A stretch of 64,000 bases of DNA, taken from the NCBI RefSeq assembly GCF_003413745.1, contig NZ_QVID01000001.1:868001-932000 (forward strand). The letters run 5' to 3'. This stretch comes from Marixanthomonas ophiurae (lineage in GTDB: Bacteria > Bacteroidota > Bacteroidia > Flavobacteriales > Flavobacteriaceae). Below are positions 1-64,000 of the stretch, piece by piece (position 1 is the stretch's first letter; every line of letters starts with the position of its first letter). The position numbers and the translations under genes are program-made. A model generated the notes under the pieces. It did no database searches, was not told the DNA's origin, and saw only the letters and a program-made list of their open reading frames with translations.

Positions 1-447
1 GAATTAAAAACCACTTTATTGAACCAATGCAAAGATGTGGTAGAAACGCGTTATGGTAAAATAAAACAAACTATTTCAGGTATTGAGGAATCGCTTTTTG
101 AAGAGTCTAAAAGCAGTGCGGGTGACAAACATGAAACCGGTCGGGCGATGCTACAAATAGACCGTGAAAATGCCGGAAAGCAATTGCAAGAAATAGAAAA
201 ACTTCAGCAGTTGGTGCGTAAAATTGACGTCAAATCCAAGTCAGATTATGCCCGTCTTGGGAGTTTGGTTTACACTAATCAGGCAACGTATTTTCTTAGT
301 ATTTCAATTGGCACTTCGATAGTTGGAAAAACAAATTATATGTGTGTGGCGTTAAATTCACCCATCGGGCAATTGCTTTTGGGGAAGCAAAAAGGAGATG
401 CGTTTGTGTTTAATGAGAAAGAAATTAAAATTAAACGTGTGGTTTAG
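1..447 (+). CDS. GreA/GreB C-terminal-fold protein, 5' end outside the window
   Basis: The frame is open from base 1, so the start lies upstream of the window; 148 residues are visible. The N-terminal half is charged and helical, like the coiled coil of Gre factors. The C-terminal half (about 75-148) ends with SPIGQLLLGKQKGD, the signature of the FKBP-like C-terminal domain of GreA/GreB, where a small molecule or RNA polymerase contact is made. Proteins of this kind in flavobacteria are often mislabelled 3-oxoacyl-ACP synthase. The length is close to a Gre factor, but I do not see the acidic coiled-coil tip of a true transcript cleavage factor, so the function is uncertain. It converges on the FUSC gene. 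Confidence 0.6.
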   Translation, partial: ELKTTLLNQCKDVVETRYGKIKQTISGIEESLFEESKSSAGDKHETGRAMLQIDRENAGKQLQEIEKLQQLVRKIDVKSKSDYARLGSLVYTNQATYFLSISIGTSIVGKTNYMCVALNSPIGQLLLGKQKGDAFVFNEKEIKIKRVV

Positions 448-467
448 TGAGCAAGTAACTTTATAGA

Positions 468-527
468 AACACGATGATAGGGAAACAAGAACCACGAGCA
501 AATACGTCGTGAATCCTGTTTCGTGTT
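468..527. other. Long imperfect inverted repeat between convergent genes
   Basis: Three nested arms pair in order: AACAC (468-472) with GTGTT (523-527), GAAACA (482-487) with TGTTTC (517-522), and CACGA (493-497) with TCGTG (507-511). The structure lies between the converging GreA-like and FUSC genes. It has no T-run, so it is not a classical intrinsic terminator; it could still be a 3'-end structure or a degraded repeat element. Confidence 0.4.
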
Positions 528-581
528 ACATCCTTTCTGCGGTAACTTTTCCTTATTTAGATGTATTGACTTCAGTAATAA

Positions 582-2837
582 TTAACCAAATTGAACTTTT
601 TCACTTATCTGAAGCATCTTTTTACTAATAGAAAACAACCAGTGTAATTGTTCCCGCACCAAATGTGCTTCCTGAAATTGGCGCTCTAACTTAGGATGAA
701 CAGAGGTAGGTAAATCAGGATTTTCTGTAGTGAATTTCGGAAGCTCTTGTTTGAAAAACTCATTCTTATTTTCCACATTAACCGCTACTGAACCATTTTT
801 TTTTTGTTGTAAAAAGGATAAAATATGCTCTAAATTTTCATCGATATGTTCTCCTGCGGTTGTAAACCTACTAGAAGCTTCAGTCGTTGGGTTGTTTTGA
901 ATATAGGTGCTTAACGAGGCGAGGGAAGATAAAAAAGTATGGTTCAGTACGACTAGCTCATAAATCTTTTCCAAGTTTTTTTGTTTCGATTTTGGGTCTT
1001 GTGTCATGCGTTGAAAAGCGGCACTTAAATTAGACATTTCTAAAAATGCATGTTTTCTCGCTAGTTTAAATGTGGGTGGCAAACTACCTTTTTCTTGATA
1101 GTAATCGATAATCTCTGAAAGGAAAACCCTATTAGCCGCTACGCTTTTTTCAATGCTGCTTTTAATGTCCATAAACTCCCAGGCTGGCCATAAAAATAAC
1201 ATAGCAACGGTAGAAATTCCTGCTCCAATTAATGTATCAATCACTCTAAACTGAATAACCGTTAAAACATCGGGTCTAATAATGGCGTAAATAAACACCA
1301 CACTCAGTGTAATAAAGGTGGCGGCAGTTTTATAATTTTTTTGCAGCATGGAAAGTGCCATAACCAAAGAGCCTATTCCTAAAACAGCAAAAACGTAGGT
1401 GTTTTGAGTAATGAAAACAATTCCGGTTGCAATGGCGCCACCAATTAACGTACCTATAATACGTTCTTTTGATCGGGTTTTAGTTAGGCCATAACTAGGG
1501 CGCATAATAACAATAAGAGTTAGCAAAATCCAGTATGGGTTTTGGAAATCAAAAAACACGCCAATGCCGTAACCTACCATCACCGCTACTGCTAAGCGTA
1601 AAGCGTGTTTAAAAATAGCCGATTTAAAACTTAAGTTTCTAATCAACAACGCTGGATTATAATCTTGTGTGGTTACAAAACGCTTTGCCACCTCTTTTTT
1701 AATAAAAGTAAGTTCTCTAGGGTTTGGATTGCTTAGCAACCATTTTATTTTCTGAATTTTTTCAATTTGCTTCTCTTGATATTCCAATAAGTTTTGAAGC
1801 ATTAAAAACCCTTCATAATCGTAATCTTCTTTACTGGATTTTAAAAGGGAAATCTCTTCTTTAATCTTTCTGAAAATTTGAATTAGTTGGTCATGCTTCG
1901 GAATTTTCTTCGCATTTTGACCTGCTTCAGAAATAAGAAGTAATTGATTGGACATTTCAAAAAGTAAATTTTGAAAGCTTTTTATGTACTCAGGATGGTC
2001 ATCTAATAACTCATCCATTTTAGAATAATTCACAGGGTTTGCCAAGGCCATTTCTTGTATATCGACCAACTGAACAAAAACCAATAATCGTTTACTTTGA
2101 TAGATAGATCTACCAGAGCTTTTACGAGAGGAAATTAAAATTTCCCTAAGGGTTTCATGATTGTCACTAATGTCCGCTTGTAAATCTAAAAGCTGAGATT
2201 GCAACGCTTCCCTGTTTGACTGGGGACCAATTAACTTTCCTCTAATTCTTAAAAATTGTGCCGTTAATTGATAGGCTTGCGTGAGGAGTTCTTCGGTTTG
2301 TCCTTTCGGGTTGATTTTGTGCCAAATCGTAGCTAATAATAAATACCATAGTCCGCCAAGGCCTACAAAAAAAGCATATTCATAGGTTTCTAATCGTTCG
2401 GCTTCGTGGGCAAAACTCAATACCAGCGCCAATAAGCCGGAAAAACTAATTAAAGATGCCCTAAAGCCAAAAACAGCTATATATGAAATGGCAAAGGTCA
2501 ACACACCTAGTACAGGTACTAAAAACCATGTATCAAAATCAAGATATCCGCCAATAAAACTTACTATAACAATGAGTGCAATAGAATATAAAATTCCGTA
2601 GGTCTTATGGCGAAAACTACCGCTTACATCACTTGGTGAGCTCCAGAAGGCACCAAACGACAAGGCAATAGCTATTTCGAAATAGCCAAGTTGCAAACCA
2701 ATTAAAATAGGTAATGAAAGGGCAATACCAACAATGATAGCTTTTGAAAAGTCGGTGCTTTTTAAAAACTGAATCAGGTCTTGAAAGTTGCTTGAAATGG
2801 TTTCTGTAAGGTTCAAATCTTGATGTTTCAATTGCAA
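582..2837 (-). CDS. FUSC-family (YccS/YhfK-like) inner-membrane protein
   Basis: This is a 751-residue protein with two hydrophobic blocks, about residues 35-175 and 405-550, each with several membrane segments. They are separated by a ~230-residue soluble helical region and followed by a soluble tail. That duplicated layout is typical of the fusaric-acid-resistance/YccS superfamily, presumed aromatic acid or efflux-related transporters; the substrate cannot be read from sequence. There is no ATG at the N terminus: TTG codons occur at 2837, 2831 and 2816. A -7-like TACCTTTG covers 2835-2842, so a promoter there would favour TTG 2816 as the real start. It stands alone, divergent from the oxidoreductase at 2971. 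Confidence 0.8.
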   Translation of the reverse strand: MQLKHQDLNLTETISSNFQDLIQFLKSTDFSKAIIVGIALSLPILIGLQLGYFEIAIALSFGAFWSSPSDVSGSFRHKTYGILYSIALIVIVSFIGGYLDFDTWFLVPVLGVLTFAISYIAVFGFRASLISFSGLLALVLSFAHEAERLETYEYAFFVGLGGLWYLLLATIWHKINPKGQTEELLTQAYQLTAQFLRIRGKLIGPQSNREALQSQLLDLQADISDNHETLREILISSRKSSGRSIYQSKRLLVFVQLVDIQEMALANPVNYSKMDELLDDHPEYIKSFQNLLFEMSNQLLLISEAGQNAKKIPKHDQLIQIFRKIKEEISLLKSSKEDYDYEGFLMLQNLLEYQEKQIEKIQKIKWLLSNPNPRELTFIKKEVAKRFVTTQDYNPALLIRNLSFKSAIFKHALRLAVAVMVGYGIGVFFDFQNPYWILLTLIVIMRPSYGLTKTRSKERIIGTLIGGAIATGIVFITQNTYVFAVLGIGSLVMALSMLQKNYKTAATFITLSVVFIYAIIRPDVLTVIQFRVIDTLIGAGISTVAMLFLWPAWEFMDIKSSIEKSVAANRVFLSEIIDYYQEKGSLPPTFKLARKHAFLEMSNLSAAFQRMTQDPKSKQKNLEKIYELVVLNHTFLSSLASLSTYIQNNPTTEASSRFTTAGEHIDENLEHILSFLQQKKNGSVAVNVENKNEFFKQELPKFTTENPDLPTSVHPKLERQFQEAHLVREQLHWLFSISKKMLQISEKVQFG

Positions 2838-2842
2838 AGGTA
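2835..2842 (-). promoter_or_regulatory. Possible -7 box overlapping the FUSC gene start
   Basis: TACCTTTG on the minus strand matches the Bacteroidota -7 consensus TAnnTTTG exactly. No convincing -33 TTTG lies 19-21 bases upstream. If used, transcription would begin near 2829, inside the longest reading frame. Confidence 0.3.
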
Positions 2843-2970
2843 CTGTGTTACTAAGGTAAGAACGTTAATCTTTTCAGAAAAAACCCAAAAATCAACATAA
2901 CACCTAAACTGCTGTCCTTACAAACTTGTAACTTTATAGAACACTGAATTTAAAAAAAATTGAAAAAGAA

Positions 2971-3966
2971 ATGAATAAGGCCATATTGCTAAAAAATAGA
3001 CCAAAAGGAAGACCAGCCCTTGACGATTTTGAGTTTAAAGAAATTGAAAAACCAAGCCCAGAAAAAGGAGAAGTATTATTAAAAACAAAGTATGTTTCCG
3101 TAGATCCATATTTACGCGGAAGAATGCGGGATGAAAAATCGTACATAGAACCATTTCAACTTAATGAACCAGTAGAATCGGGTATTATCGCTGAGGTACT
3201 GGAGAGCAACTCGAACGATTTTAAGAAAGGAGATTATGTAAATGGCATGTTGCAATGGAAGCAATTTCAAACCTCAAATGGAGAAGGGCTTCAAAAAGTG
3301 GATGGCAGCAAAGCACCATTATCAGCATATTTAGGAGTTTTGGGACTCACCGGAATTACGGCACTTTTAGGCCTCAAAAAAATTGGTAAACTTGAAAAAG
3401 GGGAAACATTATTAGTTTCTGGAGCATCAGGTGCTGTGGGAACGGTTGTCGGCCAAATAGGAAAAATTAAAGGCTGTAAAGTAGTTGGTATTGCCGGAAC
3501 CGATGAAAAAATAAAAACCATTAAAGAGAAGTTTCATTTTGACGAAGGCATCAACTACAAGACCACTGATAATATGAGCAAAGCAATTGCAGAAGCTTGT
3601 CCAAATGGAGTAGATGTCTATTTTGACAATGTGGGTGGTGAAATTCTAGATGCCGCTATGGCAAACATTAATAGAAAAGGTAGAATTATAAATTGTGGTG
3701 CTATCTCACTATATAATGAGACTGAACGACCTACTGGTCCAAGACATGAAACTACCCTAATTAAAAAAAGTGTTTTGATGCAAGGGTTTACCGTTCGAGA
3801 TTTTCAAGAGGAGTTTGGTGAAGCCGTTCAACAGCTAGCCACTTGGTTGCAAGAAGATAAATTAACGTATACAGAAACCATTGTGGAAGGCTTTGACAAA
3901 ATACCACAGGCCTTTATTGACTTGTTTGACGGAAAAAACAAAGGAAAGATGATTGTAAAAGTGTAA
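2971..3966 (+). CDS. Zinc-independent NADP-dependent oxidoreductase (MDR, leukotriene B4 dehydrogenase/CurA type)
   Basis: At 331 residues it matches the medium-chain dehydrogenase/reductase subfamily that reduces activated C=C double bonds of enones with NADPH. Residues 151-157 read GASGAVG, the glycine-rich nucleotide motif of this subfamily. The N-terminal region has VDPYLRGRMR, typical of prostaglandin-reductase-like members. No zinc ligands are seen. It is a soluble cytoplasmic enzyme, probably detoxifying reactive aldehydes or quinones. It is a single-gene unit: a strong stem-loop follows at 4006-4039. Confidence 0.85.
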   Translation: MNKAILLKNRPKGRPALDDFEFKEIEKPSPEKGEVLLKTKYVSVDPYLRGRMRDEKSYIEPFQLNEPVESGIIAEVLESNSNDFKKGDYVNGMLQWKQFQTSNGEGLQKVDGSKAPLSAYLGVLGLTGITALLGLKKIGKLEKGETLLVSGASGAVGTVVGQIGKIKGCKVVGIAGTDEKIKTIKEKFHFDEGINYKTTDNMSKAIAEACPNGVDVYFDNVGGEILDAAMANINRKGRIINCGAISLYNETERPTGPRHETTLIKKSVLMQGFTVRDFQEEFGEAVQQLATWLQEDKLTYTETIVEGFDKIPQAFIDLFDGKNKGKMIVKV

Positions 3967-4005
3967 ACCTACTTTTTTAAACTTAAAATTTATTAAAACC
4001 ATCCT

Positions 4006-4039
4006 AAAACCTACGTTAAAAGGCGTTAACGTAGGTTTT
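4006..4039 (+). terminator. Intrinsic terminator after the MDR oxidoreductase
   Basis: A perfect 14-bp stem (4006-4019 with 4026-4039) has a six-base loop and runs into TTTTTAA. The A-run on the left arm means it could also act on the other strand. Confidence 0.85.
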
Positions 4040-4069
4040 TAAGTTTCATAGTGTTTGTAAATTGCACAT

Positions 4070-4708
4070 ATGGAAAAAGTATTAGTAGTGGGTGCCAACG
4101 GTACCACAGGAAAAAAAATAGTAGATATATTAGACGAATATAGAAATTATGAACCTGTAGCGATGATTCGCCATCAAGAACAGGCGGAGCAATTTAAAAA
4201 AAATGATATCGAGACAGTTATGGGCGATTTAGAGAAAAACGTAAGCCATACTGTAACGCGAATCCATAAAATTGTTTTTGCAGCTGGTGCTGGTGGAGGT
4301 AGTTCAAAAGAAAAAACCACAGCTGTTGACCAAGAAGGGGCTAAAAAACTAATTGACCTTGCCGAAATTGCTGGGATTAGAAAATTTGTAATGTTAAGTT
4401 CTATGGGGGCTGATAATCCAGAGCAAGTTGAAGATTTGCAACACTACCTGGAAGCCAAGCAAAATGCAGATGAACACTTACGAAATAGCGGAATGAATTA
4501 TTCCATAGTGCGTCCAGGAGCGTTGACTGATGATAAAGGCACAGGCAAAATAAAACTAGCCAAAAAACTAAATGAACGTGGTAGTATTACTCGTGATGAC
4601 GTAGCCGAAACATTGGTTGCAGCCCTTCACGACGATATTGCAAGCGATAAGACTTTCGAAATTTTACAAGGCGAAACAGAAATTGATGATGCTGTAAAAA
4701 CTATTTAG
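4070..4708 (+). CDS. Atypical SDR, NAD(P)-binding (NmrA/SDR5-like)
   Basis: The 212-residue protein begins with the Rossmann motif GANGTTG (residues 8-14), the TGxxGxxG-like motif of atypical short-chain dehydrogenases. The middle contains KFVMLSSMGAD, where the usual catalytic Tyr-x3-Lys is not obvious, and YSIVRPGAL follows, a hallmark of SDR5/NAD(P)-binding epimerase-like proteins. It probably binds NAD(P) as an oxidoreductase or redox sensor; no substrate can be named. It is a single gene, separated from the upstream oxidoreductase by a terminator and converging with the ABC ATPase. Confidence 0.8.
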   Translation: MEKVLVVGANGTTGKKIVDILDEYRNYEPVAMIRHQEQAEQFKKNDIETVMGDLEKNVSHTVTRIHKIVFAAGAGGGSSKEKTTAVDQEGAKKLIDLAEIAGIRKFVMLSSMGADNPEQVEDLQHYLEAKQNADEHLRNSGMNYSIVRPGALTDDKGTGKIKLAKKLNERGSITRDDVAETLVAALHDDIASDKTFEILQGETEIDDAVKTI

Positions 4709-4743
4709 AAGTTAGATAATATAGAAGAAATAGAAGAATATGT

Positions 4744-4776
4744 AAGCCTCACAAATTTTTAAATCTTGTGAGGCTT
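4744..4776. terminator. Bidirectional terminator between convergent genes, containing the ABC gene stop
   Basis: An 11-bp stem (4744-4754 with 4766-4776) is followed on the plus strand by ACTTTT. The minus-strand ABC ATPase stop codon (4759-4761) lies in the loop, and its last codons form one arm, so coding and termination signals overlap. Confidence 0.75.
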
Positions 4777-5703
4777 TACTTTTAGAGGTATTGTTTTACC
4801 ATTTTCAATACTTTCAAAATGGTTGAAGAATACTGGAAGTTCTTTATAAACAGCTTCAATTAAATAATGACTTCCTTTAAAAAAAGACTTTTTAATCTGT
4901 ACTTTTAGATTGGTTTCTTTTAAAGAAACGATTAATTGATGCGGTAGCAATATCCTTTTTTCTGAAGAGTTTACTTGCGAAGGAAGGACTGTAACATCTC
5001 CAAAAAAACCAGCTTGATATTCAGTTTCTAAACTGTTATAAATTGTCTCTGGTTTCCCAAAGCGTTCCATTTCTCCTTCTTTCAACAGTAATAATTCATC
5101 TGAAAAAGCGAGGGCTTCTTCAGCATCGTGCGTAGCGGTGATACAACTTATATTCTCTTCTTTTAGATAACGAAACAAACTCCGACGTAATTTATTTTTC
5201 CGAAAAGTATCAATACTGCTAAAAGGTTCATCTAACAATAACAATTTTGGGGCTTTTGCAAGTGCTTTAGCCAAGGCAACTCGTTGTTTTTGGCCGCCGC
5301 TGAGGTTCTTTACTTTTCGGTTAGCAAAAGCTTCTAAATCGACTACTTTCAACAAAGTGTTTACACGATCACTTTCTTCATTAGGATTCAATCGTGGTAA
5401 ATGCTCCGCGATATTTTCTCGAACAGTGGTAAAAGGCATCACGTTTAAATCTTGAGCGACTAACTTCATAAACGGTTCGCCCGGGATGAGCGTGTGACTA
5501 GGACCTTTTAATTTTTCATTTTCCCACAAAACAGACCCATTTTCTACATGCAACAAACCATAAACAATATGAAGTAAGGTAGATTTTCCACAACCGCTTT
5601 CGCCTAAAACGGCAAGATGATTTCCACGCTTCAGTTCAAAATTAATATTTTGAAGTATCGTTTTTGAATCGTATGAAAATGATTGTATGGATACGGACAG
5701 CAT
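4759..5703 (-). CDS. ABC transporter ATP-binding protein, no permease nearby
   Basis: The first ~225 residues form a complete ABC ATPase: Walker A GESGCGKST at 34-42, Q-loop near 84, signature LSGGQ at 134-138, Walker B LLLLDEP at 154-160 and an H-loop THD. The last ~85 residues are a small extra domain resembling the TOBE region of CysA/PotA-type importers. It should energise import or export across the inner membrane. No permease or binding protein gene is adjacent, so its partners are elsewhere or it serves a system without a linked operon. It lies downstream of the prolyl oligopeptidase but is separated from it by a terminator. Confidence 0.85.
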   Translation of the reverse strand: MLSVSIQSFSYDSKTILQNINFELKRGNHLAVLGESGCGKSTLLHIVYGLLHVENGSVLWENEKLKGPSHTLIPGEPFMKLVAQDLNVMPFTTVRENIAEHLPRLNPNEESDRVNTLLKVVDLEAFANRKVKNLSGGQKQRVALAKALAKAPKLLLLDEPFSSIDTFRKNKLRRSLFRYLKEENISCITATHDAEEALAFSDELLLLKEGEMERFGKPETIYNSLETEYQAGFFGDVTVLPSQVNSSEKRILLPHQLIVSLKETNLKVQIKKSFFKGSHYLIEAVYKELPVFFNHFESIENGKTIPLKVKPHKI

Positions 5704-5717
5704 AAAATTATATATTG

Positions 5718-5761
5718 AAAAAGGTTGTCAACCGAGTTTTAAATAGATTGACAACCTTTTT
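5718..5761 (-). terminator. Terminator of the prolyl oligopeptidase gene
   Basis: A 14-bp stem (5718-5731 with 5748-5761) with a 16-base loop reads into five T residues on the minus strand, just past the S9 peptidase stop at 5780. Confidence 0.8.
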
Positions 5762-5779
5762 TATGATATTAACAAGAAG

Positions 5780-7942
5780 TTACTCTTTAATTTTTTCGTT
5801 TACTTTTTCAGGTAACACTTCATACCCCATATTGTATAAGGTAAATCCAAAAATATCAGCATATTGATCGATGGTTTTACTTACAGGAGTTCCTGCACCG
5901 TGACCCGCATCGGTTTCAATTCTAATTAAAACTGGGTTTGAACCGCTTTGGTGTTCTTGAAGTTCAGCAGCAAACTTAAAGCTGTGAGCCGGTACTACCC
6001 GGTCATCGTGATCGCCAGTGGTAATCATGGTTGCAGGATACTCCATACCGTCTTTTACATTGTGCAATGGCGAATAGCCTTTAAGGTATTCAAACATTTC
6101 TTTACTTTCTTCGGCTGTTCCATAGTCATATGCCCAACCAGCTCCAGCTGTAAATGTATGGTACCGCAACATATCTAAAACACCAACAGCAGGTAATGCT
6201 ACTTTCATTAAATCGGGACGTTGTGTCATAGTTGCTCCAACTAATAATCCTCCATTAGAGCCTCCACGAATGGCTAAATAATCTTTTGAAGTGTATTTAT
6301 TCTCTATTAAATATTCAGCTGCAGCGATAAAATCGTCAAACACATTTTGCTTTTTCATCTTAGTTCCGGCTTTGTGCCACTCTTTACCGTATTCGCCACC
6401 ACCACGTAGGTTGGGTACCGCATAAATACCGCCTTGCTCCATCCAAACGGCATTGGTAATACTGAAACTTGGGGTTAGGCTAATATTAAAACCTCCATAA
6501 CCATATAAAATGGTTGGGTTTTTACCGTTCAGTTCGATACCTCTTTTGTGGGTAATAATCATTGGGACTTTTGTACCATCTTTTGAAGTATAAAATACTT
6601 GCTTGCTTTCGTAATTTTCAGGATTGAAATCTATTTCTGGTTTGCGGTACAATTCTGAAGTTCCTTCTTCAATATTAAATTTATAAATACTTCCTGGTGT
6701 TACATAGTTAGTGAAGCTGTAATAAAGCTCTTTTTCATCTTTTTTGGCTCCAAAACCTCCTGCGCTTCCTACGCCTGGCAGTTCTATTTCCCGTATTTTG
6801 TTTCCTTCATAATCATATTGGGACACTTTTGAAACAGCATCGACCATATATTTTGTAAAGAAATAACCACCTCCTTTTGAAGGACTCAACACGTTTTTGG
6901 TTTCAGGAATAAAATCGTTCCAATTTTCAGGAGTTGGGTTTGCAGCGTCAACGGTAACTATTTTTTTATTGGGTGCGTTCAGGTTGGTTACTAAATACAA
7001 TTTGCTACCGTCATTGTCCAATAAATAGGTATCGCTATCGGTATTGTCTAGAATAGTTTCCAGCTTACTATCCGGTTTGGTCAGATCTTTTAAAAATAAT
7101 TTGTTTCCAGAGGTAGAAGTACTAGCACTAATGGTAAGGTACTGGTTATCTTCGGAAACACTCCCGCCAATATAACGGTGTTTTTCGGCTTCTGTACCAC
7201 CAAAAATCAATTCATCTTCTTTTTGAGACGTTCCCAATTTGTGATAATACAATTTATGCTGATCTGTTTTTGCTGAAAGCTCACTACCTTTTGGTTTGTC
7301 ATAACTAGAGTAATAAAAACCCTCGTTTCCTTTCCATGAAAGGCCACTGAATTTAATGTCTATTAACGTGTCTTCAACAATTTCTCTGTCTTCAACATTC
7401 ATAACTAGCACCTTCCGCCAGTCGCTTCCTCCTTCAGAAATACTATAAGCAGTTGTTTTTCCATCTTCAGAAAAACTCAAATTGTCCAATGAAATAGTAC
7501 CATCATCTTTAAATGTGTTGGGGTCGAGAAAAACCTCAGCAGTACTTGGGTCTTCTCCTGTTTTGTAGCGATAAACTACATATTGGTTTTGTAAACCATC
7601 GTTTTTATAAAAATAGGTGTAGTCACCTTCTTTAAAAGGAGCGCCTACTTTTTCGTAATTCCAAAGTGTTGATAAGCGTTCTTTTAGTGCATCACGATAA
7701 GGAATATTATCTAGATAGCCATAGGTGGTTTTATTTTCACGTTGCACCCAGTCGGCAGTTTCGTCACTCATATCGTCTTCGAGCCAACGGTAGGGATCTT
7801 TTACTTCGGTTTCAAAATAGGTGTCTACGGTATCGACTTTTTTGGTTTCGGGATAGGTCAAAGCAGTAGTTTCTTTTTTAGGTTCTTCTTTGCAAGCCAC
7901 AACGGTAAGGCCAATTACAATAGGTATGATTAGTTTTTTCAT
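5780..7942 (-). CDS. Prolyl oligopeptidase family S9A serine peptidase, lipoprotein
   Basis: I choose ATG 7942 because it opens a lipoprotein signal peptide ([17 protein letters not shown], lipobox VVAC); an in-frame ATG at 7987 would bury it. The 720-residue protein has an N-terminal beta-propeller (about 60-430) and a C-terminal alpha/beta-hydrolase domain. The catalytic triad is visible: Ser in RGGSNGG (about 562), Asp in GDHDDRVVP (about 646) and His in DAGHGAG (about 681). S9A enzymes cut after proline in short peptides, here probably in the periplasm anchored to a membrane. It is monocistronic with its own terminator. Confidence 0.9.
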
Positions 7943-8030
7943 ATTAAAATAATTTAGTAGTCGGTAAATGTAGTAAAAACCACTCATGTAAACTGTTATA
8001 AGTTTGTTAGTAATTTCTTCAGAAAAAAAA

Positions 8031-8408
8031 TTAATACTGAAACAATGGACGATACACTTTCCAGTACTTATAAATTAGAATAATATTGATTACTGTAACC
8101 ACAATGGCGCCTGCTATACCTGGAAGATCCAAAAACAAGTGAAATAATACAATGTTAACCGAAATGGGAGCTAATAAAAGCAAAGCAAACGGAACCCATT
8201 TTTTAATAAGTAAAAGGAAACCAATAAAAATCTCCAGAGCACCCACAATAGGTAAAACATAACCAGTTGCTTTTAAAGATTGCATAAAGCTCCCAGCAGT
8301 TTCCGGTAGCTCTGGCGCAGGCATAAAACCAATAAATTTATTAAATCCGAAAACGAGTAAACCCAACGCAAGGATTATACGCAGAATAGTAGTAAAAGTT
8401 GAATTCAT
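8031..8408 (-). CDS. DoxX-family small membrane protein
   Basis: This 125-residue protein is almost entirely hydrophobic with four predicted membrane helices. The first helix is followed by GFNKFIGFM, and [15 protein letters not shown] is typical of DoxX/DoxD-like proteins. Members are linked to quinone or redox chemistry, but the reaction here is unknown. It starts with ATG at 8408, about 45 bases beyond the asd terminator, so it is probably transcribed separately. Confidence 0.75.
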
Positions 8409-8456
8409 AGGGATGGTTGTTTAGTGTTTCTTTTTTAAATATACTGAAAAATAAAA

Positions 8457-8488
8457 AACCTCGACACCAAATTATTGATTTCGAGGTT
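8457..8488 (-). terminator. Terminator of asd
   Basis: On the minus strand AACCTCGA pairs with TCGAGGTT (8481-8488 with 8457-8464) and is followed by TTTTATTTTT. It lies 20 bases past the asd stop. Confidence 0.75.
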
Positions 8489-8508
8489 AAAAGACTTTTT
8501 TTAAAAGA

Positions 8509-9498
8509 TTACACTAATTTATTTTCTACCAAATATTCAGCAATTTGCACGGCGTTGGTAGCAGCCCCTTTTCTTAAATTATCACTCACAATCCACATAT
8601 TTAATGTGTTTGGTTGCGTTTCATCCCTTCGTAAGCGACCGACAAACACCTCATCTTTGTTATGCGCATAGACTGGCATTGGATAGGTATTGGTATCTGG
8701 ATTGTCCTGCACTGTAATTCCTAGGGTATTGTGTAATTCCTTTCGAATATCCGTCAGGTCAAAATCGTTTTCAAACTCCACATTAACCGATTCACTGTGT
8801 CCACCAGCCGTTGGAATACGTACCGCAGTTGCCGTTACTGAAAATGTACGATCGTTTAATATTTTTTGAGGTTCGCGCGCCAATTTCATTTCTTCTTTAG
8901 TGTATCCATTTGTTTCAAAAACATCGCAATGTGGTAATGCGTTTTTATGAATGGGGTATGGATACGCCATTTCGCCTTTTACACCAGCCATTTCGTTTTC
9001 CATTTGCTGTACCGCTTTTACACCAGTTCCTGAAACAGATTGGTAGGTAGAAATTACCACACGCTTCATTTTATATTTTTTATGAAGCGGTGCCAACGCC
9101 ATCACTAACTGAATAGTTGAACAATTGGGGTTAGCGATGACTTTATCTTCTTTGGTTAATTCAGAAGCATTAATTTCTGGAACAATCAGTTTTTTATCTG
9201 GATCCATTCGCCAAGCGGAAGAATTATCAATAACCGTAGTACCCGCTTCGGCAAATTTTGGTGCCCAATCTAATGACGTATTTCCTCCAGCAGAGAAAAT
9301 AGCGATTTGCGGTTTGGCTGCTAGCGCATCTTGCAATGAAACGATTTTATACTTTTTACTCTTAAAAGTAACCTCTTTTCCTACAGATCGCTCTGAAGCT
9401 ACAGGCAACAGGTTACTAATTGGGAAATTACGTTCTTCCAATACTTTTAAAAGGACAGTGCCTACCATTCCTGTGGCACCAATAACGGCTATTGTCAT
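8509..9498 (-). CDS. asd: Aspartate-semialdehyde dehydrogenase
   Basis: The enzyme reduces aspartyl-4-phosphate with NADPH to aspartate semialdehyde, the branch point to lysine/diaminopimelate, threonine and methionine. It opens with the Rossmann motif GATGMVG. The catalytic Cys is in NPNCSTIQ (about 126), and GGHSESVNVEF carries the substrate-binding His region. At 329 residues it is full length. I use ATG 9498 rather than the TTG three codons upstream, because MTIAVIGATG is the usual start. It follows mscL but a hairpin at 9566-9594 lies between. Confidence 0.93.
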   Translation of the reverse strand: MTIAVIGATGMVGTVLLKVLEERNFPISNLLPVASERSVGKEVTFKSKKYKIVSLQDALAAKPQIAIFSAGGNTSLDWAPKFAEAGTTVIDNSSAWRMDPDKKLIVPEINASELTKEDKVIANPNCSTIQLVMALAPLHKKYKMKRVVISTYQSVSGTGVKAVQQMENEMAGVKGEMAYPYPIHKNALPHCDVFETNGYTKEEMKLAREPQKILNDRTFSVTATAVRIPTAGGHSESVNVEFENDFDLTDIRKELHNTLGITVQDNPDTNTYPMPVYAHNKDEVFVGRLRRDETQPNTLNMWIVSDNLRKGAATNAVQIAEYLVENKLV

Positions 9499-9565
9499 GG
9501 TTTTCAATTTTGATGTAAAAATACACAGTATGGTTTGATTTTTTCTGAAATAAAACCAAAAAAAG

Positions 9566-9594
9566 ACCCTCCGAAACTTTTAGTAACGAAGGGT
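9566..9594 (-). terminator. Terminator of mscL
   Basis: An 8-bp stem with one G-T pair (9566-9573 with 9587-9594) is followed on the minus strand by C and a seven-T run. Confidence 0.7.
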
Positions 9595-9657
9595 TTAATT
9601 AGTATTGAATAATAAGTAGTGTAGCGGTTTCCTAACTTAAATTAGGAACTAAATAGT

Positions 9658-10074
9658 TTATTTGCTTTGTTTTTTTAATTCATCACGAATTTCAGCCAAC
9701 AACTCTTCCTGAGTAGGACCCTTTGGTGCAGCAGGAGCTTCTTCTTTTGGTTTTTTGGTCTTGTTATAAGCTTTAACCATAAGGAAAAGGACAAAACCAA
9801 CAATAATCAAGTTAATAATAGCATTGATCCAATTACCATACATCACGGCATTTTCGGGCTTAACAATTTTGCCATCGGCACCTACAACCGCCTGATCGAG
9901 TACTACCTTCATATCGGCAAAATCTAATCCACCGGCAAAATGACCTACAATTGGCATCATAATATCAGTAGTAAATCCTTTGACCACTAAACTAATGGCT
10001 CCGGCAAGGATAACAGCAACGGCCAAATCGATGACATTGCCCGTCATAATAAATTTCTTGAATTCTTTTAACAT
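9658..10074 (-). CDS. mscL: Large-conductance mechanosensitive channel
   Basis: MscL is a pentameric pore that opens when membrane tension rises and releases solutes on osmotic downshock. The 138 residues show the family pattern: N-terminal amphipathic start MLKEFKKFIMTGNVIDLAVAV, the glycine/alanine-rich TM1, a periplasmic loop of about 35 residues, TM2 (NAIINLIIVGFVLFLMV) and a cytoplasmic helix rich in Lys, Glu and Pro. It lies 70 bases after alr on the same strand and may be partly cotranscribed with tdk-alr. Confidence 0.93.
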   Translation of the reverse strand: MLKEFKKFIMTGNVIDLAVAVILAGAISLVVKGFTTDIMMPIVGHFAGGLDFADMKVVLDQAVVGADGKIVKPENAVMYGNWINAIINLIIVGFVLFLMVKAYNKTKKPKEEAPAAPKGPTQEELLAEIRDELKKQSK

Positions 10075-10144
10075 GTTGATTGGTTTATTAGGTTAACAGC
10101 AAGTAATTTAGACAAAAACTTGTATTAAAAGAAGTAAGAAGTGT

Positions 10145-11254
10145 TTATTTTCGACAAATAACCCGTTTTACACGTTGTGAAACGCCTGTAATCAACTCAT
10201 AAGGAATGGTGTTAATTACTTTAGAAAGCTCATCAGCCGAGGGGTTTTCGCCAAATACAATCACCTCATCGCCTTCGTCACAATCGATACTAGTAACATC
10301 TATCATAATCATGTCCATACACACATTACCAATAATTGAGGCTTTTTTACCATGTACAGTTACCCAGCCTTTTCTGTTTCCGAAAATACGTTTAATTCCA
10401 TCAGCATGACCTACAGGTAAGGTTGCAGTTTTTGTTGTTTCAGAAGCTTTAAAGGCACGGTTGTATCCAACAGTTTCCCCTTTTTTTACGGTATGGATTT
10501 GTGAAATCACCGTTTTTAAAGTCGCAACTGGTTTTAGATTTTTGTTTTCTTCGGGGTCGTTACCAAAACCATACAAACCAATCCCAGTACGTACCATATC
10601 GTATTGCGCTTCGGGGTAATTTAAAACGCCAGATGTATTTAACGTATGAAGCAATGGTTTATACCCAATCTTATTAATAATTTTTTCTGAAATATCTTTG
10701 AATTGACCCAACTGCGATTCAGTAAAATCTTTTTCTGCAGCATCTTCACTTGCTGCTAAATGCGTGAACATTGATTTAATTTTCACACTAAAAGTAGCAG
10801 TAGTCTTTTCAGCAATAAAATCAATATCATCTGCAATAAAGCCTAATCTATTTAACCCGGTATTAAACTTTAAATGGATGGGAAAATCTGTGAGGCCACT
10901 TTTTTCAGCAAAATCAATAAATTGCGTTAACATGGAACGTGAGTAAATCGCGGGTTCCATACAAGAATCGGTTATTTTTTTAAATGTTGCCGGTAACGGA
11001 TGTAAAACTAAGATAGAAGTTTCAATGCTTGCTTTGCGAAGTGAAATTCCTTCATCCGGATAAGCAACTGCAAAATAGGAAACACCTAAAATAACTAACT
11101 CTTTCGCTACTGCTACCGAATCGCTTCCATAACCAAAAGCTTTTACAACCCCCATAACCCGGGTGTCTTTATCTAATTTTGAAGTAAGATACCGATAGTT
11201 TTGCGCTAAGGCGTTTAAATCTATTTCTAAAACTGTTTCGGTTGCTTTTTGCAT
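10145..11254 (-). CDS. alr: Alanine racemase
   Basis: The PLP enzyme makes D-alanine for peptidoglycan from L-alanine. The fold-type III PLP lysine is K38 in VVKAFGYG, and the C-terminal tyrosine base lies in VGYNRAF. The usual ADAYG after the lysine reads AFGYG, a common variant in this phylum. At 369 residues it is a normal stand-alone Alr, without the MurF fusion seen in some Bacteroidota. Its ATG is three bases past the tdk stop, so tdk and alr form an operon. Confidence 0.92.
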   Translation of the reverse strand: MQKATETVLEIDLNALAQNYRYLTSKLDKDTRVMGVVKAFGYGSDSVAVAKELVILGVSYFAVAYPDEGISLRKASIETSILVLHPLPATFKKITDSCMEPAIYSRSMLTQFIDFAEKSGLTDFPIHLKFNTGLNRLGFIADDIDFIAEKTTATFSVKIKSMFTHLAASEDAAEKDFTESQLGQFKDISEKIINKIGYKPLLHTLNTSGVLNYPEAQYDMVRTGIGLYGFGNDPEENKNLKPVATLKTVISQIHTVKKGETVGYNRAFKASETTKTATLPVGHADGIKRIFGNRKGWVTVHGKKASIIGNVCMDMIMIDVTSIDCDEGDEVIVFGENPSADELSKVINTIPYELITGVSQRVKRVICRK

Positions 11255-11257
11255 AAA

Positions 11258-11896
11258 TTATGCTTGCTTTTTAGGCGGTATTTGTTGCGGATCTTTCACC
11301 TCCATTTTTTTTACTTTATCCCGTAAAACGGCTTTGTAATAAGCTGCACGGCTTAGTGGTTCGTATTCTTCGTTTTCTCCCAAAAGTACCAAATCGTCAC
11401 TTTGAGCTTTTCTAAAACTATAATTTGCAAGGTTTCCGGTACGCGTACAAACAGCGTGTACTTTGGTTACATATTCTGCTGTGGCCATTAAATTGGGCAT
11501 CGGGCCAAAAGGGTTTCCTTTAAAATCCATATCGAGTCCGGCGACAATGACGCGAATCCCTCGATTGGCAAGATCGTTACAAACTTGTACAATTTCATCA
11601 TCAAAAAACTGGGCTTCATCAATACCAATAACATCACAATTATCGGCAAGCATAGGGATATTCGCCGCTGCCGGAACTGGGGTTGACCGAATTTCGTTGC
11701 TATCGTGAGAAATTACTTTTTCTTCGTCGTACCGAATATCGATGGTCGGTTTAAAAATTTCTACCCTTTGTCGTGCAAACTTAGCACGTTTTAGTCTGCG
11801 GATGAGTTCTTCCGTTTTTCCCGAAAACATAGAGCCACAAATAACTTCAATCCAGCCAAATTGTTCTTTTTGATTAACGGTATTTTCAAGAAACAT
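11258..11896 (-). CDS. tdk: Thymidine kinase, type II
   Basis: It phosphorylates thymidine to dTMP for pyrimidine salvage. The P-loop is CGSMFSGKT (20-28), followed by DEAQFFD, the Walker B/DEAQ motif. The lasso region has AVCTRTGN in place of the usual CxxC pair, so at least part of the structural zinc site is altered, as is common in flavobacterial members. Length (212) is normal. It is the first gene of tdk-alr and is divergent from the coiled-coil gene at 11998. Confidence 0.92.
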
Positions 11897-11997
11897 ACTT
11901 CAATTTTAGAATAAAACGCAAATCCTTGACGTTTTCATATAGGATGCGTAAATTTAACAAAACAAAATACAGTAAAAACACATCATTTTAAAAAGTT

Positions 11998-12777
11998 ATG
12001 AAGAAGAAGCTGAGGGAGCAGATACAGGCATTGATAGAAAAACTTTCAGAAGAAGAAAAACAGTTTAACACCACTTCTGTAAAAAAAATAGTGGGACAAT
12101 TATACGAAAAACTGGCCATTCTAGAATATATGGAAAGTCAGATTAATACCGGCCAAGAAGAAGAGTCTTTCGACTCTAAAAGCTTCCGGGAACAAAACTG
12201 GTTTAAAGAACCCGAACCGGTTCCGCAGCCACAACATGAAGAAGATTTGGTAGAGCCTTTAATGGAAAAAATAAAGGATATCGTGGCCCAAATGCCACAG
12301 GAAGCCGATCGGGTGGATCAATTGCTTGAAGATATACTTCCGAAGAAAAAGTATCAGAAAAATGATAAAAATGAGTTGGAAGATTTTGCGGCTCAATATC
12401 AACAAATGCCCACTTTTGAGCGTAAAGCGAGTGATGAGAAAAAACAAGACAATGGGCAAGAACCTCAAAAACCAACTAATACCGTTAAAGTAGCAGAACT
12501 TGCTAATACAAAAGAAGCAAGGCAGCGATCTTTAAACGAATCGGTAAACAAGGGTCTTCAAATAGGATTGAATGATCGTTTGGCATTTATTAAACACTTA
12601 TTTAATGATGATGCAAACGATTATACCCGAGTATTATCGCAAATTAACACGATGAAAACGTTCGATGAAGCCGAAAACTTCATTAAAGGAAAAATAAAAC
12701 CCGATTACAATTATTGGCTTAACAAAGATGAATATGCCGAACGGTTTATGACGGTAGTAGAGAAAAATTTTAATTAA
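11998..12777 (+). CDS. Conserved coiled-coil protein of unknown function
   Basis: I do not recognise a named domain in this 259-residue protein. The first ~45 residues are a charged helix (MKKKLREQIQALIEKLSEEE), the middle is Glu/Gln/Pro-rich and probably disordered with a second helical part, and the last ~90 residues form a compact helical domain (LNDRLAFIKHLFND). There is no signal peptide or membrane segment, so it is cytoplasmic. It is 17 bases upstream of rsmI and probably cotranscribed with it. The pattern is consistent with a flavobacterial core gene of unknown role. Confidence 0.7.
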   Translation: MKKKLREQIQALIEKLSEEEKQFNTTSVKKIVGQLYEKLAILEYMESQINTGQEEESFDSKSFREQNWFKEPEPVPQPQHEEDLVEPLMEKIKDIVAQMPQEADRVDQLLEDILPKKKYQKNDKNELEDFAAQYQQMPTFERKASDEKKQDNGQEPQKPTNTVKVAELANTKEARQRSLNESVNKGLQIGLNDRLAFIKHLFNDDANDYTRVLSQINTMKTFDEAENFIKGKIKPDYNYWLNKDEYAERFMTVVEKNFN

Positions 12778-12794
12778 GCCTTTTTCAATTTTTT

Positions 12795-13466
12795 ATGGGA
12801 AAACTCTATCTCGTTCCAACACCAATAGGGAATCTAAAAGATATTACCTTCCGCGCAATTGAAGTATTAAAAGAAGCCGATCTTATTTTAGCTGAAGATA
12901 CTCGCACCAGCGGAAAATTACTGAAACATTACGAAATTGACACACACATGCATTCGCACCATATGCACAACGAGCATAAAACGGTGGAAGGTATTGTGAA
13001 CAGAATAAAAAGTGGTGAAACCATTGCTTTAATTAGCGACGCCGGAACACCCGCCATAAGCGACCCTGGTTTTTTATTAACTCGAGCATGTGTAGAAGCT
13101 GGTCTTGAAGTAGATTGCCTGCCAGGTGCCACAGCATTTGTTCCCGCTTTAGTAAATAGTGGATTGCCGAATGATAAATTTGTATTTGAAGGCTTTCTAC
13201 CTGTTAAAAAAGGCCGCCAAACTCGGCTAACCCTTTTAGCTGAAGAAACCCGGACGATGATTTTCTACGAATCACCACACAAACTAATTAAAACCTTAAC
13301 CCATTTTTCCGAATATTTTGGCCTAGACAGAAAGGTTTCCGTATCCCGGGAAATAACAAAACTACACGAAGAAACCGTTCGCGGTACCGCGGAAGAAGTA
13401 TTGAAACATTTTACTAACAAGCCTCCTAAAGGCGAATTAGTTGTTGTTGTGGAAGGAAAAAAATAA
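12795..13466 (+). CDS. rsmI: 16S rRNA (cytidine1402-2'-O)-methyltransferase
   Basis: RsmI methylates the ribose of C1402 in the ribosomal decoding centre using SAM. The tetrapyrrole-methylase fold motifs are visible: LVPTPIGNLKDITFRA near the start, LAEDTRTSGKLL, and SDAGTPAISDPG near residue 77. At 223 residues it is the common short form. It follows the coiled-coil gene closely and converges with the AhpD-like gene, whose stop is only six bases away. Confidence 0.93.
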   Translation: MGKLYLVPTPIGNLKDITFRAIEVLKEADLILAEDTRTSGKLLKHYEIDTHMHSHHMHNEHKTVEGIVNRIKSGETIALISDAGTPAISDPGFLLTRACVEAGLEVDCLPGATAFVPALVNSGLPNDKFVFEGFLPVKKGRQTRLTLLAEETRTMIFYESPHKLIKTLTHFSEYFGLDRKVSVSREITKLHEETVRGTAEEVLKHFTNKPPKGELVVVVEGKK

Positions 13467-13472
13467 GTCTTT

Positions 13473-14063
13473 CTAAACGTGTTTCCCTTTTTCCCAACCG
13501 TGCTTGCCCAAATACTGCTCACCACTTTCTACAGCTCCTTCTTCAATAGAAGTTCCCATGGAGTCGTTCCAACGGTTTAGGTAGCCAAATAGAGAAATAA
13601 CACCTAGCATTTCCACAATTTCACCATCATTCCAATGCTCGTGTAAGCGTTTTTCAATTTCTTGAGTTACTGCATTCGGTACTTGTGAAGCGGCTAATGA
13701 AAAATCTAAGGCCGCACGTTCAGCTTCCGAAAAAGCGGGATGCGTTCTGTATTCCCAAATGTTATCCAATTGCTCTTGCTCGGCGCCGTAGCGTTCTGCA
13801 GCGCGAATGGCGTGTGCTTGACAATACCGACATCCCGTTGCATTACTGCTTACCCAAGCAATCATTCGTTTTAAGGCTGAGGTTACGCTACCTTCATTAG
13901 CCATTACCGCTTTATTGAGGTTTATAAATGCTTTACTAATGGCTGGTCTGCGTTGCATAGTCAATACGCTGTTGGGGCAAAAACCGAGGGTTTCATTGAA
14001 AAATTCAGCTAATTCTTGAGTTTCTTTGTCGTGATCAGAAGATAGAGGGGTAACTAATGGCAT
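13473..14063 (-). CDS. AhpD-like/carboxymuconolactone decarboxylase family protein
   Basis: This 196-residue all-helical protein carries CRYCQAHAIRAAERYG, with Cys78, Cys81 and His84, the CxxC-x2-H active site of AhpD-like peroxidase-related proteins. Such proteins reduce peroxides or act as disulfide partners; its exact substrate is unknown. It is divergent from recJ with 118 bases between them and has no close operon partner. Confidence 0.8.
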   Translation of the reverse strand: MPLVTPLSSDHDKETQELAEFFNETLGFCPNSVLTMQRRPAISKAFINLNKAVMANEGSVTSALKRMIAWVSSNATGCRYCQAHAIRAAERYGAEQEQLDNIWEYRTHPAFSEAERAALDFSLAASQVPNAVTQEIEKRLHEHWNDGEIVEMLGVISLFGYLNRWNDSMGTSIEEGAVESGEQYLGKHGWEKGKHV

Positions 14064-14181
14064 GTTTTGGTTTTAAAAAATTCAGAGTATGAAATTACAA
14101 AATTGAAACTTATTTGATGGAACTATTTTAATTTGAAATGTTTAATTTTACGTTTCTCCCCTTGTTTAGAATAGAACTTTT

Positions 14182-15873
14182 ATGCGCTGGACCATACAAC
14201 CAAAACCTTCTGAAGAAATCGTCAATCATCTTTCAAAAGAATTAGGTGTCGATACTATGATAGCCACTTTATTGGTTCAACGTGGAGTTGAAACCTTTGA
14301 TGAAGCAAAGCATTTTTTTCGTCCGCAATTGAGCAATCTTCACGATCCTTTTTTGATGAAAGATATGGACAAAGCGGTAACTAGAATTGAACAAGCTATC
14401 GCTGCTGAAGAAAACATTTTAGTGTACGGTGATTACGATGTAGATGGGACCACTAGTGTCGCCTTACTTTCTTCGTATCTAAAAAGTTATTATCCCAATG
14501 TAGCCACATATATTCCGGACCGTTATGATGAAGGCTACGGGGTTTCATATAAAGGAATTGATTTTGCCGAAGACAATGGCTTTTCATTAATTATTGCATT
14601 AGACTGTGGCATAAAAGCGATTGATAAAGTAGCGTATGCTTCCGAAAAAAATATAGATTTTGTTATTTGCGACCACCACCGTCCGGGTATTGAACTTCCC
14701 AAAGCAGTTGCTGTTCTCGATCCCAAACGAGAGGATTGTTCCTATCCCTATAAAGAGTTATGTGGTTGTGGCGTTGGTTTTAAACTGATCCAAGCACTTT
14801 CAGAAAAAAGAGGTCTGCAACTCGATGACTTGTTGCTGTATTTAGATTTGGTGGCTACAGCCATTGGAGCCGATATTGTTCCTATCACTGGGGAAAATAG
14901 AGTGTTAGCATTTTATGGCTTAAAAGTCATTAACAGCAATCCTAGAGTTGGGTTTCAAGCTATTTTACAACAAGTAAAAAAAGAAACGCTCACGATTACC
15001 GATGTGGTTTTTATAATCGCTCCCAGAATTAATGCCGCCGGAAGAATGAAACACGGCAACCACGCCGTCACTTTATTGACTGAAACTGATTTAAATCGTG
15101 CTGCTGAATATGCTTCGGAAATTGAACAATTTAATACCGATAGGAGAGAAGCCGATAAAATCATTACGGAAGAAGCCCTACTTCAAATTATTGAAAACAA
15201 GGAGGAAGAACGTACTACAACCGTGGTATATCAAGAAGATTGGCATAAAGGCGTCATCGGTATTGTAGCGTCGCGATTAACGGAAACCTATTATCGCCCA
15301 ACGCTTGTGTTTACCAAAAGCGGCGAAAAACTGGCCGCTTCGGCGCGTTCTGTTAAAGGTTTTGATGTATACAATGCACTTGAAAGCTGTTCAGAATACA
15401 TTGAGCAGTTTGGGGGGCATAAATATGCAGCTGGATTAACCCTGCACGAAAAAGATTTTGAAGCATTTAAAGCGGAATTTGAAAAAGTAGTCTCAGAAAC
15501 CATTGACCCCAAATTATTGCAACCCGAATTAAAAATTGCTTCTGAAATCAATCTAACTGAAATAACTCCAAAATTTTATCGTCTTTTAAAGCAGTTCGCT
15601 CCTTTTGGCCCTGGAAATATGACCCCTGTATTTATGACGCAAGGCCTAAAAGACACCGGTTGGGGAAAATGTGTAGGCGAAGATAAAACGCATTTACGCA
15701 TTACGGTACAACAAGGCAATTCACCACAATTTGTGGGAATTGGTTTTAGCATGGCAGAGAAACAAGAGATTGCTTGTGGAGGCATCTCGTTTAAAGCAGC
15801 CTACGTAATCGATGAAAACGAATGGCAAGGCAATGTAAGTTTGCAGCTTCGGTTAAAAGACATAAAAGAATAG
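14182..15873 (+). CDS. recJ: Single-stranded-DNA-specific exonuclease
   Basis: RecJ degrades ssDNA 5' to 3' in recombination and mismatch repair. It is a DHH phosphoesterase: DYDVDGTTS (Asp84-Asp88 region) and CDHHRPG (163-169) carry metal ligands, and QFGGHKYAAGLTL is the DHHA1 motif. The C-terminal OB-fold is present, giving the standard 563-residue length. The next gene starts two bases after its stop, so they are cotranscribed. Confidence 0.93.
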   Translation: MRWTIQPKPSEEIVNHLSKELGVDTMIATLLVQRGVETFDEAKHFFRPQLSNLHDPFLMKDMDKAVTRIEQAIAAEENILVYGDYDVDGTTSVALLSSYLKSYYPNVATYIPDRYDEGYGVSYKGIDFAEDNGFSLIIALDCGIKAIDKVAYASEKNIDFVICDHHRPGIELPKAVAVLDPKREDCSYPYKELCGCGVGFKLIQALSEKRGLQLDDLLLYLDLVATAIGADIVPITGENRVLAFYGLKVINSNPRVGFQAILQQVKKETLTITDVVFIIAPRINAAGRMKHGNHAVTLLTETDLNRAAEYASEIEQFNTDRREADKIITEEALLQIIENKEEERTTTVVYQEDWHKGVIGIVASRLTETYYRPTLVFTKSGEKLAASARSVKGFDVYNALESCSEYIEQFGGHKYAAGLTLHEKDFEAFKAEFEKVVSETIDPKLLQPELKIASEINLTEITPKFYRLLKQFAPFGPGNMTPVFMTQGLKDTGWGKCVGEDKTHLRITVQQGNSPQFVGIGFSMAEKQEIACGGISFKAAYVIDENEWQGNVSLQLRLKDIKE

Positions 15874-15874
15874 T

Positions 15875-16645
15875 TTGAATATAAAATCCCATCTTTTTAG
15901 AACATTAAAAAACCTACTATTCTTTGTTGGACTTATATTCTTTTCAACTTCTCTTTTATCACAAGAAATTTCAGGAAGGGTCTATGATGATACTTCGGTA
16001 CTACCTGGCGTTACTGTTTTTAACAGTAATAATAAAACGGCTGTTGTAACTAATGAAGATGGTGCGTTTACAATTAAGGCTGCTGTTAACGACACCCTTC
16101 AATTTCAATCTTCGTTTCATGAAAGCCAAGATAAAATCATCACATTAGCCGAGTATAGAACGATTTTAATTGTTGAACTGAAGCAAAAAGTAAACACACT
16201 AGATGAGGTGCTGTTAAGCGGAGAAGAAAAAGAATTTGATGTAGAAAAGTATAATGCTGATTTAAGCAAACAAATAGAAAATGATATTGAGAACAATCCT
16301 TTTGATTATGGGAAGGCTCCCGCTGGAGGTGGTGTAAATTTGTTAGCTCTTGTAAAGCTGGTTATTTCCATTTTTAAAAAGAAACCTGAGGAAAAGATTA
16401 TATACGCTACCCAAATAGACTTAATACAACTTTTTGAAAAAGATAAATTTTTTACTGAAACCTTACTTGAAAACACGCTAAAAATTCCGAAGCAGTACAA
16501 AAATCTATTTTTAGATTATTGCGCTGCAAAACAAATTGAAGAAGCTCTTTTAATAGAAGAAAATAAATTTCAATTGCTTGATTTATTGGTTGTTAGTAGT
16601 AACGAGTTCAGAGATATTGTTAAGGAATATGAAGCGAATAAATAA
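15875..16645 (+). CDS. Secreted/periplasmic protein with carboxypeptidase-like regulatory domain
   Basis: Start is TTG at 15875: no ATG precedes the signal peptide, which runs over the first ~30 residues (FFVGLIFFSTSLLSQ). Residues about 31-105 form a carboxypeptidase D-like beta-sandwich (ISGRVYDDTSVLPGVTVFN), the domain that fronts TonB-dependent receptors in this phylum, but no plug or barrel follows. The remaining ~150 residues are helical and unrecognised. It is probably periplasmic or outer-membrane associated. It is linked to recJ only by position and converges tightly on lpxH. Confidence 0.7.
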   Translation: MNIKSHLFRTLKNLLFFVGLIFFSTSLLSQEISGRVYDDTSVLPGVTVFNSNNKTAVVTNEDGAFTIKAAVNDTLQFQSSFHESQDKIITLAEYRTILIVELKQKVNTLDEVLLSGEEKEFDVEKYNADLSKQIENDIENNPFDYGKAPAGGGVNLLALVKLVISIFKKKPEEKIIYATQIDLIQLFEKDKFFTETLLENTLKIPKQYKNLFLDYCAAKQIEEALLIEENKFQLLDLLVVSSNEFRDIVKEYEANK

Positions 16646-16646
16646 T

Positions 16647-17402
16647 TTATTTAAACTCCTTCAAATCAAACTTCTCACCATCAAAAACCCCGTAGGTATA
16701 ATGATTAATCCAATCACCAAGGTTAAAGTAGGTTGAATTTTCACCTACTTTTATTTCCATCGGTAAATGACGGTGACCAAACACAAAATAATCGTAATGT
16801 TTGTTTCCGAGTTTACGTTTTGCATATTGTGCCAACCATTCGTTTTCTTCACCTAAAAACTCTTGGTCTTCGTCGCCCGAAATCAATTTATTTTTTACTG
16901 AAAGGTGTTGTGCTAAGCGCACTCCAATATCGGGATGTAACCAGCGGAACAACCATTTAAAAAAAGGATTGGTAAAGATTTTTTTCATTCGTTTGTAACC
17001 TTTATCACCCGGACCCTTTCCGTCACCATGACCTATAAAAAAGCGTGTGTTGTTAAAGACAAACTCCTTGGGTTCGTGATATACAGGAATGTTTAGTTCC
17101 TCTTCAAAATAACCGTGCATCCAAAGATCGTGATTTCCCACAAAAAAGTGAATGGGAATACCGCTGTCTCGAATTTCAGCCAACTTCCCTAAAACCCGCA
17201 CAAACCCTTTTGGGACTACCGTTTTATATTCAAACCAAAAATCGAATAAATCACCTAGCAAAAAAATGGCAGTTGCGTCTTCTTTTGCTTCATCTAACCA
17301 AGCGATAAATTTTTGTTCCCGGGGTTTGCTTTCGGTAGCAGTAGGAGCGCCTAAGTGATTGTCGCTAGAAAAGTAAATTTTTTTGCCTTCTGGTAGTTGC
17401 AT
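16647..17402 (-). CDS. lpxH: UDP-2,3-diacylglucosamine diphosphatase
   Basis: The enzyme hydrolyses UDP-2,3-diacylglucosamine to lipid X in lipid A synthesis at the inner membrane. The calcineurin-like dimetal motifs are all present: SDNHLGA near the N terminus, GDLFDFWFEY, GNHDLWM, IGHGDG and FGHRHLP. FWFEY after GDLFD is characteristic of LpxH. Length is 251. A terminator-like repeat separates it from queD upstream. Confidence 0.88.
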   Translation of the reverse strand: MQLPEGKKIYFSSDNHLGAPTATESKPREQKFIAWLDEAKEDATAIFLLGDLFDFWFEYKTVVPKGFVRVLGKLAEIRDSGIPIHFFVGNHDLWMHGYFEEELNIPVYHEPKEFVFNNTRFFIGHGDGKGPGDKGYKRMKKIFTNPFFKWLFRWLHPDIGVRLAQHLSVKNKLISGDEDQEFLGEENEWLAQYAKRKLGNKHYDYFVFGHRHLPMEIKVGENSTYFNLGDWINHYTYGVFDGEKFDLKEFK

Positions 17403-17421
17403 AGTGGGTAAAGATAATAAA

Positions 17422-17447
17422 AGACCCTTCGACTCCGCTCAGGGTCT
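17422..17447 (-). terminator. Repeat-type palindrome acting as queD terminator
   Basis: AGACCCT (17422-17428) pairs with AGGGTCT (17441-17447); TTTTATTATC follows on the minus strand. The loop sequence CTTCGACTCCGCTC resembles a palindromic repeat I associate with intergenic regions of flavobacterial genomes. Confidence 0.6.
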
Positions 17448-17456
17448 GCAGTAAAG

Positions 17457-17906
17457 TTAGTTGTCAGAAGCGTACCACTCTGCGTAGCTGGTAGCGGTTT
17501 CTTGCAATTTTAATGAATGCAGTTGTATGGTGTTGGGTAATCTGTTTTTAATTTTTTCAGCAAAATCAATCACCATCATTTCACTCGTGGGTTGGTAATC
17601 GACCAATAATACATTGTGGTCTCTGTCCTGTAATTCTTTTGCTAGTTCTACGTGCGGAGTGTTTTTATTAAATACCGTTGCATGATCAAAAACATCGACA
17701 ATATCTTCTTTTACAATCTTTTTAAGATCACTAAAATCAATCACCATTCCGTATTTAACGTTATTGTTATTATCAATTGGCGTACCAATTACCGTAACGG
17801 AAAGTTTATAACTATGCCCGTGCACATTGCGGCATTTACCGTCGTAACCATACAAGGCGTGTCCGGTTTCAAAAGAAAACTGTTTGGTAATTCGAATCTT
17901 GCTCAT
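17457..17906 (-). CDS. queD: 6-carboxy-5,6,7,8-tetrahydropterin synthase
   Basis: QueD converts 7,8-dihydroneopterin triphosphate to carboxytetrahydropterin in the queuosine precursor pathway. Zinc ligands His16, His29 and His31 (NVHGHSY) and the catalytic Cys25 are in the expected places, and the C-terminal region has the conserved Glu in KLQETATSYAEW. The 149-residue length is normal. A -7 box 17 bases upstream supports the ATG. Confidence 0.92.
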   Translation of the reverse strand: MSKIRITKQFSFETGHALYGYDGKCRNVHGHSYKLSVTVIGTPIDNNNNVKYGMVIDFSDLKKIVKEDIVDVFDHATVFNKNTPHVELAKELQDRDHNVLLVDYQPTSEMMVIDFAEKIKNRLPNTIQLHSLKLQETATSYAEWYASDN

Positions 17907-17923
17907 GTTTTTACTTTATGTTG

Positions 17924-17931
17924 CAAAGGTA
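17924..17931 (-). promoter_or_regulatory. Candidate -7 box of queD
   Basis: TACCTTTG on the minus strand matches TAnnTTTG and lies 17 bases before the queD ATG. No good -33 element at the usual 19-21 spacing. Confidence 0.4.
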
Positions 17932-17980
17932 GTGGTTTTGACTACAACTATTTTTTCTTCGGAAGAACTTATGCCACCGA

Positions 17981-18079
17981 TTACCGTTTTTTATATTTTT
18001 GGTAAATAACTACGATTACTACAAGAATAGCAAGGATTAGAAACAATCCGGGACCGCCTAAAAATTCTAAAATTTCCAT
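17981..18079 (-). CDS. 32-residue single-span membrane peptide
   Basis: An ATG at 18079 opens a 32-codon frame: MEILEFLGGPG, then a ~16-residue hydrophobic span rich in Ile, Leu and Val, then YQKYKKR and stop. This is the shape of a small N-out/C-in membrane protein with a positive cytoplasmic tail. The start codon directly follows an 11-A tract (coding strand), the kind of A-rich leader that favours translation in Bacteroidota. It sits 29 bases after the MATE gene stop on the same strand and may share its transcript. Function is unknown. Confidence 0.55.
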   Translation of the reverse strand: MEILEFLGGPGLFLILAILVVIVVIYQKYKKR

Positions 18080-18108
18080 TTTTTTTTTTCTTTCTAGTAA
18101 AATTACGA

Positions 18109-19437
18109 TTATACTTCTTTATTCAAATATTTTCGTCGGAATTTTATTACCAACCCGCCGGCCCTGATAAGCATCCATACAAAAAAGGCAATCCATATAG
18201 CGTGTAGTTTTAGTCCAAAATAATCTGAAATAAGCAACGCAGGCGTAAAGCCTAAAAGGGTAGCGACCAATAATAAATTACGAAGGTATTTTGCTTCGCC
18301 CAAGCCCTTAAAAATTCCATCGAACATAAAGGCAATAGCATTGATGGGTTGCATTAACAAAACAATCCAAAATACCGAACTAAACAACACCAGAACGGTT
18401 GCTTCTTTGTTGAATAACAGTCCAATTTCGTCATACGCCAGCGCACAACCTCCCATTAAAATAAGCGCTATCAAAATGGCGTACTTACTTATTTTCTTAC
18501 TCAACACCCAAAGGGATTTATAATCTTTTGCACCTAATAAACGTCCGCCAATGGCATTACCGGCATTGGCATAGCCGTCGATAAAGAAGCTAAAAAACAA
18601 CCAGATATTCATTAAAATACTCTGGGCGGCGATGTAGTTTTTACCGTAATCGGTTGCATAGGCGTTGGCTAAATAAATAGCAAAATTTAATGCCGCCGTA
18701 CGCACAAAAAGATTAGCCGCCATTAAAATCAAAGGCTTCATCTGTGGATTGATATTGAAACTCAATTTTAAATGAAATGGGGTTTTTTTCCAGAAAAACC
18801 ACAAAGCCATTAGCAACATCACACTTTGTGCTGCTAAACTAGCGTAGGCAGCACCTTTTAAATGCAGTGGCGGAATAATGCCTTCTACTCCATACACCAG
18901 CAAGTAATCTAAAACCACATTTACCAACGCTCCAGTAAGGCTACATTTCATCGCCCAATAGGTGTTTTGCAAGCCTCGGAAAATTCCGAAAATAGCGAAC
19001 GTAATCAAGGTTAGCGGATAACCGATGGCTCGAATTCGGTAATAGTCTGCCGAATAACTTAGAATAAGTCCTTCAGCATTGTACAAACTAAAAATAGCTT
19101 CAGCAAAAAAAGCGGTAAGACCATAAATAAAAAGACTCAATATAAAGTTGAATCCAATGGCCTGCGGAATTAAGGTTTTAACGGCATGCAACCTATTGGC
19201 TCCCAAATGCTGTGAAACAATAGCAGAAATTGCAGTCTTTGTTTGTGCTACTATCCAAATAATAGCGGATAAAAAAGAACCCACTAAACCTGCCGCCGCC
19301 AAAGCTTCAACCGAATGCTCTTCCACATTACCAATTATTGCAATATCGGTTAACGAAATAAGCGGCTCGGCAATCCCAGCGATGATGGCAGGAATTGCTA
19401 TTTTATTGATGCTCTTAAAATTGACCGTTGTGCTCAA
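18109..19437 (-). CDS. MATE-family efflux transporter (DinF type)
   Basis: This 442-residue integral membrane protein has 12 hydrophobic segments. AIPAIIAGIAEPLISLTDIAIIG at the start matches MATE/DinF transporters, which export cationic compounds in exchange for Na+ or H+. The start is TTG at 19437; a -7 box (19457-19464) just upstream supports it, as no ATG lies before the first membrane helix. Substrate unknown. It may share its message with the 32-residue peptide downstream. Confidence 0.88.
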   Translation of the reverse strand: MSTTVNFKSINKIAIPAIIAGIAEPLISLTDIAIIGNVEEHSVEALAAAGLVGSFLSAIIWIVAQTKTAISAIVSQHLGANRLHAVKTLIPQAIGFNFILSLFIYGLTAFFAEAIFSLYNAEGLILSYSADYYRIRAIGYPLTLITFAIFGIFRGLQNTYWAMKCSLTGALVNVVLDYLLVYGVEGIIPPLHLKGAAYASLAAQSVMLLMALWFFWKKTPFHLKLSFNINPQMKPLILMAANLFVRTAALNFAIYLANAYATDYGKNYIAAQSILMNIWLFFSFFIDGYANAGNAIGGRLLGAKDYKSLWVLSKKISKYAILIALILMGGCALAYDEIGLLFNKEATVLVLFSSVFWIVLLMQPINAIAFMFDGIFKGLGEAKYLRNLLLVATLLGFTPALLISDYFGLKLHAIWIAFFVWMLIRAGGLVIKFRRKYLNKEV

Positions 19438-19456
19438 AGCAAACTAATTAAGTTGG

Positions 19457-19464
19457 CAAAAATA
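19457..19464 (-). promoter_or_regulatory. Candidate -7 box of the MATE gene
   Basis: TATTTTTG on the minus strand fits TAnnTTTG and lies 19 bases upstream of the TTG start at 19437. Confidence 0.45.
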
Positions 19465-19476
19465 GCAGTCTAAATT

Positions 19477-19977
19477 TTAAAAGACCAACTCGTAACAATA
19501 AAAAGGATGTTTGCTTTGCTTCGGAAAATAAATAGATTCTAGTTTTTGATAGCCACGAGCTTCATAAAATTTTTGGTTTCGGGGGTTTTGGCTAAATGTG
19601 TCCAATCGAATTGAAGTCGCATCCTTTTCTTTAGCTGTAGTTTCAGCAAAATCCATTAATTTTTTGGCATATCCTTTATGTTGATGTTCTGGATGAATGG
19701 CCAATCGATGGATGTAATAGTTGTTTCCATCTACAGTAAGCCAGGTTATGTCGTTATATTCTTTATCTTTTAATGTTGAAACAACGACGCTACCAATTAT
19801 TTCTTCAGAAAAAGTAAGTACATAAAGCTCATTTCTTTTAATATCGTTTTCAAATGCTTCATATGTAGGGTACTTTTCATTCCATTGATAGATTTTTTCA
19901 GCTATCATTTTAGTGGCACACGCCCGTGTTATTGTTATAATCTTATCAATATCAGAAAGGGTTGCTTTTCGAATCAT
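19477..19977 (-). CDS. GNAT-family N-acetyltransferase
   Basis: The 166-residue protein has the GNAT acetyl-CoA site in HPEHQHKGYAKKLMDFAE (motif A, Q-x-x-G-x-A form). The beta4 strand IHRLAIHPEH and the C-terminal FYEARGYQ match generic RimI-like acetyltransferases. The acceptor is unknown. It starts at ATG 19977, immediately upstream of the region before tRNA-Ala but on the opposite strand. Confidence 0.85.
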   Translation of the reverse strand: MIRKATLSDIDKIITITRACATKMIAEKIYQWNEKYPTYEAFENDIKRNELYVLTFSEEIIGSVVVSTLKDKEYNDITWLTVDGNNYYIHRLAIHPEHQHKGYAKKLMDFAETTAKEKDATSIRLDTFSQNPRNQKFYEARGYQKLESIYFPKQSKHPFYCYELVF

Positions 19978-20052
19978 TTAATAAAAAAATTAATTGTTTA
20001 TTGATTTTAAAGGTTCAAGATTAATAAAAATTATTATTTTCGCTTTTAAATT

Positions 20053-20126
20053 GGGGGATTAGCTCAGTTGGCTAGAGCGTTTGGCTGGCAGCCAAAAGGT
20101 CATCGGTTCGACTCCGATATTCTCCA
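20053..20126 (+). tRNA. tRNA-Ala (anticodon GGC)
   Basis: The 74-base cloverleaf folds completely: acceptor GGGGGAT/ATTCTCC, D-arm GCTC/GAGC, anticodon stem TTTGG/CCAAA with loop CTGGCAG giving GGC, and T-arm ATCGG/CCGAT. It has the G3-U70 wobble pair that identifies alanine tRNA. CCA is not encoded. A terminator follows at once. Confidence 0.95.
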
Positions 20127-20130
20127 CAAA

Positions 20131-20155
20131 CCACCGTTAACGCGGTGGTTTTTTT
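20131..20155 (+). terminator. Terminator of tRNA-Ala
   Basis: CCACCG (20131-20136) pairs with CGGTGG (20143-20148), extended by AAA/TTT, followed by a T-run. Confidence 0.85.
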
Positions 20156-20906
20156 ATTTTATAAAATCTATTGTTGCTTTTACAACTTTCTTAAGAGCGG
20201 ATGGCATTTTATCATCGTTCCATGGATGTTTCGCTCCAAAAACATGGTTGGTATCTTCTATAATTTTTAGTGTGCTTTTTGGGTTCCACTTATGCATAGA
20301 TTCTGCTTCTTTTACTGAAACCGTTGGGTCATCACTTCCGTGTATAATAAGGTGAGGGGTTTCCAGATGTTCTACTGCTCGTTGAATGGTCAGTCTGTTT
20401 TCATTTTCCTTAAAATCTTCAGTACCTTCCTTAAAACGGGTTTTATAATCACTCACGCCAGCCCAGGTGACGATATTTTTTACTTTATCGTTTTCTTCAG
20501 CTTTTATCAAGACAATCCCACCGCCACGACTATGCCCAACTAACGATATTTTTTTTACATCGGCTTCCAGCATATAATGTTTGGTCGTTGCAAAATACTC
20601 AATGACTGTTTCTAGGTCGTCTAATTCTTTGGTATAATTGTTTTCGGCAAAAGCCTCCAAGTCTGGAAAGTCAATAGGTTCGTCAACCGTACCGCCATTA
20701 TGCGAAAAATTGAATTTAATAAAGAAAAAACCTGCTTTGGCAAACGCTTCGGCAACCAAATGCCAGGCTCCCCAATCTTTAAAACCTTTATAACCGTGGC
20801 AGAAAATCACTACTGGTTTAGGTTTTTGATTTTCATTGTAATACACATCGTACACAATGGGCTTTTTATTTTCTCTATGCAATATGTTGTTTTGTTCAAT
20901 CATCAT
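20154..20906 (-). CDS. Alpha/beta hydrolase (esterase/dienelactone hydrolase-like)
   Basis: This 250-residue cytoplasmic protein has the nucleophile elbow GHSRGGG, an early oxyanion segment IFCHGYKGFKDWG, an acid in HGSDDPTVSV and a catalytic His near NHVFG. It is a serine hydrolase of unknown ester or amide substrate. Two ATG codons (20906, 20903) overlap the AddB-like stop as ATGATGA, so it is translationally coupled to that gene. Confidence 0.82.
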   Translation of the reverse strand: MMIEQNNILHRENKKPIVYDVYYNENQKPKPVVIFCHGYKGFKDWGAWHLVAEAFAKAGFFFIKFNFSHNGGTVDEPIDFPDLEAFAENNYTKELDDLETVIEYFATTKHYMLEADVKKISLVGHSRGGGIVLIKAEENDKVKNIVTWAGVSDYKTRFKEGTEDFKENENRLTIQRAVEHLETPHLIIHGSDDPTVSVKEAESMHKWNPKSTLKIIEDTNHVFGAKHPWNDDKMPSALKKVVKATIDFIK

Positions 20907-23656
20907 GATGCAATCTCTTTTTCGGTAAACGGTTCCTCTGCGTTACAAATGTCAAGGATCAACCGTTTTAATTCAACAGTAAAGCTGTCCAGCGTATTTT
21001 GCGTAATAATTTGATCTTTCGTGCGAGCTCCAGCTTTCTCTTTTTTTCCAAATTTTAAAAATCCGCTGCTCAGGTTTTTAAACGAAATAATACCTGCTTC
21101 CGCATTGTTAATAGGAATTTTTTTGTTCATCATTAACGCATATGCTAACACTTGAAACACTTTACTGTATTTGTAATCTAATGTTATCTCTTCCCAATCT
21201 ACTAATTCTACATCGTTTTGAGCTACTTTTCCGGTTTTATAATCAACGATGCGCAATTGTCCATTGTACTCGTCCACGCGATCCACTTTACCTTTTATTT
21301 TCACGGGAAACGATAATTCTGAAATGGACACTTCAACCTCTAAATTGTTTTCAATAGAAATAATTTTAATTTCATTCCCTGCTTCTATTTCTGAAATCTC
21401 TTGATTAATGAAATTTTCAATATAGCGTTTCGCTACTTCAAAAATGATGAGGTTTTTGCCTTTGCTGAAGGTTCCTCCTTTAAAAGTTTTTTTAAATTGG
21501 GCGGCAACTTCTTCCTCAGTCTTCGATTTTAAAGACTTTAAAATTTCCGAAGTTAATAGTGTTCCTTGTAGGGGTTTATAAAACTCCTCTAGTGTGTCAT
21601 GAACGATAGTACCAAGCGTATTGGCGGCAACGGTTTCTTCTACTTCTTCGGTTTCGTTTAGTCGCAATATTTTCTGAAAATAAAAATCAATCGGATTCCG
21701 AATGTAACTGGTAAGCGCCGATGGAGAAAAGCCTTTACCGGCTATATCCTGCAAGCGCTGCATGACCGTATCAGTTTTCTTAATGGTTTTCAACGTCTGT
21801 ACCGTCGGAGTAATTTTTGGCGATAAAACGGTTTTTGAAAGCGTATGGTTGGCCTGTTTTTCAATTTCTAACTGTAAAATAAAACGGCTTTTTTCACCTG
21901 TATTTATGCCTTCAGAATGATTGTTATACAACAGCGTAACCTCCTTTGCGCGTTGTAACATGTGGTAAAAGTGATAGGTATAAATAGCATCCTTTTCGGT
22001 ATAAAGCGGAAGGTTGAATTCCTTTTTTAAATCATACGTTATAAAAGAAGCGTTTGATTTTCCAGTGGGTAAAACACCTTCATTTACCGAGGTAACAATA
22101 AGTGTCTCAAAATCGAGGACACGAGTTTCTAAAACTCCCATTATCTGAAGTCCTTCGTAGGCATCGCCTTCAAAGTCTAACGATGTAGTTGCAATAAGTT
22201 CGGTAAACAAACCTTGAACCGTTTTTATGGAATCTAAATGGGAGTATGAAGTGCTCAACGCTTCAATCTTAGTGAAAACCTGATATAACTGGTATAAAAC
22301 AACACGTTCAATAGGGTTTTCCTGAAATTTATTTTTCAGTTTATTTAATAGTTTTAAGCAGGTAGTAATGGCTGTTTTGCTACTATTGTTCCAATCCTGA
22401 AATAAAAGCAATACAACTTCGGCGTCTTCTTTATCTGAAAACTGGAGTACATCTTTACTAGTGAGATGTGTTTTGTTTTCAATACTGATCTTTGATGCTA
22501 TCACAGGAGCGTTAGTTAACAATGAATTTCCTAACGGATGGTTAATAAGCGAGAGAACATCTTTATAGTAAATTGCTTTTGCTGTTTCGGTTGAAGCTTC
22601 CGAAGTAACCGAATGAAGTGACAATAGGAGTTCGAAAAATAAGGTTGCTGGAAAATTTTTAAGCACAGTCCCCATCGTGACATTTACAGAATCTACATTG
22701 TCTGGTAATGAATGCAATACTGGAATTAACAAATTTTCATCGGCCAATACCACAGCGGTAGTATTGAGTTTTTCCTTTGAATAAGAGGCTAATAGTTCGC
22801 CTACATATTTTGCCTGTCCTATATTTTTCTGCACTTCAATGAAACGAATATCTTTCTGCTGTTTAAAATGATTGGAAGTGCCCAGTGGTTTGTTCTTTTC
22901 AAAATACGGCCAGTTTTTGAAATATCGTCGTATAAAAAGAGAGGCGCTGTGTTTGGTATCGTTAACAAAGGTTTTATCAGCGTCCCAATATACTTCTGTA
23001 TTGCCAGTTTGTAATAATTGTTGGATAATGTGCTGCTCGGCTGAGTTAAGCGCATTAAACCCTATAAAAACGTGTTTTTTATCAGGATATGTATTTTTAT
23101 AAGCTTCTATTTTTTCTGAAGCCATGCGGTATACCAACCCTTGATACGCTATTGATTCTTTAAGTTGTGTTTCTTTTAAATTGGTATATAGTTCTAATAG
23201 ACTATTCCAAAATTGAAGATATTTCTCTATAAGTTCGGTTTTCTCTTCTTTCAAGTTCCACCGCTCCATGGTTTTTATGCTTCCTAAATAGGTGAAGAAG
23301 TCTTTTGGATTCACTAAATAGCGATCAATTTCATTAAAATCATTTAGTAAGGTAATTGCCCAAGCATTGTAATTTTCAAAATTTTCTTTTTCTGAAAATG
23401 AATCGGTATTTAAATAAACCTGATAGCTCTTAAAGAGGAGTTCTGTGCTATCTAATATAGAAATTCCTGAAACGGTTTCTATAAATTCTTCAATACTAAT
23501 TATATGGGGTAGAAAAGAGGTTGTTTTCGAGTACTTACTCAAGTAGTTTTTAAGAAAACTACCAGCACGTTTACTGGGAAGAATAAGTGTAAGACCTGAG
23601 AGGTCTTCGTGTTTACTTTTTAAGCTAATTAGGGTTTCTTCCAAAAATGTTTGCAT
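20903..23656 (-). CDS. AddB-like PD-(D/E)XK nuclease subunit of a recombination helicase-nuclease
   Basis: The first ~600 of 917 residues resemble an inactivated UvrD-like helicase: ILPSKRAGSFL replaces a P-loop. The last ~280 residues form an intact RecB-type nuclease: KGKVDRVDEY, IVDYKTGK and the helix FQVLAYALMM. AddB pairs with AddA to process double-strand ends for RecA. I see no four-cysteine iron-sulfur cage as in Bacillus AddB. The AddA-like partner is at 26485, two genes upstream on the same strand. It starts after the OmpA terminator. Confidence 0.82.
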   Translation of the reverse strand: MQTFLEETLISLKSKHEDLSGLTLILPSKRAGSFLKNYLSKYSKTTSFLPHIISIEEFIETVSGISILDSTELLFKSYQVYLNTDSFSEKENFENYNAWAITLLNDFNEIDRYLVNPKDFFTYLGSIKTMERWNLKEEKTELIEKYLQFWNSLLELYTNLKETQLKESIAYQGLVYRMASEKIEAYKNTYPDKKHVFIGFNALNSAEQHIIQQLLQTGNTEVYWDADKTFVNDTKHSASLFIRRYFKNWPYFEKNKPLGTSNHFKQQKDIRFIEVQKNIGQAKYVGELLASYSKEKLNTTAVVLADENLLIPVLHSLPDNVDSVNVTMGTVLKNFPATLFFELLLSLHSVTSEASTETAKAIYYKDVLSLINHPLGNSLLTNAPVIASKISIENKTHLTSKDVLQFSDKEDAEVVLLLFQDWNNSSKTAITTCLKLLNKLKNKFQENPIERVVLYQLYQVFTKIEALSTSYSHLDSIKTVQGLFTELIATTSLDFEGDAYEGLQIMGVLETRVLDFETLIVTSVNEGVLPTGKSNASFITYDLKKEFNLPLYTEKDAIYTYHFYHMLQRAKEVTLLYNNHSEGINTGEKSRFILQLEIEKQANHTLSKTVLSPKITPTVQTLKTIKKTDTVMQRLQDIAGKGFSPSALTSYIRNPIDFYFQKILRLNETEEVEETVAANTLGTIVHDTLEEFYKPLQGTLLTSEILKSLKSKTEEEVAAQFKKTFKGGTFSKGKNLIIFEVAKRYIENFINQEISEIEAGNEIKIISIENNLEVEVSISELSFPVKIKGKVDRVDEYNGQLRIVDYKTGKVAQNDVELVDWEEITLDYKYSKVFQVLAYALMMNKKIPINNAEAGIISFKNLSSGFLKFGKKEKAGARTKDQIITQNTLDSFTVELKRLILDICNAEEPFTEKEIAS

Positions 23657-23668
23657 ACCCTAAAAATA

Positions 23669-23699
23669 AGAAACGCCCCCGATTTACGGAGGCGTTTCT
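23669..23699 (-). terminator. Terminator of the OmpA-family gene
   Basis: A 13-bp stem with one wobble pair (23669-23681 with 23687-23699) and a five-base loop, followed by TATTTTTAGGG on the minus strand. It isolates the abundant OmpA transcript from the AddB-like gene. Confidence 0.85.
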
Positions 23700-23733
23700 G
23701 CTATTTATTTAATGAACATTAGTTCATTATCGT

Positions 23734-25134
23734 TTAGTTATCTCTGTTTTTGTTAAGAGAGATTTCAACACGTCTGTTTTGTTGTCTTCCAGCAGCAGTA
23801 TTGTTTGTAGCAACTGGTTTCTCTTCACCATAACCTTCAGAAGTTAATCTGTTAGATGGCATTCCGATTGTAGTTAAGTAATCTTTTACAGAAGCTGCTC
23901 TTTCTTTAGAAAGCTTCAAGTTGTAAGAATCACTACCTCTACTATCTGTGTGTCCTCCAATGTGGAATACAGTGTTTGGATATTCTTTCATAATATCTGC
24001 AATACTCTGTAGTGCACTATAAGACTCTTGACGGATAGAAGATTTGTTGTAATCAAACAAGATTGTTTTAGAGTACTCGTTGATTTCTTTAATTACTTCT
24101 ACAGTTACTTCTGGACAACCGTTGTTTGCAACAGTACCAGCAACGTCAGGACATTGGTCATCTTTATCTAATACACCGTCGCCATCTCTATCTTCGAAAG
24201 GACAACCGTTATTAGCAGCAGGACCAGCTTCGTTTGGACACTCATCGTCTCCATCAGCAATTCCGTCACCGTCAGCATCTGGACAACCGTTTAATTCAGC
24301 TAAACCAGCTACAGTAGGACAAGCATCTTGTGGATCAGCGATTCCATCACCATCAGTATCAGGACAACCGTTAAACTCAGCTAAACCAGCAGTTTCTGGA
24401 CAAGCATCGTTTCTGTCTTCGATTCCATCACCGTCAGTATCAGGACAACCGTTGAATTCTGGAAGACCAGGAGTTTCTGGACATTCATCATCTTGGTCGT
24501 AGATTCCGTCGCCGTCAGTGTCTTTTCCACCGAACTTAAACACAATACCAGCAGAATGTTGGAAATGCTTTACTCCGTAATCATCTTCAAATGCATGCTT
24601 ATAAGTTGTTTGTAGGTTTAATGCTATGTTTTCAGCAAACCAGATTTTAACGCTCGCTAAACCGTTAGCGGTTCCAAAGCCGATATCATCAACCCAAGTG
24701 TAACCACCACCAACACCAATAGATGGGTCAAACCATCCACCAGGACCGTTGATAAGGTCTCTGAAGCTATATCTAATTTCACCATCAGCAGCGTAGTAAC
24801 TTAAATCGTCTACACTTACATCACCTACTTTATCTATTCTGTTAATAGAACCTACAGCAGAAAAAGTAAAACCACTACCAACATATCTGCTGATTGCAAT
24901 TTTAGATACTGAAGGTAAGATGTTCCAGTGATCGTTTACATTGTAAAATTCTTCAAAAAGCTCTCCTCTCATAGAGTTGGAAGCTGATTGGCCGTCCTCG
25001 AGGCCAACGGGAAAGACGTCAACAGCATTGACACCAATCTCAAAAGCCCAAGGGTTGTTTTCGTCTTGTGCGTTCGCTACGCCAATACCCATAAATAGGA
25101 TGGCAGCAACTAATAAACTGTTAAGATGTTTCAT
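23734..25134 (-). CDS. OmpA-family outer-membrane protein with thrombospondin type 3 repeats
   Basis: It has a 22-residue signal peptide ending in NAQ, an N-terminal beta-barrel-like domain to about 205, then six calcium-binding TSP3 repeats (DTDGDGI..D.CP, about 208-340), and a C-terminal OmpA/MotB peptidoglycan-binding domain (about 350-460) with [10 protein letters not shown] and [11 protein letters not shown]. It probably anchors the outer membrane to the cell wall. Each TSP3 repeat carries the paired Cys and Asp clusters. Promoter and terminator are both clear, so it is monocistronic and likely highly expressed. Confidence 0.92.
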
Positions 25135-25168
25135 ATTCGATTGTTTAATTTTTAAGTGTTAATTAGAG

Positions 25169-25199
25169 CAAAAGTAAGTTGTTATAACTTATAAACAAA
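25169..25199 (-). promoter_or_regulatory. Promoter of the OmpA-family gene
   Basis: On the minus strand TTTG (25196-25199), a 19-base spacer and TACTTTTG (25169-25176) match the Bacteroidota -33/-7 consensus exactly, 34 bases before the ATG. It is the best promoter in the window. Confidence 0.65.
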
Positions 25200-25253
25200 G
25201 TCAAATCTATTAAATTTTTCATAAATACAAAGCCTTTTGCTCGCAAATTTATT

Positions 25254-26456
25254 TTATTCAGTCTTAATAATATCTAGTTTTTTACCTACTTTAATGAAGG
25301 CGGCTATAGCTTTGTCTAATTGCTCATTTGTATGAGCGGCAGATAATTGAACCCTGATTCTTGCTTTCTCTTTTGGTACTACAGGGTAGAAAAATCCGAT
25401 AACGTATATGCCTTCTTCTAGTAACATATCGGCCATATCTTGCGATAATTTTGCATCATATAACATGACAGGAACAATGGCAGAATCACCATCAATTATA
25501 TCAAAACCTGCTTTTTTTATGCCTTTTTTAAAGTATGTGGTGTTTTCCTGTAAACGATCTCTTAATGTGGTGTCGGTATCTAGCATGTCAAACACCTTAA
25601 TAGAGGCTCCAACAATTGCCGGAGCTAATGAATTTGAAAATAAATACGGACGCGATCGCTGGCGAAGCATTTCAATAATTTCTTTTTTTCCAGTAGTATA
25701 ACCGCCCATAGCGCCACCTAAAGCTTTACCTAATGTACCCGTTATTATATCTACACGATCCATAACTCCTTTTTCTTCTAAGGTTCCACGGCCTGTTTTA
25801 CCTATAAAGCCTGTAGCGTGACATTCATCGATCATAACCAATGCGTCATACTTATCTGCTAAATCACAGATTTTATCTAATGGTGCTACTAAACCATCCA
25901 TAGAAAATACACCGTCGGTAACGATAATCTTAAAACGTGCACCATTTTCATTAGCTTTAATTAATTGCTCTTCTAGCTCATCCATATTGCTGTTTTGGTA
26001 TCGATACCGAGCAGCTTTACATAAACGAACGCCGTCAATAATAGAAGCGTGGTTTAGTGAATCTGAGATGATCGCATCTTCCTTGGTCAATAACGGTTCA
26101 AAAACACCCCCGTTTGCATCAAAACAAGCTGCATATAGTATAGTGTCTTCTGTTTGGTAGAAATCGGCTATTTTTTGTTCCAGTTCTTTATGAATGTCTT
26201 GCGTTCCACAAATAAACCGAACAGACGACATACCAAAACCGTGGGTATCCATCGCATCTTTGGCTGCTTGTATAACATCTGGGTGTGAAGAAAGCCCTAG
26301 ATAATTGTTGGCACAGAAGTTAATTACCTCTTGGCCTGTCGAAATTTTAATAGCGGCATCTTGTGGAGAGGTGATAATCCGCTCTTTTTTAAATAATCCG
26401 TCGTTTTTTATTTCCTGAAGTTCTTCTTGCAGGTGTTCTTTAATCTTTCCGTACAT
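25254..26456 (-). CDS. kbl: Glycine C-acetyltransferase (2-amino-3-ketobutyrate CoA ligase)
   Basis: This PLP enzyme joins glycine and acetyl-CoA, or in reverse cleaves aminoketobutyrate in threonine breakdown. The PLP lysine is about K244 in [25 protein letters not shown] and [11 protein letters not shown] are alpha-oxoamine synthase motifs. The length is 400, full size. No tdh is adjacent. The start lies 28 bases past the AddA-like stop, but a -7 box overlaps that stop, so it probably has its own promoter. Confidence 0.92.
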
Positions 26457-26479
26457 AATGTCTGTTTTTTTTCGAGTAA

Positions 26480-26487
26480 CAAAGTTA
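26480..26487 (-). promoter_or_regulatory. Candidate -7 box of kbl, inside the end of the AddA-like gene
   Basis: TAACTTTG on the minus strand fits TAnnTTTG, lies 23 bases before the kbl ATG and covers the last codons of the upstream gene. No clear -33. Confidence 0.4.
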
Positions 26488-29400
26488 GGCTTTATTTATA
26501 AGTATGCCATTTTCTGAAGTATAAACCAAGATTTTTTCGGCAATCTTAAAATTCATTTCTGAAAGCGCTGTTGCATATTGGTTTATTTGAATCTTGTGTT
26601 TTTCAGATTGACTTCCGGTTTTATAATCTATAATACTTACGCTGCCGTCGGGATGAAAATTCAATCGGTCGGGACGTAATATTTTCCCTTCTGAAGTCAT
26701 TAAATCCCGTTCGTTTTCTACTTTTTCTGAAGGTTGAAATAAGTGGTTTAACTTCTTATCACTTATTAAAGTTTCAACCGCTTCTTTTAAAATTTTAAAA
26801 TCACTTTCTGAAACAATCGCTCGTTTTTTTATATTGTCTAATATTTCCGAAGCATCGCTTTCATATTTAATTTCAGCCATCGTATCGTGGAAGAGGTTTC
26901 CGCTTAAAATGGCAGCTTCGGTTTCGGTATCCCAAAGCAATGCTTCTTTAGTAACAATTTTTAAGTTACGACTTGACGGCGAACTGTTAATATATGTAGG
27001 CGCTACCGTATTCGTTATAGAACGTTCTTTTTTAACTTTTTTGGTGGCTTTATTACCAAATTGATACAACAATTGGCCATCGTTCCATTGTTGCTCATGT
27101 TTAAGGTATTCCACAAACAGTTGATTAAAATTCTTTGGCTGATCCTTTACCTTACTTGGCTTTTCAGAAAAAATATAGAGTTGTTCTACCGCCCTTGTTA
27201 GGGTTACGTAGAGCAGGTTTAAGTTGTCGAGTTCTAACGTGTTTCTGCGTTCGGCATAAATTTTAGCGCCTTGTTCACCAAATTCTGCTACACTACTATT
27301 AAAGTTTATTAAAGCCTCTTCAAAACCAAAATTATTTTCAGGGGCTTTAAACCAAGTTTTAGGTTCTATTTCTTTATACAAATCGGTTTCAGCAAACGGG
27401 AATATCACGATAGGAAATTCGAGTCCTTTTGCTTTATGAATAGTCATTAATCGTACCGCTCCGGTAGTTTCGGCCGCGGCGACAGAGGCTTTTTCTTTTT
27501 TGGCATCCCAATACTCCAAAAAAGCAGTTTTTGAAGCCAAGGGTTGTTGTTCAAACTCATACACTAAATCCATGAATCCGAAGAGATAGGCATCGGCATT
27601 TGGCTCTAATTTAAATTGACGAATGCAATATTCAAACGCCTCATATAAGGAAACTGAATGTATGAAATTGGGGTTAAAATCGATTTCGTATTGCTGTAAG
27701 GTTTGCGTTACTTCTTCAGCAGATTCGTTTAAAAACTGGATGAAAAATGTATGTTTTTCTTCTGAAATGGCAAGAAACTCGTGTATAAAATCAAGCATAT
27801 TTATTTTTGCTTCTTCATTTTCAGGTTGTAAAGAATAGATAAGCGTTTGCATTAATCCTTGAACCAATGGCGAAGATTGTAGTAATAATGTTTCAGAAGA
27901 AACAATTGAAATTCCGTTTTCCATAAGCCAAGAACCCAGCGCAATTCCCTCTTTTTTACGGCGCGTTAAAATACAGATGTCTTGTTCTTGATAACCACTG
28001 TCTTTTAAATCCTGTATGGTTTGTAACACCAATTTTGCGTAAGTTTCTTCCTTTTCTGCAGCCGATTGTTTTTCAATAAATTCAATCTGAACATAGCCAC
28101 CTTCTTTTTTAGTATGCTTTTGTTTATTACCTATTTCATATAAATGCGTATGACCGGAATCACCGAAGTATTTTGAAACAAACGTAAAAAATGAATTATT
28201 GAACGTAATAATCTCTTTGTAACTCCTATAATTGGTGTCTAAGGTTTCTACCTCGGCTTTTGAGACAGCAAAAGGAGTTTTGCCACCATACAAATCCATA
28301 AACTGTTCGGGTTTGCCGCCTCGCCAACGATAGATAGATTGTTTGGCATCGCCTACCAATAATAACGAACCTACTTCTTCATCTGCTACTTGTTGTGATA
28401 ACGCATTTTCAATCAATGGAATTAAGTTTTCCCATTGCAATTCGGAAGTGTCTTGAAACTCATCAATAAAATAATGACGGTATTTTTCGCCCAGTCGTTC
28501 ATAAATAAAAGGTGCTGGCTGGTTTTTTATTTCTTTATTAATGATGGAATTAAACTCTGAAATAGGTAAGATGTTTTTCTCTTCCTTAATGGCTTCTATT
28601 TCTTGCTGAACCAAGTTTATCACGGAAAGCGGCGTAAGATTTTTTACTATGGAATTGATTAAGTGAAGCTGAAACACCAATTTTTTACTCGTTGAAAAAG
28701 CAGAAACCAATTCTGGAGTCAATCCGTCCATAATGCTGCTTTCGGGTGCTTTTACACGTCCTGGATACAATGGTTTATCTCCTAAAGTTTCTTGCCATTT
28801 GGCTCCATAGGGAACATCAAAATTTCCTTCAGAAAGCTTTACAAAATAGCTGTATAAGTATTTGCCACTAAAGTGGCTTTCGTCTAACCCATTGTCGGCA
28901 ATTGTTTTTAGTGTAATGGAGGCAACTTGAATGATGTTTCCTGAAAGTTTTTTCTGTTGTTTCAGCAATTGCTTTTTAAACGAAAGAAAGTCATCGAGGG
29001 ATCGTTGCTTCAGCTTTCCAACTTGATTAGATTCATTCTCAGAAAAAAGTAGCGAAGAAGCTTTGGTAATGTCGCGAGCAATATCCCACGATTTATCATC
29101 ATCGGTTTTTTCAAGTGCGAAATCCAATAGGATATTAGTAATCTTTTTATCGTCGCCTGCTTTGCTTATCAATTGATCCACGGCTTCTGCCAATAATTGA
29201 TCTACATCCAGACTCACTTCAAAATTTGAAGAAAGTTTCAAATCACGTGCAAAGGTTCGTAATAATTGGTGGTTAAAACGATCAATTGTTTCTACACTAA
29301 ACGCCGAATAATGATGTAGTAAATGTTTTACAATTGCTTTTGAAGTTGTTTGAATAGTTTCGAGGTTCATCCCGGTTTCAGCAGCGAGAAGTGTCATCAT

Positions 29401-29655
29401 ATCCGGCGGGTTGGTAACTGAAGTTTCCTTTGAAAATTCAACTAAATTTAAAACAATACGTTGTTTCATTTCAGCAACCGCTTTGTTGGTAAAGGTTATT
29501 GCTAACAAATTTTTATAGCTTCCTTCATTTTTTGAAAGCAGTAACGAGCTTAAATATTCTTTTACAAGGGTGAAAGTCTTCCCACTTCCTGCGGCAGCGT
29601 TATAAATGGTAAAAGGCGAGGTTGTTTTCAAGCTGTTTTTGTTTAAAAGTAGCAA
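26485..29655 (-). CDS. AddA-like UvrD helicase with PD-(D/E)XK nuclease domain
   Basis: The 1,056-residue protein has an active SF1 helicase: Walker A AAGSGKT (21-27), Walker B IDEFQDTS, and [10 protein letters not shown] and [14 protein letters not shown] from motifs IV-VI. The C-terminus has a RecB-type nuclease ([24 protein letters not shown]). It fits the ATP-driven subunit of an AddAB end-processing complex. There is no ATG; TTG at 29655 or 29631 are candidates, and the latter gives a start closer to the P-loop as in homologues. kbl follows. Confidence 0.85.
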
Positions 29656-29746
29656 ATTGTGCTTTTATCTACACAAATTATCAATATAATTTATATGGTT
29701 ATAAAATCTTATAAATTTTATAACATTTTTTACGTCATCTTCTGCG

Positions 29747-29754
29747 TACCTTTG
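29747..29754 (+). promoter_or_regulatory. Candidate -7 box of the superoxide dismutase gene
   Basis: TACCTTTG fits TAnnTTTG exactly and is 47 bases before the sod ATG, leaving an A-rich leader. The -33 region is T-rich but lacks TTTG. Confidence 0.5.
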
Positions 29755-29801
29755 ATAATGAACATAACAAAAAAATATAAACAACTAAAAAAGATATAAT
29801 T

Positions 29802-30410
29802 ATGGCTTTTGAGTTACCGAAATTACAGTATGCTTTTGATGCATTAGAACCACATATTGACGCAAAAACGATGGAAATCCATCATGATAAACACCACAAC
29901 GGATACACCAACAAATTGAACGCAGCCATTGAAGGAACTGATCAAGATGGAAAAACAATCGAGAATATTTTGAATAATCTTGATATGGACGATAAGGCTG
30001 TCCGTAACAATGGTGGTGGTTTCTACAATCACCGATTGTTCTGGGAAGTAATGTCACCAAATGGTGGTGGAAAACCCTCAGGAGCATTAGCCGAAGCAAT
30101 TAATAGTGCATATGGAAGCTTTGAAGATTTTAAAGAGAAATTTTCTACAGCAGCGAAAACTCAATTCGGATCAGGATGGGCTTGGCTTTGTGTTCATGAA
30201 GGGGGTAAAGTGGAGGTTTGCTCTACCCCTAACCAAGACAATCCATTAATGCCTGGAGTAGGCTGTGGCGGAACACCAATTCTTGGGTTAGATGTTTGGG
30301 AACACGCGTATTACCTAAATTACCAAAACCGCAGACCTGATTACGTAAATGCATTTTTTAATGTGATCAATTGGGATGAAGTTTCTAAACGATACGAGCA
30401 GAATAAATAA
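29802..30410 (+). CDS. sodA: Superoxide dismutase (Fe/Mn family)
   Basis: It converts superoxide to peroxide and oxygen. The metal ligands are recognisable: His27 in the HHDKHH helix, a second His in FYNHRLFWE, and Asp and His in [13 protein letters not shown]. The segment [10 protein letters not shown] resembles Mn-type or cambialistic enzymes, so metal choice is uncertain. The length is 202, with no signal peptide, so it is cytoplasmic. It has its own promoter and terminator. Confidence 0.93.
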
Positions 30411-30434
30411 GTAGAAGCTTATAGATTAGAAAGG

Positions 30435-30464
30435 AAATCCCACTGGAAACGGTGGGGTTTTTTT
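30435..30464 (+). terminator. Terminator of sodA
   Basis: AAATCCCAC pairs with GTGGGGTTT across an eight-base loop (one wobble), then a T-run. Confidence 0.8.
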
Positions 30465-30554
30465 GTTTATGACTTTTTAGTTAAAGGACGAAGAATCGTG
30501 TTTGACTAAAAACTTTTTTTTAAATAGAAAAGCAGAGAGTTAAAAGCGGGTGGT

Positions 30555-30574
30555 ATTTCTCCTGCCGTCGAAAT
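30555..30574. repeat. Short palindromic repeat fragment
   Basis: ATTTC (30555-30559) and GAAAT (30570-30574) flank CTCCTGCCGT; GAC follows. It resembles a widespread Bacteroidota intergenic element whose ends read TCATTTCGA and AGAAAT. Copy number cannot be checked here. Confidence 0.4.
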
Positions 30575-30590
30575 GACTATCAGATTTATA

Positions 30591-30700
30591 CATAAAAAAG
30601 CGGATAAGATGTTTGAAAGAAGAAAAGCGGCTCGCACTAAAGTTTGTTCAGCAGGGAATGAAGTTTTTTCGGTTACTCGCTACCCCATTTAGGTTTATGG
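30591..30700. repeat. Degenerate ~111-bp repeat, unit A
   Basis: It begins CATAAAAAAGCGGATAAG and contains GCGGCTCGC, GTTCAGCAGG, GGTTACTCGC and TACCCCATTTAGG in the same order as units B and C. Unit B follows directly at 110 bases. Confidence 0.6.
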
Positions 30701-30812
30701 CATAAAAAAAGGCGGATAAGTGTTCATGGAGAAATATGAAACGGCTCGCTTTAAATTTTCTTCTTGTGATTCAAGTTTTGTCTATAGCTTGCCACTCCAT
30801 TTAGATTTGGCG
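30701..30812. repeat. Degenerate ~111-bp repeat, unit B
   Basis: It begins CATAAAAAAAGGCGGATAAG and contains ACGGCTCGC and CACTCCATTTAGATTT. The first ~25 bases are a decayed form of the palindrome that follows it at 30816-30847. The next CATAAAAAAAGG is 112 bases on. Confidence 0.6.
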
Positions 30813-30904
30813 CATAAAAAAAGGCGAACAAGTGTTCGCCTTTTTTTGCCCCAAATCTACCATGAACTTAACCTACTTATGCTATGGTATGATTCAAATA
30901 TATA
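30810..30904. repeat. 95-bp direct repeat, copy 1 (hairpin plus conserved tail)
   Basis: It starts GCGCATAAAAAAAGG, contains a perfect 15-bp inverted repeat, then a tail beginning GCCCCAAATC and ending TCAAATATATA. Copy 2 at 31639-31734 differs by about five changes in 95 bases. The tail contains its own inverted repeat ACCATG...TATGGT. Confidence 0.85.
30816..30847. terminator. Perfect bidirectional hairpin, copy 1
   Basis: Seven A plus GGCGAACA (30816-30830) pairs with TGTTCGCC plus seven T (30833-30847) around AG. It is a strong terminator on both strands with no obvious gene upstream on the plus strand after sodA. Confidence 0.8.
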
Positions 30905-31117
30905 CAATAAAGTATTTCAATATTTATTTTTTAGACCAATAGCTTTTATTTTCGATAAAGAGGGTTTTTTGATAAGTGTTTTCCTTCAAAAAAGGGAAAA
31001 CATGTGAATGATTTATTAAAAATTCATATTTTTTGCTATTTGCTTGATAAACAGCTTTTAAATGTTAATCCAATGTTATGTCAATGTAAATTTAACGTTA
31101 AGTAATTAAATTTTTCA

Positions 31118-31125
31118 TATATTTG
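31118..31125 (+). promoter_or_regulatory. Candidate -7 box of the small gene at 31149
   Basis: TATATTTG fits TAnnTTTG and lies 23 bases before the ATG, after an AT-rich stretch (30905-31117) in which I see no other feature. Confidence 0.4.
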
Positions 31126-31148
31126 GGTGTGATAAAAATGAATGTATT

Positions 31149-31430
31149 ATGAGTAATGATGAAAACAAATATTATATACTGAAAGTAAAATATTCTGTCC
31201 AAGAAATATCTGGAAAGAAAAAGAATGGTAAAAAATCAATCCATAAAAGGAAGAAACGGTATTTGGTTAAAAACCTTGACACGTTAGATAGTAAATTTCA
31301 AGATATTGAACACGCATTAACCGAAGTGGATGATTCTACATCCAAAAATATCTTTACTCTTTTTAAAAATTATATGGTCAGGTTTGGCTCTAATTGCAAT
31401 TCAACTTATCATAGAATGTTAAGGATTTAA
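31149..31430 (+). CDS. Small basic protein of unknown function, possibly frameshifted
   Basis: The 93 residues are Lys-rich at 20-45 (KKKNGKKSIHKRKKR). I do not recognise a family. It has a candidate promoter, ATG and terminator, so it looks like a real gene. The 3' end is odd: at TTTTTAAAAA (31360-31369) the +1 frame encodes LKIIWSGLALIAIQLIIEC and a stop at 31420-31422, a convincing membrane helix, whereas the annotated frame ends in polar, atypical residues. A one-base indel in the T5A5 tract would make a C-terminally anchored protein. It lies between two copies of a 95-bp direct repeat. Confidence 0.5.
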   Translation: MSNDENKYYILKVKYSVQEISGKKKNGKKSIHKRKKRYLVKNLDTLDSKFQDIEHALTEVDDSTSKNIFTLFKNYMVRFGSNCNSTYHRMLRI

Positions 31431-31453
31431 ACCTTTATAAAACATCGATCAAC

Positions 31454-31485
31454 AAAGCAAGTGGTTTTAAATCACTTGCTTTTTT
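31454..31485 (+). terminator. Terminator of the small gene at 31149
   Basis: AAAGCAAGTG (31454-31463) pairs with CACTTGCTTT (31473-31482), followed by more T residues. Confidence 0.8.
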
Positions 31486-31530
31486 TATTTAAAGGTGAAG
31501 TTTTAATTAGCTCTCACCAACCGAAATTTA

Positions 31531-31641
31531 ATTAAAAAAAAAGATAAACAATTGTCATTGGAAGATGGGAAACGACTCGTAATAAAATCCGTTCAACAGG
31601 AATGGAGTCTTTTCTGTTACTCACCACCCCACAATTTAGCG
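31531..31641. repeat. Degenerate ~111-bp repeat, unit C
   Basis: It has the same order of blocks as units A and B (AAAAAAA start, AACGACTCG, GTTCAACAGGAATG, TGTTACTCACCACCCCA) and again ends at the hairpin, 111 bases later. Confidence 0.6.
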
Positions 31642-31734
31642 CATAAAAAAAGGTGAACAAGTGTTCACCTTTTTTTGCCCCAAATCTTACCATAAACTTA
31701 ACCTACTTATGCTATGGTATAATTCAAATATATA
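31639..31734. repeat. 95-bp direct repeat, copy 2
   Basis: It is nearly identical to copy 1 at 30810-30904: one indel, two G-to-A changes in the tail and one compensating pair in the hairpin. It lies about 105 bases past the purF stop on the opposite strand. Confidence 0.85.
31645..31676. terminator. Perfect bidirectional hairpin, copy 2; likely purF terminator
   Basis: Seven A plus GGTGAACA (31645-31659) pairs with TGTTCACC plus seven T (31662-31676). The third pair is T-A here and C-G in copy 1, so the stem is conserved by compensating change. It is the first terminator downstream of purF on the minus strand. Confidence 0.8.
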
Positions 31735-31839
31735 TCAAATTTTCAGTTCTGCAATAAGGCTTTTCCTACTTTTGGATGAACTGTTTTATAAACTCGATTA
31801 AGTGTTCAATAATAGTTATTTACACTGTTTTTTAACAGT

Positions 31840-33738
31840 TTAATACGCTCTTTCTGGGTTTCCTTCGTAAAAATGAACGTAAGCTTTGTTAACCACTCGC
31901 TTTCCGCCATTTGTTGGGTAATTACCTGTAAAATACCAGTCACCTAAATTCTTAGGACAAGCTTTGTGCAGGTCATCTACCGATTGAAAAATCAATTTTA
32001 CATCAGCATTAATGTTATTATCACTAATAATATCAGCAATCTTATCTGAGATCTCTTGATCGCTAAATGGAGCATATAGATCTTTCACGTGATTCACTAC
32101 ATCCTTATCTTCTACATGTAGTTGCTCTTTACATTTATGGTAAATTTCTTCAACAACATCATACGTACCGCGTTCTTTATGTAAAGCCAATGCTGCTTGA
32201 AATGCAACTAAACCTTCCAAACGTGCCATATCGATACCATAACAATCTGGATATCGAATTTGCGGAGCAGATGAAACCACGACGATTTGCTTCGGGTTTA
32301 ATCGATCCAGCATCTTTAAGATACTCTTTTTAAGTGTTGTCCCGCGTACAATACTATCATCAATAATAACTAGATTGTCCGTTGGTTTAACAACCCCGTA
32401 GGTGACGTCGTATACGTGGGCAACTAAGTCATCACGACTGCTATCTTCGGTAATAAAAGTTCGCAGTTTTACATCTTTAATCGCAATTTTTTCGGTGCGA
32501 ATTTTATGTCGTTGTATTTGCTGAAGCCTTTCAGTGGTTAAATTACCTTCTTCTTCTAAAATGGCTTCATTTTTCTGCTTGTTCAGTTCGTTTTGGGCAG
32601 CGTCAAGCATCCCATAGAAGGATGTTTCAGCTGTATTTGGAATAAAAGAAAATACGGTATTTTCGGTATCATGATTTATTTCTTTTAAAACCTTTGGCAT
32701 AACTAAACGCCCTAATTCTTTTCGCTCTTCATAAATTTCAGCATCGCTTCCGCGGGAAAAATAAATTCGCTCAAACGAACAAGATTTACGCTCTAGAGGT
32801 TCTAATATCTTTTTTTCTGAAAAACTACCATCTTTTTTCAAGATAATAGCGTGTCCAGGTTCTACTTCTTTAATATCTTCAAACGCCACATTAAATACGG
32901 TCTGAATTGCCGGTCTTTCTGAAGCGACAACTATCACTTCATCGTCTTTGTAGTAATAAGCTGGACGTATTCCTGCAGGATCGCGTAACACAAAACCGTC
33001 ACCGTGACCCAACATTCCGGCCATGGCATAACCACCATCCCAATCTCTAGCCGACTTTTTAAGTATTTTTTCAATCTTTAGATTTTCAGCAATAAAGGGG
33101 GAAGCTTCCATTTTGTTTAACCCTGCCTTTTTTGATTTTTTATAAAGCTTGCGAACACCTTCGTCTAGAAAATGACCTATTTTTTCCATTACAGTAATGG
33201 TATCAGCCTTTTCTTTAGGGTGCATTCCAAGTTTAATCAAATTATTGAACTGTTCGGTAGTATTCGTCATATTGAAATTACCAGCAATAATTAAATTACG
33301 GTGCATCCAGTTGTTCTGGCGAAGGAAAGGATGTACGTTTTCCACGCTGTTAATACCGAAAGTTCCATACCGAACGTGACCTAAAAGTAATTCGCCAATG
33401 TAAGGGATGTTCTTTTTTTGGGCGGCGACATCATTTTTGTATTCTGGGTGTCTTATAAACTCCTCATTTATACGACCGTTAATTTGAGCAAAAATATCCT
33501 GTATAGGCTGCGATTTATTAGATCGTACTCGGCTTATATAACGCTCTCCAGGATCTACGTCGAGTTTAATACTAGCAAAACCAGCACCATCTTGACCACG
33601 GTTATGCTGTTTTTCCATCATCAAGTACATTTTATTTACCCCATAAAATGCAGTTCCGTATTTCTCCTTATAATATTCAAGCGGTTTCAGCAATCGTACC
33701 ATTGCTATTCCACATTCGTGTTTTAACGCGTCGCTCAT
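31840..33738 (-). CDS. purF: Amidophosphoribosyltransferase, long Bacteroidota form
   Basis: PurF makes phosphoribosylamine from PRPP and glutamine, the first step of purine synthesis. The class II glutaminase nucleophile is Cys9 (HECGIA) after an eight-residue propeptide; the glutaminase domain continues with NRGQDGAGFAS and GHVRYGTFG. The phosphoribosyltransferase half has the PRPP loop VIIDDSIVRGTT. At 632 residues it is over 100 longer than E. coli PurF, with inserts in both halves; Bacteroidota often carry this long form besides a normal one, so it may be a paralogue with a modified role. A terminator separates it from pfkB. Confidence 0.82.
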   Translation of the reverse strand: MSDALKHECGIAMVRLLKPLEYYKEKYGTAFYGVNKMYLMMEKQHNRGQDGAGFASIKLDVDPGERYISRVRSNKSQPIQDIFAQINGRINEEFIRHPEYKNDVAAQKKNIPYIGELLLGHVRYGTFGINSVENVHPFLRQNNWMHRNLIIAGNFNMTNTTEQFNNLIKLGMHPKEKADTITVMEKIGHFLDEGVRKLYKKSKKAGLNKMEASPFIAENLKIEKILKKSARDWDGGYAMAGMLGHGDGFVLRDPAGIRPAYYYKDDEVIVVASERPAIQTVFNVAFEDIKEVEPGHAIILKKDGSFSEKKILEPLERKSCSFERIYFSRGSDAEIYEERKELGRLVMPKVLKEINHDTENTVFSFIPNTAETSFYGMLDAAQNELNKQKNEAILEEEGNLTTERLQQIQRHKIRTEKIAIKDVKLRTFITEDSSRDDLVAHVYDVTYGVVKPTDNLVIIDDSIVRGTTLKKSILKMLDRLNPKQIVVVSSAPQIRYPDCYGIDMARLEGLVAFQAALALHKERGTYDVVEEIYHKCKEQLHVEDKDVVNHVKDLYAPFSDQEISDKIADIISDNNINADVKLIFQSVDDLHKACPKNLGDWYFTGNYPTNGGKRVVNKAYVHFYEGNPERAY

Positions 33739-33761
33739 TTTTCTAAAAAATTAGTTCAATT

Positions 33762-33787
33762 AAAAACGCCCCGAAAATTCAGGGCGC
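33762..33787 (-). terminator. Terminator of the PfkB kinase gene
   Basis: CGCCCT pairs with GGGGCG and the inner GAA with TTC (33767-33786), then five T residues on the minus strand. It separates pfkB from purF in a 53-base gap. Confidence 0.75.
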
Positions 33788-33791
33788 GTTA

Positions 33792-34715
33792 TTATGTTAA
33801 TTCTATATCAAATTGTGTTAGGCTTTGAAATTGTTTCAAGCGCTGATGTACTTCTTTTTTTGTGAGACCCTCCAATCGTTCTGTTCCAAATTTTTCTACA
33901 CAGAAGGAAGCTAAAGCCGAACCATAAATAATGGCATTCTTCATATTTTCGAAACTGTAATCTGCGGTTTTTGCCAAATAACCTGTAAATCCTCCTGCAA
34001 AGGTATCTCCAGCTCCGGTTGGGTCAAAAACTTCTTCTAATGGTAATGCGGGTGCAAAGAAGACATCTTCATTATGAAATAATAATGCGCCGTGTTCCCC
34101 TTTTTTAATGACCACATATTTAGGTCCCATCTCTCTTATTTTTTGAGCTGCAACCACCAATGAATATTCGCCGGTTAATTGCCTAGCCTCTTCATCGTTA
34201 ATCGTAATTACATCTACCTTAGCAATGACTTGTTTTAATTCGGCTAACGCATGATCCATCCAAAAATTCATGGTATCTAATACTATTAATTTTGGCGAAT
34301 CCATTTGCTCAATTACGCTTAATTGGACGAGTGGGTGCAAGTTTCCTAACATCACTACTTCAGCATCTTTATAGCTTTCAGGTACTTTTGGCTGGAAATT
34401 TTCCAATACATTCAACTCGGTTGCCAAGGTGTCGCGGGAATTCATATCGTTATGGTATTTACCACTCCAAAAGAATGTTTTTCCCTCCTTAATAATTTCA
34501 AGTCCTGAAACATCCAAATTATTGTTTTTCAGCATAGCGATATATTCTTCTGGAAAATCACCTCCAACTACTGAAACAATGGCGCCATCGGCATTAAATT
34601 GACTAGCAGCCAATCCTATATATGTAGCGGCGCCACCTAATATTTTATCGGTTTTGCCAAAAGGCGTTTCAATAGCGTCGAAAGCAACGGTACCAACTAT
34701 AACAAGTTTGCTCAT
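33792..34715 (-). CDS. PfkB-family sugar/nucleoside kinase
   Basis: I take ATG 34715 (MSKLVIVGTVAFD); the longer frame begins with TTG inside a hairpin. At 307 residues it has the N-terminal PfkB glycine signature LGGAATYIG and the C-terminal signature DPTGAGDTFAGGF with the catalytic Asp. Family members phosphorylate ribose, adenosine, fructose or similar; the position upstream of purF suggests a ribose or nucleoside substrate, which is inference only. Confidence 0.85.
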   Translation of the reverse strand: MSKLVIVGTVAFDAIETPFGKTDKILGGAATYIGLAASQFNADGAIVSVVGGDFPEEYIAMLKNNNLDVSGLEIIKEGKTFFWSGKYHNDMNSRDTLATELNVLENFQPKVPESYKDAEVVMLGNLHPLVQLSVIEQMDSPKLIVLDTMNFWMDHALAELKQVIAKVDVITINDEEARQLTGEYSLVVAAQKIREMGPKYVVIKKGEHGALLFHNEDVFFAPALPLEEVFDPTGAGDTFAGGFTGYLAKTADYSFENMKNAIIYGSALASFCVEKFGTERLEGLTKKEVHQRLKQFQSLTQFDIELT

Positions 34716-34722
34716 ATCTAAT

Positions 34723-34738
34723 GCCCGCAAAAGCGGGT
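34723..34738. other. CCCGC hairpin just upstream of the PfkB start
   Basis: On the coding strand ACCCGC-TTTT-GCGGGC is followed by ATTAGAT and the ATG. On the plus strand it reads into ATCTTTTT. A near copy precedes the gene at 45896. Confidence 0.5.
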
Positions 34739-34812
34739 ATCTTTTTAAGGTTTCTATCTAATTTTGAAAGTACAAAGATATGGTTTTGGGTTTGGAAATG
34801 CTAAAAAAATAA

Positions 34813-34839
34813 ACCCCTCAGTTTTTAAAGCCGAGAGGT
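34813..34839 (-). terminator. Terminator of the protease-lipoprotein operon
   Basis: CCTCTCGG pairs with CTGAGGGG (two wobbles), flanked by A/T runs on both sides, 25 bases past the last lipoprotein stop. Confidence 0.7.
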
Positions 34840-34863
34840 TTTTCTAAAATGCATGAAGACTAT

Positions 34864-35424
34864 TTATTTTTGAATGGTAATATAAGTTCTTGTATCTGAA
34901 TCATCAAAAATGTCTTTAACCTCTTTTAACTCTCCGTTAATATAAAGCTCAAAAGTTCTTTCGAAGTTAGATTGTAAAATATCTATTATTTTTAATGTGT
35001 CAAATTCTTCGTTGGGATATTGTAATACATATTGTCTTTCATTTGTCCAACTATCATCTTCCTTTACTTCGTCATTTTCCCAGCCTTGGCCATAAACCAA
35101 TGCAATATATTCACTTTCCGGGCAATTGTCATTAGGACATTCGGGACCGAACAAAACCATCTCATTATCAAAAGTGTTTACCCTGCCTAAATTGCTCAAT
35201 TCAGGGTTTTCGGTACTATATGTAATTTCGCCATCCTCTTTAGACTGAACAAGGCCAATTTTAACTTCGTTGTTTTCAAATAAAGAGCCATCCTGTATTA
35301 AAAATTGAAAATAGAGTTCTTTATTGTCTGGATCATTTTGAGGTGTTGTACTTTCTTCTTTGTTACAAGCAACAAATAAAGAAAGGCATACCAATAAGGT
35401 GCTAAAATAAAATACTGTTTTCAT
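34864..35424 (-). CDS. Lipoprotein of unknown function, paralogue 2
   Basis: A lipobox (SLFVAC) ends a 20-residue signal peptide in this 186-residue protein. I do not recognise a family. It is a paralogue of the preceding gene: both share DGS.FEN, a DGEI/NGEI segment, a short two-Cys loop (CPNDNC here), Y.L.Y..E..DTL.I and the C-terminal YITI.K. It is probably a surface or periplasmic beta-rich protein. It follows its paralogue by 25 bases in the protease operon. Confidence 0.65.
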   Translation of the reverse strand: MKTVFYFSTLLVCLSLFVACNKEESTTPQNDPDNKELYFQFLIQDGSLFENNEVKIGLVQSKEDGEITYSTENPELSNLGRVNTFDNEMVLFGPECPNDNCPESEYIALVYGQGWENDEVKEDDSWTNERQYVLQYPNEEFDTLKIIDILQSNFERTFELYINGELKEVKDIFDDSDTRTYITIQK

Positions 35425-35449
35425 GATGTTGATTTTTAAATTAAGACCG

Positions 35450-36013
35450 CTATTTCTCTATAGTAATATAATTAGCGCTAAACAGACTAAAATTAGTTGG
35501 TTCACCTAGAATTTCTTTCTCTTGTCCATTAAGGAAAAAAGTGAAATCAGTCGATGGTGGATTTGTATAAAAACGCTCTCTTATTCGAAGCGTATCGGTA
35601 TCATCACCTTGATATCTTAGCAAGTAGTATCTATTAATGTCGTAAGCATCTTCTTCCTCATATTCAATATTTTCCGGACTCATAGAAAAAATGAATCCAA
35701 TATAATCACCTAGACAACTTTGTCCTGCACATTGCGTGCCAGTTAAAGTTTTATCTATATCGTCTAGATACTCTACTTTCCCCATTGGCACCCAATGGAT
35801 AATTTCGCCAGTGGGAACTATTTCACCATTTTCCATTTTCATTTCATCTGACAATTCAACACTTCCATTTTCAAAAAAACTTCCGTCTACTTTTGAAATA
35901 TCAAAATATAAAAAATAATCTGCAGGGATACCTCCACTATCATTGCTTTCGTCTTTATTACAGCCTGCACACAATAACAGGAATAAGCTGCTTAAATATA
36001 GTAATGCTTTCAT
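35450..36013 (-). CDS. Lipoprotein of unknown function, paralogue 1
   Basis: The signal peptide ends at lipobox LCAGC; length is 187. It shares the framework of the next gene (DGSFFEN, CAGQSC, YYLLRYQ, DTLRIRE, NGQEKEI, YITIEK). It starts four bases after the M43 protease stop, so the two are cotranscribed and probably translationally coupled. A role as partner, substrate-binding or protective protein for the protease is possible but unsupported by direct evidence. Confidence 0.65.
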   Translation of the reverse strand: MKALLYLSSLFLLLCAGCNKDESNDSGGIPADYFLYFDISKVDGSFFENGSVELSDEMKMENGEIVPTGEIIHWVPMGKVEYLDDIDKTLTGTQCAGQSCLGDYIGFIFSMSPENIEYEEEDAYDINRYYLLRYQGDDTDTLRIRERFYTNPPSTDFTFFLNGQEKEILGEPTNFSLFSANYITIEK

Positions 36014-36017
36014 AATT

Positions 36018-37992
36018 TTATTTTTTTAAGATTAATTTTTTAGTGAAATATTTTTCTTGCCCAATAAGCTTTACAAAATAGATACCCGAGGAATAATTTT
36101 GTATGTTTAATGAAAAGGTATCCTTTTTATATCTTTTTTGTCTATAGAGTACTTGGCCCAACAAATCATATAAAATCAATGTATATTTGGTTTGATCTGG
36201 TGGCACAATAGTGATACGTCCTGATGTTGGATTTGGATATAGTTGCAAATCTCCAGTAAATTTAACAGGCAGATTCGTTTCATTGGATAGTACTACATTA
36301 TTTCCAGTTTCTATAGCGAGTATTGAATCAGAATGTTTTTCAGTTTCTGTTTTTTCACTGTTTGGACGTGTCGAAAAACATTGCTGTGCTGGTGGTGGCG
36401 GATCTCCATGCACAATTGTTTTTTGTCCAAATACACTGCCATCACAGAGCCCAGTTACTTCTAAATCGAGTATTGTTTCGTCTGAAGGATGAACCGCTAA
36501 TGCCACATCTACTTCATTAGTCCCTTGTCCCGAGACAATAGAGCCATGGGTTACGCTCCAATCATAATTTACAGATGGAAAATCAGGTGCTGTGTATGTA
36601 TAAGTAAAAAGTGGGCACGCTTGGTCGAGTCCGTCAATATCAATGGTAAAAATATCTAAAACACTAAATTTTGCTGTCTTTGTACCACAATTGGGTGTTA
36701 CTTTTATCACACCACCAAAATCGCTGACTGCCTCTACAGTAAGGGTATTGGTGCCTTGACCGCTTAAAATATTCATATTATACGGTGGATCCCAAGTATA
36801 CTCTGTAACACCCGGCAAGGTATTTACAGTATAAGTAGCGGTTTGCCCTGCGCAAATACTTGAAGGGCCTGTAATTTCAAAATTTGGATAATTAATGCCA
36901 ATGTCGCCAATGTAACCGTACATTTTTCCAACTTGCAATGGAGAAAAAGAATTTCTACAATTTGATGGTGCATAGCTCATTATATTTGTAACATCAGGAG
37001 TCCAATTATCATTCCAGTTATCAGAACCTCCATCCATGGTATTATAATCACAAGGAAAATCTACATAAGATTCAGGGACTCTTCCGATTTTTCTTAATCC
37101 AGGATCAGCTTGTGTATCACATAAAGCATCGCCATTAATTTCACATTTTAAATCATCAATCGTACTAACACAAAAAACACCCTGTCTTTTAGACCTGCTT
37201 ACAGCCTCTTGGTAACAATTACCGGCACTTTCGTTATAATGTTCACTGGAACGGGAGGTTTCTTGGGTGTGTAAGAGCCCTAATGTATGCCCTATTTCGT
37301 GTCCTAAAGTTTTTGATATAGACGAAGACCCTCCAATACTTACAGCGCAGGTGTATGCCCTTGGGTCAGGTATGCCTGGAAAAAGCTCGAAAGGAAAATT
37401 TGCTTTGCCTCCCCATATTTCCCTATTGGGGGGAGGAGCGGAATGTAAAACAAAATGCACGTTAATTGCACCTGTTGTTTTGTTGCTTAACGTGTAATCA
37501 TCAAAATATTGTTCTCCATAATTTGCATAATTACTGTTATTTACCTCACTAATATCACATAATAAGTAGAAATTAATATTGCTTTCATATGCATAAAGAG
37601 AATTTAATTGGTCAATAACATTGTAAACTTGACTGTTTGAAATATTTCCGGCACCATTGTCATTTTTATAAATCCAAGCTTTGATGGGAATGTTTCTTTT
37701 ATAACTTTCTGCGGAAAACCTGCTTTGATCCATAACCATTTTGGCGGTTCCTTCCATTACATTCTTCATATAATTGGTATCGATATTTACTTTGTTTTCC
37801 AAAAGTATGTCCACCAATTTTTGATTATTGCCAAAGAACTTGTCGTTTTTATAGGCTCCTGGCGCTGCTTCTGTACCACAATCTAGAGGGTCAGGGTTTT
37901 TTTGTGAAAAAAGTATAAAAGATGAAAACAGTAAAAATAGAAATAAAGTCCCTTTTAAAAAATTGAGGGGGGGGGGTAGTGGTTAGCTTCAT
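36018..37992 (-). CDS. T9SS-exported M43 (pappalysin-like) metalloprotease, out of frame at a poly-C tract
   Basis: From TTG 37815 down, 599 residues are open: the zinc motif HEIGHTLGLLH, a Met-turn NIMSYAP, two PKD-like domains, then a T9SS type A sorting domain (YPNPTSGRITIV...GIYFVKLI...KKLILKK). The frame stays open upstream through a signal peptide (FLKGTLFLFLLFSSFILFSQ) and mature start DCGTEAAPG, but has no ATG/GTG. The only ATG, at 37992 (MKLTTT), leads into ten C and is then one base off, giving a 33-codon peptide. With nine C the gene is 657 residues with perfect signal peptide. This is either a phase-variable OFF state or a sequencing error. Two lipoprotein genes follow in the operon. 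Confidence 0.8.
37967..37976 (-). repeat. Ten-base poly-C tract (coding strand) in the protease signal region
   Basis: Ten consecutive G on the plus strand occupy codons 6-9 after ATG 37992. Nine or twelve would be in frame with the protease. I noticed no comparable G/C homopolymer elsewhere in the window. Confidence 0.9.
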
Positions 37993-38189
37993 AATATGTA
38001 GTTTTAATAAATTACAATTGTCTTATTGGCAAAACCGTTTACACGAAAAAAAACCTTTTTAAACAGAGTTTTAGTTAGCCAAAAATTGCTTGTTATTAAT
38101 TTAGGGAGCCAAAATGTAGGATAAATCTACAAAAATTATGTTAATTTAAAAAAGATATAAATGGGAAAGGTTTTATTTGCGACAATAGC

Positions 38190-38828
38190 CTATTTCCTCC
38201 CAAAATCTGCTGGAATTTCGCCCCACGCTTTGGTTTCCCATTTAACCACTTTGGTGGAATAAGTGTTTGTTTTAAGCCAAGTTTCGGCTCGGGCAATTAA
38301 TTCAAATAACGATTTATTTTTTGAAGACTTCTTTAATTTAGTGTTGCATTTTTTTCGTTTTACCCACCCCATCGCAATTTTGCTGTCCGTATAAATAATA
38401 CGGTCGCTATTAATCTTTTTTAAATAGGCTAATCCGTGAACCAATGCTAAAAACTCACCCACATTATTTGTGCCTTGCTTAAATGTCCCTTGATGAAACA
38501 ATTGCTTATGCGTTTGCGTATCTACACCGCGATATTCCATTTTCCCAGGGTTGCCGCTAGAAGCCGCATCAACAGCGATGGAATATAAGTTTGGCTGGCC
38601 TATTTTGGCTAATTGCTCTTTGGTGAGTGTTTTTTTCTTTTTGGTATTTTTTCCTTTATAGTCAGCATATTCTTTACTGAAGGCAATTTTTGCTTCTTTT
38701 AAACTTTCAAAGCTTTTGTATTGTGCACCGGTAACTCCTGTAATAGCTTTTTTGCATTCTTTCCAACTGTGAAAAATTCCTGCTGGGTTTCCAAACCAGA
38801 CTACATAATATTTTTTGGTCTTTGCCAT
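38190..38828 (-). CDS. RNase HI with N-terminal viroplasmin (HBD-like) domain
   Basis: Residues 1-50 (YYVVWFGNPAGIFHSWKECKKAI) form a caulimovirus viroplasmin-like domain that binds RNA-DNA hybrids, as in eukaryotic RNase H1. The C-terminal ~135 residues are RNase HI with AVDAASSGNPG, NNVGEFLALVHGL and IYTDSKIAMGW supplying the Asp-Glu-Asp catalytic set. It removes RNA primers and R-loops. Its ATG overlaps the purN stop by TGATG, so the two are translationally coupled. Confidence 0.88.
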   Translation of the reverse strand: MAKTKKYYVVWFGNPAGIFHSWKECKKAITGVTGAQYKSFESLKEAKIAFSKEYADYKGKNTKKKKTLTKEQLAKIGQPNLYSIAVDAASSGNPGKMEYRGVDTQTHKQLFHQGTFKQGTNNVGEFLALVHGLAYLKKINSDRIIYTDSKIAMGWVKRKKCNTKLKKSSKNKSLFELIARAETWLKTNTYSTKVVKWETKAWGEIPADFGRK

Positions 38829-39409
38829 CAGTTAGTTTCTTCTCCAATTAATACTTGTTCAATCACTTTCGGGAAATGCTTATATTCTAATGTATGCACT
38901 TTTTCCGCAACTGTTTTTGGTGTTTCATTATCTGAAAGCGGCGTTTTTTCTTGAAATATAATAGCACCTTCATCATAATTTGCGTTCACATAATGAATTG
39001 TAATACCAGTTTCAGGTTCTTTATTTGCAATAATTGCTTCGTGAACATAATTCCCATACATTCCTTTTCCGCCATATTTAGGAAGCAAAGCCGGATGGAT
39101 ATTTATTACTTTGTTAGGGTATTCTTTTAAAATTAATTCAGGAAACTTCCATAGGAATCCTGCTAACACAATTAAGTCTGGTTTGGTTTCTTGGAGCGTT
39201 TTTAAAATACCATCTTCAGAAAATAAATTTTCCTTATTAAAGTATAGCGATTTGATATTGTGTTTTTTAGCCTTTTCTAGCACCTTGGCATTCTTCTTGT
39301 TTGACAACACAAGAACAACTTCACCAACATTAGATTGTTTAAAATATTTTATTATATTTTCGGTATTGGTACCACTACCGGAAGCGAATATGATAATGCG
39401 TTTTTTCAT
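38828..39409 (-). CDS. purN: Phosphoribosylglycinamide formyltransferase
   Basis: PurN transfers a formyl group from 10-formyl-THF to GAR in purine synthesis. I take ATG 39409: MKKRIIIFASGSGTN is the canonical N terminus and a -7 box lies just upstream, whereas the longest frame would start beyond the promoter. Catalytic Asn/His/Asp are in NIHPALLPKYGGKGMYG and DEGAIIFQ. At 194 residues it is full length. It is first gene of purN-rnhA, divergent from acpP. Confidence 0.92.
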   Translation of the reverse strand: MKKRIIIFASGSGTNTENIIKYFKQSNVGEVVLVLSNKKNAKVLEKAKKHNIKSLYFNKENLFSEDGILKTLQETKPDLIVLAGFLWKFPELILKEYPNKVINIHPALLPKYGGKGMYGNYVHEAIIANKEPETGITIHYVNANYDEGAIIFQEKTPLSDNETPKTVAEKVHTLEYKHFPKVIEQVLIGEETN

Positions 39410-39453
39410 CAAAATAATAATGAGGTTTTCAAGAAGTAATATAAAATAAATAA

Positions 39454-39461
39454 CAAAAGTA
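39454..39461 (-). promoter_or_regulatory. Candidate -7 box of purN
   Basis: TACTTTTG on the minus strand fits TAnnTTTG, 44 bases before ATG 39409. A TTTG-like -33 lies 23 bases further, slightly beyond the usual spacing. Confidence 0.5.
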
Positions 39462-39547
39462 AGGTAATAGGGTTTTACTTCTCCCAAAAATGTTTAAATT
39501 GGTATTCACATTTTATGTTTAAAATGGTGTATTAAATTAAAAAATTT

Positions 39548-39555
39548 TATTTTTG
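39548..39555 (+). promoter_or_regulatory. Candidate -7 box of acpP
   Basis: TATTTTTG fits TAnnTTTG, 30 bases before the acpP ATG with an A/T-rich leader. Confidence 0.5.
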
Positions 39556-39585
39556 CCACTTAATTAAATTTTAAAAACAAAGATT

Positions 39586-39819
39586 ATGTCAGACATTGCA
39601 TCAAGAGTAAAAGCAATTATAGTAGACAAACTAGGAGTTGATGAGAACGAAGTTGTTAACGAAGCAAGCTTTACAAACGACTTAGGAGCTGATTCCCTAG
39701 ATACAGTTGAACTTATTATGGAGTTCGAAAAAGAATTTGATATCCAAATTCCAGATGATCAAGCTGAAAACATTGCAACAGTAGGTCAAGCAGTTTCATA
39801 TATAGAAGAAGCTAAATAA
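39586..39819 (+). CDS. acpP: Acyl carrier protein
   Basis: AcpP carries growing acyl chains on a phosphopantetheine attached to Ser37 in [10 protein letters not shown]. The 77-residue acidic four-helix protein is textbook length. It opens the acpP-fabF-rnc-IPExxxVDY-pyk block; fabF follows after 12 bases. Confidence 0.96.
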
Positions 39820-39831
39820 ATTTAGTCCTTT

Positions 39832-41085
39832 ATGGAACTTAAGCGAGTTGTAGTTACAGGTCTTGGAGCACTTACGCCTATTGGTAATACTATTCCTGAG
39901 TATTGGGAAGCATTAATCAATGGAAAGAGCGGTTGTGCCCCTATTACTTATTTTGATGCTGAAAAGTTCAAAACTAAATTCGCTTGTGAGCTAAAAGATT
40001 TTAAACCAGAAGATTTTTTTGATAGGAAAGAAGCCAGAAAACTGGATCGCTTTGCCCAATATGCTTTAGTTTCTTCAGATGAGGCCATTAAAGATGCGGG
40101 AATAAACCTAGACGAAGTTGATAAATTTCGCGTAGGTGTTATTTGGGGTGCTGGTATTGGCGGACTTGAAACCTTTCAAAATGAGGTAATAAATTTTGCA
40201 GAAGGGGACGGAACACCACGTTTCAACCCCTTCTTTATTCCTAAAATGATAGCAGATATTGCCCCTGGTAATATTTCTATTAAACACGGCTTTATGGGGC
40301 CTAACTATACTACGGTCTCTGCTTGTGCATCTTCCGCCAATGCAATGATTGATGCTTTAAACTACATTAGGTTAGGGCATTGTGACGTGATTGTAACTGG
40401 GGGTAGTGAAGCTGCAGTAACCAAAGCAGGTATGGGAGGATTTAATGCTATGCACGCCCTTTCAACCCGAAATGAAAGCCCTGAAACAGCATCAAGACCT
40501 TTTGATGCAACCCGTGACGGATTTGTATTAGGAGAAGGTGCTGGCGCATTGATTCTTGAAGAATACGAACATGCCAAAAAGCGTGGAGCTAAAATCTATG
40601 CCGAAGTTGTTGGTGGCGGGATGTCTAGTGATGCCTACCATATGACAGCTCCTCATCCAGATGGTATTGGCGTAGAGCGCGTAATGCTTAACTGTCTGCG
40701 AGATGCAGGAATGAGTCCTAATCAAGTCGATGCCATTAACACACACGGAACTTCAACACCACTAGGTGATGTGGCCGAACTGAAGGCGATCACCAAAGTA
40801 TTTGGGGAACACGCTAAAGACATTAATATAAATTCTACCAAATCCATGACCGGACACTTATTGGGTGCCGCCGGTGCAATTGAAGCGATAGCTTCTATTT
40901 TAGCCATGGAAAATAGTGTAGTACCACCTACTATTAATCATACTACAGCAGATGAGAACATTAACTCATCGCTTAACCTTACCCTTAACAAAGCCCAAGA
41001 CCGCGAAATTAAAGTAGCGATGAGCAATACCTTTGGCTTTGGAGGACACAACGCTTGTGTGCTGTTCAAAAAACTGGACGCATAA
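39832..41085 (+). CDS. fabF: 3-oxoacyl-ACP synthase II
   Basis: FabF condenses malonyl-ACP with acyl-ACP in fatty acid elongation. The Cys-His-His triad is visible: Cys in VSACASSANAM (about 165), His in NTHGTSTPLGD (about 305) and His in NTFGFGGHNA (about 410). The length of 417 is normal. It is cotranscribed with acpP upstream and rnc, whose ATG follows after seven bases. Confidence 0.96.
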   Translation: MELKRVVVTGLGALTPIGNTIPEYWEALINGKSGCAPITYFDAEKFKTKFACELKDFKPEDFFDRKEARKLDRFAQYALVSSDEAIKDAGINLDEVDKFRVGVIWGAGIGGLETFQNEVINFAEGDGTPRFNPFFIPKMIADIAPGNISIKHGFMGPNYTTVSACASSANAMIDALNYIRLGHCDVIVTGGSEAAVTKAGMGGFNAMHALSTRNESPETASRPFDATRDGFVLGEGAGALILEEYEHAKKRGAKIYAEVVGGGMSSDAYHMTAPHPDGIGVERVMLNCLRDAGMSPNQVDAINTHGTSTPLGDVAELKAITKVFGEHAKDININSTKSMTGHLLGAAGAIEAIASILAMENSVVPPTINHTTADENINSSLNLTLNKAQDREIKVAMSNTFGFGGHNACVLFKKLDA

Positions 41086-41092
41086 ACACTAG

Positions 41093-41836
41093 ATGACATC
41101 TATAAAACACATATTCAATTCCCGCACCACAAATGACGGGGATTTTTTTTATGCGATGAAAAAAATTCTAGGCTTTAAACCCAAGAATATTTCAATTTAT
41201 AATGAAGCGTTCACCCACAGATCCCTTCATGAGAAAAACAACGAAGGACAACCCCAAAACTACGAGCGCTTAGAGTTTTTAGGCGATGCCATGCTAGGCT
41301 CAGTGATTGCAGCCCACCTTTTTAGTAAAGTGCCTTCAGGCGATGAAGGGTATCTTACCAAAATGCGCTCTAAAGTAGTAAGCCGCGAACATTTGAACGA
41401 ATTAGGACGGGATTTAAACCTTATCAAGTTTTTAAAATCCTCCGTTTCTTCTGATCAATTTGGAGGGAATATTCACGGCAATATCTTTGAAGCTTTGGTA
41501 GGTGCAATTTATTTAGACCGTGGCTACAAGTATTGTGAAAAATTCATCTATAAACGGGTGATAAAACCATATGTTGATATTGAACGCTTGGAAGGTAAGA
41601 TAATTAGCTACAAAAGTATTTTCATTGAATGGTGCCAAAAAACAAAACAGCATTTTAAATTTAATATCTATGAAGATACTGGTAAAGATGAATTGAAACA
41701 CTTTGCAGTTAAACTTCAACTAGATAACGAAACAATAGCCAAAGCAAGGGCTACGTCAAAAAAGAAAGCTGAAGAACGAGCCGCCAAAAGAGCCTATTAT
41801 AAGTTTCAGTCAAAAATTGACAAAGAATTAAACTAA
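41093..41836 (+). CDS. rnc: Ribonuclease III
   Basis: RNase III cleaves double-stranded RNA, including rRNA precursors. The catalytic signature YERLEFLGDAMLG is near residue 57, and NIFEALVGAIYLD carries the second acidic cluster. A dsRNA-binding domain occupies the last ~70 residues (ATSKKKAEERAAKRAYYKF). It has 247 residues and lies within the fab block, as is usual in flavobacteria. Confidence 0.95.
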   Translation: MTSIKHIFNSRTTNDGDFFYAMKKILGFKPKNISIYNEAFTHRSLHEKNNEGQPQNYERLEFLGDAMLGSVIAAHLFSKVPSGDEGYLTKMRSKVVSREHLNELGRDLNLIKFLKSSVSSDQFGGNIHGNIFEALVGAIYLDRGYKYCEKFIYKRVIKPYVDIERLEGKIISYKSIFIEWCQKTKQHFKFNIYEDTGKDELKHFAVKLQLDNETIAKARATSKKKAEERAAKRAYYKFQSKIDKELN

Positions 41837-41886
41837 GCCGTTCGAAAGTTCCCTAAAGTATCCTTATTTTTATGCTAAAATCCGTT

Positions 41887-42378
41887 ATGGGTAAACATAG
41901 ATTAGTGCTCGAAGACGATTTTAGAGAAAATTTTCAGATACTAGCCATTCACTGTGCTGTAGAGCCCTATAAAATGGCGTTCTATCTAAATAAATACTTA
42001 CAATTACGGTTAAAAAGACGACGAACAGATCTTGAATTTTCAAAAGATGGATTAGAAGTTCAGTTTCCGTTGTTTGAATTTGAAAACACTGCAAATTACA
42101 CGGTGTACAATCTCGTTTCAAATACCTGCAAATCTGCTACTGCGCATACAACAGCTAGCGGAGGATTGTTTGAGTTAAATACTTCGGAAGAATATGTAAC
42201 CACCTATTTAATTCCGGAGTATAAAAAAGTAGATTATTTTTTGAAAATCACGTCAGAGCACGATCAGGTTTCAATAAACACACTACTTTCAGAAGTAAAT
42301 AAAATAAAATCCATTATTTCTTCTTATCTTATAGATAGTGAGCATATAAAGTCTAAAAACAATTTAATATTTAATTAA
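41887..42378 (+). CDS. IPExxxVDY family protein
   Basis: The motif IPEYKKVDY (near residue 110) defines this Bacteroidota-specific family of unknown function. I use ATG 41887 (MGKHRLVLEDDF) rather than 41872, because the family typically opens with this KH-L-L-DD pattern. At about 163 residues it is soluble, with no catalytic motif evident. Its TAA overlaps the pyk ATG (TAATG), so it is translationally coupled with pyruvate kinase. Confidence 0.85.
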   Translation: MGKHRLVLEDDFRENFQILAIHCAVEPYKMAFYLNKYLQLRLKRRRTDLEFSKDGLEVQFPLFEFENTANYTVYNLVSNTCKSATAHTTASGGLFELNTSEEYVTTYLIPEYKKVDYFLKITSEHDQVSINTLLSEVNKIKSIISSYLIDSEHIKSKNNLIFN

Positions 42379-43808
42379 TGCCGAAATTAAAACGAACCAA
42401 AATAGTTGCCACCTTAGGCCCATCGACCACCAAAAGAGAAGTTTTAAAAAAAATGATTTTGGAAGGAGTGGATGTTTTTCGTATCAACTTTTCCCACGCT
42501 AAATACGAAGACGTAAAAAAGCGAATTATCATGATCCGAGAGTTAGGGGAACAATTAGGTATTACTCCTGCAATTCTGGGCGATTTACAAGGCCCTAAAT
42601 TACGGGTAGGTATTATGAAAGAAGAAGTGGTGGTTAAACCAGGAGATAAGCTTAGTTTCTGTACTGGAAAAGAGTTTGAAGGCACCAGTAAAAAGGTGTA
42701 CATGAATTATGATAATTTCCCTAAAGATGTAAAAGCGGGCGAACGAATTTTATTGGACGACGGTAAATTAATGTTTGAAGTACTTGAAACCAATGGCAAA
42801 GATGAAGTGAAAACCAAAGTTATTCAAGGCGGGCCATTGCGTTCTCGCAAAGGGGTAAACCTACCTAACACTAACATTTCTTTACCAGCACTTACCGAAA
42901 AGGACAAAAAAGACGCCATTTTTGCAGTACAACAAGAGGTAGATTGGATTGCACTTTCGTTTGTGCGCCACGCCGAAGACTTAAAAGAATTGCAGGCTAT
43001 TATTGAAGCACATTGCGATTACAAAATCCCGATTATAGCCAAAATAGAAAAGCCCGAAGCGGTACAAAACATTGATAAAATTGTTGCTTATTGTGACGGT
43101 TTAATGGTTGCTAGAGGCGATTTGGGAGTAGAAGTTCCAGCTGAAGAAGTACCACTCATTCAAAAAGAATTAGTATTAACAGCTAAGCGAGCTCGGATTC
43201 CCGTTATTATCGCTACGCAAATGATGGAAACAATGATCACCTCATTAACACCCACTCGGGCAGAAGTAAACGACGTCGCTAACTCTGTAATGGATGGTGC
43301 GGATGCCGTAATGCTGAGTGGTGAAACTTCGGTTGGTAAATATCCGGTAGAAGTGATTAAAACCATGGCCAATATTTGTAGAAGTGTAGAAAACTCTAAC
43401 CTAATTGCTGTACCTCACGAGCCACCACAAATTAGAACCAATCGTTATATTACTAAATCGGTTTGTTACCATGCAGCAACCATGGCGAACGAAATTGATG
43501 CGACCGCAATTTGTACTTTGACTAACAGTGGTTATACAGCCTTTCAAATTTCGGCATGGCGACCAGACGCGAATATTTTGGCGTTTACTTCCAACAAACG
43601 TATTTTGTCACGGTTAAATTTACTGTGGGGTGTTAAAGCCTTTTACTATGACAAATTTGTAAGCACGGATGAAACGGTTGACGATGTAAACAAAATTGCC
43701 CAAAATCAAGGGTACGTAACAAAAGGTGACTACTTGATAAATCTTGCGGCAATGCCCATTGCTGATAAAGGAATGGTAAATACGTTAAGAGTATCATTGA
43801 TTAAATAA
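42378..43808 (+). CDS. pyk: Pyruvate kinase
   Basis: It makes pyruvate and ATP from phosphoenolpyruvate, the last step of glycolysis. Visible family motifs include RINFSHA, DLQGPKLRVG, the catalytic Lys in IIAKIEKPEAV, MVARGDLGVE and MDGADAVMLSGETSVGKYP. The 476-residue length covers the A, B and C domains without the extra C-terminal PEP-utilising domain. It ends the acpP-led block at a strong terminator. Confidence 0.96.
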   Translation: MPKLKRTKIVATLGPSTTKREVLKKMILEGVDVFRINFSHAKYEDVKKRIIMIRELGEQLGITPAILGDLQGPKLRVGIMKEEVVVKPGDKLSFCTGKEFEGTSKKVYMNYDNFPKDVKAGERILLDDGKLMFEVLETNGKDEVKTKVIQGGPLRSRKGVNLPNTNISLPALTEKDKKDAIFAVQQEVDWIALSFVRHAEDLKELQAIIEAHCDYKIPIIAKIEKPEAVQNIDKIVAYCDGLMVARGDLGVEVPAEEVPLIQKELVLTAKRARIPVIIATQMMETMITSLTPTRAEVNDVANSVMDGADAVMLSGETSVGKYPVEVIKTMANICRSVENSNLIAVPHEPPQIRTNRYITKSVCYHAATMANEIDATAICTLTNSGYTAFQISAWRPDANILAFTSNKRILSRLNLLWGVKAFYYDKFVSTDETVDDVNKIAQNQGYVTKGDYLINLAAMPIADKGMVNTLRVSLIK

Positions 43809-43810
43809 AA

Positions 43811-43835
43811 AAAGCCGAGTTTTTAACTCGGCTTT
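43811..43835. terminator. Bidirectional terminator between pyk and the SH3 lipoprotein
   Basis: AAAGCCGAGTT (43811-43821) pairs with AACTCGGCTTT (43825-43835) with a three-base loop, flanked by A/T runs. Confidence 0.85.
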
Positions 43836-43853
43836 TTCAATTTTAATAAATTT

Positions 43854-44633
43854 TTAATCCGCCATTTCAGTGCGTTCTAATTTCATTTTATTTCCTTCTT
43901 GGAGAATGTCTACAGAATAGCCATAGCCTTCAGTTCGGTAGTCGTAATTTATTTTTTCTAAATTATTATTTTTTCTATTCACGGTTAACTGGCTTGTCCA
44001 AGTTCCGCTTTTAGGGTCTTTTTCTTTAACGGTTTCTTCATTGCTTCCTTTTGGGTTGGGGTATGCAAAACTCTTCGGAATATCGAACAACTCGGCTGCA
44101 ATATAGAATACTTCGTGCCACTTGTCTGTTGGGAGTACTAATGTTTCAGTGTTTGTAGGTTTACTAGCCGTTCCGCCGCTGGTTTCTGTAAATGAAACTC
44201 CTGGGAACTGTCCTTTTAAATCATCAGCGTAAATTTTAGCTTTTATGTCTTCTTCCGGAGGAAAAAATCTGGAAAGATATCCGTTAAAAGCATAACCGGT
44301 TTTCTGATTGTATTCAATTTGATGCATCGCGCCTCTAATACCGCCAATAGTCATCGTCTCTTCATCTTCTGGGGCAATTACTTTAATTTTTGTTCCGTAC
44401 GGCATCACCCCTAATTTTTCACTGTTTAGGTTATTGTGTTCTCGTAATGTGAGTCCGCTTGAAGCAGTTACGTAGAGAAAATCTGGCGTGGTTTCGGTTT
44501 CTTTTTCAGCAAGGGCAAGTTCGTTGGTTTCTTCTGAAATTTCTGAAGATTCATTTGATTTCGTTTCATTTTTACAGGATAATACTGAAATGATCACGGT
44601 AAAAACAAGCAAAGAATAAGCTACTTTTTTCAT
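43854..44633 (-). CDS. SH3-domain lipoprotein of unknown function
   Basis: The signal peptide ends at lipobox SVLSC, so the 259-residue protein is membrane-anchored outside the cytoplasm. Residues about 50-120 form a bacterial SH3b domain (LTLREHNNLNSEKLGVMPYGTKI), which often binds cell-wall peptides. The C-terminal ~130 residues are beta-rich and unrecognised. It converges on pyk and precedes no coupled gene. Confidence 0.75.
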   Translation of the reverse strand: MKKVAYSLLVFTVIISVLSCKNETKSNESSEISEETNELALAEKETETTPDFLYVTASSGLTLREHNNLNSEKLGVMPYGTKIKVIAPEDEETMTIGGIRGAMHQIEYNQKTGYAFNGYLSRFFPPEEDIKAKIYADDLKGQFPGVSFTETSGGTASKPTNTETLVLPTDKWHEVFYIAAELFDIPKSFAYPNPKGSNEETVKEKDPKSGTWTSQLTVNRKNNNLEKINYDYRTEGYGYSVDILQEGNKMKLERTEMAD

Positions 44634-44686
44634 AATAGATGGGTTTTGGAATTACTAATTAGATTCAAGTAGTTTTATTGCATGTT

Positions 44687-45790
44687 TTAAAAATCAAGTT
44701 TAAGTTGAACGTCTATACTTTCCTCAGGTTCGGGCTGTTGCTCCTTTTTTTCATTGTTGAGGTTCGATAAAGAAATCCCCAATAATCGCACCGAATTTTT
44801 CATTTTCTCTTGAAATAACAAATCTTTAACAGCTTCTAGCATTAATGACTTGCTTGAAATATAAAACGGTAACGTCTTGCTTCTAGTTTGTAACGTAAAA
44901 TCGCTATACTTAATTTTAAGGGTAATCGTTTTTCCTGCCACATTGCTTTTTGTGAGGCGTCGTTCTACTTCTTCGGCAATGGTTTCAAGACGTTCCAACA
45001 TATAGACTTCCGAAGAAATATTTTCTGAAAAAGTCCGCTCGGCAGCTAATGATTTTCTCGTTCTGGTTGGTTTTACGGCGCTGTTATGGATTCCGCGAAC
45101 CACGTGGTAATAATAGCCACCACTTTTTCCGAAGTGTTCCTGTAAATACTCTAACGATTTGGATTTTAAATCTTCCCCTGTATAAATTCCGTGGCGATAC
45201 ATTTTTTCTTTGGTCACTTTCCCAACACCGTAAAACTTTTTAATGTCGAGTTTTTCTAAAAAATCTAAAACCTCTTCGGGCGGTACAGTTTTTTGCCCAT
45301 TGGGTTTGTTGATGTCACTCGCAACCTTGGCAATAAACTTATTAATGGAAATCCCTGCGGAAGCATTCAGGCCGGTTTTCTCTTTAATTTTCTGCCTAAT
45401 TTCTTTCGCAATTAAGGTCGCACTAGGATTTCCTTTTTTATTTTCTGAAACATCTAAATACGCTTCATCTAACGATAATGGTTCCACTAAATCGGTATAT
45501 TCATGAAAGATCTTCCGGATTTGTTGCGAAACTTCCCGATAGCGATCAAAATTACTTTTTACAAAAATTAGATGGGGACAAAGGCGCTTTGCCGTTACAC
45601 TGCTCATTGCCGATCGCACCCCAAATTTTCGCGCTTCATAACTTGCAGCACTAACGACCCCACGTTTACTGCTTCCGCCCACAGCTATAGCCTTTCCTCG
45701 TAATTCGGGATCGTCCAGCTGTTCTACTGAAGCATAAAACGCATCCATATCTACGTGAATTATTTTACGAATGGGCAGCCCTTCTTCCAT
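44687..45790 (-). CDS. dinB: DNA polymerase IV
   Basis: This Y-family polymerase bypasses lesions at the cost of fidelity. It has the catalytic motifs HVDMDAFYASVEQ near the start and SLDEAYLD around 104-111, and an HhH region (KKFYGVGKVTKEKM). The C-terminus ends in QLKLDF, a plausible sliding-clamp-binding peptide. The 367-residue length is typical. No LexA-like operator was recognised upstream. Confidence 0.94.
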   Translation of the reverse strand: MEEGLPIRKIIHVDMDAFYASVEQLDDPELRGKAIAVGGSSKRGVVSAASYEARKFGVRSAMSSVTAKRLCPHLIFVKSNFDRYREVSQQIRKIFHEYTDLVEPLSLDEAYLDVSENKKGNPSATLIAKEIRQKIKEKTGLNASAGISINKFIAKVASDINKPNGQKTVPPEEVLDFLEKLDIKKFYGVGKVTKEKMYRHGIYTGEDLKSKSLEYLQEHFGKSGGYYYHVVRGIHNSAVKPTRTRKSLAAERTFSENISSEVYMLERLETIAEEVERRLTKSNVAGKTITLKIKYSDFTLQTRSKTLPFYISSKSLMLEAVKDLLFQEKMKNSVRLLGISLSNLNNEKKEQQPEPEESIDVQLKLDF

Positions 45791-45879
45791 AGTGTAAATT
45801 TAATATCTTTATAGCAACCAAATCTCTAAGAGTTTCAATTATTAAACAGAAAATTTTGGTTAACTACTAATTAAAAAAA

Positions 45880-45891
45880 CCCGTTTGCGGG
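45880..45891. other. CCCG hairpin just upstream of the gene at 45896
   Basis: CCCG-TTTG-CGGG, followed by CAT and ATGATGAGC. On the minus strand it is followed by seven T, so it could terminate antisense transcription. It resembles 34723-34738. Confidence 0.5.
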
Positions 45892-45895
45892 CATA

Positions 45896-46549
45896 ATGAT
45901 GAGCAAAACAGCGATTATTTTAGGAGCAACTGGTTTAACTGGAAGTATGTTGCTTCAGCAGTTACTTGATGACGATTCAATTTCGACCATAAAATTGTTC
46001 TCACGTAGTTCAAGTAACATAAAAAGCCCTAAAGTTGAAGAATATCTAATTGATATGTTTCAATTGGAAAAAGAAACGGAACGTTTTACCGGGGATGTTG
46101 TTTTTTGTTGCATTGGCACCACAAAATCAAAAACACCGGATAAGGAAACGTATAAAAAGATAGATTATGGTATTCCGGTAGCGGCGGCAAAACTTGCCAA
46201 GCAAAATTCTATTAAAAAATTTGTTGTAATTTCAGCTTTAGGATCAAACCCAGATAGTAGCGTATTTTATAACAAAGTAAAAGGTGAAATGGAGCGCGAT
46301 GTGTTGCAGCAGAATATTTCAGAAACCTATATCTTGCAGCCGTCATTAATAGGTGGTGACCGAAATGAAAACAGAACGGGAGAGTCGATTGCGCAGTTTT
46401 TTGCTAAAACCTTCAGTTTTTTAATTCCTAAGAAATATAAAATGATTGAACCAGAAACCATTGCAAAAGCCATGCAAAATTTACTATATAAACCCTATGC
46501 TAAAACGAGAATCCCTTCAGATGAAATTAAAAAGATAGCAACAGTATGA
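45896..46549 (+). CDS. NAD(P)H-binding atypical SDR (HTATIP2/oxidoreductase-like)
   Basis: A Rossmann GATGLTGS lies near residue 11 in this 217-residue protein, and YILQPSLIGG resembles the SDR-a5/HTATIP2 group. The catalytic Tyr region contains VFYNKVKGEME. ATG at 45896 or 45899 are both possible. The next gene begins with a four-base ATGA overlap, so the three genes to 47527 form an operon. Substrate unknown. Confidence 0.8.
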   Translation: MMSKTAIILGATGLTGSMLLQQLLDDDSISTIKLFSRSSSNIKSPKVEEYLIDMFQLEKETERFTGDVVFCCIGTTKSKTPDKETYKKIDYGIPVAAAKLAKQNSIKKFVVISALGSNPDSSVFYNKVKGEMERDVLQQNISETYILQPSLIGGDRNENRTGESIAQFFAKTFSFLIPKKYKMIEPETIAKAMQNLLYKPYAKTRIPSDEIKKIATV

Positions 46550-47025
46550 TTGAAATAGAACGGAAATTTTTAGTGACTTCCGAAGCTTTTAAAGAACACG
46601 CGTTTAAAAAAACGAGAATCGTACAAGGATTTTTAAATACACATCCCGAACGGACAGTGCGTGTGAGAATAAAAGGCACCGAAGGATTTATTACCGTAAA
46701 AGGCATTGGAAACGAAAGCGGAGCCAGCCGTTTTGAGTGGGAAAAGCAAATTACTGAAGAAGAGGCTGAATCGTTATTAGAACTTTGCGAACCGGGAAGT
46801 ATTGAAAAAATAAGATATGAAGTAAAAGCTGGAAAGCATATTTTTGAAATAGATGAATTTTTTGGTAATAATAGAGGGTTAATTGTAGCTGAGGTTGAAC
46901 TTCATGAAGAGCAGGAAACGGTCACCATCCCCAATTGGATAGGAAAAGAGGTTACCGGAGAAACAAAATATTACAATTCGCAACTAAGCAAGCACCCTTT
47001 TAAAACGTGGAATCATGAAAAATAA
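46546..47025 (+). CDS. CYTH domain protein (triphosphate tunnel metalloenzyme)
   Basis: The start MIEIERKFLV contains the ExExK motif of CYTH/TTM enzymes, which bind triphosphate or thiamine triphosphate with Mg2+. Arg, Lys and Glu pairs that line the tunnel (RTVRVRIKG, FITVKG, EIDEFFG, AEVEL) are all present. The 159-residue length fits a single-domain triphosphatase such as the NE1496/YgiF-like short class. It overlaps both neighbours. Confidence 0.88.
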   Translation: MIEIERKFLVTSEAFKEHAFKKTRIVQGFLNTHPERTVRVRIKGTEGFITVKGIGNESGASRFEWEKQITEEEAESLLELCEPGSIEKIRYEVKAGKHIFEIDEFFGNNRGLIVAEVELHEEQETVTIPNWIGKEVTGETKYYNSQLSKHPFKTWNHEK

Positions 47026-47527
47026 AATTAAGTTATTTTGTATGTTGGCAGTACTTTTTAGCTGCAATAATCCTCAAGAAAAAGAAGAAACAAACACTTT
47101 TGTTGAGGAAAAAGAGCAAGCATTGGAAACTGAAAAAGAATCAGCTGCACAACTTAAAAAAGAACTGACCGATAAAGGCTACCAGATTTTTGACTATGTA
47201 GATGAAAAAACCGGCGATACGGTATTGATGCAACAATATTTCATTGCTTTTTTAAAGCAAGGCACCAATAGATCGCAAAATAAAGCTGAGGCAGATAGTT
47301 TGCAAAAACTGCATTTAGCACATTTAGGCAGCATGTATGAACAAGGCTTTGCCGACATTTCAGGTCCTTTTGGGGATGATGGAGATATTCGCGGGATTAC
47401 CATTTACAACGTACCTACACAACAAATGGCAGATAGTTTGGCTAATATGGACCCTATGGTACAAGCAGGTCGTTTAGCCATTGAAATACACCCGTGGTGG
47501 GCAGCAAAAGGGTTTTCGTTACGCTAA
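47015..47527 (+). CDS. YciI-like lipoprotein
   Basis: A short signal peptide ends at lipobox LFSC. Residues about 70-165 match the YciI/YCII-related ferredoxin-like fold (FIAFLKQGTN, HLAHLGSMYEQG, DPMVQAGRLAIEIHPWWAA). YciI proteins are small enzymes or ligand binders; this one is extracytoplasmic, which is less usual. It overlaps the CYTH gene by 11 bases. Its TAA directly abuts the tetR stop on the other strand. Confidence 0.75.
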   Translation: MKNKIKLFCMLAVLFSCNNPQEKEETNTFVEEKEQALETEKESAAQLKKELTDKGYQIFDYVDEKTGDTVLMQQYFIAFLKQGTNRSQNKAEADSLQKLHLAHLGSMYEQGFADISGPFGDDGDIRGITIYNVPTQQMADSLANMDPMVQAGRLAIEIHPWWAAKGFSLR

Positions 47528-48109
47528 TTAATCTATCAACGAAGCATCAATGACAATACCTCGTAAATTATAAACCACCAAGTGGTTTAGCATTTGCTGC
47601 GTGGAATATTGGGTGTTGAATTCAGGATCGGCCAGAATTTCATCAATTTTAAATAAGTGTATTTCACAAAAAAGGTTCAGGTTTAGATCTTGCCTGATTT
47701 CGTTTACTTCTTGTGCTTCCTTCAATAAGCCTAAAATTGTTTCAAAAATTATCTCATTTTTATATTTTTCATAATGTTTGTGTGCCGAAATATGATATTT
47801 TTTTAGCTCAAAATAAAAAGCGGGATCGTAAGAAACCATTTGGTTAATTCCGTAACGATAAATAAGAATGATTTTTTGAAGTGGGGAAAGGTCTTTTTCT
47901 AATATACGATCTATTTTGCTGAAATGTTCCGTGAAAACATAACAGATAGTATCTTTAATAAGCAGGTCTTTACTATCAAAATATGTGTACAATGTTTTCT
48001 TTGATACGGCTAATGCTTTAGCAATATCATCCATAGAAACGCTTTTAACACCGTACTTTTTAAAAAGTTCTAATGTTTTAATTATAATTTTTTTGTTGTC
48101 GTCTTGCAT
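47528..48109 (-). CDS. TetR/AcrR-family transcriptional regulator
   Basis: The N-terminal 50 residues are a TetR helix-turn-helix (VSMDDIAKALAVSKKTLYTYFDSKDLL); the helical C-terminal domain binds an unknown ligand. It lies downstream of the efflux operon after a terminator, on the same strand, and is a candidate repressor of that operon or of itself. The 193-residue length is normal. Confidence 0.85.
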   Translation of the reverse strand: MQDDNKKIIIKTLELFKKYGVKSVSMDDIAKALAVSKKTLYTYFDSKDLLIKDTICYVFTEHFSKIDRILEKDLSPLQKIILIYRYGINQMVSYDPAFYFELKKYHISAHKHYEKYKNEIIFETILGLLKEAQEVNEIRQDLNLNLFCEIHLFKIDEILADPEFNTQYSTQQMLNHLVVYNLRGIVIDASLID

Positions 48110-48120
48110 ACTATCTTCTA

Positions 48121-48156
48121 AAAAAATTCCCGCCCTGCATCGCTACAGGGCAGGAA
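48121..48156 (-). terminator. Terminator of the RND efflux operon
   Basis: TTCCTGCCCTG pairs with CAGGGCGGGAA (48127-48156, one wobble), followed by a T-run on the minus strand. Confidence 0.85.
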
Positions 48157-48189
48157 TCAACAATCAACCAATCATGAAAACTATGATTT

Positions 48190-49590
48190 TTATTGCCAAC
48201 CGCCACCTAAGGCTTCATACAAGTCAACGATAGCTTGTAACTGGCTATTTTTTGCACCTACTAAATCTAAACTTGAACTTAACGCATTTTCACGGGCAGT
48301 TAAAACTTCTAAGTAGTTTGCCAACCCATTATCCAATAACTCTTGGGAATAATCGGTAGCTAAAGAATAGGCTTCATTTTCTTTTTCTTTTACTTCAATT
48401 TTATCGGTAGCAGCTTCATACGAATACATCGCATCTGAAACTTCTTTTCCGGCATTTAAAATGGCAAACTTAAAATCCAATCTTGCTTGCTCTTGCAGCG
48501 CTTGTGATACTTCGTATTGAGTTCGTATTTTTCGTCCATTAATAATAGGTTGCACTAGGCCTCCCGTTATGGTTGCAAACAACGAGCTAGCACTGAATAA
48601 ATCGTCTATATCCAAACTCTGCAATCCTCCGGTTGCTGTTAGCGTAAGTGAAGGGTAAAAACTACTTCTTGCTACGTTTGTTAATTCAAATGCATTGACT
48701 AGGTTATACTCTGCGGCAATTACATCGGGGCGATTACGTAAAAGCTGAGCAGGAACGCCCGTTTTTAAATGCGTATTTATTTCTTGGTTTTCCAATGCAC
48801 CCCGAGTAATATCCTTCATAGGACTTCCTAATAAAATAGACATGCTATTCTCTAACAGTCGGGCTTCATTTTTCAAATCAATTAGTATGGCTTGTGCGGT
48901 GTATAACTGTGCTTCCGTTTGCTTAACGCCTACTTCGGTCACATTACCAGCTTCTTTTAACGCCTCCGTTGTTTCTAAACTATTGGTTCGGGTTTTGATG
49001 GTTTCTTCTGTAATTTTTATTTGCTCATCCAATGCCAATAATTGATAATACGTAGATGCAATATTCGCCACCAATCTACTTTTAACAGCTTTGTGAGCAG
49101 CAACGGTTTGTAAGTAGGAAGCTTGAAAAGCTCGTTTGTTACTGCGTATTTTCCCCCAAATATCAGCTTCCCAGGAAAGACCACCGCTTAACTGATATTG
49201 ATCTAAGGTAGAAAATTGGCTTCCAAACTGACTGTTTTCTGAAAGTTCCTGTCGGGTATACGTAGCATTTCCATTTAAAGTAGGGAAATAACCTGCTTTT
49301 CCTTGTTTTAAATATGCTTCGGCAGCCGAGATTTGCTGAATGGCTATACGAATGTCAATGTTGTTCTGAAGCCCTTCTTCAATATAACTTTGAAGTTGTG
49401 CATCGGTAAACAACTCTTTCCAAGAAACTGAAGCCATGGATAAACTGTCTTGAGGTAGTTTATCCGTTCGATAATATTCAGTTTCTACAACGGTTTCCGG
49501 TCTGTTGTACTCTTTAGCTACAAAGCAAGATTGTAGTGTTAAGAAAACCAATCCTACCGTAGCTATTTTATATATTTTAAATCGTTTCAT
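48190..49590 (-). CDS. RND efflux outer-membrane lipoprotein (NodT/OprM type)
   Basis: The 466-residue TolC-like channel has a lipobox LQSC and two repeated OEP domains, with the family segments ISAAEAYLKQGKAGYFPTLNG and ENALSSSLDLVGAKN. It links the periplasmic adaptor to the outside. It starts 17 bases after the pump gene and ends at the operon terminator. Confidence 0.93.
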   Translation of the reverse strand: MKRFKIYKIATVGLVFLTLQSCFVAKEYNRPETVVETEYYRTDKLPQDSLSMASVSWKELFTDAQLQSYIEEGLQNNIDIRIAIQQISAAEAYLKQGKAGYFPTLNGNATYTRQELSENSQFGSQFSTLDQYQLSGGLSWEADIWGKIRSNKRAFQASYLQTVAAHKAVKSRLVANIASTYYQLLALDEQIKITEETIKTRTNSLETTEALKEAGNVTEVGVKQTEAQLYTAQAILIDLKNEARLLENSMSILLGSPMKDITRGALENQEINTHLKTGVPAQLLRNRPDVIAAEYNLVNAFELTNVARSSFYPSLTLTATGGLQSLDIDDLFSASSLFATITGGLVQPIINGRKIRTQYEVSQALQEQARLDFKFAILNAGKEVSDAMYSYEAATDKIEVKEKENEAYSLATDYSQELLDNGLANYLEVLTARENALSSSLDLVGAKNSQLQAIVDLYEALGGGWQ

Positions 49591-49607
49591 TTTTTCAATT
49601 TTCAGTA

Positions 49608-52600
49608 TTAGTTGGCTTCTACGGCTTCCGGTTTTTTACTAACTTTTTCTTGTAACCATTGGAACATGATAAACAGTATAGGTATTATAAATACGCCTAT
49701 AATAGTTCCTATTAACAGTCCTCCAGCGGCCCCAGTACCAATAGATCGGTTTCCTTCGGCCCCAACACCGCTTGCCAACACTAATGGCATTAGTCCTAAA
49801 ATAAAGGCGAAAGAGGTCATTAAAATAGGGCGTAAGCGCACTCTTGCTCCGTCAATGGCTGCATCTGTCAAGGACATTCCTTCCTTACGTCGCTGTATGG
49901 CAAATTCGACTATTAATATGGCATTTTTAGCCAACAAGCCAATTAACATAATCAAGGCAATCTGGAAGTAAATGTTATTTTCCAATCCTGCCATCCAAGT
50001 TGTAAAATAGGCTCCTGCTACACCAATAGGTAGCGAAAGAATTACTGAAAATGGTAGCAGATAACTTTCATATTGTGCCGCTAATAAAAAGTACACAAAA
50101 ATGATACTCAATAAGAATATGATGCCTGCTTGACCAGAAGAAGCAATTTCTTCTCTTGTAAGTCCAGAGAAGGCGATATCATACTCATTAGGAAGATTTT
50201 GCTCGGCAACTTCTTCAATGGCAGTAATAGCATCTCCTGAACTATAACCAGGTGCAGCCGACCCATTTAAAGCAACAGAGTTGAATAAATTAAAACGGGT
50301 TACTGTTTGTGGACCATATATTCTATTTAAAGTTACAAACTGTGAAACGGGTGCCATTTCGCCACTAGGCGTTTTCAAAAACATGCTGTTTAAGCTTTGT
50401 TGGTCTACCCGATCTTCAGGTAAGGCTTGTACAAATACTCTAAATTGTTTTCCAAAACGGCTAAAGTTGGCAGTATAAACCCCTCCTACATACCCTTGCA
50501 ACGTTCCCAATATATCACTAATGGTCACCCCCGCTTCTTTCGCTTTTGGAACATTGATGTCCATTTGCAATTGCGGATAATTAGTACTAAAAGGATTGGA
50601 AGCAAATGCAATTTCTGGACGTTGAAAAAGACCACCCACAAATTGATTGGCAGTTTCATCTAAGGCTTTTAATTCTCCTGAAGTACGGTCTATTAACTGT
50701 ACTTCAAACCCATCGGCGCTACCAAAACCGGGAACACTGGAAGGCGTAAAATAAATAATATTGGCATCGCTAATAGCCGCCGCCTTTTTGTTTAGTTGAG
50801 CAATAATCCCATCTACTGAAGTTTCATCAGTTTCCCGATCTTCCCAATCTTCAAGAATGATAAAGCCCATTGCGTTTGAACTACCAGCCCCAGAGAAGAA
50901 GTTTCGTCCTGCAATTACAGTTGCCGTTCTAATTCCTTCCACGCTCTGCATTTGTCCATATAACGTTTCTGAAACTTCATACGAACGGTCTAGAGAAGAA
51001 CCTGGAGGCAATTCAGCATTTACGAAAATAACACCTCTGTCTTCTGTAGGTACAAATCCTGTTGGAATGGTGCTGTCTGCCCAGAAAATTGCTGCTCCAG
51101 CAAGTACTAAAACTAAAAAGGTAATCCACTTATGTTTTATCAAAAACCCTAAGGAATTGGTGTATTTTTTAGTGGTGGTTTTAAAAGCAACATTAAATGC
51201 TGTATAAAATCGTTGTAATAAATTTTTCTTTTTGTCTTTTTCAGTATGAGGCTTTAAAAACACCGCACATAATGCTGGGCTAAGTGTTAAAGCGTTTAAT
51301 GCTGAAATTAATATGGCTACAATCAGGGTAACACCAAATTGCTCGTAAAACACTCCAGAGGGTCCTTGAATAAAGGTAATAGGAACGAAAACTGCAGCCA
51401 TTACCAAGGTTATGGATACAATGGCTCCACCTATTTCACTCATGGCAGACACAGATGCTTTTTTAGCACTTTCGGCACCGTCTTCCAGTTTTGCATGGAC
51501 GGCTTCCACCACCACAATGGCATCATCTACCACAATACCAATGGCCAATACCAATGCGAATAATGTAAGTAAGTTAATGGAGTATCCTAAAACTCCTAAA
51601 AAGAAAAACGTACCTATAATAGATACCGGTACTGCAATAGCAGGTATAAGGGTAGATTTTAAATCCTGGAGGAAAATAAACACTACCAAGAAGACTAGTA
51701 AAAAGGCTTCAATTAATGTGGTTTTTACTTTTCCTATAGATGCGGTTAAGAATTTATTGGTGTCATAATTAACAATGTAATCCACACCTTCTGGAAAATC
51801 TTCTTTTAAGTCGTCCAGTTTAGTATAGATTTCTTCAATAATTTCCTGTGCATTCGATCCAGGTGTTTGGAAAATACCAAAACTAATCGCTGGATTTCCT
51901 TTAGAGCGTGATAACGATGAATACGAGAAAGCATCTAATTCTACCGTCCCGACATCTTTTACTCGTAAAAACTGACCGTTACCTTGCGATTTTATTATGA
52001 TATTTTCATATTCTTCGGCTGTTTTGTAACGGCCTTTATATTTCAGAACATACTCAAAAGACTCCCCAGCGTTTTGTCCTAACGATCCCGCTGCAGCTTC
52101 TAAACTTTGTTCGCCAATAGCATTGGTAACATCGGTGGGCACTAATCCGTAGTTTGCCATTTTAGCAGGGTCTAACCAAACGCGCATAGCGTAATCTTTT
52201 CCACCAAAGACATTTACCTCACCCACACCATTAATACGTTGCAGTTCGGGTTTTACATTAATATTCAGATAGTTTTGAACAAACGTATCGTCATAATCGG
52301 GATTAGTCGAGTATAACCCAGCGTATAATAGTGCTGAGTTTTGCTTTTTCGTAGTAGTTACTCCTGAACGGATTACTTCGGCAGGTAAAACGGAATTTGC
52401 ACGAGATACTCTGTTTTGAACGTTTACGGCAGCGATATCTGGATCGTATCCTTGTTCAAAAAATACTGAAATACTCGCACTACCATTATTACTTGCACTG
52501 GAAGTTATATAGGTCATTCCTTCCACACCGTTAATTTGTTCTTCAATAGGAACAATGACACTTTCCAGTATTGTTTCGGCGTTGGCTCCGGGATAGGAAG

Positions 52601-52739
52601 CATTTACCTGCACAGTAGGTGGCGCAATATCAGGATATTGGGTTACGGGCAATTGCGTGAGCCCCAATATACCCAAAATCACGATAATGATGGATATAAC
52701 GGTAGATAGTACCGGGCGTTCTATAAATGTTTTTAGCAT
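49608..52739 (-). CDS. RND multidrug efflux pump, HAE1 family (AcrB-like)
   Basis: This 1,043-residue inner-membrane proton antiporter has 12 TM helices in two halves with two large periplasmic loops. The TM4 segment GIVVDDAIVVVEAVHA holds the two Asp of the proton relay, the TM10 Lys/Thr region is in ALIMLIGLLAKNAILIVEFA, and NGVEGMTYITSSA and ISAxNALTLSPALCA are family marks. It sits six bases after the adaptor gene. Substrates are likely hydrophobic drugs or bile-like compounds. Confidence 0.95.
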   Translation of the reverse strand: MLKTFIERPVLSTVISIIIVILGILGLTQLPVTQYPDIAPPTVQVNASYPGANAETILESVIVPIEEQINGVEGMTYITSSASNNGSASISVFFEQGYDPDIAAVNVQNRVSRANSVLPAEVIRSGVTTTKKQNSALLYAGLYSTNPDYDDTFVQNYLNINVKPELQRINGVGEVNVFGGKDYAMRVWLDPAKMANYGLVPTDVTNAIGEQSLEAAAGSLGQNAGESFEYVLKYKGRYKTAEEYENIIIKSQGNGQFLRVKDVGTVELDAFSYSSLSRSKGNPAISFGIFQTPGSNAQEIIEEIYTKLDDLKEDFPEGVDYIVNYDTNKFLTASIGKVKTTLIEAFLLVFLVVFIFLQDLKSTLIPAIAVPVSIIGTFFFLGVLGYSINLLTLFALVLAIGIVVDDAIVVVEAVHAKLEDGAESAKKASVSAMSEIGGAIVSITLVMAAVFVPITFIQGPSGVFYEQFGVTLIVAILISALNALTLSPALCAVFLKPHTEKDKKKNLLQRFYTAFNVAFKTTTKKYTNSLGFLIKHKWITFLVLVLAGAAIFWADSTIPTGFVPTEDRGVIFVNAELPPGSSLDRSYEVSETLYGQMQSVEGIRTATVIAGRNFFSGAGSSNAMGFIILEDWEDRETDETSVDGIIAQLNKKAAAISDANIIYFTPSSVPGFGSADGFEVQLIDRTSGELKALDETANQFVGGLFQRPEIAFASNPFSTNYPQLQMDINVPKAKEAGVTISDILGTLQGYVGGVYTANFSRFGKQFRVFVQALPEDRVDQQSLNSMFLKTPSGEMAPVSQFVTLNRIYGPQTVTRFNLFNSVALNGSAAPGYSSGDAITAIEEVAEQNLPNEYDIAFSGLTREEIASSGQAGIIFLLSIIFVYFLLAAQYESYLLPFSVILSLPIGVAGAYFTTWMAGLENNIYFQIALIMLIGLLAKNAILIVEFAIQRRKEGMSLTDAAIDGARVRLRPILMTSFAFILGLMPLVLASGVGAEGNRSIGTGAAGGLLIGTIIGVFIIPILFIMFQWLQEKVSKKPEAVEAN

Positions 52740-52745
52740 AGCTTT

Positions 52746-53867
52746 TTATTTAAAAACTGTGTTGAATGAGTTTACGATACTGTCCATGGAAGTGGTTTGT
52801 GGCTTAATCTTAGCTCCAGGCTTTACTTTATTAGCCCCTTTAGCCAAAATAATAGATCCTTTTTCCACCCCGTCTTTTACTACATATACTTTGTTTACTT
52901 CGGCAAGAACAGTAAGAGAAGAAGCTACTAACGAGTCGTTCACTACTTTATAAACAAATGTTTTTCCTTGCTGCTCATATGTGGAAAGTGCTGGGACAAT
53001 TAATGCATCTTCATATATTTCTGGAACTTTAATGGTACCACTGCTTCCATTACGCAGTAAACCAGAAGTATTGTCAAATTTTGCTCGAAAGGTCACTGTT
53101 CCAGTCTGTTGGTCTATTTCGCCTGAAATGGTTTCAATGGCTCCTTCCTTTTCATATTCTTGTCCGTTGGCTAAAATCAACTTTACCTTCGGTAGGTTTT
53201 TAATTCTATCTTCCATAGAATTTCCTTCAGCGTTATTCATAAAACTTAAAAAGTCTTTTTCATTCATAGAAAAATAAGCGTACACATTTTCTATAGACGA
53301 AACACGCGTCAAAGGCATTTGATCTTGCCCACTAACCAACGCTCCTTTTCTGAAGTTTATAGAACCTACAACACCATCAACAGGACTTTTAACATTGGCA
53401 TACCCAATATTAGCTGCGATGCTGTTGTAACCGCTTTTCGCCTGCGCCAATTTTGCTTTAGCTGTCTCTAGTTGTACGTTACTGATAATGTTTTTTTCCA
53501 CTAAAGGTTTTAGTTTGTCTACTTCAACCTGCGCTGCATTTACGTTGGCTTTTGCTGCTGCCGCATCTTGGGTTAAAGACTGCGTTTCCAGCTTAAACAA
53601 TAGCTGCCCTCTTTTTACGGCTTCTCCTTCATCGACTAAAACATCTGTAATATATCCTGAAACTTTAGGGCGCACTTCACTGTTTACTACACCTTCAATA
53701 CTGGTAGGGTAGGCCTTATAAGCAGTAACGGTTTTGGTGGGAACTTCTACTACAGGAAAAGGCTTCGGACCTTGTGCTGCCTGCGCTTGTTGTTTCTTGT
53801 CATTCCCGCAGGATATTAGTGCAAGAGATGATATAAAGAGCAAGATTAATAATTGCGTTTTTTTCAT
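52746..53867 (-). CDS. RND efflux periplasmic adaptor lipoprotein (AcrA-like)
   Basis: The lipobox LALISC precedes a membrane-fusion protein: biotinyl-lipoyl-like halves (VRPKVSGYITDVLVDEGEAVKRGQ and VKSPVDGVVGSI), an alpha-hairpin between them and a beta-barrel domain. The length is 373. It connects the pump to the channel. It begins 12 bases after the regulator. Confidence 0.94.
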   Translation of the reverse strand: MKKTQLLILLFISSLALISCGNDKKQQAQAAQGPKPFPVVEVPTKTVTAYKAYPTSIEGVVNSEVRPKVSGYITDVLVDEGEAVKRGQLLFKLETQSLTQDAAAAKANVNAAQVEVDKLKPLVEKNIISNVQLETAKAKLAQAKSGYNSIAANIGYANVKSPVDGVVGSINFRKGALVSGQDQMPLTRVSSIENVYAYFSMNEKDFLSFMNNAEGNSMEDRIKNLPKVKLILANGQEYEKEGAIETISGEIDQQTGTVTFRAKFDNTSGLLRNGSSGTIKVPEIYEDALIVPALSTYEQQGKTFVYKVVNDSLVASSLTVLAEVNKVYVVKDGVEKGSIILAKGANKVKPGAKIKPQTTSMDSIVNSFNTVFK

Positions 53868-53879
53868 AGCTAGTTAAAT

Positions 53880-54374
53880 TTACAGTTGATCAAATTCGTT
53901 TTTAAACGCGATCATCTTTTGAATGGTAGTTTCTAAATTTTCTTTTTGTGTGGTTAAATATTCTTGAAATATGAGGCCAAGATTTTTATTTTTTTTAAAT
54001 TTTTCAGGATTGTGTTTCTTGTTAAAGGTATTTACTTTTTTTACTAACTTCAGTTCTTTATCTATGGACTCGTGGTACTCTTCTAAGGTAATTCTTAAAT
54101 AATTTTTAGTTGTTTTGAAATAACGTTTCCGATCTCCTGTTTTTGTGAAATATTCGATAAATTTTAACTGGACCAACAAATTAAGATTGGTAGATACAGA
54201 ACTTTTACTTGCACACGTTATTTCTATAATGTCTTCAAAACTGTGACCTTCCATGCTGGAAAGAATCATAAAAGCATATATCCTTCCTGCAAGAGGGGGT
54301 AGGCTGTGCTTTTCTTCAAAGTTTAAACCTAACTCTTCAACGAGCTTACATTTTTCTTCTGAAATATTTTGCAT
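53880..54374 (-). CDS. GbsR/MarR-type regulator heading the efflux operon
   Basis: I take ATG 54374 (MQNISEEKC) because the -7 box lies 15 bases upstream; the longer frame from 54428 would start ahead of the promoter. A winged helix (LPPLAGRIYAFMILSS...ITCASKSSVSTNL) is followed by helical dimerisation segments, as in GbsR-like proteins. It is 164 residues, first gene of the operon with the RND pump, and probably autoregulates it through the palindrome at 54404-54421. Confidence 0.85.
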   Translation of the reverse strand: MQNISEEKCKLVEELGLNFEEKHSLPPLAGRIYAFMILSSMEGHSFEDIIEITCASKSSVSTNLNLLVQLKFIEYFTKTGDRKRYFKTTKNYLRITLEEYHESIDKELKLVKKVNTFNKKHNPEKFKKNKNLGLIFQEYLTTQKENLETTIQKMIAFKNEFDQL

Positions 54375-54389
54375 TAAAATAATTTTCAG

Positions 54390-54397
54390 CAAAGATA
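54390..54397 (-). promoter_or_regulatory. Candidate -7 box of the efflux operon
   Basis: TATCTTTG on the minus strand fits TAnnTTTG exactly, directly upstream of the GbsR-type gene. Confidence 0.55.
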
Positions 54398-54403
54398 GTA
54401 TTG

Positions 54404-54421
54404 GTTCGGAAACTACCGAAC
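54404..54421. promoter_or_regulatory. Candidate operator of the efflux operon
   Basis: A perfect palindrome GTTCGG-N6-CCGAAC covers the place where the -33 element would lie. A dimeric winged-helix repressor bound there would block the promoter. The cognate protein may be the GbsR-type regulator or the TetR protein at 47528. Confidence 0.5.
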
Positions 54422-54473
54422 TAACCACATGCTAAACTTTTGTTAAATGAAATTAAAGAAGAAAATACACCCA

Positions 54474-56843
54474 TTAATTAGCTGCTGAGGCCACTTTTAT
54501 CTGTTGCTTCACTTCATTTCCTTGGGCATCGGTGGCAGTCAATAGATAAGCACCCGGTTTTATTAAAACGGAAATCTCATGAAAGGTTTCGGTTGAACCT
54601 ATGTAATTTGAATCAAGATACCAATAGACGGTCCGTTCTGGATCGCGGTGTGCAAGCTTGAAGATTAATTCTTGTGTAGCTTCATTAAAATCTTTTGCTA
54701 ATAAAATGGTTTCGTTTTTCTTCGGAACTATAAACTCCATCAATTTTTCGCCTTCTTGCATACAACCATTTTTAAAAGGTGGCAACGGTTTGTATTCAGG
54801 GTGCAAGGGTGCGTAGTAATATTCCATTACAGGCGGAAGGGCAAACCAACTCTTTTGTTTCATTTCAGACAATTCATAACAAGATGAATTTACGCGTGCT
54901 GTTTCTGAAGCATTTAAAAATACTTTTTGATGGTACGGACAAGGGTCGGTTTTCACACCGTTCTTTGGAATAAATTCCAAAATAGTTTCTTCACAAAACA
55001 CATTGGCTAAATGGCCACTTTTTTGGCATATTTCAGCTTCAGTTAGTTCATCATATGGCGTTGCAAACCACTCTGAAGTAGTGGGCAACACATCTAAGAC
55101 ATCAAACAAAACAGGTGCTGCGGCTTCAATTCCAGTTAAACCTGGACGACCTTCTCCATCGGCATTGCCTACCCAAACCCCTATGGCATATTTTGGGGTA
55201 ACGCCAACGGCCCACGCATCTTTAAAACCAAAACTAGTTCCCGTTTTCCATGCGATAGCCTGCGAATTACTGAAAAAACTCCAGTTTTCCTCCCCTTGTG
55301 GACGATTCACCTCCTTCATAGCAGTAAAAGCTTCATAAATAGCACCCGCATTAAAAGCAGAAGGATTCGCCTGTTTTTTTCCAAAATCAACTTTTTTATT
55401 TTTCACATAAGTGGGCTCGGTAAACTCATTGGGACGGTATTCGCTGGACGAGTGATTAAAATAATTCAAAGTCGAAGCAAGCCCCGCATATGCATTTGTA
55501 ACTTGCCACAAGGAACTTTCCGCTCCTCCAAGAATCAAGGATAAACCGTAGTAATCGGCAGGATGATCCATGCTGCTTAATTTAACGTCGTGCAGCCGAT
55601 TGTAAAACCGTTGTAATCCATATTCCTGAAGCATACGCACGGCGGGGACATTCAAGGAGCGCGACAAAGCTACACTAGCAGGAACAGCACCGTTAAAGGA
55701 ATTGTCAAAATTTTCAGGGCTATAGCCGTTTACTGTGGTTGGGACATCGGCTACTAGCATATTTGGTAATAACTCGCCACCATCTAGTAATGCAGAATAT
55801 AAAAAAGGTTTCAATACACTTCCGGTGCTTCGATTTTTGTCTATAATATCAACATAATTATTGTGATCAAGAGTAGTGGGAGCGTTGCCAACATACGCCA
55901 TCACTTCACGTGTATTTACATCTAAAATCAACACCGAGAGATTATGAATCTGATTTTGCTTTAGTTGAAAATGATGCTCTTTTACAATGCGATTGGTTTT
56001 TTGTTGCAGTGAAAGATCTATTGTGGTTTGTATGCGTTCACCGGGATATTCAATCCGGGATTTTTCGGTTAAATGAGGGGCAATTTCAGGAAGCGGCATC
56101 GGTTTACCGGGTAATCGTTCGGCGATTGCCAATTCATATGTCGTTTTATCGATTACATTTTTCTGAAATAATTTTAATAACAATCGATCACGTTTCTGTT
56201 TTAAAATAGGTTCATTTTTACCTGGAAAAATCAAAGCCGGGGCATTAGGTAAAACTGCTAATGCAGCCGATTGTCCCCAACTCAATTCACTGGCTGGAAT
56301 GCCAAAATACCGCCATGATGCGGTTTCCAACCCTACCACATTACCGCCAAAAGGCGCATGCGAAACATATAAATTTAAAATTTCATCTTTTGAATTTCCC
56401 GCTTCCAATCTGGTAGCTTGGAAAATCTCAATCAATTTTTCAAAATACGTTCGTTTTTGGTTTTTACGGGAAAGCCTGATTACTTGTTGGGTGAGTGTAC
56501 TTCCGCCACGACGGGAATCGGTCGTGATATTTTGCCAAAGCGCTTTTGTAATGGACACCGGATTAAAACCTGGATGACTGTAAAAATATTCATCTTCAAA
56601 ATATAAAATGGATTGCTCAAATCTATGAGGTACCGAATCCAGCTGTGGGAATCGCCATTGTCCGTCATCGGCAATACGAGCGCCCATCATAATTCCTTCC
56701 CGACTTTCAACAACGGTTGAGGTGGGTGTTTTAAATAATTGAGAAGGAAGACAAAACAACCAAACAAGGAAAACCACAAACATAACACTAAGTTTGAGCT
56801 TGTGTTTTTTAATGAAAGCTTTTACGTTCGTTTTCCTTTTCAA
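54474..56843 (-). CDS. pbpC: Penicillin-binding protein 1C
   Basis: This bifunctional glycan-strand synthase is anchored by an N-terminal TM (VMFVVFLVWLF). The transglycosylase domain has FEDEYFYSHPGF and RRGGSTLTQQV; the transpeptidase domain has the SxxK in STGSVLK, SRSLN and KTGTSFG. The last ~100 residues are the BiPBP_C domain. At 789 residues it is full-size. Start is TTG 56843, 33 bases after the alpha-2-macroglobulin stop, so the two form an operon, as in many Gram-negatives. Confidence 0.92.
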   Translation of the reverse strand: MKRKTNVKAFIKKHKLKLSVMFVVFLVWLFCLPSQLFKTPTSTVVESREGIMMGARIADDGQWRFPQLDSVPHRFEQSILYFEDEYFYSHPGFNPVSITKALWQNITTDSRRGGSTLTQQVIRLSRKNQKRTYFEKLIEIFQATRLEAGNSKDEILNLYVSHAPFGGNVVGLETASWRYFGIPASELSWGQSAALAVLPNAPALIFPGKNEPILKQKRDRLLLKLFQKNVIDKTTYELAIAERLPGKPMPLPEIAPHLTEKSRIEYPGERIQTTIDLSLQQKTNRIVKEHHFQLKQNQIHNLSVLILDVNTREVMAYVGNAPTTLDHNNYVDIIDKNRSTGSVLKPFLYSALLDGGELLPNMLVADVPTTVNGYSPENFDNSFNGAVPASVALSRSLNVPAVRMLQEYGLQRFYNRLHDVKLSSMDHPADYYGLSLILGGAESSLWQVTNAYAGLASTLNYFNHSSSEYRPNEFTEPTYVKNKKVDFGKKQANPSAFNAGAIYEAFTAMKEVNRPQGEENWSFFSNSQAIAWKTGTSFGFKDAWAVGVTPKYAIGVWVGNADGEGRPGLTGIEAAAPVLFDVLDVLPTTSEWFATPYDELTEAEICQKSGHLANVFCEETILEFIPKNGVKTDPCPYHQKVFLNASETARVNSSCYELSEMKQKSWFALPPVMEYYYAPLHPEYKPLPPFKNGCMQEGEKLMEFIVPKKNETILLAKDFNEATQELIFKLAHRDPERTVYWYLDSNYIGSTETFHEISVLIKPGAYLLTATDAQGNEVKQQIKVASAAN

Positions 56844-56876
56844 AATTTAATTTCAACATTTTATATAAATGATATT

Positions 56877-59800
56877 TTACTTTTCAACCTCAACCCACAT
56901 CCCCTTATTACGCGCATAATAATTACGGTCGTACATTGCTTCTACTTGTGTTCCTGGCAAATAATAGGTTCCTAAATAGGAAGCGTTCAATTTTACCGTA
57001 AACGTTTTCGACTTCTTTGCTCGTAAATCGAAGTAAAAGTTTACTCGGTCATCACGAATATCGGTATAACGAGCCTCGCCATTGGCTCCACCTCCAAGCT
57101 CCGTATAACTGGTATTGACAATTTCCCAACCACTTGGGAAGATTTTAGTGAGTGCCACGTTATTTATGTGATCATTTGAGATATTTGTGACTGTAACGGT
57201 TGCGGAAATTTCGGTTCCTTGACGTAACTTAGAAACGTCAATTGTTTTCCCTGTACCATCTAAATATTGTGCTTGAATGGTAAGGTTTTTTCGTTCTGCT
57301 AATTCTTTACCTAACGGAAGTTTCCCTTGCTGAATTAATGTAACATAGACTACATTTCCTTTTTTATTGGAAACCGATACTGAGTTGCCACCCATAGTAA
57401 ATCCAAGTTCTCGTTGCGCTACGGCACGTTCGGTTTTGATCTTTTTGGTTTTTCCATTGTCCGTATAGGTTAATTCCATCGCTTTCCCACCATTTTTATT
57501 GATCATTTTTGCCATAGCTAATAAAGAGTAAGCAGTTTCTTGCGTACTGTACCAACGCTGTGATGATAATTCTTTCGCTACGGAAACGGCCATCTCTCGT
57601 TGTTTTGAATCTCCCAAAGCCACCATCGTTTCTAAAGCCATTGCTTTGTTTCTAAAAGGGGATCCATAGGTGTAATAATCATACCGTTTAGGCTCAAAAT
57701 TGATGTTTGCAGTTTGTGAAATCTGCTCCGCCACGTTCTTTTTCCCGGCTAAAGCATAAGCTGCTGCCAATCTCCATTTAGCATCATTACTCAAGTTTTT
57801 AGACTCTCTAAGTCGGTTCATTGCTGCTAATTCGGGTTGGCCAGCTAGTGCCAAGGTGTACAACCGATACGCTTGTGTGAAACTGGAATTGTAACTCGTA
57901 CTGCTATTGCGCCATTGCCGTGCTGTATTTTTCTGAAACTGCAACCAACTACTTAAAAACGAAATGGGCAAGGCATATCCTTTTTGCTTCGCCTCTAGCA
58001 TAAAGTGGCCTACGTAATTGGTACTCCATTCATCAGCCTCTCGCTCGCCAGGCCAATAACTGAGACCGCCAGACGTGTTTTGATACGTCCCTAATTTTCT
58101 AATGGCGGTTTCTATATTTTTTTGAATGGTTTTTTTCTTATCGTACGTAATATCGAAGACGTCAGCTAAAAACAATTGTGGAAAAGCTGCCGAGGTAGTT
58201 TGCTCTACACAACCGTGTGGATACCGAATTAAGTATTCCATCCGTTTGCCGAAATTCATGGGCGGGACGGTAGAAAATTCGAGCATCACTCCGTTACTTC
58301 CCGATACACCGAAGGTTTCAAAATTAATAGTTTCATTTCCGTTTTCCGTCAAGGTGTATTGAGTGGTTTTTTGCGAAATAGGGTTCGGGTTTTCTACATC
58401 AATTTCTACGTTATAACTCGCTTTTTCTCCGCTTCCAGAAGCCAACACATCAATGGCTTGTATTTCAGAAGTAGGTAGTACTTCAAATTCAAAATTCACT
58501 ATTTTTTCACCTATCGAAGGAAATGATATGTTTTTTGAAGTTCCACTGATTGGTTTTAAGCTTTCGCCAGTTTTTACAGTAATTGTTGCATTTTTCACTT
58601 TTTCTTCCATCGCAAAAACGGTTACTGGAAGCGTTACTTTTTCACCTGGGGATAATTTCCGAGGAAGCGAAGCTAACACCATCAACGGCTTTCGTACCGG
58701 TGTTGTTTCGTCAGCTTTTCCATAGGCACTTTTTGAGTTGTCACCAGCAATAACCATGGTACGAACCGAACCGACATAATTAGGCATAGTAAGGGTATGC
58801 GATGCTTTTTCGCCGGCCTCCAAACTAAACGGACCTATATATTTTACCACGGGTTTAAATCGGTCAGCTTTTCGGTTTTTGGCACCGGCAGCCACGTCGC
58901 CACCACCAATAGCATAGATATTATCGACACTTCCAGAATACGAACCAATTACATCATCGTACATATCGAATGTCTTCACGCCCAGGGCTTCACGAGTGTA
59001 AAAAGCTTTGTGAATTTCTGGTGTTTTAAAGCGGGTAAGATCCAGCAAACCTTCATCGACCATGGCCAATGTATAGGTCATTGGTTTGTCATTTGCTTCG
59101 GAAACGTTCACGGTAAAGTTTTCTTCTGGCTTTAATACAGTTGGCATATTAATCTCCGGTTTTAAGATGGTTGAAGCATCTACCACCAACAACGGAATTA
59201 CACCATACAAACGAATGGGCAAATCGTTTTTAGTTTGTGCATGCGGTTGCAACAAGGAAATATTTACATACACGTTGGGCGTCATTTCCTTGGTAAGCTT
59301 GATTGCAGCTTTGGTCTCGCCTTTTTTAGTCTCAATCCAATGAGTTGCTAAAACCTCAGTGCCGTTTTCCACACTAATCAAGGCTCGACCTTCACTACCG
59401 GAAGGAAATGTTATAAAGGCTTCTTCGCCTACATTGTACTTTTCTTTATCAGCTGAAAAAACCAACATTTTAGCACTTTCAGCATCGCCATCAACAGGGG
59501 CTTTCCACCAATTTCGATAAAAATAAGCTACCCGACCTGTGGCGTGACCAGACTCTTTATCAATCACCCGAATTAAATACCGACCGCCTTCATCTTCTGG
59601 AATGTTGACGGTAAAATTGGCTTTTCCTTTGCCGTTGGTCGTGACCTTAAAATTTTTAACGGGTTTGTGAACGGTTGCATTTTCATAGCGGGATAGATTA
59701 TCGTTGCCGCGGTTCCACCACCAACGCCATTCAATTCTGAACACTTTTATTTCTACTTCACGGTTGGCACTCGCATTGCCTTGGGCATCGACAGTTGCAA

Positions 59801-62441
59801 CATCAAACTCCGTGTTTTCATCGGTAAAATAAGAACCGTATTTATGGGCCTCAGGCGAGCGTAATCCTACAAAATGTGAATAGGGCGCTAAGTTTTTTGA
59901 AAATACATCGATTGAAAAATCGCCTCCGCCTTCAAAAACCTTGGTTAAAAAAGTAGCTTGGAGCATTCCCGGAGCTTTGCCACTGATTTCAAAATCTTTT
60001 GAAAAGGCCGTGGTTCCTTCCGAAGAAAGTTTGGTATCCAACACTGGGACTTCTAGTTCGTTGAACGTTCGAACTGGGTCATTAAATTGATACTTTGGAT
60101 ATTTTTTAAAAGCGGTCGACGTTGTTCTAAGTGTAGCGTCCATTTCTACTTTTAAGTTTCGGGCTGGCGCACCGTGTAACCAAGCAGCGGTTGCCATTCC
60201 TTTTACCAGTTTGCTGGCATCGAGGATTTCATCGTCAAAATCCAATTTAATTTTTAAACGGTTTGGTTTTACTGTAGCAACCTTTAACGTTTTACTGAAT
60301 TTTACCCCTCCAACGGTCAAAGTAGCGTTCCAATTGCCGGTTGGAGCCGCTTGTTGAGTAGTGATGGGGAAGTGGTAAAAACCATCTTTGCTTGTGGACA
60401 CCTCCCTGCCCCCTTCAAGGGAGGAATTACCGCGTAAAACTGAACGTTGCACTAATTTTCCACGGGCGTCGGTTACTTCTAGTTTTACTGGATGGTTTTT
60501 GGGTAAAGGGTTGGCAACATCGTTCAATACAAAAGTCAAGTGAATGCTATCACCAGGGCGGTGTACCCCGCGTTCGGTATATAAAAACCCTTTAATTCCT
60601 TTTTGTAATTGTTTTCCAGAAACATCAAACTTACTTAATGATAATGCGTTTCCGTCTTCCAGTTTTGCGTAGGCATAGTCATTTCCCTTTTGGGCAACGG
60701 CAAACGCAATGTTCTTTTCACTGTCATATAAGGTCATCCCTTCAGAATCTGTTGTAACAGTTTCCACCAATTGCTGCTGATAATTATAGAGCTTGATTTT
60801 TACACCGCTTTCTGGGTTTGTAGTAAGTAGGTTATTGGTGATAAAATGATAGGAACGGTTGCTGCTTTCTTTAACAATCAAACCAAGATCACTGCCTAAC
60901 ACATTGCTGCTAATTATGCGATCTTGATTATAGTAGGCGGGATGGCAAGGGTTATCATTTTCACGCCAATTATAGGTATAATCGCGCCAACGGTATATTT
61001 CGTTATCCCAATACTGTTCTTCTAGTTCATCTTCATAGGTTTCGTCAGTGCTGGCATAATAATTTTCATTTTCTGTTTCTTCGGAAGTAGTTTCCGCGCA
61101 ATCATACGTAGTATATTCTTTCTTAAAACTTAGCTCTACGCGATAAATAGCACCTGGGTCGGCCTTAAAAAATTCAGAAAGATTTAAGGCGTGGGCTTTC
61201 CAAGTGTCATTACTTCCAATTGAATTTTCAGTTAGGTTGATGGTTTTTTTAGCAATGCGTCTACCTACTCGCTTTATATCGTACACATTGTTGCTGTTCA
61301 GGTTTGCCGTTTGTAAATATTGAAGGATGTTATCCTGATAAATCTTTATAATGCGTACATCAACTGCTGAAAGGTTAACCGTTTCAAAATAATAAGGCGT
61401 AGAAGTGGCATTGGGTAAGATTGTTCCTTTTGAAATAAGCCGAATGGCAGGTTTAAGCTCTTCAAAAGAAACCAATTCTGAAAATTCTTTTTTCAGACCG
61501 AAGTTTTCGGTGTTTTTAATTCCGTTGAAAATAGTAACGCGGGCATCGCCAGTGATTCGCGTGTTTGGATAGATATTCAAAACGTTTCCGTTTACTTCAA
61601 AACGGAGGTTTTGGAGGCTGTCAATAGTCACCAAACCTGCAAAATCTTGATTTTCCTTTAACGGATCGGAGAAATTAATGGCAAGGGAGGTTTGTGGCGA
61701 AAGGGTGCTTTCTACATCGATCACCGTAAAATTGTTCTGTCCAGGAATTTCGAAGGTGTTTTCACCTTTTGTTTCAGCACCTATCGCATCGCCATTCCAG
61801 CGTATTTTAATTTCTGAATCGTCTATCTTGCGCTGTATGCTATCAATAGTAAAACTGAAATATTTAGCATATTTCCCTTCCGAAGGCCATTGAAATTTTA
61901 AGTTTTTATTGTTTTGTTCTGCTTGAACCAGTTTTTTGGCTTTTTCTAATGTAATCACATCTGAAGTTTCTATGCTTCCATTTACATATTGCCATTTTTT
62001 ACTATAGGACTGCAAGTTGCCCAAATCGACTTTAAAATTGGGCGTAATGGTTTTAAAGCTGAAGGTGTATTCTTTAAAATCTTTCCCTACCCCATCATAG
62101 AGTTTACTCAGCTTTACTGTTACGGTGTATTCGGTGTCTGGTTTTAGGTATTCTGAAGGGTTGAAAATAAGAGTCCGACCGTTTTTTATGGTGAGTTTAC
62201 CTTCAGTTTTGGGTGAGATTGCTACATAATCTTTATCAATTTCCTGGGTGAGTTCAAATTGTTCTAAAGGTTGTTGCAACTCAATACGAATAGGCTCTGC
62301 AATGCTTTTGTTTCCGTAGGTATTATATGAAATATACTCTTTAAACTTAAAAAGATTATCGGTTTCTGAATGTTCTTTATCCCCGCAAGCGGAAAGAAAT
62401 ACAATAGCGACTAGGGCAAATAAACAAGACAGATTTTTCAT
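56877..62441 (-). CDS. Bacterial alpha-2-macroglobulin (YfhM-like) lipoprotein
   Basis: This is a 1,854-residue lipoprotein with lipobox FLSAC. It contains MG domains, an Asn/Glu/Tyr-rich acidic insert (about 440-500), the alpha-2-macroglobulin domain (TYTLAMVDEGLLDLTRFKTP) and an intact thioester GCVEQ in YPHGCVEQTTSAAFP, followed by the alpha-toroid thioester domain. Such proteins trap and covalently snare foreign proteases in the periplasm; linkage to PBP1C suggests a defence-and-repair pair. A palindromic repeat seems inserted in frame at 60401-60424 (residues about 673-680). Confidence 0.92.
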   Translation of the reverse strand: MKNLSCLFALVAIVFLSACGDKEHSETDNLFKFKEYISYNTYGNKSIAEPIRIELQQPLEQFELTQEIDKDYVAISPKTEGKLTIKNGRTLIFNPSEYLKPDTEYTVTVKLSKLYDGVGKDFKEYTFSFKTITPNFKVDLGNLQSYSKKWQYVNGSIETSDVITLEKAKKLVQAEQNNKNLKFQWPSEGKYAKYFSFTIDSIQRKIDDSEIKIRWNGDAIGAETKGENTFEIPGQNNFTVIDVESTLSPQTSLAINFSDPLKENQDFAGLVTIDSLQNLRFEVNGNVLNIYPNTRITGDARVTIFNGIKNTENFGLKKEFSELVSFEELKPAIRLISKGTILPNATSTPYYFETVNLSAVDVRIIKIYQDNILQYLQTANLNSNNVYDIKRVGRRIAKKTINLTENSIGSNDTWKAHALNLSEFFKADPGAIYRVELSFKKEYTTYDCAETTSEETENENYYASTDETYEDELEEQYWDNEIYRWRDYTYNWRENDNPCHPAYYNQDRIISSNVLGSDLGLIVKESSNRSYHFITNNLLTTNPESGVKIKLYNYQQQLVETVTTDSEGMTLYDSEKNIAFAVAQKGNDYAYAKLEDGNALSLSKFDVSGKQLQKGIKGFLYTERGVHRPGDSIHLTFVLNDVANPLPKNHPVKLEVTDARGKLVQRSVLRGNSSLEGGREVSTSKDGFYHFPITTQQAAPTGNWNATLTVGGVKFSKTLKVATVKPNRLKIKLDFDDEILDASKLVKGMATAAWLHGAPARNLKVEMDATLRTTSTAFKKYPKYQFNDPVRTFNELEVPVLDTKLSSEGTTAFSKDFEISGKAPGMLQATFLTKVFEGGGDFSIDVFSKNLAPYSHFVGLRSPEAHKYGSYFTDENTEFDVATVDAQGNASANREVEIKVFRIEWRWWWNRGNDNLSRYENATVHKPVKNFKVTTNGKGKANFTVNIPEDEGGRYLIRVIDKESGHATGRVAYFYRNWWKAPVDGDAESAKMLVFSADKEKYNVGEEAFITFPSGSEGRALISVENGTEVLATHWIETKKGETKAAIKLTKEMTPNVYVNISLLQPHAQTKNDLPIRLYGVIPLLVVDASTILKPEINMPTVLKPEENFTVNVSEANDKPMTYTLAMVDEGLLDLTRFKTPEIHKAFYTREALGVKTFDMYDDVIGSYSGSVDNIYAIGGGDVAAGAKNRKADRFKPVVKYIGPFSLEAGEKASHTLTMPNYVGSVRTMVIAGDNSKSAYGKADETTPVRKPLMVLASLPRKLSPGEKVTLPVTVFAMEEKVKNATITVKTGESLKPISGTSKNISFPSIGEKIVNFEFEVLPTSEIQAIDVLASGSGEKASYNVEIDVENPNPISQKTTQYTLTENGNETINFETFGVSGSNGVMLEFSTVPPMNFGKRMEYLIRYPHGCVEQTTSAAFPQLFLADVFDITYDKKKTIQKNIETAIRKLGTYQNTSGGLSYWPGEREADEWSTNYVGHFMLEAKQKGYALPISFLSSWLQFQKNTARQWRNSSTSYNSSFTQAYRLYTLALAGQPELAAMNRLRESKNLSNDAKWRLAAAYALAGKKNVAEQISQTANINFEPKRYDYYTYGSPFRNKAMALETMVALGDSKQREMAVSVAKELSSQRWYSTQETAYSLLAMAKMINKNGGKAMELTYTDNGKTKKIKTERAVAQRELGFTMGGNSVSVSNKKGNVVYVTLIQQGKLPLGKELAERKNLTIQAQYLDGTGKTIDVSKLRQGTEISATVTVTNISNDHINNVALTKIFPSGWEIVNTSYTELGGGANGEARYTDIRDDRVNFYFDLRAKKSKTFTVKLNASYLGTYYLPGTQVEAMYDRNYYARNKGMWVEVEK
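60401..60424. repeat. Palindromic repeat inside the alpha-2-macroglobulin coding sequence
   Basis: CCTCCCT (60401-60407) and AGGGAGG (60418-60424) flank a GC-rich spacer, giving SSLEGGRE on the coding strand. The G/C-rich tract is unlike neighbouring codons and resembles intergenic palindromes of flavobacterial genomes. Confidence 0.5.
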
Positions 62442-62526
62442 AATTGATGGTTTTTAGCGTTCTTAAAAGTATAAAGAATGTGACCTAACAACAAACAAAA
62501 GTCGCTGTTTTAGGGGGATAAAACGT

Positions 62527-62540
62527 CCCTGATTTCAGGG
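62527..62540 (-). terminator. Possible terminator of the ABM gene
   Basis: CCCTGA (62527-62532) pairs with TCAGGG (62535-62540) around a two-base loop; only a weak T-run (ACGTTTTATC) follows on the minus strand, about 160 bases past the stop. The rest of 62442-62700 shows no recognised feature. Confidence 0.35.
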
Positions 62541-62700
62541 GTTTCAATTTTTTAAAAATATTGGAAGGAAGCTATTTATGAAACGGAAAAACGATTAAGC
62601 TTCGTATTTGAAATTTTAACATTTAGGAAGAGTTTAACAAGCCTTTGCCCAATCTAGGTGTTTTTAGAAATGTACTTTATACATAGGTTTGGGGTAAGAA

Positions 62701-63003
62701 CTATTTTTTAAATTCATATTCTCGTTCCACTTTACAAATCCGCACTTTATACCAAGCATACCACTGTTTTCTACCTAATTTTTGAGCCATTTGATGGTCC
62801 AGATTGGCTTTCCAGTTTTTAATGGCTTCAAGATTTTCCCAATAACTTACGGTTATTCCTATTTGGGATCGAGCACTTTCAATACCTAAATATCCCGGCT
62901 GTTGTTTTGCAAGGCTTTCCATGGTTTGCGCCATTTCATCATAGCCTTTTATGGTTTCTGCTTGTTGACTGGTAAAAATAACTGCGTAATACGTTGAATC
63001 CAT
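62701..63003 (-). CDS. Antibiotic biosynthesis monooxygenase (ABM) domain protein
   Basis: The 100-residue protein has the ABM ferredoxin-like fold, seen in MESLAKQQPGYLGIESARS and TVSYWENLEAIKNWKANLDH; such proteins act as small oxygenases, haem-degrading enzymes or isomerases. No iron or haem ligand is evident. Its ATG is one base beyond the isoaspartyl peptidase stop, so the two are cotranscribed. Confidence 0.82.
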   Translation of the reverse strand: MDSTYYAVIFTSQQAETIKGYDEMAQTMESLAKQQPGYLGIESARSQIGITVSYWENLEAIKNWKANLDHQMAQKLGRKQWYAWYKVRICKVEREYEFKK

Positions 63004-63004
63004 A

Positions 63005-64000
63005 TTATTCTTTATAAAGACCTATTTTTAAATCTCCTTCAGCATTCATATGAGCACGATACATGCCAGCGGTATTAAATTCCATAGAAACATTTCCATC
63101 TTTATCAATAGCAATGATACCACCATTACCGCCTAAGTCTGGTACTTTCTTCTGTATCACTTCTTGCGCAGCTTCTTGAAGCGTTACACCTTTATATTCC
63201 ATCATGGCCGAAATATCATGCGCGACCATGGCACGGATAAAATATTCACCCCAACCCGTTGAAGAAACAGCACACGTAGCATTGTTGGCATAGGTTCCGG
63301 CACCGATAATAGGTGCATCCCCAATACGGTTCCAGCGTTTATTGGTCATTCCACCCGTTGAGGTTCCAGCAGCCAAGTTTCCGTTTTTATCTAAAGCGGC
63401 ACAACCCACGGTACCAAATTTAGAATCTTTAATAAATGGATCGTCGGCGAAGGAAACTTTTGAGTCGTGATCCAATTCGGCTTTTTCTTTATCTTTAATC
63501 CGTTGTAAGGACTGAAATCTTTTTTCTGTGTAGAAATAAGAAGGATCTACCAGTTCAAACCCTTGTTCTTCTGCAAAGCGTTCGGCCCCTGTTCCGCTAA
63601 GCATTACGTGTGGTGAGTTGTTCATTACCGTTAACGCTAAGTTTATTGGGTTTTTAATCTGCGTAACGCCCGCAACGGCTCCTGCATTTAAAGTAGCACC
63701 ATCCATAACAGAAGCATCTAGCTCATTTGTTTCTTCATGAGTAAATACAGCTCCTTTTCCGGCGTTAAATAAAGGAGAGTTTTCCATAACATTAATGGTT
63801 TTGGTAACTGCTTCCATAGCAGAGCCACCATTTTTTAAAACAGTATGTCCTATTTTAATAGCTTCTTCTAATTTTATTTTATAAGCATTTTCTAACGAAT
63901 CACTCATGTTTTTTTTCAGGATGATTCCGGCTCCTCCATGGATTACAATTCCGAAGTTTGGTTCAGCTTTTTGTTTGGTTTTTGTTAATTTATCAGAATT
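63005..64000 (-). CDS. Isoaspartyl peptidase/L-asparaginase (Ntn hydrolase), 5' end outside the window
   Basis: ATG 63907 is internal: the frame is open to base 64000 and encodes PNFGIVIHGGAGIILKK upstream, with IHGGAG the oxyanion-hole motif at the usual N terminus. The precursor self-cleaves before Thr in GTVGC to make alpha and beta subunits; GTSTGGM is part of the substrate site. It removes beta-linked isoaspartyl dipeptides. About 331 residues are visible; the upstream residues may include a signal peptide, which cannot be seen. Confidence 0.9.
   Translation of the reverse strand, partial: NSDKLTKTKQKAEPNFGIVIHGGAGIILKKNMSDSLENAYKIKLEEAIKIGHTVLKNGGSAMEAVTKTINVMENSPLFNAGKGAVFTHEETNELDASVMDGATLNAGAVAGVTQIKNPINLALTVMNNSPHVMLSGTGAERFAEEQGFELVDPSYFYTEKRFQSLQRIKDKEKAELDHDSKVSFADDPFIKDSKFGTVGCAALDKNGNLAAGTSTGGMTNKRWNRIGDAPIIGAGTYANNATCAVSSTGWGEYFIRAMVAHDISAMMEYKGVTLQEAAQEVIQKKVPDLGGNGGIIAIDKDGNVSMEFNTAGMYRAHMNAEGDLKIGLYKE

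Follow-up and report, generated by a model that had tools for sequence, protein, structure and literature searches.

Gene organization of the protease locus

The window analysed here is a stretch of 64,000 nucleotides from Marixanthomonas ophiurae (NCBI RefSeq assembly GCF_003413745.1, contig NZ_QVID01000001.1, positions 868,001 to 932,000 of the forward strand). It carries an insert of three genes, encoding a secreted protease and two lipoprotein-like proteins, between an rnhA-like gene and a gene for a PfkB-like sugar kinase, which we take to be rnhA and pfkB. The following features, numbered from the first base of the window, were located:

38190..38828, reverse strand, rnhA-like gene, upstream border of the insert
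37891..37992, reverse strand, short ATG frame of 33 codons followed by a stop, the state of this assembly
37967..37976, reverse strand, C10 tract
37902..37964, reverse strand, signal-peptide-like segment NFLKGTLFLFLLFSSFILFSQ of the long frame, right after the tract, recognized by eye
36018..37982, reverse strand, open frame of 654 codons (stop included), out of register with the ATG, secreted protease
37269..37301, reverse strand, zinc motif HEIGHTLGLLH
36972..36986, reverse strand, Met-turn region NIMSY
36669..36881, reverse strand, PKD-like domain, the better of two PKD_6 stretches (Pfam)
36030..36242, reverse strand, T9SS type A sorting domain (Por_Secre_tail, TIGR04183)
35450..36013, reverse strand, first downstream lipoprotein-like gene, lipobox recognized by eye
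34864..35424, reverse strand, second lipoprotein-like gene
33792..34730, reverse strand, PfkB-like sugar kinase gene, downstream border of the insert

The ATG begins at base 37992, and its frame stops at 37893 after 33 codons. The C10 tract starts 16 bases past base 37992 and lies between the start codon and the signal-peptide-like segment. The long frame opens at 37982, next to a TAA (37985-37983), and its stop ends at 36018. It holds no ATG, GTG or TTG ahead of the TTG at 37817, and CTG and ATA are the only conceivable starts before residue 55 (numbered from 0). Recomputed frames bear out the layout given in the preliminary description of this DNA, that is an ATG, ten C, a dead end of 33 codons and a long frame elsewhere, as well as its claim that the long frame lacks a usable start. 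As in SSR contingency loci, a simple repeat is found in the coding region close to the start, and its length would decide between the early stop and the 654-codon frame. The ATG of the first lipoprotein-like gene is four bases past the protease stop, and the two lipoprotein-like genes are paralogues with 33% identity.

Analysis of the protease as a single sequence gave matches above the Pfam cut-offs to PKD_6 (two stretches) and Por_Secre_tail (PF18962), and TIGR04183 was likewise above its cut-off; three reprolysin-type matches were below cut-off and PF05572 (M43) gave no match. A profile of 13 sequences of relatives, compared with PDB, matched ulilysin (4e-13), pappalysin-2 (1e-9) and mirolysin (2e-5), and the M43 label is based on these matches. 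The protein shows the HExxHxxGxxH motif, the Met-turn and the profile similarity of peptidase family M43, yet no single-sequence match to PF05572. Its C-terminal sorting domain is that of T9SS type A cargo, and at the N-terminus the long frame shows, by eye, the signal-peptide-like segment. Both class assignments of the preliminary description are confirmed: the M43 protease by the zinc motif, NIMSY and the profile match to ulilysin, and the T9SS sorting domain by PF18962 and TIGR04183.

Relatives of the protease and the rnhA-pfkB site

No full-length relative of the window protease was found in the six other Marixanthomonas genomes, one of which (G003) is only 55% complete, and a contig scan with the single window protein gave 17 pattern matches and no relative. 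Some match was present in 97 of 397 Flavobacteriaceae genomes, and a near-full-length relative only in Patiriisocius marinus (G314), the single genome with the protease among the 11 of its genus. The P. marinus protease has 42% identity over positions 1-492 of 500 (38% overall), conserves the zinc motif found in the window protease and sits at the same rnhA-pfkB site. It is also followed by a lipoprotein homologue, which shows 34% identity to the product of 35450..36013. The gene begins with ATG, two AAA codons, TTT and an A (ATGAAAAAATTTA), followed by 11 C, and its ATG is out of frame with an open frame of 618 codons. Neither of these two M43 genes has its ATG in frame, so that this exact gene is known only in the out-of-frame state. 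P. marinus has a second M43-type copy (L080, G314:C2), which is degraded and shows two internal stops.

The fetched loci also contain 30 M43-type genes that are more distant (one duplicate removed); all have their ATG in frame and no 5' C/G run above 5. The preliminary description had made the case depend on whether relatives carry a homopolymer at this position. The sole full-length relative, located at the same site, does have a poly-C tract and is out of frame, with C11 at the same point as the window tract; the 30 more distant genes have none.

The rnhA site was compared in 35 genomes: seven of Marixanthomonas, 27 further loci among the best 30 of 283, and P. marinus. This is not a random sample because it was assembled from the best 30 of 283, four more Marixanthomonas and P. 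marinus. In 19 of the 35, rnhA directly adjoins pfkB; a gene on the opposite strand is next to rnhA in 12, and a sense-strand gene without repeat in one (L279). In the remaining three (the window, P. marinus and HGW-Bacteroidetes-2), the next gene lies on the sense strand and carries a poly-C tract located 126-216 bases past rnhA. The first 400 bases in the other 32 genomes contain no C/G run of at least 7, no A/T run of at least 9 and no five dinucleotide units. While the genes of the window and P. marinus encode M43-type proteases, HGW-Bacteroidetes-2 shows a frame of 229 codons with ten C and an out-of-frame ATG. This frame weakly matches the start of the subtilase domain (Pfam E 0.007, below cut-off), and the truncated gene probably encodes a subtilase. 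Tract-bearing protease genes are found at the rnhA-pfkB site in three genera, the third gene being truncated and probably a subtilase, which goes beyond the preliminary description.

In six loci (L205, L208, L272, L275, L284 and L292), the rnhA-pfkB interval carries secreted-looking proteins on the opposite strand, with a VGIGT..P.A.LEI-like N-terminus. This interval has the appearance of a hot spot for insertion.

Frequency of homopolymeric tracts

The C10 tract is the sole C/G run of at least 8 in the 3.30-Mb genome of the window. A first-order Markov model with the composition of the window predicts about 22 C/G runs of at least 8, and about one of at least 10, in 3.3 Mb. Long C/G runs therefore look depleted in this genome, and the presence of a single C10 is by itself no surprise. 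With 3000 genes assumed, such a run has a chance of about 5% of falling in the 60 bases that follow a start. The weight of the argument lies in recurrence in relatives, rather than in the window tract alone.

The 397 Flavobacteriaceae genomes were scanned for ATGA followed by nine C 5-32 bases on, with the reversed pattern as control (control genomes were counted by hand). Start-proximal C9 was not enriched (37 of 397 genomes, compared to 34 of 397 in the reversed control), and start-proximal G9 was slightly enriched (46 of 397 and 31 of 397, respectively). The exception was the genus g235 (G244 and G403), with 48 poly-C matches against 23 in the reversed control. Since there is no general enrichment of C9 or G9, the claim rests on specific gene families. 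The places examined from the C9 scan were 30 loci plus 20 that were fetched; the remainder, mostly in the two g235 genomes, was left out.

Such tracts also occur in non-protease genes, for example in L081, L096, L223, L224, L230 and L231. In G244 and G403 (e.g. L224, L230 and L231), some C9 tracts precede lipoprotein-like or secreted-protein-like frames, with differing frame states. In addition, L263 (G085) contains G9 near an ATG that is out of frame with a lipoprotein-like frame of 251 codons, and a run of 22 C lies amid short intergenic repeats in M. spongiae (L065, 1691-1712).

A second family of secreted metzincins

When the loci from the C9 scan were read, a second family of secreted metzincins emerged, which shows HExxH and Pfam matches below cut-off. 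NCBIfam gave no name for this family, and its profile gave weak matches in PDB, the best of them 1e-3, to metzincins. Alignment A1 was built from four seeds picked for their tracts, and the contig scan with A1 gave 44 loci. Marixanthomonas spongiae HN-E44 has a member with C9 that is in frame, and its syntenic orthologue in UBA3356 also has C9 and is out of frame; the shared locus shows 84% DNA identity over 5.6 kb. Out-of-frame members were also found in Planktosalinus lacus (C11) and in HGW-Bacteroidetes-2, which has a C10 copy and a distant C9 copy. Further members show G9, G12, (CA)8, (TC)11 or (CT)6 between the start and the signal-peptide core. The recurrence of the layout in another protease family is likewise not part of the preliminary description.

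We counted repeats in 43 members, all of them sharing 34% identity or more with a seed over a match that reaches the first 60 seed residues; weaker, edge-cut or 5'-truncated members were left out. With a threshold of a C/G run of at least 8 or six dinucleotide units, nine of the 43 show a repeat in the 155 bases of the 5' zone. Because the four A1 seeds had been chosen for their tracts, the count was also made without them, giving five of 39. The remainder of the frames of the 43 members, 56,351 bases, contains no such repeat. In five members (L141, L161, L163, L170 and L198) the ATG is out of frame although no clear repeat is present, which fits decay or other indels. Neither a threshold repeat nor an out-of-frame start is found in 28 members (fragment L155 set apart), so the design is recurrent, not universal. 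On a quick tree of 37 rows, made without bootstrap and with 11 of its 34 inner branches open, the minimum number of changes of repeat presence was eight.

Four of the loci, L161, L163, L170 and L198 (three Aequorivita and one UBA3591), contain long metzincin frames off register with only short T runs near the break. Furthermore, in seven loci a second-family metzincin is directly followed by a gene for a secreted protein of about 460 residues (L158 5477-6859, L159 5497-6891, L174 5528ff, L183 5576-6967, L186 5523-6941, L175 5262-6704 and L209 1190-2560). Among the partners scanned, FG-GAP repeats were found in five of five and a T9SS tail in four of five, with the contig end truncating the remaining one (L174). 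The metzincin and the secreted protein of about 460 residues are a recurrent two-gene unit.

Frame states and selection

Frame class was defined as the distance from the ATG to the open frame, modulo 3, with 0 meaning in frame. Across the 13 repeat-bearing genes of both families, tallied by hand, classes 0, 1 and 2 are represented by three, seven and three genes. The tally comprises nine of the 43 second-family members, the two M43 genes, L151 (32% identity) and L166, whose C7 is below threshold, lies at the end of the signal peptide and is in frame. L121 shows a further stop soon past its tract, and the fragments L150 and L155 were left out. This distribution is compatible with random states. 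As expected of contingency loci, tract and layout are kept in relatives with different frame states, the M43 gene itself being found only out of frame.

The offset also bears on programmed recoding, in which the ribosome would shift frame, or the polymerase slip, at the C run and a constant fraction of full protease would result. Five of the eight poly-C genes of both families fall in one offset class, including both M43 copies, and homopolymers of at least 8 are named as transcriptional slippage sites in the relevant passage of PMC3711429. A programmed frameshift was considered since the two M43 copies share their offset class and was dropped on the mixed states, which argue against a fixed recoding site. 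Furthermore, there is one orthologue whose ATG is plainly in frame, and CA or CT repeats are used by other genes, so that the relatives show neither the constant offset nor the single kind of slippery site of a programmed ribosomal frameshift. We regard recoding as very improbable.

An assembly error in the homopolymer, with a different true tract length and a gene that is simply on, also appears improbable. Homopolymers are error-prone in some sequencing technologies and the window gene is represented by one assembly only. Against an error, the ORF map of the window, at the level of an overview rather than gene by gene, reveals no further gene that is obviously split, although A/T runs reach 11, and assemblies of other genera carry tracts or other repeats in the same position, where most of the genes are likewise out of frame. 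Even were the C10 length wrong, the tract and its recurrence would still stand.

The dN/dS ratio was calculated by the Nei-Gojobori method with the first 40 codons trimmed; pairs other than those reported were saturated. The ratio was 0.077 between L112 (UBA3356, out of frame) and L113 (M. spongiae, in frame), 0.079 between L197 (in frame) and L198 (out of frame, without a clear repeat), 0.12 between L164 (in frame) and L170 (out of frame), and 0.34 between L111 and L141, both out of frame and the latter without a long tract. All these values, the three of 0.08-0.12 and that of 0.34, come from the sister family, as the window gene has no close relative and is represented by its intact long frame. 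The out-of-frame genes of the second family look mostly maintained, with some of them apparently decaying.

These ratios bear on the view of the window gene as a pseudogene, inactivated by a single homopolymer indel and with decay under way. Degraded relatives do exist, namely the second P. marinus copy with its two stops and the truncated gene that G291 carries at the rnhA-pfkB site, as do second-family members off frame without a repeat and the L111/L141 pair with its higher ratio. However, the window frame is free of stops over 654 codons, the P. marinus copy is also off frame yet intact, both genes retain the zinc motif, and the three in/out pairs of the sister family, although not of the window gene, show low ratios. 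We consider decay an unlikely explanation.

Discussion

The window gene is probably a contingency, or phase-variable, locus for a T9SS-exported M43-type metalloprotease. The comparison of genomes favours phase variation over error or decay, and the sequencing error and the single inactivating mutation that the preliminary description had listed as alternatives appear less likely. Its reading of the gene as phase-variable gains support from the poly-C tract of P. marinus and from the second-family repeats in mixed frame states. Because the start repeats of relatives are in mixed states, the enzyme is probably switched on and off randomly between cells.

Slipped-strand mispairing at repeats is an established mechanism (described in PMC3723659), and at the C tract it would alter the tract length during replication. 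A clone would then come to contain two kinds of cell, one producing and exporting the protease and the other ending translation after about 33 codons, with the sequenced genome caught in the off state. The downstream lipoprotein genes are probably on the same transcript and may fall with the protease by polarity. Slipped-strand mispairing is the simplest cause, as it needs no partner, suits all the kinds of repeat found and would make enzyme loss reversible.

The nearest analogue in function is the phase-variable secreted protease NalP (AspA) of Neisseria meningitidis. Its coding sequence contains a poly-cytosine tract of which only certain lengths are in frame, as checked by immunoblot (PMC3723659). 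The tract length sets expression in NalP, as the poly-C length would in the window gene. NalP is a type V autotransporter of human-associated Neisseria, whereas the window protease belongs to a marine member of the Bacteroidota and is a metzincin of M43 type that ends in a T9SS tail; the tract of its gene lies between the start and the signal peptide. Based on inlA, Orsi et al. (2010) describe 5' poly-A/poly-T tracts as a general switch in which a frameshift leads to a very short product, and give a tract mutation rate about 1000-fold above the average point mutation (PMC2831843). The window gene shares the 5' tract and the very short product upon frameshift; the repeats of the secreted proteases studied here are poly-C, poly-G and dinucleotides rather than poly-A/poly-T. 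A term search of the text of PMC2831843 gave no Bacteroid- or Flavobacter- word. Ulilysin, mirolysin and the pappalysins share with the window protease the profile similarity, HExxHxxGxxH and the Met-turn, to which the window protease adds PKD-like domains, a T9SS tail and a putatively repeat-controlled start.

Simple-repeat phase variation has been studied mostly in host-adapted pathogens, and phase variation in Bacteroidota mostly as DNA inversion. A 2025 review describes phase variation in Bacteroides as driven by invertases, and its text has no word beginning Flavobacter or protease (PMC11868660). The window gene would resemble these systems as phase variation of a surface function in Bacteroidota and differ from them in that simple-repeat slippage, instead of an invertase, would be the cause. 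Among the titles and abstract starts surveyed in an open-access library, we found no report of repeat-mediated phase variation of T9SS cargo or metzincins. The mechanism is already known, as in NalP, and the setting is apparently new.

Repeat-switched genes can pass for pseudogenes or receive wrong starts, which is a warning for annotation; as such genes may be called pseudogenes or mis-started, part of the T9SS secretome may be overlooked. Tentatively, and with the balance slightly against it, we propose that the secreted proteases of marine Flavobacteriaceae could form a phase-variable arsenal. Poly-C, poly-G, CA and CT repeats would have arisen repeatedly between the start and the signal-peptide core of metzincins, and the rnhA-pfkB interval would be a contingency site holding different proteases (M43 in two genera, a truncated and probably subtilase gene in a third) behind a poly-C switch, so that extracellular proteolysis would be hedged as a public good. 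A repeat switch on an exported protease of a marine flavobacterium would point to bet-hedging of extracellular digestion, which is a shared good, at the level of single cells.
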